A DNA stretch of 40,808 nt, taken from an uncultured Burkholderiales bacterium. Lineage in GTDB: Bacteria; Pseudomonadota; Gammaproteobacteria; Burkholderiales; Burkholderiaceae_C. The DNA is taken from assembly GCA_903865035.1 (NCBI GenBank), contig CAIPII010000244.1:1-40808 (forward strand). The letters are read 5' to 3'. Both the position numbers and the translations under genes were made by a program. The notes under the pieces were generated by a model. The model ran no database searches, was not told the DNA's origin, and worked only from the letters and a program-made list of their open reading frames with translations. Of this stretch, positions 1 to 40,808 are shown one piece after another; position 1 is the stretch's first letter, and the number at the start of each line of letters is the position of its first letter.

Positions 1-58
1 CCATTTTCAACAGGCAGGCTTGATCGCCTTTCACTTGAAGCACTAAGGACAGATTTGC

Positions 59-598
59 ATGAACGCATTACTCAAGCTCTCCAAGTGGATTGACCACTTG
101 ACCCATCAGCTCTCACATTTGGCCACACTATGCGTGCTTTTAGCCGCGGGCGTTTCGGCCTTGAACGCCTTTGTGCGCTATGGCTTTGATTGGAGCTCCA
201 ACGCTTTTCTTGAAATTCAGTGGTACTTGTTTGCTGTGACCGTGATGCTTGGTGCGCCATGGGTTTTGAAGCTCAACGAGCACGTTCGAGTGGATTTGCT
301 CTACAGCAAATACAAAGGTGCCATGCCGGTTTGGATCGACTTGCTCGGTCTCTTGTTTTTCCTTCTCCCCGTGATGTCTTTCATCGGCTGGCTCAGCTGG
401 CCTCTCTTTTGGAACGCATGGAGCAGTGGCGAGATGTCTGCCAACGCAGGCGGACTGCTCAGGTGGCCTGTCATGCTGCTCTTGCCCCTTGGCTTTGGCT
501 TGGTGTGCCTTCAAGGACTGAGCGAGGTGATCAAGCGAGTGGCCCATTTGATGGGTCGCATTGAGCTTGATTTGCACTACGAAAAACCCATGCAATAA
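59..598 (+). CDS. TRAP transporter small permease subunit (DctQ-like)
   Basis: 179 aa ORF with four hydrophobic segments and DctQ-like motifs (FLEIQWYLFAVTVMLGAPWVLKLNEHVRVDLLYS); immediately upstream of a DctM ORF. Confidence 0.92.
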   Translation: MNALLKLSKWIDHLTHQLSHLATLCVLLAAGVSALNAFVRYGFDWSSNAFLEIQWYLFAVTVMLGAPWVLKLNEHVRVDLLYSKYKGAMPVWIDLLGLLFFLLPVMSFIGWLSWPLFWNAWSSGEMSANAGGLLRWPVMLLLPLGFGLVCLQGLSEVIKRVAHLMGRIELDLHYEKPMQ

Positions 599-610
599 GA
601 AAGATACAAC

Positions 611-2161
611 ATGGAAATGCAAAACTTCGCCCCCATCATGTTTGGCCTTTTGGTCTTGGTGATGCTCATCGGTTTTCCAGTGGCATTCTCTTTGTCTGCT
701 TTGGGACTTGGATGTGGACTCTTTGCCATTCAAATGGGCTGGTTTCCTGCCAGCTTCATGGCCAATTTACCACTCAATGTCTTTGGCATCTTGAGCAACG
801 ACCTTCTCTTGGCCATTCCGTTTTTCACATTCATGGGCGCCGTGCTTGAAAAATGCGGCCTCGCTGAGGACATGCTCGACTCCATGGGACAACTCTTTGG
901 TCCAGTCAAAGGCGGCTTGGGTTACTCGGTCATCATCGTGGGCTTCATCTTGGGTGCCATCACGGGCACTGTAGCCGGTCAGGTCATCGCCATGGCCTTG
1001 ATCTCTTTGCCCGTCATGATCAGGTATGGCTACAACATGCGTTACGCAACGGGTGTACTCGCCGCCTCTGGCACCATCACACAATTGGTGCCTCCATCAT
1101 TGGTCTTGATCGTCATGGCCGATCAATTGGGACGCTCAGTGGGTGACATGTACAAAGGCGCGTGGGGACCAGCCATTTTGCAAGTCACACTCTTTGCCCT
1201 CTACACCTTTGGACTGGGAATCCTAAAGCCCGATCACGTCCCAGGTGTGCCCAAAGAGGCACGCACCCTAAAAGGCTGGTCTTTGTGGTTCAAGTGCCTC
1301 AAAGGCATCATCCCCTCAGCGCTTTTGATCTTTGCGGTACTGGGCTCCATGGGCGGACTGCCTGGGATGAACACTGCCATCGCCACCCCAACCGAAGCCG
1401 GTGCAATGGGTTGCATGGGCGCCTTGCTCTTGGCAGCCATTCACTCAAGGCTCACCAAAGCGTTGGTCTGGGAGGCCATGTACAGCACCATGCGCTTGAC
1501 AGCCATGGTGGTCTTCATCTTGATTGGCTCCAGAGTCTTCTCCATGGTCTTCCAAGGCGTTGACGGCGCCAAGTGGGTCGAGAGCATGCTCACTGGATTG
1601 CCAGGTGGACAGGTGGGCTTTTTGCTCGTGGTCAATGCCTTCATCTTCTTTTTGGCCTTCTTCTTGGATTTCTTTGAGATTGCCTTCATCATCCTTCCCC
1701 TCTTGGGTCCAGTGGCCAACAAACTGGGCATTGACTTGGTGTGGTTTGGGGTGCTCTTGTGCGTGAACATGCAAACCAGCTTCATGCATCCCCCGTTTGG
1801 CTTTGCCTTGTTTTACCTGCGTGGCATTGCTGACACGCTCTTCAAAGAAGGTCGCATCTCCAAACCCATTGCCTCGTCTGACATTTACTTGGGCGCCATC
1901 CCTTGGATCATCATGCAACTCATCTTGGTGGTGGTGGTGATTTTTGTCCCGCAAAGCGTCACCCTCTTCATCGACAAAGAGGAGAAAATCGACCTGGACA
2001 AAGTGGTGATTGAAATGCCCATGGACACGCCCTTGAGCGCTTCACCCGACGAACAAAACCCCCTCACGAGCGAACCATCACCCGAGAGCAACAGCGCTCA
2101 AAAAACACCTGAGGACGATGAACAAAAGCGAATGGAAGAGCTCTTCAAAGTGAAGAAGTGA
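611..2161 (+). CDS. TRAP transporter large permease subunit (DctM-like)
   Basis: 516 aa polytopic ORF with DctM-like segments (GFPVAFSLSALGLG, GTVAGQVIAMALISLPVMIRYGYN, ATGVLAASGTITQLVPPSLVLIVMADQLGRSVGDMYKGA); 12 bp after dctQ. Confidence 0.95.
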   Translation: MEMQNFAPIMFGLLVLVMLIGFPVAFSLSALGLGCGLFAIQMGWFPASFMANLPLNVFGILSNDLLLAIPFFTFMGAVLEKCGLAEDMLDSMGQLFGPVKGGLGYSVIIVGFILGAITGTVAGQVIAMALISLPVMIRYGYNMRYATGVLAASGTITQLVPPSLVLIVMADQLGRSVGDMYKGAWGPAILQVTLFALYTFGLGILKPDHVPGVPKEARTLKGWSLWFKCLKGIIPSALLIFAVLGSMGGLPGMNTAIATPTEAGAMGCMGALLLAAIHSRLTKALVWEAMYSTMRLTAMVVFILIGSRVFSMVFQGVDGAKWVESMLTGLPGGQVGFLLVVNAFIFFLAFFLDFFEIAFIILPLLGPVANKLGIDLVWFGVLLCVNMQTSFMHPPFGFALFYLRGIADTLFKEGRISKPIASSDIYLGAIPWIIMQLILVVVVIFVPQSVTLFIDKEEKIDLDKVVIEMPMDTPLSASPDEQNPLTSEPSPESNSAQKTPEDDEQKRMEELFKVKK

Positions 2162-2167
2162 AAAAAA

Positions 2168-2209
2168 ATCCCTGAACAAGAAGACTCTAAGTCCTCTCAC
2201 TCAGGGATT
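2168..2209 (-). terminator. Rho-independent terminator of dctP (minus strand)
   Basis: Minus strand reads AATCCCTGA-GT-GAGAGGACT-TAG-AGTCTTCTT-GT-TCAGGGATT followed by a T-run (2161-2168 on + is poly-A): a two-segment long hairpin plus U-tract. Confidence 0.85.
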
Positions 2210-2283
2210 GATCACCTCATCACCTCCCCCCACTTGACCCAATCCCATTCAGAGGCATCGGATCAAAGCAAGGGGCTTGAAGA

Positions 2284-3366
2284 TTACATTTTTTGCGCTT
2301 GCATGAAACGGTCAAACTCGGCTTCGGTGAAGCGGAACCACAAGTCTTGCTCGGCTCTGAATTTGAGCCACTCTGTGTAGACTTTCTTCCAGTTTTCATT
2401 TTTGGAAGCAATCTCTTCGTACAGACCCATGGCTTCTTTGTAAGCGCCATTCATCACGTCTTTGGGGAAAGCTTTGAGCTTGGTACCTGTGCCCACCAAT
2501 TGCTTTAGCGCACCAGGATTGTGGGTGTCGTAGCGAGCTTGAATGTTCACGTGAGCCACGGTTGAGGCTGCTTCTAAGATGGCCTTGTGGTCTGCACTCA
2601 ATGCATCGTATGCTTTGTTGTTGACAAACAAATCCAACTGAGGACCACCCTCCCACCAACCTGGGTAGTAATAAAAGGGAGCCACTTTGTTGAAATTGAG
2701 TTTCAAATCATCATAGGGTCCAATCCACTCGGCCGCATCGATGGTGCCTTTCTCGAGTGCAGGATAAATGTCACCACCAGGCAAGCTTTGTGGCACCACG
2801 CCCAATTTTTCCATGACCTTTCCACCAAGGCCACCCCCAATGCGCATCTTCAAACCTTTGAGATCGGCCAAGGTCTTGATTTCTTTTCTGAACCAACCCG
2901 CCATCTGTGCGCCCGTGTTACCCATTGTGAAATTCACAATGTTGTACTTGGCGTAGAACTCTCTCATGAGCTTCATGCCAGGACCATCAAACATCCATGC
3001 GGTTTGCTGCCTTGAGTTCAATCCAAACGGAATGCCACAACCCAATGCAAAGGTTTCATCCTTGCCCGTGAAGTAATAAGCCGCTGTGTGGCAGCATTCC
3101 ACAGAGCCTTGCTGCACACCATCGACCACGCCAAAAGCGGGCATCAACTCACCAGCGCCGTGCACTGAGATCTCAAACTTGCCACCCGACATCTCTTTGA
3201 CGGTTTTGGCAAAAAGCTCCGAACCCCCAAACAAGGTGTCCAAAGATTTGGGGAAACTGGAAGCCAGTCTCCAACGCACCTGAGCTTGGGCGTGAACGCT
3301 TGGCGCCACTGCTGCGGCCAAAATGCCAGCCAATCCTGCATTTTTAATAACTAAACGACGATCCAT
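2284..3366 (-). CDS. TRAP transporter substrate-binding protein, TakP-like (alpha-keto acid type)
   Basis: 360 aa, signal peptide with Ala-rich h-region, RWRLASSFPKSLDTLFGGSELFAKTVKEMSGGKFEISVHGAGELMPAFGVVDGVQQGSVECCHTAAYYFTGKD resembles TakP/DctP family. Confidence 0.88.
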   Translation of the reverse strand: MDRRLVIKNAGLAGILAAAVAPSVHAQAQVRWRLASSFPKSLDTLFGGSELFAKTVKEMSGGKFEISVHGAGELMPAFGVVDGVQQGSVECCHTAAYYFTGKDETFALGCGIPFGLNSRQQTAWMFDGPGMKLMREFYAKYNIVNFTMGNTGAQMAGWFRKEIKTLADLKGLKMRIGGGLGGKVMEKLGVVPQSLPGGDIYPALEKGTIDAAEWIGPYDDLKLNFNKVAPFYYYPGWWEGGPQLDLFVNNKAYDALSADHKAILEAASTVAHVNIQARYDTHNPGALKQLVGTGTKLKAFPKDVMNGAYKEAMGLYEEIASKNENWKKVYTEWLKFRAEQDLWFRFTEAEFDRFMQAQKM

Positions 3367-3496
3367 GACTTCTTCTCCTTTTGATTAAATCAATTCTCAA
3401 CCGTGCACACCTTCGAGAGTGCTCATCAACTTTAATTTTATAACCCCTCACAACACCCCATGACCGCGGGTTTACCCACGCCGCGCTCACCATGTT

Positions 3497-5359
3497 CTAA
3501 GGCTTGGGCAAAAGCGCTCCAAAACGAGCTTCAATGCTGGCTTGAATGCCTTGAGCATCAAGGCCTTCGTGGGACAACAACTTGGCGGGGTCACCATGGT
3601 CGGTGAACACATCTTTGATGCCCAAATTGAGCACCGGCAAATGAAGCCCCGCAGCTTGAAGTGCCAACAACACAGCCGAGCCAGCTCCACCCAAGATTTG
3701 CCCCTCCTCCAGCGTCACCAATGCCTCATGGGTCTGAGCCACATGGATCAGCATCTCTGTATCAAGCGGCTTGGCCCAGCGCATGTTGATGACCGTCAAA
3801 TCCAATGCCTCTGCCACCTTCAAGGCTGGATAGAGCAAGCTGCCAAAACACAGCACCGCAATTCGGCGCCCAACTCGCCTCTCTTGCGCCTTTGCATAAG
3901 GCAAGGGCGTGAGGTCCTTGGTAACAGGAACCCCCACACCCGCCCCACGCGTGTATCTCACCGCAACAGGGTGGTCTTGCTCATGGGCGGTGCACAAAAG
4001 TTGACGCAATTCTTGTTCATCCGCTGGAGTGGCCACACTCACATTGGGCACACAAGACAAAAACGCAATGTCAAACACACCCGCATGTGTTGGGCCATCT
4101 GCACCCACAATCCCAGCTCTATCCAAGGCCAAGACCATGGGTAATTTTTGCAGTGCCGCGTCGTGTATCAACTGATCATAGGCGCGCTGCAAAAAGGTGG
4201 AATAAATCGCCACCACTGGCTTCATGCCTTCACACGCCAAACCCGCGGCAAAGGTGAGCGCATGTTGCTCAGCAATGCCGACATCAAAGTACCTCTCAGG
4301 GAAACGCTTCTCAAACTCCACCAACCCAGAGCCCTCACGCATGGCTGGAGTGATGCCCACCAAACGCGCATCCGCATGGGCCATGTCACAAAGCCACTCG
4401 CCAAACACTTGGGTGAAGGTTTTGGGCTGAGGATGCTGGGGAGGCACCAAGCCCTTGGCAGGATCGAATTTTCCAGGACCATGATACGCAATGGGGTCGG
4501 CCTCAGCCAACCCATAGCCTTGTCCCTTTTTCGTGACCACGTGCAAGAACTGAGGCCCCTCCAAGCGCCTGATGTTCTCAAGCGTTGGCACCAAAGAGTC
4601 CAGATCATGTCCATCGATGGGCCCAATGTAGTTGAAGCCAAACTCCTCAAACAAAGTGGCTGGAACAATCATGCCTTTGGCATGCTCCTCAATGCGCTTG
4701 GCCAACTCAAACAAGGGGGGTGCACCTTTGAGGACTTGCTTGCCCACTTCCTTTGCAGCGGAATAAAAGCGCCCGCTCATCAGTTGCGCCAAGTAGCGAT
4801 TGAGTGCGCCAACAGGGGGGCTGATGGACATGTCGTTGTCGTTCAAAATCACCAACAAATTGACTTTGGAGACACCCGCATTGTTCAAGGCCTCAAAGGC
4901 CATACCGGCCGTCATCGCACCGTCTCCAATGATCGCCACCGCACGGCGATCCTCTCCCTTGATGCGAGCCGCCTCAGCCATGCCCAAAGCGGCCGAGATG
5001 CTGGTCGAAGAGTGCGCTGTGCCAAAGGCGTCAAATTCGCTTTCATCGCGCTTGGGAAAACCACTCAATCCACCCAACTGCCTGAGCGTGGACATGCGGT
5101 TTTTGCGACCCGTCAAGATCTTGTGAGAATAGGTCTGGTGCCCCACATCCCAGACCAATCGGTCCTGTGGGGTGTCAAAAACGTAGTGAAGGGCCAGCGA
5201 GAGCTCAACCGTTCCCAAATTCGAGCTCAAATGCCCGCCTGTCTTGGCCACACTCTCGAGCAAAAAAGTCCTCAATTGCGAGGCCAAAGGTTTGAGTTGT
5301 GCGCGACTCAGTCGCCTCACATCCTCCGGTCCATTGATCGCACCCAGTAAATCTTCCAT
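3497..5359 (-). CDS. dxs: 1-deoxy-D-xylulose-5-phosphate synthase
   Basis: DXS motifs: [63 protein letters not shown]; start set at internal Met [17 protein letters not shown]. Confidence 0.97.
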
Positions 5360-5360
5360 C

Positions 5361-6299
5361 TCAACTCTTTCTGTGAACCACAAGTGCAGCCAATGCACCC
5401 AAGGCCTGCGTTTGCTTGAGCCCACTTTGACTCAATTGATCCAGTGCCTCGTCGTACAAGCCCATAGCGTAATCCCTTGCGCCCTCTAACCCTAAGAGAG
5501 CCACGAAATTGGGCTTGTCATTCAAGGCATCCTTGCCTGGCGTTTTACCCAAAGTCTTTGCATCCGAGACCACATCCAAAACGTCATCGATGACTTGAAA
5601 GGCAAGCCCCAATTTTTCCGCGAAGGTGGTTAAAAATTGCGCGCATGACTGCCAACGGCTGTCCTCTAAATGAGAGCAAGCCGCCCCCATGAGCACACTG
5701 GCTCTGAGCAAAGCACCGGTTTTCTTGGCGTGCATGAGCTCCAACTGTGCTTGAGTCAGACGCAGGCCAACACTGGAGAGATCAATGGCTTGCCCGCCGC
5801 ACATGCCTTGCAAGCCAGCAGCTCGACTCAAAATGCGGCATAGCCTGGCTTGAATGGCCTCACTCACCTCTTGCGGCTCAGGAGTGATCACCTCAAAAGC
5901 CAAAGTTTGAAGCGCGTCACCACACAAAAGCGCCATCGATTCCCCAAACTTCACATGCACGGTGGGCAATCCACGGCGCAAAACATCGTTGTCCATGCAC
6001 GGCATGTCATCGTGAACCAAAGAATACGCATGCACCATCTCAAGTGCACAAGCCGCGCGCAACGCGGCTTGCTCCAAATCCGCCCTGGGCTTTGCACCAT
6101 CGAACTCTCGCATGGCCTCGCGTGCAGCCAAGCACAGCAAAGGGCGCAAACGCTTACCCCCACCCAAGAGCGCATGGCTCATGCTCTCATACAAGGCTTG
6201 GGGCTCAAAGGGTTTGAGCCACTGCTGCATGGCCAAATCAACTCTCTTGAGCTCGTGCTCGCTCCAGCCACTCCAATCGAAAGACTGAAGCTCGCTCAT
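5361..6299 (-). CDS. ispA: Polyprenyl (farnesyl/geranyl) diphosphate synthase
   Basis: [13 protein letters not shown], first Asp-rich motif DDMPCMDND, second motif DDVLD; directly upstream of dxs. Confidence 0.96.
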
Positions 6300-6547
6300 T
6301 CAACAACCCCAGTCAAAGGCTTCAATTGGCCTTCGTCCAAACGCTTGATTTGATCCTCCAAGCCAGAGAGCTTTTCTCGGCAAAACGTTAAAAGTTGTGA
6401 GCCACGCTCATAAGCCACCAGCAACTCATCCAGTGGCAATTGAGCCGCTTCCATTTGACGCACCAAGTCCTCAAGCTCCTTGACGGCCAACTCATAGGTC
6501 TCGGGCAAGGGATGATCCTTGGAGGGGTTACTTTTAGGTTTAGACAT
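6296..6547 (-). CDS. xseB: Exodeoxyribonuclease VII small subunit
   Basis: YELAVKELEDLVRQMEAAQLPLDELLVAYERGSQLLTFCREKL; 4-bp ATGA-type overlap with ispA; start at MSKPKSNPS. Confidence 0.93.
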   Translation of the reverse strand: MSKPKSNPSKDHPLPETYELAVKELEDLVRQMEAAQLPLDELLVAYERGSQLLTFCREKLSGLEDQIKRLDEGQLKPLTGVVE

Positions 6548-6895
6548 AAATATTTGCAAAGGAAAAGTCCCACAAAGCTGCTCCATCAAAACACTGAGGA
6601 CGCTTACAAAAACCAGCCCAAAGGACTCGTCAACGCTTGGGGTACAAGTGCCGATGTTAAATCATCCTGCACCACCAAGGGGATTGGCGCACTGCAAAAG
6701 CACATTGAGCTTGATTTTTTGTCACTGACTCCAAGCCCCACACGCATTCAAAGGGATGAAAGCATGCAAAAAAACGACACCCAAAGCCCATGAAACAACG
6801 CCCTCTTGGGTGGGCATCTCGCCTTCGGTCCACAAAACACGGGGCTTGGCAATGGTTAAAGCTGGCAAACACGCCCTAAAACGCGAATCTAAATA

Positions 6896-6901
6896 TATAA
6901 T
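6896..6901 (+). promoter_or_regulatory. Candidate -10 box (TATAAT) upstream of the Rieske oxygenase gene
   Basis: Perfect TATAAT in AT-rich TAAATATATAATG about 70 bp before the predicted ATG; no convincing -35 at 16-18 bp. Confidence 0.4.
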
Positions 6902-6971
6902 GCAAGGTTCCCCCGGAATAATCCCGGTTTTTTCAGTATCTCCCTGTGGGGAGTCTTTAGGTCAGGTCCCT

Positions 6972-8090
6972 ATGTCTGATTTAAGTCTTCAACTGCAGCA
7001 GGCGCACAGCCAACTTCCAGTCGAGAGTTATTTTGATCAAGCGCTCTTTGAGCGTGAGATGGATTTGCTTTTCTCAAAAGGCCCACGCTACGTGGGTCAT
7101 GAGTTAAGTGTTCCCGAAATCGGAGATTACCAAACCCTCAATCACGAGGGTGAGGGACGAGTACTGGTTCGAACCCCTAAGGGCATTGAACTGCTCTCCA
7201 ATGTCTGCAGACATCGACAAGCCATCATCCTCAAAGACCGCGGCAACTTGAATGCCCAAAGTCTCAATTCTGGTGGCAACATTGTCTGCCCCATCCACCG
7301 CTGGACTTACTCTGACCAAGGCACCCTCATTGGGGCACCCCACTTTGCGCACGATCCGTGCTTGAACTTGGCTCAATATCCCTTGCAAAATTGGAATGGA
7401 CTGCTCTTTGAATCGAGCGGCAGAGATGTCAACTTGGACCTCGCAGCCATGGGCCCTAGGGGTCAACTCGATTTCGCTGGCTACCAACTGGCCAAGGTCG
7501 AAATGCACGAATGCAACTACAACTGGAAAACCTTTGTAGAAGTCTATCTAGAGGACTATCACGTGGGTCCCTTTCATCCTGGACTTGGACAGTTTGTTGC
7601 ATGCGATGATTTGAAGTGGGAGTTCAAGCCCGAGTTCTCGGTGCAAACGGTTGGAGTGGCGCACAAGCTGAGCAAGTCCGGTAGCGCTGTCTACGATCGC
7701 TGGCAAAAAGCCCTCATGAACTTCTCCAAAGGCCAAGCCCCCTCTCAAGGCGCCATTTGGCTCACCTACTACCCCCACATCATGGTGGAGTGGTATCCCC
7801 ATGTGCTCACCGTATCGACCTTGTGGCCCATGGGTCCTCGCAAGACCCTCAACAAAATCGAATTCTTCTACCCTGAGGAAATCGTGGCTTTTGAGCCTGA
7901 ATTCATTGCCGCTCAGCAAGCCGCATACATGGAAACATGCGCCGAAGATGATGAGATCGCAGAGAGAATGGACGCTGGCCGCTTGGCGCTCATGAATCGT
8001 GGACAAAACGAGGTTGGTCCCTACCAAAGCCCCATGGAAGACGGCATGCAGCACTTTCATGAGTGGTACCGCGAAAAGCTCAAGTACTGA
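6972..8090 (+). CDS. Aromatic ring-hydroxylating dioxygenase, Rieske alpha subunit family
   Basis: Rieske motif CRH ... CPIHRWTYS, followed by a mononuclear iron region (EVYLEDYHVGPFHPGL); start at MSDLSLQLQQ, because the upstream in-frame extension lacks protein-like character. Confidence 0.9.
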   Translation: MSDLSLQLQQAHSQLPVESYFDQALFEREMDLLFSKGPRYVGHELSVPEIGDYQTLNHEGEGRVLVRTPKGIELLSNVCRHRQAIILKDRGNLNAQSLNSGGNIVCPIHRWTYSDQGTLIGAPHFAHDPCLNLAQYPLQNWNGLLFESSGRDVNLDLAAMGPRGQLDFAGYQLAKVEMHECNYNWKTFVEVYLEDYHVGPFHPGLGQFVACDDLKWEFKPEFSVQTVGVAHKLSKSGSAVYDRWQKALMNFSKGQAPSQGAIWLTYYPHIMVEWYPHVLTVSTLWPMGPRKTLNKIEFFYPEEIVAFEPEFIAAQQAAYMETCAEDDEIAERMDAGRLALMNRGQNEVGPYQSPMEDGMQHFHEWYREKLKY

Positions 8091-8114
8091 GTCGCCCCCA
8101 CACATCGACTTGCA

Positions 8115-9011
8115 ATGAACCACGCCCCTTTTGACACCCTCATCGGAGCTGCTCAACTGGCTGCATTGATGAGCGAGTCAGCTGCTTTGCAAGCACAGCC
8201 CAAACACCTGGTGATCTTTGACGTGAGTCACGATCTGGCGAACCCCTCTTGGGGTCTTCAACAGTATGAGAGCGCTCACATTCCTGGCGCCTTTTACGCC
8301 GATCTATCCTTGCACCTGAGCGCACATGCCACAACACCGCACTTGAATGCGGGCAGACATCCTTTGCCCACTCGAGAGGTGTTCGCTCAATGGTTGAGTC
8401 TCTTTGACATTGGCCCAGACACCCAAGTCGTGGTTTACGACCGAAACAACATGAATTTTTGCGGCCGCCTTTGGTGGATGCTCAAATGGTGTGGCCACTC
8501 ACACGTGGCCATCTTGGATGGCTCCTTCAATGCATGGACACAGTCTCAACACAAGGTCGAGAGTGGTCACAATGAGCCCCCCAAACACGCCTCAAGCGCC
8601 TTCAAATTGCGCACTGCCCTCTTGGACTGGGTCTCAACCCAAGAAGTGCAAATGCAGCTTGGAGGCGAGCAAACGCTCATCGATGCAAGAGCACCTCAAC
8701 GCTTTCGCGGGGAGCTCGAACCCTTGGACCCCCAAGCGGGACACATTCCCGGCGCCTTGAACAGACCCTTCGCACTGAATTTGAACGAGCAAGGATTTTT
8801 CAAATCCGCCGAGACCTTGAGGCAAGAGTTCTTGACGCTTTTGCAGGGACGGGACCCCTCAAGCGTGATCCACCACTGTGGAAGCGGTGTGAGCGCAGTG
8901 CCCAATATTTTGGCTTTCTCCTTGGCTGGGCTTGGAGAGTCCAAACTCTATGCTGGTAGCTTCAGCGAATGGAGCCGAACACCAGGCCTACCCGTTGAAC
9001 AAGGCGGTTGA
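8115..9011 (+). CDS. Sulfurtransferase (two-domain rhodanese / 3-mercaptopyruvate sulfurtransferase family)
   Basis: Tandem rhodanese domains: HIPGAFYADLSLHLS, LFDIGPDTQVVVYD, LIDARAPQRFRGELEPLDPQAGHIPGALNRPF, HHCGSGVSAVPN (active-site Cys loop). Confidence 0.92.
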   Translation: MNHAPFDTLIGAAQLAALMSESAALQAQPKHLVIFDVSHDLANPSWGLQQYESAHIPGAFYADLSLHLSAHATTPHLNAGRHPLPTREVFAQWLSLFDIGPDTQVVVYDRNNMNFCGRLWWMLKWCGHSHVAILDGSFNAWTQSQHKVESGHNEPPKHASSAFKLRTALLDWVSTQEVQMQLGGEQTLIDARAPQRFRGELEPLDPQAGHIPGALNRPFALNLNEQGFFKSAETLRQEFLTLLQGRDPSSVIHHCGSGVSAVPNILAFSLAGLGESKLYAGSFSEWSRTPGLPVEQGG

Positions 9012-9065
9012 ATCAAGCTTTGGGGAGATGTTGCACTCAAGTTCAACTCTTGACATGGAGCGCAC

Positions 9066-9869
9066 TCAACTGAGCCATTGGATGCTCATCTGAACCCAAA
9101 TCATGCCCGCAAAAAGCCACGCAATTTGAGCCAATGTTGACCTGGCGTTGAGCCTTTTTTGCAATTGAGGAATCAAATCGGCCAAGGCCACGTAGAGGTA
9201 GCTGCTGGAGGCGATGCACAAGATATAAGGCACGATGGACTCTCGTCCCTCTAGCAACAAAAATGCAATCTCACCCCCTAAGCAAGTCACAGCACCGGAG
9301 AGCGTGAGCTTGATCAAAGCTCGACCCTTGCCACTTGGATTTTGTGACAACACCACCAAGTCCCCCATGTGATGCGGGATCTCATGCGCCAAGACAGCCG
9401 CTGTGGCCGCGCAACCCAAGCCCACATTGGCCATGAAAGCACCCGCCACGAGCATGCCATCTCCAAAAGCGTGAACACTGTCTCCCAACAAGACCGACCA
9501 CCCACCTTGCCGGAAAGCAGATGAGGGGCTGTGTTCATGGTGAGCGTCATCATGGCCTGCGTGTTCATGATGAGAGTGACCCATGTCGTGGGAATGCTCA
9601 TGCCCATGGTGCCACAACTCGGCTTTGTCCAATAAAAAGAAAAAGATCAATCCAATCAGCAAAGCAATGAACAAAGACTGAGGAGCAACCTCCGAGCCAA
9701 AGGCCTCGGGCAACAAATGCAAAAAAGCAGTGGCCAGCAAAGCCCCTGCAGCCAGACTCAACATGTGCTGCTGATAGCGATTGAGCAAAGCACGCGACAA
9801 ACACCACGCCACCCAAACGCTGCCAACCCCACACACCAAGGTTGCGAGCAATATGATCATCATCAACAC
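9066..9869 (-). CDS. ZIP family metal transporter
   Basis: 267 aa polytopic; His-rich loop HHGHEHSHDMGHSHHEHAGHDDAHHEHS; HAFGDGMLVAGAF and HEIPHHMGDLVVL ZIP signature. Confidence 0.93.
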   Translation of the reverse strand: MLMMIILLATLVCGVGSVWVAWCLSRALLNRYQQHMLSLAAGALLATAFLHLLPEAFGSEVAPQSLFIALLIGLIFFFLLDKAELWHHGHEHSHDMGHSHHEHAGHDDAHHEHSPSSAFRQGGWSVLLGDSVHAFGDGMLVAGAFMANVGLGCAATAAVLAHEIPHHMGDLVVLSQNPSGKGRALIKLTLSGAVTCLGGEIAFLLLEGRESIVPYILCIASSSYLYVALADLIPQLQKRLNARSTLAQIAWLFAGMIWVQMSIQWLS

Positions 9870-9884
9870 ATCAAATCCTTGTTC

Positions 9885-10757
9885 TCAAAGCCATCTCTTG
9901 AACCAAGAGGCGGCTTGCTCCCATCCAAGCTTGGCCGCCTGTGGCTCGTAGCTGGCTCTGTAATCGGCGTGGAAGGCGTGACCCGCATTGGGGTAGACCA
10001 AGATTTGAGACTTGGCGGCCGCTTGAACGCCTGAGCCAGCAGCTTGGGCCAAAGCCGTTCGCATTTTCTCCACAGAGGTCTGTGGAATGCTTTCATCGTT
10101 TTTCCCATAAAGCCCCAGCACTGGCGCTTTGAGCGCATTGACCAACTCAATGGGTTGGTATGGGGTCAAAGGAGTGCGCTCACCTTCGAGCCGTCCGTAC
10201 CAAGACACCGCCGCTTTGAGAGAAGGGTTGTGCGCAGCGTACAGCCAAGACATTCGCCCGCCCCAACAAAATCCATTGACGCCCAAACGCTTTGCATCTG
10301 CTCCGTGCAAACCAGCCCACGTCACGCACTCATCCAAATCGCCCATGACTTGGGCATCTGGCACTTTTGCAACCACCTCTTGCATCAATTGCGCAAGCGT
10401 TGCGTACTCACTGGGCTCACCTTGGCGGGCAAACAATTCTGGAGCCATTGCGCAGTAGCCCAAACGCGCCCACCTCCTGGCCACATCAGCGATGTACTCG
10501 TGAACCCCAAAAATCTCAGACACCACCAACACAACAGGCCAGTTTTTGCCCTCAAGCGGATGAGCGACGTACACGGGAAATTTAAACCCATCACGCTCGA
10601 GCATCACTTCTCCAACATGCAAACCCGCGCTGGACGTGTTGATCGCAGTCTGCGCCATGATGGGACTGGCGGCCAACGCATAGCCCAGACCAGCCGCAGT
10701 TTTGAGCAAGCTTCGACGCGTCTTCAAGGGTGAACTCTCATTTTGCTCAACACTCAC
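9885..10757 (-). CDS. Dienelactone hydrolase family protein
   Basis: Tat-like N-terminus (KTRRSLLKTAAGLGYALAASPIMAQ); LVVSEIFGVHEYIADVARRWARLGY, GVNGFCWGGRMSWLYAAHN, GHAFHADYRASY. Confidence 0.93.
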   Translation of the reverse strand: MSVEQNESSPLKTRRSLLKTAAGLGYALAASPIMAQTAINTSSAGLHVGEVMLERDGFKFPVYVAHPLEGKNWPVVLVVSEIFGVHEYIADVARRWARLGYCAMAPELFARQGEPSEYATLAQLMQEVVAKVPDAQVMGDLDECVTWAGLHGADAKRLGVNGFCWGGRMSWLYAAHNPSLKAAVSWYGRLEGERTPLTPYQPIELVNALKAPVLGLYGKNDESIPQTSVEKMRTALAQAAGSGVQAAAKSQILVYPNAGHAFHADYRASYEPQAAKLGWEQAASWFKRWL

Positions 10758-10788
10758 AACCGCTCTCCATTTTTAGATCCTGAACGCC

Positions 10789-13590
10789 TCAATGCGCTTC
10801 GTCCCAATTCGCCCCAAAGCCCAGCTCCGCAAGCAAGGGCACACGCAACTCGGCCACACTGGCCATGATGCGAGGTATCTCTTGCTTGACCCATTCGAGC
10901 TCCTGCATTGGCACTTCAAAGACCAACTCGTCGTGCACTTGCATGATCATGCGTGTTTGACGCCCCTCTTGGTCGAGCGTTTTTTGCACCTTGACCATGC
11001 TCATTTTGATCAAATCTGCAGCGGTGCCCTGCATGGGCGCGTTGATCGCTGCACGCTCGGCGCCAGCTCGGCTTGGCCCATTGGGGGAATTGATTTCAGG
11101 CAAATACAAGCGCCTGCCAAACACGGTTTGCACATATCCCCGACTCTTGGCCGAAACCCTCGTTGCGTCCATGTAGGTTTTGACCCCCGCAAAGCGATCA
11201 AAATAGCGCTCAATGTAGGACTTCGCCGACGCGTTATCAATCCCCAATGCGCGCGCCAAACCAAAAGCGCTCATGCCGTAGATGAGCCCAAAATTGATCA
11301 CCTTGGCATAACGCCTTTGCTCAGAGCTCACCTCCTGTGGGGCAATGCTGAAGATCTCACTGGCGGTGGCTCGGTGAACATCAACCCCTTCTTTGAACGC
11401 CCTCAAAAGCGCCTCATCCTCGCTGATGTGCGCCATGATGCGCAACTCGATTTGAGAGTAATCTGCGCTGGCAATCACACTCCCCTTGGGCGCTACAAAA
11501 GCCTCACGCACCCGCCGCCCCTCTGGGGTGCGAATGGGAATGTTTTGTAAATTGGGGTCGTTGCTGGAGAGTCGACCTGTGACCGCCACAGCTTGTGCGT
11601 AATGGGTGTGAACACGGCCAGTCCTGGGATTGGCCAAACTGGCCAACTTGTCGGTATAAGTGCCCTTTAACTTGGAGAGTCCGCGGTGCTCCAAAATTTT
11701 CGCAGGCAAGGGATAGTCAAGTGCCAACTTCTCGAGCACTTCCTCATCAGTGCTGGGCGCGCCTTTGGCCGTCTTTTTAACCACCGGCAACCCCAAGCGT
11801 TCAAAGAAAATCTCTGCAATTTGCTTGGGTGAATTGAGGTTGAATTCACCTTGTGCAATGGCATGTGCCTCAAGCTCCAAGGTGTGAATCCTCTCACCCA
11901 GCGCCAAACTCTGAGACGCAAGCGTTGGGGCATCGATGAGCACCCCATTTCTCTCAATGCGGTACAAGGCCTCACTGCTCTCGATCTCCAAATCGTAGAT
12001 GCCCCTCAAATCGGCGTGACTCTCCAAAATAGGCCACATGCGTTGATGCACTTCAAGCGTCATTTGAGCATCTTCACAAGCGTATTGAGTCGCGCGCTCC
12101 AAACTTACTTTGGCAAATGGAATTTGCTGAGCCCCTTTGCCGCACAAGTCCTCATAGGACAAGCCTTTGCGACCCAAATGACGCTCGGCCAAACTCTCCA
12201 AGCTGTGGCGCTTGTGCACCTCCAGCACATAACTCTGGAGCATCGTATCGTGCGCATAGCCCTGCACTTGAATGCCGTGATTGGCAAACACGTGTCGATC
12301 GTATTTGATGTGCTGACCCAGCTTCTTACAAAGCGGGTTCTCAAGCCAAGGTTTCAAGCGCTCAAGCACCCGCTCGCGATCGAGCTGTGTTTGGCCATCT
12401 GACAAATCATGGGCCAAAGGAACATAGGCCGCATGGGTGCTTTGGACACAAAAACTCATGCCCACAATCTGTGCATTCATCTCCACCAAAGAATCGGTCT
12501 CAGTGTCCAAACTCACCAATGGTGCGCTCTCCAAAATGGCACACCACCTCTCCAATTCCTCCCAAGTAGTGATGCATTCACTCACACACAAGGTCTCTGG
12601 TGCTTGGCCATTGGAGGCCACGCCAAACAAATCGGACTGGGCCTCATCGGCCACGTTGGGTGAGCCGGTTTGAGACTGCAAACGCTTAGACTCAGGCTTG
12701 CCTTCTTTGATGTTTTTGACCAATCCCTTAAAGCCATGGGCTTCATAAAACGTCAAGAGCTCCTCTCGCTGAGGCTCCTTGAGTCGCAGATCATCGAGTT
12801 CAGGCAAAGAAGGCAACACCGCTTGAAGATCACAATCGATCTTGATGGTGACCAGTTTTTTGGCCATGGGCAACCAATCCAAGGCGCGTCTCAAATTCTC
12901 CCCAACCACGCCCGTGATCTCGTTGGCATGCTCCACCACACCTTGCAAGCTGCCGTATTGGGTCAACCACTTGACGGCCGTTTTGGGGCCCACTTTGGGC
13001 ACGCCAGGCACGTTGTCTACGGCATCCCCTACCAAGGCTTGGTAGTCGATCATGAGCTCAGGCGGAACACCAAACTCTTGCGTGACACCTTGAACATCTC
13101 GCTTCTTGTTGTTCATGGTGTCCACGATGGTGATGCGCTCTTGAACCAACTGGCTCAAATCTTTGTCACCACTGGAGACGATCACTTCGTGTCCGTGGGC
13201 AGCGGCCATTTTGGCCAAGGTGCCAATCACATCGTCTGCCTCCACACCCGAGACATTCAAAATGGGCCAACCCATGAGACGCACCACTTCATGAATGGGC
13301 TCGATTTGTGCTCGCAAGTCATCTGGCATGGGTGAGCGGTGAGCCTTGTAATCGGGATACCACTCGTCTCTGAATGTGGGTCCCTTGGCATCAAAAACGC
13401 AAGCCGCATGCGTGCATGGATAGTCTTTTTTCAAACTCTCCATCATGTTGATCATGCCTCGAATGGCTCCAGTGGGTTGACTTTGTGCATCCCCGGGCTT
13501 GGCCCTGAGGTCAGGCATGGCATGAAATGCCCTGTAGAGGTAACTGGAGCCGTCAACCAACAGCAACAATGGGGGGGTGTCTTGTGTCAT
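10789..13590 (-). CDS. polA: DNA polymerase I
   Basis: 5' nuclease domain (LVDGSSYLYRAFHAMPDLR), 3'-5' exonuclease region (LDTETDSL), polymerase motifs (ASADYSQIELRIMAHIS, YAKVINFGLIYGMSAFGLA, MQVHDELVFEVP); start at MTQDTPPLLLLVDGSS. Confidence 0.97.
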   Translation of the reverse strand: MTQDTPPLLLLVDGSSYLYRAFHAMPDLRAKPGDAQSQPTGAIRGMINMMESLKKDYPCTHAACVFDAKGPTFRDEWYPDYKAHRSPMPDDLRAQIEPIHEVVRLMGWPILNVSGVEADDVIGTLAKMAAAHGHEVIVSSGDKDLSQLVQERITIVDTMNNKKRDVQGVTQEFGVPPELMIDYQALVGDAVDNVPGVPKVGPKTAVKWLTQYGSLQGVVEHANEITGVVGENLRRALDWLPMAKKLVTIKIDCDLQAVLPSLPELDDLRLKEPQREELLTFYEAHGFKGLVKNIKEGKPESKRLQSQTGSPNVADEAQSDLFGVASNGQAPETLCVSECITTWEELERWCAILESAPLVSLDTETDSLVEMNAQIVGMSFCVQSTHAAYVPLAHDLSDGQTQLDRERVLERLKPWLENPLCKKLGQHIKYDRHVFANHGIQVQGYAHDTMLQSYVLEVHKRHSLESLAERHLGRKGLSYEDLCGKGAQQIPFAKVSLERATQYACEDAQMTLEVHQRMWPILESHADLRGIYDLEIESSEALYRIERNGVLIDAPTLASQSLALGERIHTLELEAHAIAQGEFNLNSPKQIAEIFFERLGLPVVKKTAKGAPSTDEEVLEKLALDYPLPAKILEHRGLSKLKGTYTDKLASLANPRTGRVHTHYAQAVAVTGRLSSNDPNLQNIPIRTPEGRRVREAFVAPKGSVIASADYSQIELRIMAHISEDEALLRAFKEGVDVHRATASEIFSIAPQEVSSEQRRYAKVINFGLIYGMSAFGLARALGIDNASAKSYIERYFDRFAGVKTYMDATRVSAKSRGYVQTVFGRRLYLPEINSPNGPSRAGAERAAINAPMQGTAADLIKMSMVKVQKTLDQEGRQTRMIMQVHDELVFEVPMQELEWVKQEIPRIMASVAELRVPLLAELGFGANWDEAH

Positions 13591-13814
13591 CCCTACATTT
13601 TGCCTGTCTTTGTGCTCGTTGAAACTGCCCGAACTCACAATTGGCTCAGTTGTTTGGATAAAAATATGTGCCCCTCCCCACTCCCAAAGTCCCCTTGACC
13701 CCTCTACAATCGATTCCAGGTTGAAGGCGTGCACACGTCGATTGCCATTTGGCCAAACATGTTGCAACGCTTTTTCTTGTTTTCAAAGCCACCACTCCAA
13801 GCTTCTTAATTGCC

Positions 13815-14783
13815 ATGGCTGTTTTCACTCAAGTCACCCACGATCAGGCCCAGTCACTGCTGGACCACCTCCAATTGGGACAACTCACTGAGCTCAAAGG
13901 CATACAAGGCGGCATCGAAAACACCAATTATTTTCTGACTTCAAGCGAGGGTGAGTTCGTGCTCACCTTGTTTGAACGCTTGAGCGCACAAGAGCTGCCT
14001 TTTTACCTGCACTTGATGCGCCACTTGGCCGTGAGGGCCATTCCGGTTCCCAAGCCCATGGAAAACGATGCGGGTCAAATTCTCTTTGAAGTGGCTGGTA
14101 AACCCGCTGCTTTGGTCAACCGGCTCAAAGGCGCGAGCGAACTCCAACCCACTGCCCAACACTGTCAAATCGTTGGAGACATGTTGGCGCGCATGCACCT
14201 GGCGGCCAGAGACTTTGAACTCTCACAGCCCAACCTCAGAGGCTTGAATTGGTGGATCCAAACTGTGCCTCAAATTTTGGAGTTTTTGACCCCCGAGTGC
14301 TCACAGTTGCTGCTCCAAGAGCTCGCCTTCCAAGTGGACCTGAGCGCTCAGCCCGTCTTCAAAAGCTTGCCCAAAGGAGCGGTTCACGCCGACCTCTTTC
14401 GTGACAATGTGATGTTTGACGAGGATCACTTGAGTGGGTTCTTTGATTTTTACTTTGCCGGCGTTGACACCTGGCTCTTTGACCTCTCGGTTTGTTTGAA
14501 CGACTGGTGCATTGATCTCAAAACCGGCTCCTTTGACTCACAGCGTTTGCACGCGTTCATCAAAGCCTATCAACGTGTCAGGCCGCTGAGTGCATCAGAG
14601 CGTGAGTTGATCAACCCCATGCTGCGCGCTGCGGCACTTCGGTTTTGGATTTCTAGACTGTGGGATCTGCACCTGCCCCGAGAAGCCAATTTGCTCAAAG
14701 CACACGATCCGCAACATTTTGAGCGCGTCTTGAAAGCCAGGATTTTTCACCCCATCCACATCGAACACATCTTGGGGCACTGA
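13815..14783 (+). CDS. thrB: Homoserine kinase (ThrB2, APH-like family)
   Basis: MAVFTQVTHDQAQSLL, GGIENTNYFLTSSEGEFVLTLFE, AVHADLFRDNVMFDEDHLSGFFDFYFAGVDTWLFDL. Confidence 0.94.
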   Translation: MAVFTQVTHDQAQSLLDHLQLGQLTELKGIQGGIENTNYFLTSSEGEFVLTLFERLSAQELPFYLHLMRHLAVRAIPVPKPMENDAGQILFEVAGKPAALVNRLKGASELQPTAQHCQIVGDMLARMHLAARDFELSQPNLRGLNWWIQTVPQILEFLTPECSQLLLQELAFQVDLSAQPVFKSLPKGAVHADLFRDNVMFDEDHLSGFFDFYFAGVDTWLFDLSVCLNDWCIDLKTGSFDSQRLHAFIKAYQRVRPLSASERELINPMLRAAALRFWISRLWDLHLPREANLLKAHDPQHFERVLKARIFHPIHIEHILGH

Positions 14784-14842
14784 GAGTCCATGGGACCCAC
14801 CCGAGCACCTCTGCCTCTTCACACCCTTTAGACACTGAATCA

Positions 14843-15619
14843 ATGAAATTGAACATCGTCCCAGCGCGAACCGGCCTTCATTGGGTCAGAGAAGGCATCA
14901 GCACCTTCTTTCGCCAGCCCATTGCGCTCACAGGATTGTTCCTGATGTTCATGGCACTGATGTCGCTCTTGTCTTTGATCCCCGTCCTCGGTGGGGTGCT
15001 TGGACTGTTTTTCGTGCCTTGCGCGACCTTGGGCCTCATGGCCGCAGCCCAAGAGGCACATTCAGGCAAGTTTCCAAGGCCCTTGACGCTTTTCACGGCT
15101 TTTCGTTCTGGCCCCTCCAAATCCAAACAAATGCTCATCCTTGGGGTCTGGTATTGCATTGGATTTTTGGCACTCCTCGCCCTCTCCACCACCATTGACG
15201 GGGGGAGTTTCGCAAAGGTCTATTTGGTGGGCAATGAACTCACCAAAGAAACCGTGCTTCAAAGCGATTTCCAAAGGGCCATGTGGGTGACATTGGCTTT
15301 GTACATTCCCTTTTCCTGCCTTTTTTGGCACGCCCCAGCACTGGTGCACTGGCACGGTATTCCTGTGGCGAAAAGCATCTTTTTCTCCTTCATCGCGTGC
15401 TTGTCCAATTGGCGAGCTTTTGTGATGTATGCGTTGACTTGGAGTTTGCTCTTTGGCTGCGCGGCAGCGGGTCTTGGACTTCTCTCCAGCGCCTTTGATC
15501 AAGCCGCATGGGTTGAGGAGCTCTTGCTGCCCGTGATTTTGATCCTTGCATCCATGTTCTTCACATCCGCCTTTTTCAGCTTCAAAGACTGCTTCAGCTC
15601 TGATGTGATCTTGGCTTGA
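14843..15619 (+). CDS. BPSS1780-like membrane protein
   Basis: 258 aa multi-TM; start MKLNIVPARTGLHWVREGISTFFRQPIALTGLF resembles the conserved betaproteobacterial membrane family. Confidence 0.75.
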   Translation: MKLNIVPARTGLHWVREGISTFFRQPIALTGLFLMFMALMSLLSLIPVLGGVLGLFFVPCATLGLMAAAQEAHSGKFPRPLTLFTAFRSGPSKSKQMLILGVWYCIGFLALLALSTTIDGGSFAKVYLVGNELTKETVLQSDFQRAMWVTLALYIPFSCLFWHAPALVHWHGIPVAKSIFFSFIACLSNWRAFVMYALTWSLLFGCAAAGLGLLSSAFDQAAWVEELLLPVILILASMFFTSAFFSFKDCFSSDVILA

Positions 15620-15667
15620 AGCCCTCGAGCTCACTCGCCAACCTGACCACTCCTTCTCATTCAGCGC

Positions 15668-18181
15668 CTAATCCTGAATGGGAGTGAGCTTGGCCACACT
15701 CAGGGCCAACCACTTCACACCATGGCGTGGGAAATTCACCTGTGCTCTGGCGTCATCGGCCAAACCCTCAAGCGCCAAAACCGTGCCTTCACCAAACTTG
15801 GTGTGAAAAACCCTCATTCCAAGAGCGAGCCAATCGTGAGGGCTTTGAGTTGCAGGTTTGGCCCTTTGAATCGGCAGGGTTTGTTTGAAGGCGTCCTCTG
15901 AGGCGTTTGAGCGCGAGGGCCAAGAAGGTCCGCTCTTGCCTCTGCCGTATTCATTGGAGCCGTAGCTTGATGTGCCCCCTCTTGGCGCAAAGGACTGGGG
16001 TGCCTTGCTCGAGCTGATCCACTTCAAGGTGTGCTCGGGCATTTCGTCATAAAAACGGCTGCGAATGTTAAAGCGAGTTTGTCCATGGAGCATGCGAGTT
16101 TGTGCATGGCTCAGGTACAAACGTTTTCTGGCCCGAGTGAGGGCCACATACATCAATCGCCTCTCCTCTTCCAGTCCTTGAGTGGTGTTGAGTGAGTTCT
16201 CATGCGGGAAAAGCCCTTCTTCCAAACCGGTGATGAACACACAGTCAAACTCGAGACCCTTGGCCGCATGGACGGTCATCAATTGAATGGCGTCTTGCCC
16301 TGCTTGTGCTTGGTTGTCTCCGGACTCCAAGGCCGCATGGGACAAGAAAGCCGCCAAGGGCGACAAAGTCTCGCCTGTGTCAAAGTTCACCCAAGCGCCG
16401 CTTTGCGCCTCAACAGAAGGCGACACATCTGAGCGCTCAGCGCCAGCAACATAATCATGCATCCCAAATTCAGCCACACCCTCAACACCCGGTGCATCTT
16501 TGCCAAACCCCTCTTGGGTCACAAAACTCTCAATGGCATTGACCAATTCGTTCAAGTTCTCAATGCGATCTTGTCCCTCTCGCTCTCCCTTGTAGTATTC
16601 AATGAGGCCACTTTGATCGAGCACCAACTCCATGATCTCTCTCAAAGTGAGCCCTTGCATTTGCTCTCTCATGACGTCGATTTTGGCGACAAAGGACTTT
16701 AAATTCACGCCCGCTTTGCCCCCCACTTGGTCCAATGCTTGGTGCAAGGAGGAACTCGATTTGAGGGCCACGTCTTGGAGTTGCTCAAGTGTTCTGGCTC
16801 CAATGCCACGAGGTGGAAAATTCACCACTCGAACGAATGAGGTGTCATCGTTGGGGTTCTCAAGCAGCCTCAAGTATGCAAGGGCGTGCTTGATCTCAGC
16901 ACGCTCAAAAAACCTCAATCCACCATAAACCCGGTAAGGGATGGAGGAATTGAACAAAGCGCTCTCGATCACTCGGCTTTGCGCGTTGCTGCGGTACAAA
17001 AGGGCAATGTCAGACCGTGAGCCTGCTCCCTTTGTGGGATCGTTTTGTCCTTCGCGCAACAAGTGGCGAATCTCCTCCACCACCCATTGAGCCTCCTCGT
17101 AATCACTGGCAGACTCGACCACCCGCACCAACTCGCCCAGGCCCTGATCAGTGCGCAAGTTCTTGCCCAGTCGTTCACTGTTGTTTTCAATCAAAGCGTT
17201 GGCTGTGTCCAAAATGGCGCTGGTGGAGCGGTAGTTTTGTTCCAGCTTGATTTGGTGCTGAACTTTGTACTCGCGCACAAAATCTGCCATGTTGCCCACG
17301 CGAGCTCCCCTGAAAGCGTAAATGCTTTGGTCATCGTCACCCACAGCAAAAATGGCACTCTCTGGCCCACAAAGCATTTTGATCCATGCATATTGAAGTT
17401 GATTGGTGTCTTGGAACTCATCGATCAAAATGTGCTTGAAGCGTCTTTGATAATGCTCTCTGAGTGCGGGCTGATCCCTCAAGAGCTCATAGGAGCGCAG
17501 CATGAGTTCGGCAAAATCAACCACCCCTTCCCTTTGACACTGGTCTTCATAGAGTTGATAGAACTCTATTTTTTTCATGCCATCGGCGTCAAAAGCGCTC
17601 AAATCGGACGGGCGCTTGGCCTCTTCTTTGGCGCCGGCAATGAACCACTGAAGCTGCTTTGGAGGAAAGCGCTCATCATCGAGTTGGTGCTGCTTGCAAA
17701 GGCGCTTGATCGCAGAGAGTTGATCTTGTGTGTCCAAGATCTGAAAGGTTTGGGGCAAATTGGCCAGCTTCCAATGGGCCCTGAGCAAACGGTTGCAAAG
17801 ACCGTGAAAGGTGCCCATCCAAAGGCCACGAACATTCAAAGCCAACATGGAGCTCAAACGCGTGAGCATTTCTTTGGCGGCTTTGTTGGTGAAAGTCACG
17901 GCCAACACACCGGCAGGGGTGATTTGTCCCGTTTGCATCAGCCACGCAATGCGAGTGGTCAAAACGCGAGTTTTTCCCGAACCCGCTCCAGCCAAAATGA
18001 GCGCATGCGCTTGGGGCAAAGTGACCGCACTCAATTGCTCAGGATTCAAGCCCTGCATCATTTGAGAGGAGACCCCACCGGAGAACCCCCAGTTGTGCGA
18101 AGGTGCGCCCCCATCGCTCAAGGGGTGTAAGTTTTCATGGGATGCGACTTCGCTCTCGCGGGTTTCAAATGGCTTGTTCAT
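15668..18181 (-). CDS. uvrD: UvrD/PcrA-type ATP-dependent DNA helicase
   Basis: GAGSGKTRVLTTRIAWL (Walker A), DEFQDTN, GDDDQSIYAFRGA, LMTVHAAKGLEFDCVFITGLEEGLFPH, EERRLMYVALTRAR; true start may be the internal Met near 18061 (MMQGLNPEQLSAVTLP). Confidence 0.96.
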   Translation of the reverse strand: MNKPFETRESEVASHENLHPLSDGGAPSHNWGFSGGVSSQMMQGLNPEQLSAVTLPQAHALILAGAGSGKTRVLTTRIAWLMQTGQITPAGVLAVTFTNKAAKEMLTRLSSMLALNVRGLWMGTFHGLCNRLLRAHWKLANLPQTFQILDTQDQLSAIKRLCKQHQLDDERFPPKQLQWFIAGAKEEAKRPSDLSAFDADGMKKIEFYQLYEDQCQREGVVDFAELMLRSYELLRDQPALREHYQRRFKHILIDEFQDTNQLQYAWIKMLCGPESAIFAVGDDDQSIYAFRGARVGNMADFVREYKVQHQIKLEQNYRSTSAILDTANALIENNSERLGKNLRTDQGLGELVRVVESASDYEEAQWVVEEIRHLLREGQNDPTKGAGSRSDIALLYRSNAQSRVIESALFNSSIPYRVYGGLRFFERAEIKHALAYLRLLENPNDDTSFVRVVNFPPRGIGARTLEQLQDVALKSSSSLHQALDQVGGKAGVNLKSFVAKIDVMREQMQGLTLREIMELVLDQSGLIEYYKGEREGQDRIENLNELVNAIESFVTQEGFGKDAPGVEGVAEFGMHDYVAGAERSDVSPSVEAQSGAWVNFDTGETLSPLAAFLSHAALESGDNQAQAGQDAIQLMTVHAAKGLEFDCVFITGLEEGLFPHENSLNTTQGLEEERRLMYVALTRARKRLYLSHAQTRMLHGQTRFNIRSRFYDEMPEHTLKWISSSKAPQSFAPRGGTSSYGSNEYGRGKSGPSWPSRSNASEDAFKQTLPIQRAKPATQSPHDWLALGMRVFHTKFGEGTVLALEGLADDARAQVNFPRHGVKWLALSVAKLTPIQD

Positions 18182-18257
18182 CCCCTGATTTTAGGCGCCA
18201 CAGACCCACCCAATGTCATTCCAAAGTGCCATAAATCAGAAAAAAGAAAAACTAATG

Positions 18258-18316
18258 TTCTACCTCTGGCGCAATGTGATGAGCAAATCGGTAAAAGCTT
18301 TAACAAAGGGGTAGAA
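18258..18316 (+). ncRNA. Candidate structured leader/sRNA element upstream of guaC
   Basis: TTCTACCTC (18258-18266) pairs with GGGGTAGAA (18308-18316) as a 9-bp closing stem (one G-U), followed 6 nt later by a strong intrinsic terminator. Confidence 0.35.
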
Positions 18317-18322
18317 TAAATC

Positions 18323-18355
18323 ACCGGGCCCAAGATTTCTTGCGCCCGGTTTTTT
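18323..18355 (+). terminator. Strong Rho-independent terminator directly upstream of guaC
   Basis: ACCGGGC-C-CAAGA-TT-TCTTG-C-GCCCGGT followed by TTTTT; ends about 37 nt before the guaC ATG. Confidence 0.85.
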
Positions 18356-18391
18356 GTGCCTCCTCACAAACCACATCAAGAGCTTTGGACC

Positions 18392-19369
18392 ATGGAAATC
18401 TTTGATTACGACAACATTTTGCTCTTGCCTCGCAAATGCCGAGTCGAGAGCCGTTCTGAGTGCAACACGGAAGTGACCTTGGGCTCGCGAACATTTCGCA
18501 TTCCAGTCGTTCCCGCCAACATGAAGACCGTGGTCAACGAGAGTCTGTGCGAGTGGTTGGCTCAGAACGATTACTTTTATGTGATGCATCGCTTTGATCT
18601 GGACAATGTGGCCTTTGTTCGCCGCATGCAGAATTTGGGCCTTTTTTCATCCATTTCTTTGGGCGTCAAAGCGGCCGATCACGCCACCGTTGATCAACTC
18701 GCCAAAGAAGGCTTGACCCCCGATTATGTGACCATCGACATTGCTCACGGACATGCCGACAGCGTACAAAAAATGATCGGCTATTTAAAAAGCAAGCTGC
18801 CCAACACATTTGTCATCGCGGGCAATGTGGGCACACCTGAAGCGGTCATTGACCTTGAAAATTGGGGCGCCGATGCCACCAAGGTGGGCATTGGCCCAGG
18901 CAAGGTTTGCATCACCAAACTCAAAACTGGGTTTGGTACGGGTGGATGGCAACTCTCCGCACTCAAGTGGTGTGCGCGTGTGGCCACCAAGCCCATCATT
19001 GCAGATGGTGGAATCCGAGAACACGGCGACATCGCCAAGAGCATTCGCTTTGGCGCAACCTTTGTCATGATTGGCTCCATGCTGGCGGGTCACGAAGAGA
19101 GCCCAGGACAAACTGTTGAACAAAACGGTGTGCGCTACAAAGAGTACTACGGCTCAGCGAGTGATTTCAACAAAGGCGAATACAAGCACGTTGAGGGCAA
19201 ACGCATTTTGGAGCCCATCAAGGGCAAACTGGCTGACACCTTAAGGGAAATGCAAGAGGACGTTCAAAGTTCCATCTCTTATGCAGGAGGCGTCAAGCTC
19301 AACGACATTCGCAAAGTCAATTACGTCATTTTGGGCGGCGACAATGCGGGAGAGCATTTGCTGATGTAA
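18392..19369 (+). CDS. guaC: GMP reductase
   Basis: IMPDH/GMPR family: [107 protein letters not shown]. Confidence 0.94.
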
Positions 19370-19375
19370 GCTTCT

Positions 19376-19399
19376 TGGAGGGTCATGAAACACCCTCCA
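19376..19399. terminator. Candidate hairpin terminator between convergent guaC and the DUF4118-like gene
   Basis: TGGAGGGT-catgaaac-ACCCTCCA, 8-bp stem; no strong U-tract. Confidence 0.45.
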
Positions 19400-19482
19400 C
19401 TTTCATCCAAGAGCGCCGACTCAGCAACTGATCTTGGACCTTGGTGGAGGACTGATCTTCATCCAGCTCTTTGGCATTGCGT

Positions 19483-20322
19483 TCAAGCCTCTTGCAGTGG
19501 CGCACCCACCGAATCAGGGCTCTGCAAATGGGCCTGAGGTGAAATGGAAAACACCACCGATTTATTGCCATCGATTTGAATCGGGGACAAGCGTCCCAAG
19601 ACAAGCTCACCGCTGCCTTTGGAGAAGGGCCAATTGAATGAAAACTCAACGTCAGAGCCTGCTTCTAGACACAGATTCAAATAGCCCAAAACCGCAGGTT
19701 GTTGTTTGTGTGAGAACAAATTGAGAAAAGTCCCCTGAGCCTCTTGCCTGACTGAGCCCGGAATAAGTTCAAGACCACTCTCGAAGTAGCAAAGGATTTC
19801 AAAGGGATTGGCCCAAAGGATGGGCAGGTCCTCACTTGTGGTCATGAGCGCGATGAGCTTTTCGTACTGAGAGACCTCCCTCTTCAAATTGAGCAAGTGA
19901 TTCTCTGACCTCACGTACAACTTGTAATTGGTGTTGCTCGCCTTGAGCAAAATGGAGGCCACATAGCCTGAGCGCTGCAAATATTCAATCATGATGACAC
20001 ACATCATCATGGTGGACAAGTTGACAGCAATCACGTACAGATCGGACTCTGAAGGGATCGCAAAGGAGTAGTAAGGCTTGATGAAGAAAAAGAAACCGGC
20101 GAATGTGCCCAAGATGGCTGAGAGCAACCCGTAGACCCAACCAAAATAAAAAGCACTCACGATCACGGAGATGTAGAACAACTGAAAAGGCAAGTTGGGC
20201 TGAACCATCTCGTGGATGAGCATTCGAAAGCCTACGGCCAGTGCAGTCAAAGCAAAGCAAGAGAGCACGGCCAGCCACAGAGGCTTTGACTTGGACCACT
20301 CAGAGGCATTGTGTAGTAACAT
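19483..20322 (-). CDS. DUF4118 (KdpD N-terminal transmembrane)-like membrane protein with coiled-coil and possible PAS-like C-terminus; no kinase domain
   Basis: Four TM segments in KdpD/DUF4118 style (LPFQLFYISVIVSAFYFGWVYGLLSAILGTFAGFFFFIKPYYSF), helical linker, then LPILWANPFEILCYFESGLELIPGSV...VEFSFNWPFSKGSGELVLGRLSPIQIDGNKSVVFSIS; no H-box or ATPase motifs; start at MLLHNASEW. Confidence 0.65.
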   Translation of the reverse strand: MLLHNASEWSKSKPLWLAVLSCFALTALAVGFRMLIHEMVQPNLPFQLFYISVIVSAFYFGWVYGLLSAILGTFAGFFFFIKPYYSFAIPSESDLYVIAVNLSTMMMCVIMIEYLQRSGYVASILLKASNTNYKLYVRSENHLLNLKREVSQYEKLIALMTTSEDLPILWANPFEILCYFESGLELIPGSVRQEAQGTFLNLFSHKQQPAVLGYLNLCLEAGSDVEFSFNWPFSKGSGELVLGRLSPIQIDGNKSVVFSISPQAHLQSPDSVGAPLQEA

Positions 20323-20328
20323 AAAAAC

Positions 20329-21195
20329 ATGATAACCCAAAGCCACATCGACCTCAAATCTGGAGCACACGGCGTGCTGCTCTTGCACGGTCTATCGGGC
20401 AGCAATCTTGAAGTCTCACGCTTGGCTCAGCGACTTCACCTTGAAGGGTTCACCGTCTTTGCACCCAACATCCATGGCTACTGTTTTGAGACAGAGTGCA
20501 CGCCCTATACCCAGTGGCTGGACTCATGCTTTGAGGCTTACCTCAACTTGAAACAAGAATGCGACACGGTCTCGGTGTGCGGACTCTCCATGGGAGCAAC
20601 TTTGACGCTGGCGTTGGCCCAACACTTTGATGACGTCAACTCCATCGCCTTGCTGGCCTCTTGCATGGACTATCAAGGATGGGCTGTACCTTGGTACCAG
20701 GTGTTCTTGCCCCTGCTCAACTTTCTTCCCATTCGGCTTGACATTGATTTTCCTGAAGAGCACCCCTTTGGCGTCAAGAATGCTGAAATCAGATCCAAAA
20801 TGCGACACGCTTTGCTGCGAAAAAAATACGCTGAAATCGGGGGCAACTCCATTCCGCTCAACAAAATTCAAGAGGGGTTGAAACTCATCAACCAAACCAA
20901 AAAGTACATCGACTCGGTGCACTGCCCGGTCTTGGCCATCCATGCCATTGAGGATGAAATTTGCAGCCTCAAAGGTGCTGAGGAAATGTTCAACAAAATC
21001 AATTCCAAGAAGAAAGAGTTCATCTACTTGGACGACAGCTACCACTTGATCACCATCGACAATCAAAGGAACTTGGTCTACTCTGAGACGACACTCTTCA
21101 TGAAAGACTGTGTCAATCAAAAAGTGGGGATTGATTACTTCAAAAAGCCCACATTGATCCATCCCGAGGCCATCCGATTGGAGGGTCGCTCATGA
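20329..21195 (+). CDS. Alpha/beta hydrolase (carboxylesterase/monoacylglycerol lipase-like)
   Basis: VLLLHGLSGSNLEVSRLAQRL, nucleophile elbow VCGLSMGATLTLAL (GxSxG), late Asp (IHAIEDEICS) and His (DSYHLITID). Confidence 0.85.
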   Translation: MITQSHIDLKSGAHGVLLLHGLSGSNLEVSRLAQRLHLEGFTVFAPNIHGYCFETECTPYTQWLDSCFEAYLNLKQECDTVSVCGLSMGATLTLALAQHFDDVNSIALLASCMDYQGWAVPWYQVFLPLLNFLPIRLDIDFPEEHPFGVKNAEIRSKMRHALLRKKYAEIGGNSIPLNKIQEGLKLINQTKKYIDSVHCPVLAIHAIEDEICSLKGAEEMFNKINSKKKEFIYLDDSYHLITIDNQRNLVYSETTLFMKDCVNQKVGIDYFKKPTLIHPEAIRLEGRS

Positions 21196-21587
21196 GTCTA
21201 TTCAAATCTCAGAGTGTCTTCAGGTGCCCCAGTGATCTCAACGAAATTGAGTTGATCAATCACGTTCACAAGATCCGATCGCTCTCCAAAGCGCACAGCA
21301 TCACTGGACTCATCACCTACCGAGCCAGCTTGTTTGCTTGCCATGTGGAAGGTCGAATGGCAAACATCGAAAAATTCAAGGCTTTTTTGATGTTGAACTA
21401 TGAATTGCTTGATGAGTCAACACAATCGATTTCAACTCGAAAATACCCTGGTGTGCACATGAATTTTGTGAACGACGACTTCCCCATCGTCAACGACCCC
21501 ATCATCGACTGGTCCATTGAGGACAAGAAGTACAACTTCCCCTACGAACTCTTGGGTAAGATTCTTGAGTTGAATAAAAAAGCGTGA
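21192..21587 (+). CDS. BLUF-domain-like small protein, apparently lacking canonical flavin/photocycle residues
   Basis: SLSKAHSITGLITYRASLFACHVEGRMANIEKFKAFL matches the BLUF core pattern (ITGLLxY..xFLQxLEG...); ATGA overlap with the upstream hydrolase gene. Confidence 0.65.
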   Translation: MSLFKSQSVFRCPSDLNEIELINHVHKIRSLSKAHSITGLITYRASLFACHVEGRMANIEKFKAFLMLNYELLDESTQSISTRKYPGVHMNFVNDDFPIVNDPIIDWSIEDKKYNFPYELLGKILELNKKA

Positions 21588-21588
21588 A

Positions 21589-21626
21589 AAAAGGGTCTGC
21601 ATCACTTTCGTGGTGCAGACCCTTTT
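21589..21626. terminator. Bidirectional Rho-independent terminator between the BLUF-like gene and acnB
   Basis: AAAAGGGTCTGCATCAC-TTTC-GTGGTGCAGACCCTTTT, 17-bp stem with one G-U pair, A-run before and T-run after. Confidence 0.92.
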
Positions 21627-21663
21627 GAGTGCAAGGCCTTATTCGAGCAAGCTTTGAGACTCA

Positions 21664-21680
21664 GGGGCTTTGTAAGCCCC
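21664..21680. other. Short hairpin downstream of acnB
   Basis: GGGGCTT-TGT-AAGCCCC perfect 7-bp inverted repeat in the 3' region of acnB (minus strand), before the larger terminator. Confidence 0.5.
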
Positions 21681-21698
21681 GTAGCACAAAGCCCAAAA

Positions 21699-24284
21699 TC
21701 AGACCTTTGCTGCTACTTTTTGATAGCTCTCGATCTGGTCAAAATTCAAGTACTTGTAAATTTCGGCTCCCTTGGAGTTGATCACACCAATGTCCGTCAA
21801 ATACTCTTCGCGAGTTGGGATTCGACCCAATTTTGAGCAAATGGCCGCCAACTCAGCAGAGCCCAAATACACAAAGGTGTTCTTGCCCAAACGGTTGGGG
21901 AAGTTGCGCGTGCTGGTTGACATCACGGTGGCACCTTCCTTGACCTGAGCTTGATTGCCCATGCACAAAGAGCATCCGGGCATCTCCATGCGAGCACCTG
22001 CATTGCCAAACACGCCGTAGTGACCCTCTTCGCTCAATTGCTCTGCATCCATTTTGGTTGGAGGAGCCATCCAAAGCTTAACGGGAATATCCCTCTTGCC
22101 TTCGAGCAACTTGGAAGCGGCCCTGAAGTGTCCAATGTTGGTCATGCATGAACCAATGAAAACCTCGTCGATTTTGGAGCCAGCCACATCGGAAAGCGTT
22201 TTGGCATCATCTGGATCGTTGGGGCAGCAAACAATAGGCTCCACAATTTCGGCCAAATCGATTTCAATGACAGCAGCGTATTCCGCGTCTTTGTCAGCTT
22301 GCAAAAGATTGGGTTTTTCAAGCCAAGCTTCCATGGCCTTGATGCGACGCTCAATGGAGCGCGCGTCTTGGTAACCCTGAGCGATCATGTTCTTCAAGAG
22401 CACGATGTTGCTGTGCAAATACTCGATCACAGGCGCTTTGTCCAAGTGCACTGTGCAACCAGCGGCTGAGCGCTCAGCAGAGGCATCGGACAACTCAAAC
22501 GCTTGCTCCACCTTCAGCTCGGACAAGCCTTCGATTTCCAAAATGCGGCCAGAGAAAATATTCTTCTTGCCCTGCTTCTCAACGGTCAAAAGACCTTGCT
22601 TGATGGCATACAAAGGAATGGCGTGCACCAAATCTCTGAGCGTGACACCGGGCTGCATCTTGCCTTTGAAGCGAACGAGCACAGACTCAGGCATGTCCAG
22701 AGGCATCACACCCGTTGCAGCCGCAAAAGCGACCAAACCGGAACCTGCTGGAAAGCTGATGCCAATGGGGAAACGTGTGTGTGAATCTCCTCCTGTACCC
22801 ACTGTATCGGGCAAGAGCATGCGGTTGAGCCAAGAGTGAATGATGCCGTCTCCAGGCTTCAAAGAAATTCCACCCCTGTTGCTCATGAAGTCAGGCAATT
22901 CGTGGTGCATCTTCACATCGATGGGCTTGGGGTAAGCTGCGGTGTGGCAAAAGGACTGCATCACCAAATCTGAAGAGAATCCTAGGCAAGCCAAGTCTTT
23001 CAATTCGTCCCTGGTCATGGGACCTGTGGTGTCTTGTGAGCCCACGGAAGTCATCTTGGGTTCACAGTAAGTACCGGGCAATACGCCTTGACCTTCTGGC
23101 AAACCACATGCACGACCGACCATTTTTTGAGCCAATGTGAAGCCTGTTTTCTTGGCAGCAGGCGTGGCAAAAGTTCTAAAGAGCGTGGATGAGGGAAGTC
23201 CCAGTGCTTCACGTGCTTTGCCAGTCAGTGCGCGACCAATGATCAAGGGAATGCGTCCACCCGCTCTCACTTCATCAAAGAGCACCTCACTCTTGATGGT
23301 GAACTCAGCAATCACTTTGCCGTCCTTGAGCGCCTTGCCTTCGTAGGGTCTGAGCTCAATCACATCTCCCATGTGCATTTGACTCACATCCAACTCGATG
23401 GGCAATGCTCCAGCATCCTCCATGGTGTTGTAGAAAATAGGTGCAATGTTGTTGCCCAAACACACGCCACCAAAGCGCTTATTGGGCACATAAGGAATGT
23501 CTTCACCCGTGAACCAAAGCACTGAGTTGGTCGCAGATTTGCGGCTCGATCCTGTTCCCACCACATCACCCACATAAGCGACCAAATGACCTTTGGCTCT
23601 CAAGTCCTCGATGAACTTGATGGGACCGCGCTTGCCGTCTTCCTCAGGGGTGATGCCATCTCGTTTGTTTTTGAGCATGGCCAAAGCATGCAATGGAATG
23701 TCAGGACGACTCCACGCGTCGGGGGCTGGAGAGAGGTCATCGGTGTTGGTCTCGCCCGTCACCTTGAACACAGAGAGTGTGATGCTTTGTGGCACTTCGG
23801 GGTGACGTGTGAACCACTCACCTTCGGCCCATGACTTCATCACCTCTTTGGCAAAGGTATTGCCCTTGTCGGCTTTTTCTTTCACGTCGTGGAATTGATC
23901 AAACATGAGCAATGTGACTTTGAGGCCCTCTGCGGCCTCTTGCGCCACTGACTTATCTGAATCGTCGAGCAAGTCAATCAAAGGCGTCAAGTTGTAGCCA
24001 CCAAGCATGGTGCCCAGCAATTTGGTTGCGTGCACGCGTGTGAGCAAAGGCGTGGTCTCTTTGCCGTGAGCCACTGCAGCCAAGTAAGAGGCTTTGACTT
24101 TGGCTGCATCGTCCACACCAGCGGGCACGCGGTGTGTGAGCAACTCCACCAAATGGGCTTCCTCGCCTTTTGGGGGAGCTTTGAAGAGCTCGACCAAAGA
24201 TGCTGTTTGCTCAGCCGATAAAGGCAAGGGTGGAATCCCAAGCGCTTTTCTTTCGTTGACATGTTCTTGATAGGCTTTTAGCAT
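21699..24284 (-). CDS. acnB: Bifunctional aconitate hydratase 2 / 2-methylisocitrate dehydratase
   Basis: MLKAYQEHVNERKALGIPPLPL, GDSHTRFPIGISFPAGSGLVAFAAATGVMPLDMPESV, FIGSCMTNIGHFRAASKLL, GCSLCMGNQAQV. Confidence 0.97.
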   Translation of the reverse strand: MLKAYQEHVNERKALGIPPLPLSAEQTASLVELFKAPPKGEEAHLVELLTHRVPAGVDDAAKVKASYLAAVAHGKETTPLLTRVHATKLLGTMLGGYNLTPLIDLLDDSDKSVAQEAAEGLKVTLLMFDQFHDVKEKADKGNTFAKEVMKSWAEGEWFTRHPEVPQSITLSVFKVTGETNTDDLSPAPDAWSRPDIPLHALAMLKNKRDGITPEEDGKRGPIKFIEDLRAKGHLVAYVGDVVGTGSSRKSATNSVLWFTGEDIPYVPNKRFGGVCLGNNIAPIFYNTMEDAGALPIELDVSQMHMGDVIELRPYEGKALKDGKVIAEFTIKSEVLFDEVRAGGRIPLIIGRALTGKAREALGLPSSTLFRTFATPAAKKTGFTLAQKMVGRACGLPEGQGVLPGTYCEPKMTSVGSQDTTGPMTRDELKDLACLGFSSDLVMQSFCHTAAYPKPIDVKMHHELPDFMSNRGGISLKPGDGIIHSWLNRMLLPDTVGTGGDSHTRFPIGISFPAGSGLVAFAAATGVMPLDMPESVLVRFKGKMQPGVTLRDLVHAIPLYAIKQGLLTVEKQGKKNIFSGRILEIEGLSELKVEQAFELSDASAERSAAGCTVHLDKAPVIEYLHSNIVLLKNMIAQGYQDARSIERRIKAMEAWLEKPNLLQADKDAEYAAVIEIDLAEIVEPIVCCPNDPDDAKTLSDVAGSKIDEVFIGSCMTNIGHFRAASKLLEGKRDIPVKLWMAPPTKMDAEQLSEEGHYGVFGNAGARMEMPGCSLCMGNQAQVKEGATVMSTSTRNFPNRLGKNTFVYLGSAELAAICSKLGRIPTREEYLTDIGVINSKGAEIYKYLNFDQIESYQKVAAKV

Positions 24285-24339
24285 TTGAAAATTCTCCTGT
24301 TGAAATTGAGAGTGAATGATGGGGTGTTTTGAAAAAGGT

Positions 24340-24984
24340 TCAGCGCTGTTCATCTGCGCCATTGACTGCGCTCAAGAGTTGCACTGGCGGTGAGTTGCGC
24401 TGGCGGATTGCAACTTGTTCTTGTTCTTTGCTCTTGCATTCATCGACCATTCTTTGTCCAAGTCGCGTGTTAAAGAGCATGGACTTGTTGGCCAATTGAA
24501 TCCAAACGGCTCCTTGCTTTGCATCTTCAAGCCGGATTGCACCAGTGTGCGAAAGCGTAGGGCTCAATGCGTAGCGGTTGCTCTTGAAGAACAAAGTAAA
24601 TTGTCCTGGAGCATTGGCAACTGGATTAAGAGTCACTGACTGGCCCAACTCACAAGGCATGCGACCCCATTGCACTTGTTCGGAGATGGCCATCAACTCT
24701 GGACTGAGCTCAGGTGCAACAGGCTCCTCAATGGGGGTTGCAGGAACGGGTTTGGGCAACGCATGCTGAGCATGCTGTGAAGACTTGTTGACCTGGGTGT
24801 GCGTCTTGATCGCTTGAGCGACTTGTGGGCGTGAGACCGTTTGACTCTCTTTGAGGCTTTGAGTTTGAGCAAAGCCCGCTTGCAACCAAGACCAAGCCAC
24901 GAAAAACAAAAGGACCGTGCCCAGTAAAGAATTGAAGGGCTTAGGCAAGACTCCATTGAAAAAAGAATTTATCCATGGGCTCAT
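24340..24984 (-). CDS. Hypothetical envelope protein (N-terminal TM/signal, Pro-rich linker, Cys-containing C-terminal domain)
   Basis: MSPWINSFFNGVLPKPFNSLLGTVLLFFVAWSWLQAGFAQ, then domain CELGQSVTL...YALSPTLSHTGAIRLEDAKQGAVWIQLANKSMLFNTRLGQRMVDEC; ATGA overlap with upstream citE-like gene. Confidence 0.7.
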   Translation of the reverse strand: MSPWINSFFNGVLPKPFNSLLGTVLLFFVAWSWLQAGFAQTQSLKESQTVSRPQVAQAIKTHTQVNKSSQHAQHALPKPVPATPIEEPVAPELSPELMAISEQVQWGRMPCELGQSVTLNPVANAPGQFTLFFKSNRYALSPTLSHTGAIRLEDAKQGAVWIQLANKSMLFNTRLGQRMVDECKSKEQEQVAIRQRNSPPVQLLSAVNGADEQR

Positions 24985-25985
24985 GCAGCGACCTCGCTTT
25001 CGTGGACAAACCAACTTTGCACTTTTTGATCCAAAGCTTTTCCCGTGGCATGAGCTCTTTCTAAAACTTGCCAAAAGAAACGATAGCTTGCACGGTCGTG
25101 CAAGTGCCCCTCGAATCGAATAGGACCCCAATTTGCAGCCGCCGCGCTCAATATGATCTCGCTGGCTTGTGCCACCTCGACTTCAGAGGGTGAAAATGCC
25201 TCGACGATGGGACGGATTTGATCGGGGTGAATGCTCCACATGCGGGTGTAGCCCAGGGATTGAGAGGCCTCTTGGGCCCAGCGCTTCAAAGCACTCGTGT
25301 CTTCGATCTCGGTCACCACACAATGCGAGGGCGTTTTAGCATGAGCATGACATGCACTGGAGAGCATTAGCTTGGCGCGAAGCACCAAGGGGTGCTTGAA
25401 CTGCCCCTCACCGGTCATGGCCCAAGAAGGAATAGCACCTGCGTGTGAGGACACAAAATCCATGAGCCCAAAACTAAGCGATTGAACGCTGGGATGAGAT
25501 GCAATTTCAAAAGCGTGTTCAATGGCTTTGGGAGACTCGATCAAGGCGTGAATGGCCAGGTCTTTGAAACCCAACTCGCTGATCAAGCTGTGCGCTTTGT
25601 CCACATCTTGGAGCGACTCCACTTTGGGAATCATCACGTGTCTGAGCTTTGCGCCCGCTTGACCCACAATGATGCGAAGGTCTTCCTCAAAATGAGCATG
25701 GTCCACGGCGTGCACTCTCACCGAAACCCGTGCATCTTGAGCGCTCTCCAAAACCAAAGCAGCAACCCGTTGTGCGTGATCCTTCTCCAGCCCAACAGGC
25801 GCTCCGTCCTCGCAATCGAGCGTGACATCGAAGACACAGGTGCCGAGCTCCTCGGTCATTTGGGCCTGCAAGAGCAGGCTTTTTTTCATCCGAGCTTCTA
25901 CACCACTGTAGTGATCACACACAGGCAAGGCTTGCCTGGCCGCTTGAGGCCCGAGCAAGACTTGCCGTGGATGAATTTCGCTCAC
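24981..25985 (-). CDS. HpcH/HpaI aldolase / citrate lyase beta (CitE-like) family protein
   Basis: VFDVTLDCEDGAPVGLEKDHAQRVAALV, RVSVRVHAVDHAHFEEDL, MIPKVESLQDVD, ALIESPKAIEHAFEIASHPSVQSLSFGLMDF. Confidence 0.92.
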   Translation of the reverse strand: MSEIHPRQVLLGPQAARQALPVCDHYSGVEARMKKSLLLQAQMTEELGTCVFDVTLDCEDGAPVGLEKDHAQRVAALVLESAQDARVSVRVHAVDHAHFEEDLRIIVGQAGAKLRHVMIPKVESLQDVDKAHSLISELGFKDLAIHALIESPKAIEHAFEIASHPSVQSLSFGLMDFVSSHAGAIPSWAMTGEGQFKHPLVLRAKLMLSSACHAHAKTPSHCVVTEIEDTSALKRWAQEASQSLGYTRMWSIHPDQIRPIVEAFSPSEVEVAQASEIILSAAAANWGPIRFEGHLHDRASYRFFWQVLERAHATGKALDQKVQSWFVHESEVAA

Positions 25986-26029
25986 TGAGTGACTCTCCTT
26001 GTGCGCCCCTTGGAACGCAGGATTGATGT

Positions 26030-27016
26030 TTAGATCAGGTGAGCAACACCGGCTTGCTCGTCTGTCAATTCTTTGAGTGTTTTGTCAATGCAAGTTTGAC
26101 TGAACGCATCGATGGGCAAACCCTCAACCACGTGATACTGTCCACCTTCGCAAGTGACGGGAAAGCCAAACATCACGTCTTTGGGAATGCCATACCAACC
26201 ATTGGAAGGAATACCCATGGTGACCCAATGGCCGTTGGTGCCAAGTGCCCAGTCGTGCATGTGATCAATGGCTGCATTTGCAGCAGAGGCAGCTGAGGAC
26301 AAACCACGTGCGTCAATGATGGCCGCACCGCGCTTGCCTACAGTTGGCAAGAAAACGTTTGCATTCCATTCTTGGTCATTGATCATGTCCTTCACAGAGG
26401 CTCCACCAATGGTTGCAAAGCGGTAGTCTGCGTACATTGTGGGAGAGTGGTTGCCCCAAACACAAAGTTTTTCCAAGTCAGCAACTGCGTGACCTGTTTT
26501 GGCAGCAATTTGACTGGCCGCACGGTTGTGATCCAAACGCAGCATGGCAGTGAAGTTCTCACGCTTCAAATCTGGAGCGCTCTTCATTGCAATGTAGGCA
26601 TTGGTGTTGGCTGGATTGCCCACCACCAAGACGCGAACATCGCGACTGGCTGAGGCATTCAAAGCCTTGCCCTGTGCTGTGAAAATTTGTGCATTGGCGG
26701 CCAACAAATCAGCGCGCTCCATACCAGGACCGCGAGGTCTTGCACCCACCAACAAAGCGTAATCTGTGTCTTTGAATGCTTCTTTGGGGTCAGAGTAAGC
26801 ATGCATGTCAGCAAGCAATGGGAATGCGCAGTCCTCAAGCTCCATCATCACGCCCTTGAGCGCTTTTTGGGCTTTCTCATCAGGAATTTCCAAGAGTTGC
26901 AGGATCACGGGCTGATCAGCGCCCAACATCTGACCCGATGCAATTCTGAACAACAATGCATATCCAATTTGCCCAGCTGCCCCTGTGACTGCAACGCGAA
27001 CAGGCTTTTTACTCAT
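26030..27016 (-). CDS. mdh: Malate dehydrogenase
   Basis: [88 protein letters not shown]. Confidence 0.97.
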
Positions 27017-27114
27017 GGAAAACTCCCTCAATGAATGTGTATGAATGAAAAAATGATGGTTTATTGAAATTGACCAACTAGTGTAACTCCGAAAGGCCAA
27101 GAAATGAGCCTCTT

Positions 27115-27132
27115 ATGTCTTATAAAAGACAT
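27115..27132. promoter_or_regulatory. Candidate operator (perfect inverted repeat) in the mdh/gntR divergent region
   Basis: ATGTCTT-ATAA-AAGACAT, 7+7 bp perfect dyad between divergent mdh and a GntR-family regulator. Confidence 0.55.
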
Positions 27133-27173
27133 GTTAATGCAGATTACAATAGCGACACTTAGATTTCCAAACC

Positions 27174-27992
27174 TTGTTTGTTCCCCTGTCTTTCATGCAA
27201 GATCGCGCCGCCAGTTCTGCCCCTCTCGAGCCCAACGATTCACAAGTTGTTTCTTTGGGTGACAAGGTGCCTCTTTTTAGCCCGCTTTACCAGCAAATCA
27301 AGAGTTTGCTCTTGAAGGGGCTGGAAAAGGGAGACTGGAGGCCAGGGGAGATGATCCCAAGTGAGATGGAGCTCGCCCAACGCTTTCAAGTCAGCCAAGG
27401 CACGGTCAGAAAAGCCATAGATGAGCTCTCCCAAGAAAACTTACTGGTACGCAAACAAGGCAAAGGCACTTATGTGGCCACCCATTCAGAGCACGGCGCG
27501 CAATACCGTTTTTTGAAACTCGTGGCCAACCCAGAAAAGCCTCAATACATTGGCCCAGCCAAGCGAGAAATCCTCTGGTGCAAGCTCTCCTCGCCCAGCC
27601 CCTCAGATGCACAAGCGCTCCAACTCAAACCAGACTCCAAGGTTTGGCACATTCGACGCATACTGTCCTTTGCCTCCTTGCCCACCATTTTGGAGGACCT
27701 GTGCCTGCCAGGAGACGCATTTGTGGGACTGAGCGCCCAAGAACTCCAACACAATCAGGGTCCAACCTACGCATTGTTCGAGACAAAATACGGTGTGCGA
27801 ATGGTGCGAGCACAAGAGCAAATCAGAGCCACCATGCCCACCCAAGAGGTGTGCCAACTGCTCAACATTGAACCCAACATTCCCTTGCTAAGCGTTGAGA
27901 GAACCTCCTTCACTTACCAAGACGTGCCCATGGAAATCCGTCGCGCCCTTTACCGAACAGATCACCATCACTACAAAAATGAATTGAACTAG
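27174..27992 (+). CDS. GntR family transcriptional regulator (UTRA domain, HutC-type)
   Basis: Winged-helix LYQQIKSLLLKGLEKGDWRPGEMIPSEMELAQRFQVSQGTVRKAIDELSQENLLVRKQGKGTYVA; C-terminal UTRA-like region; start could be 27195. Confidence 0.93.
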   Translation: MFVPLSFMQDRAASSAPLEPNDSQVVSLGDKVPLFSPLYQQIKSLLLKGLEKGDWRPGEMIPSEMELAQRFQVSQGTVRKAIDELSQENLLVRKQGKGTYVATHSEHGAQYRFLKLVANPEKPQYIGPAKREILWCKLSSPSPSDAQALQLKPDSKVWHIRRILSFASLPTILEDLCLPGDAFVGLSAQELQHNQGPTYALFETKYGVRMVRAQEQIRATMPTQEVCQLLNIEPNIPLLSVERTSFTYQDVPMEIRRALYRTDHHHYKNELN

Positions 27993-28127
27993 TACTTAAA
28001 TACACAACCCCTTTTTGAAAGACCTTTTTTTAACTTATGATCCTTCTTTCATCGATACTTGTTGCATTGCAATAGAATTTTGATGTTCGAAGGACGCAAT
28101 CACCTTCCTCACCATGAAAGAGTTTTT

Positions 28128-28559
28128 ATGACCGAGATCCACAAAAAACGCCCAGAATTCAGAAACATCAACGCGTTCAAAGACCTGACGACCTACCGCT
28201 TGCCATTGGCAGGATGGGTGTCGATTTTGCACCGCGCCTCTGGCGCCATGATGTTTTTACTCTTGCCTTTCATCATTTGGCTCTTTGACACGAGCTTATC
28301 GTCAGAGATTTCCTTCACCCGCTTTAGCTCAGCCTTCATCGTGGGCATTGGATTTTGCCCCGCTTGGTTCGTCAAATTGGTCGTTTTGGCTTTGATTTGG
28401 GCTTATTTGCATCATTTGAGCGCAGGTGTTAGACACTTGTACATGGACACCCATCATGCCGTGAGCAAAGAGTTTGGCAAGTCCTCTGCCATCGTGACAC
28501 TCGCCATCAGTTGGATCCTCACCATTGGCTTGGGTGCCAAATTATTTGGCTTGTATTGA
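28128..28559 (+). CDS. sdhC: Succinate dehydrogenase cytochrome b556 subunit
   Basis: RPEFRNINAFKDLTTYRLPLAGWVSILHRASGAMMFLLLPF, HHLSAGVRHLYMDTHH; first gene of sdhCDAB. Confidence 0.95.
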   Translation: MTEIHKKRPEFRNINAFKDLTTYRLPLAGWVSILHRASGAMMFLLLPFIIWLFDTSLSSEISFTRFSSAFIVGIGFCPAWFVKLVVLALIWAYLHHLSAGVRHLYMDTHHAVSKEFGKSSAIVTLAISWILTIGLGAKLFGLY

Positions 28560-28622
28560 GTCCATCAAACCCATTGCTCAAACAACACTCGCTCACAAAC
28601 AGATTTCAGGAGTTCAATCAAC

Positions 28623-28988
28623 ATGTCAGTTAATTACGGATCAAAACGCGTCGTCGTAGGCGCTCACTACGGATTGAAAGATTGGTTGGCACAGCGCGTG
28701 ACCGCGGCCTTGATGGCGCTGTTCACACTCGTGCTGCTGCTTCAAATCATTTTCACAAGCGGCGACATGGGCTATGACAAGTGGGCCTCTATCTTCAATG
28801 CCGAGTGGATGAAGACTTTGACGTTCACCGTTATTTTGTCCTTGGCCTATCACGCCTGGGTTGGCATGAGAGACATTTGGATGGATTACATCAAGCCCGT
28901 TGGCATTCGTTTGCTGTTACAAATTTTCACCCTGGTTTGGCTCGTTGGTTGCGCTGGCTGGGCAATTCAAGTTCTTTGGAGACTCTAA
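28623..28988 (+). CDS. sdhD: Succinate dehydrogenase membrane anchor subunit
   Basis: GLKDWLAQRVTAALMALFTLVLL, AYHAWVGMRDIWMDYIKP. Confidence 0.95.
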   Translation: MSVNYGSKRVVVGAHYGLKDWLAQRVTAALMALFTLVLLLQIIFTSGDMGYDKWASIFNAEWMKTLTFTVILSLAYHAWVGMRDIWMDYIKPVGIRLLLQIFTLVWLVGCAGWAIQVLWRL

Positions 28989-28991
28989 GTC

Positions 28992-30788
28992 ATGACCACT
29001 TCACATCAAATCGCTCGCAGAAAATTTGACGTTGTCATCGTGGGCGCAGGCGGCTCAGGCATGCGTGCGTCCTTGCAGTTGGCCCGTGCGGGTCTGAACG
29101 TTGCTGTTCTCTCAAAAGTCTTCCCCACTCGCTCACACACTGTGGCGGCTCAAGGCGGCATTGGCGCCTCTTTGGGCAACATGTCTGAGGACAATTGGCA
29201 CTATCACTTCTACGACACGGTCAAAGGCTCTGACTGGCTTGGCGACCAAGATGCCATCGAGTTCATGTGCCGTGAAGCACCCAAAGTGGTCTATGACCTG
29301 GAACACATGGGCATGCCTTTTGACAGAAATCCAGACGGCACCATTTATCAGCGCCCCTTTGGTGGTCACACAGCCAACTACGGCGAAAAGCCAGTCCAAA
29401 GGGCGTGCGCAGCAGCTGACCGCACTGGTCATGCCATGCTCCACACCCTGTACCAACAAAACGTCAAAGCCAAGACAAGTTTCTTTGTCGAATGGATGGC
29501 TTTGGACATCATCCGTGACCACGAAGGCGACGCCGTTGGCGTCACAGCCATTGAGATGGAAACGGGCGAAATTTACGCCTTAGAAGCCAAAACCGTGTTG
29601 CTTGCAACCGGTGGTGCAGGCCGTATTTTCCAAGCCTCAACCAACGCCTTCATCAACACTGGAGACGGCTTGGGCATGGCCGCCAGAGCAGGCATTGCGC
29701 TGGAAGACATGGAATTTTGGCAATTCCACCCAACAGGCGTGGCGGGTGCCGGCGTGTTGCTCACCGAAGGCTGCCGCGGTGAAGGCGCGATTTTGCTCAA
29801 CTCTGAAGGCGAAAGATTCATGGAGCGCTATGCGCCCACATTGAAAGACTTGGCCCCCAGAGACTTTGTCTCTCGCTCCATGGACCAAGAGATCAAGGAA
29901 GGACGCGGCTGCGGACCCAACAAAGATTACGTGCTCTTAAAGCTCGATCACTTGGGCGCAGACACCATCATGAAACGCTTGCCCTCGGTCTATGAAATTG
30001 GACTGAACTTTGCCAACGTTGATGTCTCCAAGACACCCATCCCAGTGGTTCCCACCATTCACTACCAAATGGGTGGTATTCCCACCAACATTTATGGACA
30101 AGTGGTTGAGCAAACACAGTTCTCGCACTCCTCAGCCATCAATGGCTTGTATGCTGTGGGCGAATGCTCTTGTGTGTCTGTGCACGGTGCAAACCGCTTG
30201 GGCACCAACTCACTCTTGGATTTGTTGGTGTTTGGACGCGCAGCGGGCAACCACATTGTGGACTTCAATTTGAAAAACAAAGCCCACAAACCTTTGCCCA
30301 AAGATTTTGCAGACCTCACTTTGTCTCGCTTGGCTCGCCTTGAGAGTCAAGCCAACGGCGAATACGCACAAGTGGTGGCCGACGATTTGCGCCAAGCCAT
30401 GCAACAACATGCTGGTGTGTTCAGAACTCAAGCCGTCATGGACGAAGGTGTTGAGAAAATCGCAGCCCTCAGAGAACGCGTCAACCACATTGGTCTCAAA
30501 GACAAATCCAAAGTCTTCAACACCGCTCGCATCGAGGCCTTGGAGGTCGACAATTTGATTGAAGCCGCACAAGCGACCATGGTCTCTGCTGCTGCTCGCC
30601 ACGAAAGCCGTGGCGCTCACACCGTGGATGATTACGGTGACACACCCGCTCACCCCAACGGACGCAACGACGAAGAATGGCTCAAACACACCCTGTGGTA
30701 CAGCGAAGGCTCACGCTTGAGCTACAAACCCGTGAACATGAAGCCACTCACGGTCGAGAGCATTGAGCTCAAAGTCAGAACCTTCTAA
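28992..30788 (+). CDS. sdhA: Succinate dehydrogenase flavoprotein subunit
   Basis: VVIVGAGGSGMRASLQLARAGLNVAVLSKVFPTRSHTVAAQGGIGASLGN, HPTGVAGAGVLLTEGCRGEGAIL, CSCVSVHGANRLGTNSLLDLLVFG. Confidence 0.98.
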   Translation: MTTSHQIARRKFDVVIVGAGGSGMRASLQLARAGLNVAVLSKVFPTRSHTVAAQGGIGASLGNMSEDNWHYHFYDTVKGSDWLGDQDAIEFMCREAPKVVYDLEHMGMPFDRNPDGTIYQRPFGGHTANYGEKPVQRACAAADRTGHAMLHTLYQQNVKAKTSFFVEWMALDIIRDHEGDAVGVTAIEMETGEIYALEAKTVLLATGGAGRIFQASTNAFINTGDGLGMAARAGIALEDMEFWQFHPTGVAGAGVLLTEGCRGEGAILLNSEGERFMERYAPTLKDLAPRDFVSRSMDQEIKEGRGCGPNKDYVLLKLDHLGADTIMKRLPSVYEIGLNFANVDVSKTPIPVVPTIHYQMGGIPTNIYGQVVEQTQFSHSSAINGLYAVGECSCVSVHGANRLGTNSLLDLLVFGRAAGNHIVDFNLKNKAHKPLPKDFADLTLSRLARLESQANGEYAQVVADDLRQAMQQHAGVFRTQAVMDEGVEKIAALRERVNHIGLKDKSKVFNTARIEALEVDNLIEAAQATMVSAAARHESRGAHTVDDYGDTPAHPNGRNDEEWLKHTLWYSEGSRLSYKPVNMKPLTVESIELKVRTF

Positions 30789-30813
30789 TATCTGTTTCTC
30801 ATCGGAGTAATTC

Positions 30814-31518
30814 ATGCTTAAAAGAACTTTCAAAATCTATCGCTACGATCCCGATAAGGACACCAAGCCCTACATGCAAACCATTGAGATCGAACTCACT
30901 GGTCACGAGAGAATGTTGCTTGATGTGCTGATGAAATTAAAGCAAGTGGATCCATCCATCTCCTTTAGACGTTCATGCCGTGAAGGCGTTTGCGGCTCAG
31001 ACGCCATGAACATCAACGGTAAAAATGGACTCGCTTGTTTGACCAACATGCTCAGCTTGCCTGAGACCATTGTTCTCAAACCCTTGCCAGGCTTACCCGT
31101 CATTCGCGATTTGATCGTTGACATGACACAGTTCTTCAAACAATACCACTCCATCAAGCCCTACCTCGTGAACGAGACCCAAGCGCCAGAGAAAGAGCGC
31201 TTGCAGTCCCCCGAGGAGCGCGATGAGCTCAATGGTTTGTACGAGTGTATTTTGTGCGCGAGCTGCTCAACGAGCTGCCCCTCTTTTTGGTGGAACCCCG
31301 ATAAATTTGTGGGCCCTGCGGGCTTGCTGCAAGCTTATCGCTTCATCGCAGACAGCAGAGATCAAGACACTGCAGGTCGACTCGACAATTTGGAAGACCC
31401 TTATCGCCTCTTCAGATGCCACACCATCATGAACTGTGTTGACGTATGCCCCAAGGGACTCAATCCAACACAAGCCATCGGCAAGATCAAAGAGCTGATG
31501 GTGCGCAGAGCGGTCTAA
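30814..31518 (+). CDS. sdhB: Succinate dehydrogenase iron-sulfur subunit
   Basis: SFRRSCREGVCGSDAMNINGKNGLACLT, ECILCASCSTSCPSFWWN, RCHTIMNCVDVCPKGLNPT. Confidence 0.98.
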   Translation: MLKRTFKIYRYDPDKDTKPYMQTIEIELTGHERMLLDVLMKLKQVDPSISFRRSCREGVCGSDAMNINGKNGLACLTNMLSLPETIVLKPLPGLPVIRDLIVDMTQFFKQYHSIKPYLVNETQAPEKERLQSPEERDELNGLYECILCASCSTSCPSFWWNPDKFVGPAGLLQAYRFIADSRDQDTAGRLDNLEDPYRLFRCHTIMNCVDVCPKGLNPTQAIGKIKELMVRRAV

Positions 31519-31542
31519 TCGTTTCGTCAAGCCCAGCCTCCC

Positions 31543-31893
31543 ATGCCCAACGAAGCCCTCTTTATCAACGATGACTTTTTGCTCGGTCTCGAGCCTGAGT
31601 CGCTCTTGGGCGAGAGGGAGCTGAGCAAACTTCGTTGGCGCTGTCGCAGAGGTTTGCTTGAAAACGATCTGAAAATTGAGGCTTACTTCAAGCGCTTTAC
31701 AAACGGTCTCACCGTCAAAGAGGCCAAAGCGCTTTATGATTTAATGGACCTCTCAGACAATGATTTAATGGATTTGCTTTTGCAAAGAAACGACCTTCCA
31801 GCCTCACTCGACAGTGAGGACAGGAGAGCTGTTTTGGCTCAACTCAGAATGAGTACCCTTGAGCCCAGCGCCTCCACCCCCCTCACTTGTTAA
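31543..31893 (+). CDS. sdhE: FAD assembly factor SdhE family protein
   Basis: LSKLRWRCRRGLLENDLKIEAYFKRF, between sdhB and gltA (RGxxE motif present). Confidence 0.9.
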   Translation: MPNEALFINDDFLLGLEPESLLGERELSKLRWRCRRGLLENDLKIEAYFKRFTNGLTVKEAKALYDLMDLSDNDLMDLLLQRNDLPASLDSEDRRAVLAQLRMSTLEPSASTPLTC

Positions 31894-31932
31894 CCCTTCT
31901 ATTCGTTGATCAATTTTTAAGGAGCCCTGACC

Positions 31933-33243
31933 ATGAACCTCGCCAATTACAAGGCCACCATCTCTTTCTCCAACGGCGCGCCTAGCTTTGAGATGCCGGT
32001 CTACTCTGGCTCCATCGGCCCAGATGTGGTGGACATTCGCAAACTCTATGGTCAAACTGGCTTGTTCACCTACGATCCAGGCTTTTTGTCGACAGCCTCC
32101 ACCGAGTCGGGCATCACCTACATCGATGGCGACAAAGGTGAGTTGCTCTATCGCGGCTACCCCATTGAGCAGTTGGCCACAGAGTGCAATTACCTTGAGA
32201 CCTGTTACTTGCTCACCAAAGGTGAATTGCCCAACGCCCAACAAAAGGCTGAATACACCCATCTCGTGACCCAGCACACCATGGTCAACGAGCAAATGCA
32301 CTTTTTCTTGCGTGGCTTTAGAAGAGATGCACACCCCATGGCTGTGATGACTGGATTGGTGGGTGCACTCTCTGCCTTCTATCACGACAGCACAGACATC
32401 AACAACCCAGAGCACCGTGAAATCTCTGCCATTCGTTTGATCGCCAAGATGCCCACGTTGGTGGCCATGGCCTACAAATACAGCATTGGCCAACCCTTCA
32501 TGTACCCCAGGAACGACCTGAGCTATGCAGGAAACTTCCTGCGCATGATGTTTGGCAACCCTTGCGAGGAATACAAGGTCAACCCCGTGCTCGAGCGCGC
32601 ATTGGACCGTATTTTCATCCTCCACGCCGATCACGAACAAAATGCGTCAACCTCAACCGTTCGTTTGTGCGGCTCATCTGGCACCAATCCTTTTGCTGCC
32701 ATTGCAGCTGGTGTGGCTTGCCTTTGGGGCCCTGCACACGGAGGAGCCAACGAAGCATGCTTGAACATGTTGGGCCACATTCAAGCCAACGGTGGTGTTG
32801 AGAAAATTGGCGAATTCATCTCTCAAGTCAAAGACAAAAACTCCACTGTTAAATTGATGGGCTTTGGTCACCGTGTTTATAAAAACTATGACCCCAGGGC
32901 CAAATTGATGCAAGAGACCTGTGATGAAGTGCTCCAGGAATTGGGCCTTGAGAACGATCCGCTCTTCAAGTTGGCGAAAACATTGGAGAAAATCGCGCTT
33001 GAGGACGACTACTTCGTTTCTCGCAAACTCTACCCCAACGTTGACTTCTACTCTGGCATCGTGCAACGCGCCATTGGCATTCCAGTGAACATGTTCACCG
33101 GCATCTTTGCACTGGCCAGAACAGTGGGTTGGATTGCTCAGTTGAACGAAATGATTGCCGATCCTGAGTACAAAATTGGCCGTCCAAGACAGCTCTTCAC
33201 CGGCTCACCACGCCGCGATGTGCACCCCATTGCCAAGCGCTGA
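31933..33243 (+). CDS. gltA: Citrate synthase (type II)
   Basis: [97 protein letters not shown]. Confidence 0.98.
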
Positions 33244-33265
33244 TTCAACGCATTTTTCAAAACTT

Positions 33266-33302
33266 AAAAAAGGGGGAAGATGCAAATCTCCTCCTTTTTT
33301 TT
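33266..33302 (+). terminator. Rho-independent terminator of gltA
   Basis: AAAAAAGGGGGAAGAT-gcaa-ATCTCCTCCTTTTTTTT, imperfect hairpin with long T-run. Confidence 0.8.
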
Positions 33303-33371
33303 GCGTCCAAATCAACTGGCAAGAATCAATTGTTTTCTAAAATGAAAACGCTTGCCTGAAGAGGAGAGTCC

Positions 33372-33800
33372 ATGAACACAAACGCTCAAGCACAAACGGT
33401 CCTCATCGAAAGCTCCAAAGCGCTCAAAGAACTTGCCGAGCAGCATCCTGCGCCCACCCAAAGCTGCGAGTGCCCTTTGAAAAGATGCAAAGGCTGGAGC
33501 AGCCTGTCTGAATCAGATTGGCCCAAGTCCTCCATGAAACTCGTGGCCAACCTTCAAGACCCCTTGGTCTCGGATCCCACGTTTGAGGAATACCACCCCC
33601 AAGGTACGCGATACGACTCCGAAGAAGCCCCCTTTGCCGTAGAGTTCTTCCCCCTCAACCGCAGCCAACTCTTTGCCTGCCAGCAATGCGCTCGATTGGT
33701 GCTCAAGTACACAGAGTTTGGCGGCTACTACGTCGATCCTCGCGCCAGGATTTTGGAGCCCAAACTGATTGCGCAATTCGACGACGCACACAAGACTTGA
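33372..33800 (+). CDS. Conserved hypothetical protein with two cysteine clusters
   Basis: 142 aa; CECPLKRC and CQQCARLVLKYTEFGGYYVDPRARIL; own intergenic spacers, ATG start, protein-like composition. Confidence 0.75.
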   Translation: MNTNAQAQTVLIESSKALKELAEQHPAPTQSCECPLKRCKGWSSLSESDWPKSSMKLVANLQDPLVSDPTFEEYHPQGTRYDSEEAPFAVEFFPLNRSQLFACQQCARLVLKYTEFGGYYVDPRARILEPKLIAQFDDAHKT

Positions 33801-33907
33801 ATTGGTATTCACCCTCTAGAGTTCAGAGGTCTTGGCCTGTTTTTTCAGAAAACACCTCTGGCATGCCCTAAAATGGTACCTTTATCCATTGAGCAAGACA
33901 CACCACC

Positions 33908-35332
33908 ATGGGACGCACTCTCTACGACAAGATTTGGGATGAACACGTTGTTCACACCGAAGAGGACGGCACGGCCGTTCTCTACATTGACCGCCACATT
34001 GTTCACGAAGTCACGAGCCCCCAAGCCTTTGAAGGATTGAGACAAGCTGGGCGCAAGGTTTGGCGTGTGAGCTCCATTGTGGCCACCGCCGACCACAACA
34101 CCCCCACCACCGGTTGGGAGCTGGGTTACGACGGCATCACCGACCCCATCAGCAAAGAACAAGTCACGACCTTGGATCAAAACATCAAAGAGTCGGGTGC
34201 TGCTGCTTTTTTCCCCTTTTTGCACAAGCGCCAAGGCATTTGTCACGTCATTGGCCCAGAGAATGGTGCCACATTGCCAGGCATGACCATCGTCTGCGGT
34301 GACTCGCACACATCCACCATGGGTGCATTTGGCGCTTTGGCCCACGGCATTGGCACAAGCGAAGTTGAGCACGTGATGGCCACGCAAACTTTGCTTGCCA
34401 AAAAAGCCAAGAACATGCTCATCAAAGTCAATGGCGCGCTCCCCAAGGGATGCACAGGCAAAGACATCGTGCTGGCCATCATTGGCAAAATTGGAACCGC
34501 GGGTGGCACAGGACACACCATCGAGTTTGCAGGAGACGCCATTCGCGCGCTCTCCATGGAAGGACGCATGACCGTTTGCAACATGGCCATTGAAGCGGGC
34601 GCCAGAGCGGGCTTGGTGGCGGTTGATGAAAAAACCATTGAGTACGTCAAAGGTCGACTCCTCGCCCCTACGGGCGTGGAATGGGCCATGGCCACCAAAG
34701 AGTGGAGCAACTTGCACTCAGATCCAGACGCACACTTTGACACCGTGGTCGAACTCGACGCCTCGCAAATTTTGCCCCAAGTCACTTGGGGCACCTCACC
34801 AGAAATGGTGCTTGACATCACAGGCCATGTGCCCGACCCAGACCGCGAGAAAGACGCCAACAAACGCGCGGCCATTGAACGCGCTTTGGTCTACATGGGC
34901 CTTGAGCCCAAAAAGCCCATGAACGACATCCACGTGGACAAGGTCTTCATTGGCTCTTGCACCAACAGCCGCATTGAGGACTTGCGAGAGGCCGCTCAAG
35001 TGGTCAAACACATCGGCCAAAAAGTTGCCAAAAACATCAAATTGGCGCTCGTGGTGCCCGGATCTGGCTTGGTCAAAGAACAAGCAGAGAAAGAAGGCTT
35101 GGACCAAATTTTCAAGGCCGCTGGATTTGAGTGGCGTGAGCCTGGTTGCTCCATGTGCTTGGCCATGAATGCAGACCGCTTGGAGCCAGGTGAGCGCTGT
35201 GCCTCCACCAGCAACCGAAACTTTGAAGGACGCCAAGGTGCGGGTGGACGCACCCACTTGGTCTCTCCCGCCATGGCCGCAGCAGCCGCGATACACGGAC
35301 ACTTCGTGGACGTGCGTCAGTACATCTCTTAA
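33908..35332 (+). CDS. leuC: 3-isopropylmalate dehydratase large subunit
   Basis: [101 protein letters not shown]. Confidence 0.98.
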
Positions 35333-35343
35333 AAGGGCGCAAC

Positions 35344-36006
35344 ATGCAAAAATTCAACCTTCACAAAGGCTTGGTGGCTCCCATGGACCGCGAGAACGTG
35401 GACACGGATGCCATCATCCCCAAGCAGTTTCTCAAGTCCATCAAAAAAACGGGCTTTGGACCCAATTTATTCGACGAGTGGCGCTACCTTGACGCGGGCT
35501 ATCCCGGTCAAGACCCCAATTCTCGACGCATCAATCCAGACTTTGTCTTGAATCAGAAGCGTTATTCGGGCGCCTCCATTTTGCTCGCCAGAAAGAATTT
35601 CGGCTGCGGCTCTTCGCGTGAGCACGCGCCTTGGGCAATTGATCAATTTGGCTTCAGGGCCATTTTGGCTCCCAGCTACGCAGACATTTTCTTCAACAAC
35701 TGCTTTAAAAATGGCTTGCTCCCCATCGTCTTGCCAGAGAGCACCATTGACCAATTGTTTGCAGAGGTTCAAGGCTTTGTGGGCTATCAATTGACCATTG
35801 ATTTGGAGCGCCAAGTGGTGATCAAACCCCAAGGCGAAGAAATTGCGTTTGAAGTCCAAGCCTTTCGCCGTCACTGCTTGCTCAACGGTTTGGATGACAT
35901 TGGACTGACGCTTCAACATTCACAAAAAATCCGTGACTTCGAGGCCCAACGCTTGGCCTCGCGCCCTTGGCTTGCCCACACCGTTTCAATCAACGCAAAT
36001 TCCTAA
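35344..36006 (+). CDS. leuD: 3-isopropylmalate dehydratase small subunit
   Basis: [77 protein letters not shown]. Confidence 0.98.
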
Positions 36007-36007
36007 A

Positions 36008-37090
36008 ATGATCAAAATTGCAGTTCTCCCCGGCGACGGCATTGGCCAAGAAATTGTTCAAGAAGCGGTCAAAGTTCTTCGAGTTTTACCGCTGAGCTTT
36101 GACATGCAAGAGGCCCCTGTTGGGGGCACAGCCTACGACTTGAGCGGTCACCCCTTGCCCCAGAGCACCATCGACTTGGCACAAAACTCCCAAGCAATTT
36201 TGTTTGGCGCCGTGGGCGACTGGAAGTACGACACACTGGACCGCCCTTTGAGGCCTGAGCAAGCCATTTTGGGTCTGAGAAAACACTTTGGCCTCTTTGC
36301 CAACTTCAGACCCGCGATTTGCTACCCCGAGCTCGTTGGCGCCTCCAGCTTGAAGCCTGAGATCGTCTCGGGTCTGGACATCTTGATCATTCGCGAACTC
36401 ACCGGTGACATCTACTTTGGTCAACCCAGGGGCAAGAGAATCGCAAGCGATGGACACTTCCCTGGGAGTGAGGAAGCGTTTGACACCATGCGCTACAGCG
36501 TTCCCGAAATTGAGCGCATTGCACACGTGGCTTTTCAGGCCGCACAAAAAAGATCCAAACGCGTGACCAGCGTGGACAAGTCCAATGTACTGGAGACCTT
36601 CCAACTCTGGCGTGATGTGGTGAGCCGCATTGGCAAAGAGTACCCCGATGTGGCGCTTGACCACATGTACGTGGACAACGCGGCCATGCAACTCGTCAAA
36701 GAGCCCAAGAAATTCGATGTCGTTGTAACAGGCAACATGTTTGGTGACATCTTGTCAGATGAAGCCTCAATGCTCACAGGCAGCATTGGCATGTTGCCCT
36801 CAGCGTCTTTGAACAAGGACAATTTCGGACTCTATGAACCCAGCCATGGCAGTGCCCCAGACATTGCCGGCAAAGGCGTTGCCAATCCATTGGCCACGAT
36901 TTTGTCAGCGGCCATGATGTTGCGTTTTTCATTGAACCAAGCCCCAGCCGCCTCTTTGGTCGAACAAGCTGTGCAGCAAGTGCTCTCCAATGGACTTCGC
37001 ACAGCAGACATCTACTCAAGCGGCACGCAAAAGGTGAGCACCTCTGAGATGGGTGAGGCAGTTGCCAAAGCGCTGAAGGGTTTGATTTAA
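36008..37090 (+). CDS. leuB: 3-isopropylmalate dehydrogenase
   Basis: [87 protein letters not shown]; start set at internal Met. Confidence 0.98.
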
Positions 37091-37113
37091 GCAATTGCTC
37101 AATTCAATGCAGA

Positions 37114-37147
37114 AGGTCTTGAACAAAGGACCTCAACCGTTTTTTTC
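37114..37147 (+). terminator. Possible Rho-independent terminator of the leu genes
   Basis: AGGTCTT-gaacaa-AGGACCT (7 bp, one G-U) followed after CAACCG by a T-run. Confidence 0.5.
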
Positions 37148-37216
37148 ATTCAAGGGCTCAAGAAGGCCAAACAACAAGCACTTCTTACCCTCTTTCCTCA
37201 AGAATAGGAGTTCAAA

Positions 37217-38356
37217 ATGAGTAATCAAAAACCAGTGGTCGGTTTGGTGGGTTGGCGTGGCATGGTGGGCTCTGTGCTCATGCAGAGGATGGAGGCGCTT
37301 GGTGACTTCGCAAAGATCGAGCCGCATTTTTTCACAACCTCAAGCGTTGGTGCTCCTGCCCCCAAGTGGGCCGCAAACGAGACGAAATTGCTTGATGCGA
37401 ATGACTTGAATGCGCTCAAACGCTGCGACATCGTCATCACTGCTCAAGGCGGTGACTACACCAAGGCCGTGCATGGCCCCTTGCGCGCCACAGGCTGGAA
37501 GGGACATTGGATCGATGCGGCCTCAACGCTGCGCATGAAACCAGAGGCCATCATCATTTTGGATCCCGTGAACTTGCCCGTGATCGAAAAAGGACTTGCT
37601 GCCCATAACCTGGACTGGGTGGGCGGAAACTGCACGGTCAGTCTCATGCTCATGGCTTTGGGTGGACTCTTCAAACACAACTTGGTGGAATGGGTGAGCG
37701 CCATGACCTATCAAGCCGCCTCGGGTGCTGGTGCGCAAAACATGCGCGAGTTGCTCTCCCAAATGGGAGCTTTGCATGCCAGCGTTCAAGCCGAATTGGC
37801 CAATCCCTCATCTGCCATTTTGGACATTGATCGCCGCGTTGCCCAAACCATGAGAGACCCACAATTCCCCACTCAAAACTTCCGCGGCTCAGCCCTCGCA
37901 GGCAGCTTGATCCCTTGGATCGATGTGCCTGTTGAACACGGTCAAAGCAAAGAGGAGTGGAAGGGTGGAGCCGAGTGCAACAAAATTTTAGGTCTCCCAG
38001 CGTTTCGCACCCCTGGAAGCATCCCCATCGATGGCTTGTGCGTGAGAGTGGGCTCGATGCGCTGCCACTCACAGGGCCTCACCGTGAAGCTCAAAAAGAA
38101 CGTGCCCATGGCCGACATTGAGCACTTCATCTCCAGTGCCAACGATTGGGTGAAATTGATCCCCAACGAAAGAGAGCTCAGTGAGCGCTTACTCACTCCT
38201 GCTGCTGTTACGGGAACGCTGGATGTGCCGATTGGGCGCTTGCACAAACTCGCCATGGGTGAGGACTACTTGGGTGCATTCACCGTTGGCGACCAATTGC
38301 TTTGGGGCGCAGCAGAGCCTTTGAGGCGCATGCTCAACATTTTGCTCACCCACTGA
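37217..38356 (+). CDS. asd: Aspartate-semialdehyde dehydrogenase
   Basis: [67 protein letters not shown]. Confidence 0.97.
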
Positions 38357-38563
38357 GTCTGAACGCGAGGGCTCAATTCCCGTCGGTTTTGAGCATCATT
38401 GCGCGTTTTGCAGGGCCCTTGGACGAGCTCAAACCCTCAGTAATCGGATAAGATAGACCGTAACGTTTGACATTGCTTGAACACTAGCAAGTGCTCACTT
38501 ACAAGCTTACTTTGTGGCTTGGCATGTCAAACTCGGTTTTGGCTCCACATTCAAGAGGTCAGC

Positions 38564-40252
38564 ATGGCTTTTAAGCTTCGACAATTGGCCCCGTTTTTCA
38601 CACAAAATGCCCTCAAAGTCACTTTGAGCTTGGCTGCACTGAGCTTTGGCGCCAGTGCTTGGTCATTCTCCTTGGCTCACCCCAACTTGCTCAGCCATCA
38701 AGGCGAGCCCTTGAACGTTGAAATTGAGCTCTTGGAGTTAAGCCAAGAGGAAGCCACGGCACTTGTGGTCTCGCTGGCCAATGAGAGCGCCTACCAAGCT
38801 TCCCACACCGAATGGGAGTCAAGCCTGGGGAGCACTCAGGTGAATTTGACCCCCCTCAAAGACAACCGCCAAGTTTTGCGCATTGTGGGTCAAAACCCAG
38901 TGAACTCTACCTTTGTTGACTTGTTGCTTGATTTTCATTGGGCCACAGGATCGGTCATCAAAGAAATTGGACTGCTCTTGGACAGTGCGCCAAACAACAC
39001 CAAAACCGCCTCCACCTCAGCTGAGGTGAGGGTTGTTCAAGGTGACACCGCAGGCGAAATCGCCGAGCGCTTCTTGGATGCTTCAACCAATTTGAACCAA
39101 ATGCTCGTGGCCCTCTTGCGCTCCAATCCCAAAGCTTTCGTCGACCACAACGTGAATCGAATGATTGCCGGTCAAACCTTGAGCATTCCCTCTGCAGCAC
39201 AGGCCAATGCCATCTCTGTGGTGCAAGCGCGTGAGGACATCAACCTTCAAAACATCGACTTTGCCAAATACCGTGAAAGCGTGTTGGCCAAAGTGAATGC
39301 GCAATCGGCCCTCAACCCCAACAACAAATCGGGTTCTGCCTCAGGCTTGGTGAGCCAAAAAGGCAAAGCCTTGAACACGCCCAGCAAAGACCAACTCAAG
39401 CTGAGTCAACCCAACAGCCCATCGGCCAAAACCGCTGATCAACTGTCCAAAGACAAAGAGGCGCAACAAAACGCTCAACGCGCCAAGGAAATTGAAAACA
39501 ACATCAACGAACTCACGCAAATCGCCAACGAACAAAAGAGCTGGACGCATCGCTTTGAGGTCTTCAAATCCGAGGTTCAGCACACCTTTGGCGCGTTTTG
39601 GAGTCAATTGCCAAGCTCTCATTCAGATCTCAAAACATGGCTTCACCACCCACTGGCACCTGTGGTGGGTGGACTGGGTTTCACCATCTTGGTTCTGGTT
39701 GTTTTATGGACTTCGCGCAGTCGCACTCCAGTAGGCACATCCGCTGAGACTCAAAGCGATCCACACGAGGGGCTGCATTTGGCACCTGAGTTTGAGAGCC
39801 ACAACCCCTTTGCGCAAGGCATCATGCAAAGCGCCTATGCTCAAGCGCCTCAGTCTCCCGCTCACACCGAGGATCCACACCCTGAAGAGGAGCATGAGCC
39901 CCACCGGGAAGAAACTGGCCTGTCAAGCCAACTGCAAGACCACATCAAGTTGGACTTTGACTTGGACCTCCCCCATCTGCATGAACCTGAGCTGGAGGAG
40001 AAAGAGACGGCCCATGTGCCCTTTTTACCCACCACGCCAAGCCCACCCGTTGGCAACCCCTTCATCAGCGAGCAAACACCATCGCGTCACAAGGAGGAGG
40101 AAAACCCCTTGGAAGTGCGTTTTGATTTGGCCCAAGAGCTCTGGCAAGTGGGTCAACACCACACCGCTCGCGCCATCGTTCAAGAAATTGCCCAACAAGC
40201 CACCGGAGAGCTCTTGCACCAAGCACAAGCTTGGCTCGCTCAAAAGGGATAA
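38564..40252 (+). CDS. fimV: FimV-like pilus assembly / peptidoglycan-associated protein (compact)
   Basis: Signal peptide, FimV N-terminal region (SLAHPNLLSHQGEPLNVEIELLELSQEEA), LysM-like segment (VRVVQGDTAGEIAERF), TM helix, acidic cytoplasmic region, C-terminal RFDLAQELWQVGQHHTARAIVQEIAQQ. Confidence 0.85.
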   Translation: MAFKLRQLAPFFTQNALKVTLSLAALSFGASAWSFSLAHPNLLSHQGEPLNVEIELLELSQEEATALVVSLANESAYQASHTEWESSLGSTQVNLTPLKDNRQVLRIVGQNPVNSTFVDLLLDFHWATGSVIKEIGLLLDSAPNNTKTASTSAEVRVVQGDTAGEIAERFLDASTNLNQMLVALLRSNPKAFVDHNVNRMIAGQTLSIPSAAQANAISVVQAREDINLQNIDFAKYRESVLAKVNAQSALNPNNKSGSASGLVSQKGKALNTPSKDQLKLSQPNSPSAKTADQLSKDKEAQQNAQRAKEIENNINELTQIANEQKSWTHRFEVFKSEVQHTFGAFWSQLPSSHSDLKTWLHHPLAPVVGGLGFTILVLVVLWTSRSRTPVGTSAETQSDPHEGLHLAPEFESHNPFAQGIMQSAYAQAPQSPAHTEDPHPEEEHEPHREETGLSSQLQDHIKLDFDLDLPHLHEPELEEKETAHVPFLPTTPSPPVGNPFISEQTPSRHKEEENPLEVRFDLAQELWQVGQHHTARAIVQEIAQQATGELLHQAQAWLAQKG

Positions 40253-40260
40253 GGCACAAA

Positions 40261-40808
40261 GTGAGACGCATTGCACTGGGCTTGAGCTACAGCGGCCAAG
40301 CCTACGAAGGGTGGCAGAGTCAGCTCTCGGGTCAAACCCTTCAAGACGCGCTAGAACGAGCCCTGGCTCAATTCACGCAAGTGCCCATTCGAACCCTTTG
40401 TGCCGGCAGGACCGACACTGGGGTTCACGCTTTGCAACAAGTGGTGCACTTTGATTGTGAGATCGAGAGAGACGACATCTCTTGGGTGCGAGGCACCAAC
40501 CGCTATCTTCCCAAAGACATGGCTGTGGAGTGGGCCAAAGAAGTTCCTGAGGGCTTTCACGCCAGGAGAAGCGCGCTCACACGCCGCTATGCTTATTGGC
40601 TGTTGAGCTCACCCGTGAGACCCAGCCTGGGGCATGAACGCGTGGGCTGGGTGTTTCGACCTTTGAATTTGGAGCGCATGCAAAAAGCAGCTCAAATGCT
40701 CTTGGGCACACATGACTTCACCTCCTTCAGAGCGGCGCAGTGTCAATCCCCTACACCCATCAAAACCTTGCTTCAAGCCGAGGTGAGCGAGAGGAGGCTG
40801 AGCAATGA
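40261..40808 (+). CDS. truA: tRNA pseudouridine(38-40) synthase TruA (3'-truncated by the window)
   Basis: GTG start; translation VRRIALGLSYSGQAYEGWQSQLSGQTLQDALERALAQFTQVPIRTLCAGRTDTGVHALQQVVHFDC contains the GRTDxGVHA catalytic motif; not in the supplied ORF list. Confidence 0.93.
   Translation, partial: MRRIALGLSYSGQAYEGWQSQLSGQTLQDALERALAQFTQVPIRTLCAGRTDTGVHALQQVVHFDCEIERDDISWVRGTNRYLPKDMAVEWAKEVPEGFHARRSALTRRYAYWLLSSPVRPSLGHERVGWVFRPLNLERMQKAAQMLLGTHDFTSFRAAQCQSPTPIKTLLQAEVSERRLSN

Follow-up and report, generated by a model that had tools for sequence, protein, structure and literature searches.

An alpha/beta hydrolase gene and a gene for a DUF4118 membrane protein are kept together across at least six Burkholderiales families, and they form the core of a locus that we identified in a 40,808-nucleotide contig of an uncultured Burkholderiales bacterium (contig CAIPII010000244.1; henceforth, the window), part of an assembly of 2.38 Mb. 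A third gene, encoding a BLUF-derived (pseudo-BLUF) protein, is an add-on, being present in only 5 of the 21 genus loci that were read in detail (window included) and hence not essential to the core. We infer, with roughly even confidence, that the locus is an acyl-lipid/envelope module with a divergent hydrolase/DUF4118 core and a non-photoactive BLUF-derived partner. A literature search with most subscription journals outside its coverage returned no published description of this set of three genes. The first-pass annotation of the window had taken the trio for a self-contained cassette that combines a membrane sensor, a hydrolase, and a BLUF-fold protein; the cassette reading is right, and light sensing is the part of it to drop.

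The locus occupies window positions 19483-21587, where three intact open reading frames lie between guaC, the product of which is of the IMPDH/GMP reductase type, and acnB on the opposite side (Table 1). The membrane protein, the hydrolase, and the small protein were all confirmed as described in the first-pass annotation, together with the two housekeeping neighbors, the ATGA overlap (at 21192-21195), and a hairpin on either side. A listed GTG start at 20388 was rejected for the membrane gene because the frame would then run into the hydrolase gene, and the ATG was used instead. The hairpin between the pseudo-BLUF gene and acnB, to which zero shuffled sequences compare in folding, is likely a bidirectional terminator. 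Downstream, a TCA-cycle cluster extends over window positions 21699-33243 (acnB, an HpcH/HpaI-family lyase, malate dehydrogenase, succinate dehydrogenase, and citrate synthase).

Table 1. Coordinates of the features of the locus, in window positions
Feature	Position	Strand	Remarks
Hairpin after guaC	19376..19399	plus	-13.5 kcal/mol, z -2.6
DUF4118 membrane gene	19483..20322	minus	279 aa from ATG 20322
Gap between divergent start codons	20323..20328	none	six bases
Promoter-like site for membrane gene (candidate)	20329..20357	minus	TTGAGG-N17-TATCAT-N6-ATG, inside hydrolase coding start
Alpha/beta hydrolase gene	20329..21195	plus	288 aa
BLUF-derived (pseudo-BLUF) gene	21192..21587	plus	131 aa; ATGA overlap with hydrolase stop
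Hairpin with A-run/T-run, pseudo-BLUF gene to acnB	21589..21626	none	about -30.6 kcal/mol, z -7.4

Of 84 genus genomes, 22 encode a stand-alone orthologue of the membrane protein (E at most 3.1e-12); in each of them a hydrolase orthologue adjoins the membrane gene. The two genes are adjacent in every one of the 21 genus loci, in several different surroundings that vary by lineage (guaC/acnB, MgtC/MipA, a PmbA-like gene, a ketosynthase, a FeoB-like GTPase, and others, some of them named from sequence only). No stand-alone membrane protein was found among the family genomes sampled outside the genus. An order-wide sample gave seven best matches outside the family (E 1.9e-43 to 1e-22), drawn from five other Burkholderiales families, and each of the seven has a hydrolase neighbor, divergent in L137, L138, L139, and L140 and in tandem in L136, L141, and L142; at the four weakest order-wide matches, a hydrolase does not adjoin. 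Hydrolase adjacency in five other families implies that the pairing is much older than the genus. Grouping the genes as one system, previously a matter of gene arrangement only, thus gains the support of co-occurrence for the hydrolase and membrane homologues, whereas recurrence of the complete trio is confined to the few loci that carry the BLUF-like gene.

Acyl-lipid and envelope context of the hydrolase

The hydrolase matches Hydrolase_4 with 71.1 bits against a cut-off of 27 (Pfam), and the best solved relatives of its profile are thermostable monoacylglycerol lipases and Est30. S87, D209, and H239, which are invariant in 17 hydrolase sequences, form a putative catalytic triad; profile score and Ser-Asp-His set together place the protein among the Hydrolase_4/monoacylglycerol lipase-like enzymes and bear out its initial assignment as a GxSxG alpha/beta hydrolase. 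With thermostable monoacylglycerol lipase and the Est30 carboxylesterase (PDB: 3rli and 1tqh) it shares the sequence profile, the GxSxG nucleophile, and the Ser/Asp/His residues, but it differs from them in having a fixed membrane-protein partner and ACP/ketosynthase neighbors. The gene is under purifying selection, with a dN/dS of 0.045 in comparison with L048, for which synonymous sites are near saturation.

Of 21 relatives of the hydrolase that occur elsewhere in the family without the membrane gene, 13 have genes for an ACP and a beta-ketoacyl synthase directly alongside (Pfam-confirmed on examples), and the pair itself is found with ACP and ketosynthase in L058, L064, L136, and L137; in most loci of the genus, that of the window among them, the two are not next door. 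In 14 of the 21 genus loci, and in L136 and L137 as well, a gene for a MipA/OmpV outer-membrane protein is found beside the pair or close by. This family is a common one, and its gene is not always oriented the same way with respect to the pair. Taken together, the ACP-ketosynthase and MipA/OmpV associations point to a probable role in acyl-lipid and envelope chemistry. The hydrolases of the ACP-ketosynthase-hydrolase mini-operons of Burkholderiales belong to the same family as the window copy (E 1e-45 to 1e-76), which differs in having neither ACP nor ketosynthase alongside. Such mini-operons are widespread in the family (L134:2807-5255, L135:4343-6916, L148-L155, L157, L161, and L166), and no published description of them was found within our partial coverage of the literature.

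In such an acyl-lipid/envelope module, the lipase/thioesterase-like hydrolase would act, by cleavage or transfer, on an acyl ester or thioester that a dedicated ACP and ketosynthase help to make, and the small DUF4118 protein of the inner membrane would either tie the hydrolase to the membrane or report the state of the membrane to it. The product or signal might concern the outer membrane, as the MipA/OmpV neighbor suggests, and the pseudo-BLUF, which is translationally coupled to the hydrolase here, would most likely be a light-independent partner or regulator of the enzyme.

The same pair could also act in regulation without lipid chemistry, with the DUF4118 protein as a small-molecule or ion sensor that gates a detoxification or catabolic esterase. 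Alpha/beta hydrolases of the Hydrolase_4 type act on many substrates and are frequently general esterases, DUF4118 domains occur as components of sensors, and a patchy spread (22/84 genus genomes) fits an accessory detoxification or niche trait; however, an ACP-ketosynthase association, seen in 13 of 21 relatives and at four loci of the pair, is unexpected for a detoxifying esterase, and we consider this account possible but doubtful.

The BLUF-derived third protein

A working photoreceptor behind the hydrolase would make the locus a blue-light signalling cassette, in which light perceived by the BLUF-like protein would govern the hydrolase and the membrane protein would be an additional sensor. 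The small protein is a true BLUF homolog, since a profile built from the five pseudo-BLUF sequences finds BLUF proteins of solved structure (E 6e-8), and its relatives in L049 and L051 score 70.3 and 69.1 bits against BLUF (PF04940), far over the cut-off of 25, and keep the Tyr and Asn residues; the window protein, however, reaches only 17.3 bits (Pfam). Its description as BLUF-like therefore holds for homology but not for the Pfam score, and among the profile searches that had been proposed, those for DUF4118 and Hydrolase_4 came out over the cut-off and the one for BLUF below. The key BLUF residues (Tyr21, Asn45, Gln63, and Trp104 in AppA numbering) were compared in an alignment with 14 ordinary BLUF proteins, all of which keep these four flavin-switch residues. 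At the Y/N/Q/W positions, the window protein has S/S/C/V, the L048 protein S/A/C/V, and the L049, L050, and L051 proteins Y/N/H/Y; that is, the Gln is replaced (by C or H) in all five locus proteins, and the Tyr, Asn, and Trp are lost as well in the window and L048. Over the homologous scaffold of about 95 residues that it has in common with the short BLUF photoreceptors BlsA, AppA BLUF, and PixD, the window protein lacks all four residues, and it falls outside the BLUF photoreceptors on two counts, its Pfam score and its flavin-switch residues. The tyrosine, glutamine, and tryptophan positions of BlsA are essential for light-regulated motility (PMC6695109). The loss of the flavin-switch residues makes it very unlikely that the third protein works as a BLUF or as a normal blue-light receptor.

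The pseudo-BLUF gene always lies directly behind the hydrolase gene where it occurs (window and L048-L051), and its absence from the other 16 loci speaks against a light cassette, an explanation that we regard as improbable. No LitR-type light operator (TRTACAN12TGTAYA) was found across the 21 loci. Normal BLUF proteins abound in the genus, with 75 of its 84 genomes encoding them, and the window's genome encodes at least two complete ordinary ones with all flavin residues kept (L001, L002, and L003; G000 contigs C171, C128, and C165), which makes it likely that normal blue-light sensing is present elsewhere in the same cell.

In comparison with L048, the pseudo-BLUF has a pN/pS of 0.127/0.669 and a dN/dS of about 0.08, with synonymous sites near saturation. 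By this measure it is a maintained protein under purifying selection that has lost the switch, with an apparent half-way state in the sister genomes. The locus offers a graded natural sequence (Y/N/Q to Y/N/H to S/S/C), in one gene neighborhood, by which a photoreceptor scaffold passes into a presumably non-photoactive protein. A predicted model of the BLUF-like protein, made from a two-sequence alignment, was unusable (pLDDT 39.7).

The stand-alone membrane protein and relocation of the trio

The membrane protein matches DUF4118 (PF13493) over residues 16-117 with 46.8 bits against a cut-off of 28.4, as do 17 of 17 family members (Pfam), and its hydropathy peaks span residues 18-112, in agreement with what is expected of a four-helix DUF4118 domain; the DUF4118-like four-helix region proposed for it is thus well founded. 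DUF4118, the transmembrane domain of KdpD, is still classed by Pfam among domains of unknown function, and stand-alone DUF4118 membrane proteins now gain a partner and a testable chemical context. Since the best PDB match is KdpD (PDB: 2ksf, E 0.00048), the protein might be the remnant of a KdpD-like or other DUF4118 sensor kinase, but this is very improbable: no HisKA or HATPase match was found in the protein (Pfam), the reading frame stops after 279 aa, no close relative was seen with HisKA/HATPase downstream, and the DUF4118 matches in other genera of the family are clearly weaker and lie in open frames of 402-2234 aa (i.e., of kinase-like lengths). What it has in common with KdpD is the four-helix membrane domain, with a significant Pfam score; it lacks the kinase domains, which places it outside the KdpD-type sensor histidine kinases and agrees with the earlier remark that it has none, as well as the KdpD N-terminal domain, and it carries an MxIKNxKxW-like motif of its own. 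Rather than the truncated remnant of a longer kinase that the first-pass annotation had allowed for, the protein belongs to a conserved stand-alone family found, with its hydrolase neighbor and its motif, in several Burkholderiales families.

Invariant in the family are M1, N5, W9, R33, P83, Y84, D94, E113, R117, K127, and N141, and the MxIKNxKxW-like motif is conserved at the N terminus. We rejected an origin of this motif as a by-product of promoter overlap, because members outside the genus retain the motif although their starts are free of overlap, which argues for conservation at the protein level. Family members are 151-287 aa long (about 150-290 aa), and their tails align poorly. The window protein has a tail of about 150 residues that is weakly PAS-like: no PAS profile matches it (Pfam), PAS_3 is found in 4 of 16 family tails with a best E of 0.0079, and the best PDB match is the ARNT PAS protein with an E of 0.19, so that the PAS-like tail suggested before is weakly supported. 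Four members are only 151-157 aa long and consist of the four-helix domain and little else, which casts doubt on the label "sensor"; the membrane and DUF4118 parts of the earlier description stand, and the sensor role is a putative label. A predicted model from a two-sequence alignment (pLDDT 41.5) was too poor for use.

Gene order provides evidence on how the trio came to its present site. In L049, L050, and L051, a hydrolase paralogue is followed by a PLD-like gene, MgtC, and then the BLUF, hydrolase, and membrane genes; MipA comes next in L049 and L051, and in L050 the contig runs out at this point. The window's genome carries on contig C179 (L147, 1765-4991) a row made up of a second hydrolase of the family, a PLD-like gene, MgtC, and MipA, with MgtC and MipA adjacent and without the trio, which in this genome is located at guaC|acnB; the L048 genome has MipA and the hydrolase paralogue at matching spacing on another contig. 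In G240 and G224, no insertion separates guaC from acnB. The simplest reading would be a single en-bloc relocation of the trio in the window/L048 lineage. Chance adjacency of three unrelated genes, to which the rarity of the BLUF-like gene in the set might lend something, has next to no probability given this movement as a block, and for the hydrolase/membrane pair it is refuted by adjacency kept in 21 of 21 genus loci with varied surroundings and in seven other loci. The notion of a self-contained cassette hence holds in that the genes co-occur and relocate together, but its core is limited to the pair. At guaC|acnB, two relatives (G251 and G258) hold a different, mostly ABC-transporter-like gene group (a six-gene set, L127:1976-8065 and L128:1891-7958), which suggests a recurrent insertion site.

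Head-to-head starts and embedded control sequences

The gap between the start codons of the pair measures 6 bp in the window and L048-L051 and 5 bp in L058 and L064; in the remaining 14 of the 21 loci the two codons overlap within one CATG. Such spacing leaves no room for separate promoters. Synonymous codon conservation peaks at the junction in both genes (16 loci of the 5-bp and CATG classes). With one near-duplicate removed (15 loci), the top rank goes to the opening 27 codons in the hydrolase (of 266 windows) and to the opening 13 in the membrane protein (of 247). It should be noted that codon constraint at gene starts is common. Alignment codon 22 of the hydrolase is TTA in all loci of the 5-bp and CATG classes, as compared with 7 per cent TTA among leucines there. 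At codons 20-27 in L052-L067, some 63 bp from the start of the hydrolase gene, a TGATGTTACATGG block is embedded that hardly varies; it is nearly palindromic (ATGT-T-ACAT) and fits none of the promoter models tried.

A consistent sigma-70 promoter was found neither for the hydrolase gene nor, among the CATG-class loci, for the membrane gene. A sigma-70-like sequence, TTGAG[AGT]-N17-TATCAT-N6-ATG, lies antisense to the hydrolase start in all five loci with the 6-bp gap, which represent only two lineages; it includes an ATA codon, which accounts for 3-6 per cent of isoleucines, and would predict a leaderless mRNA for the membrane gene. Because about one such site is expected in the region by chance (1.5 in shuffles), its weight lies in its conservation and position.

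A more speculative proposal, which we put forward tentatively and rate as unlikely in its entirety, is that a BLUF photoreceptor became a flavin-free regulator of a membrane-coupled acyl hydrolase via the Gln-to-His intermediate of the sister genomes and that the two genes of the core, whose starts overlap or nearly touch and whose promoters would each lie within the coding sequence of the other, act as a transcriptional switch in which expression of one excludes that of the other. The junction itself provides a clear case of divergent bacterial genes with overlapping start codons in which a putative embedded control sequence is visible in synonymous sites.
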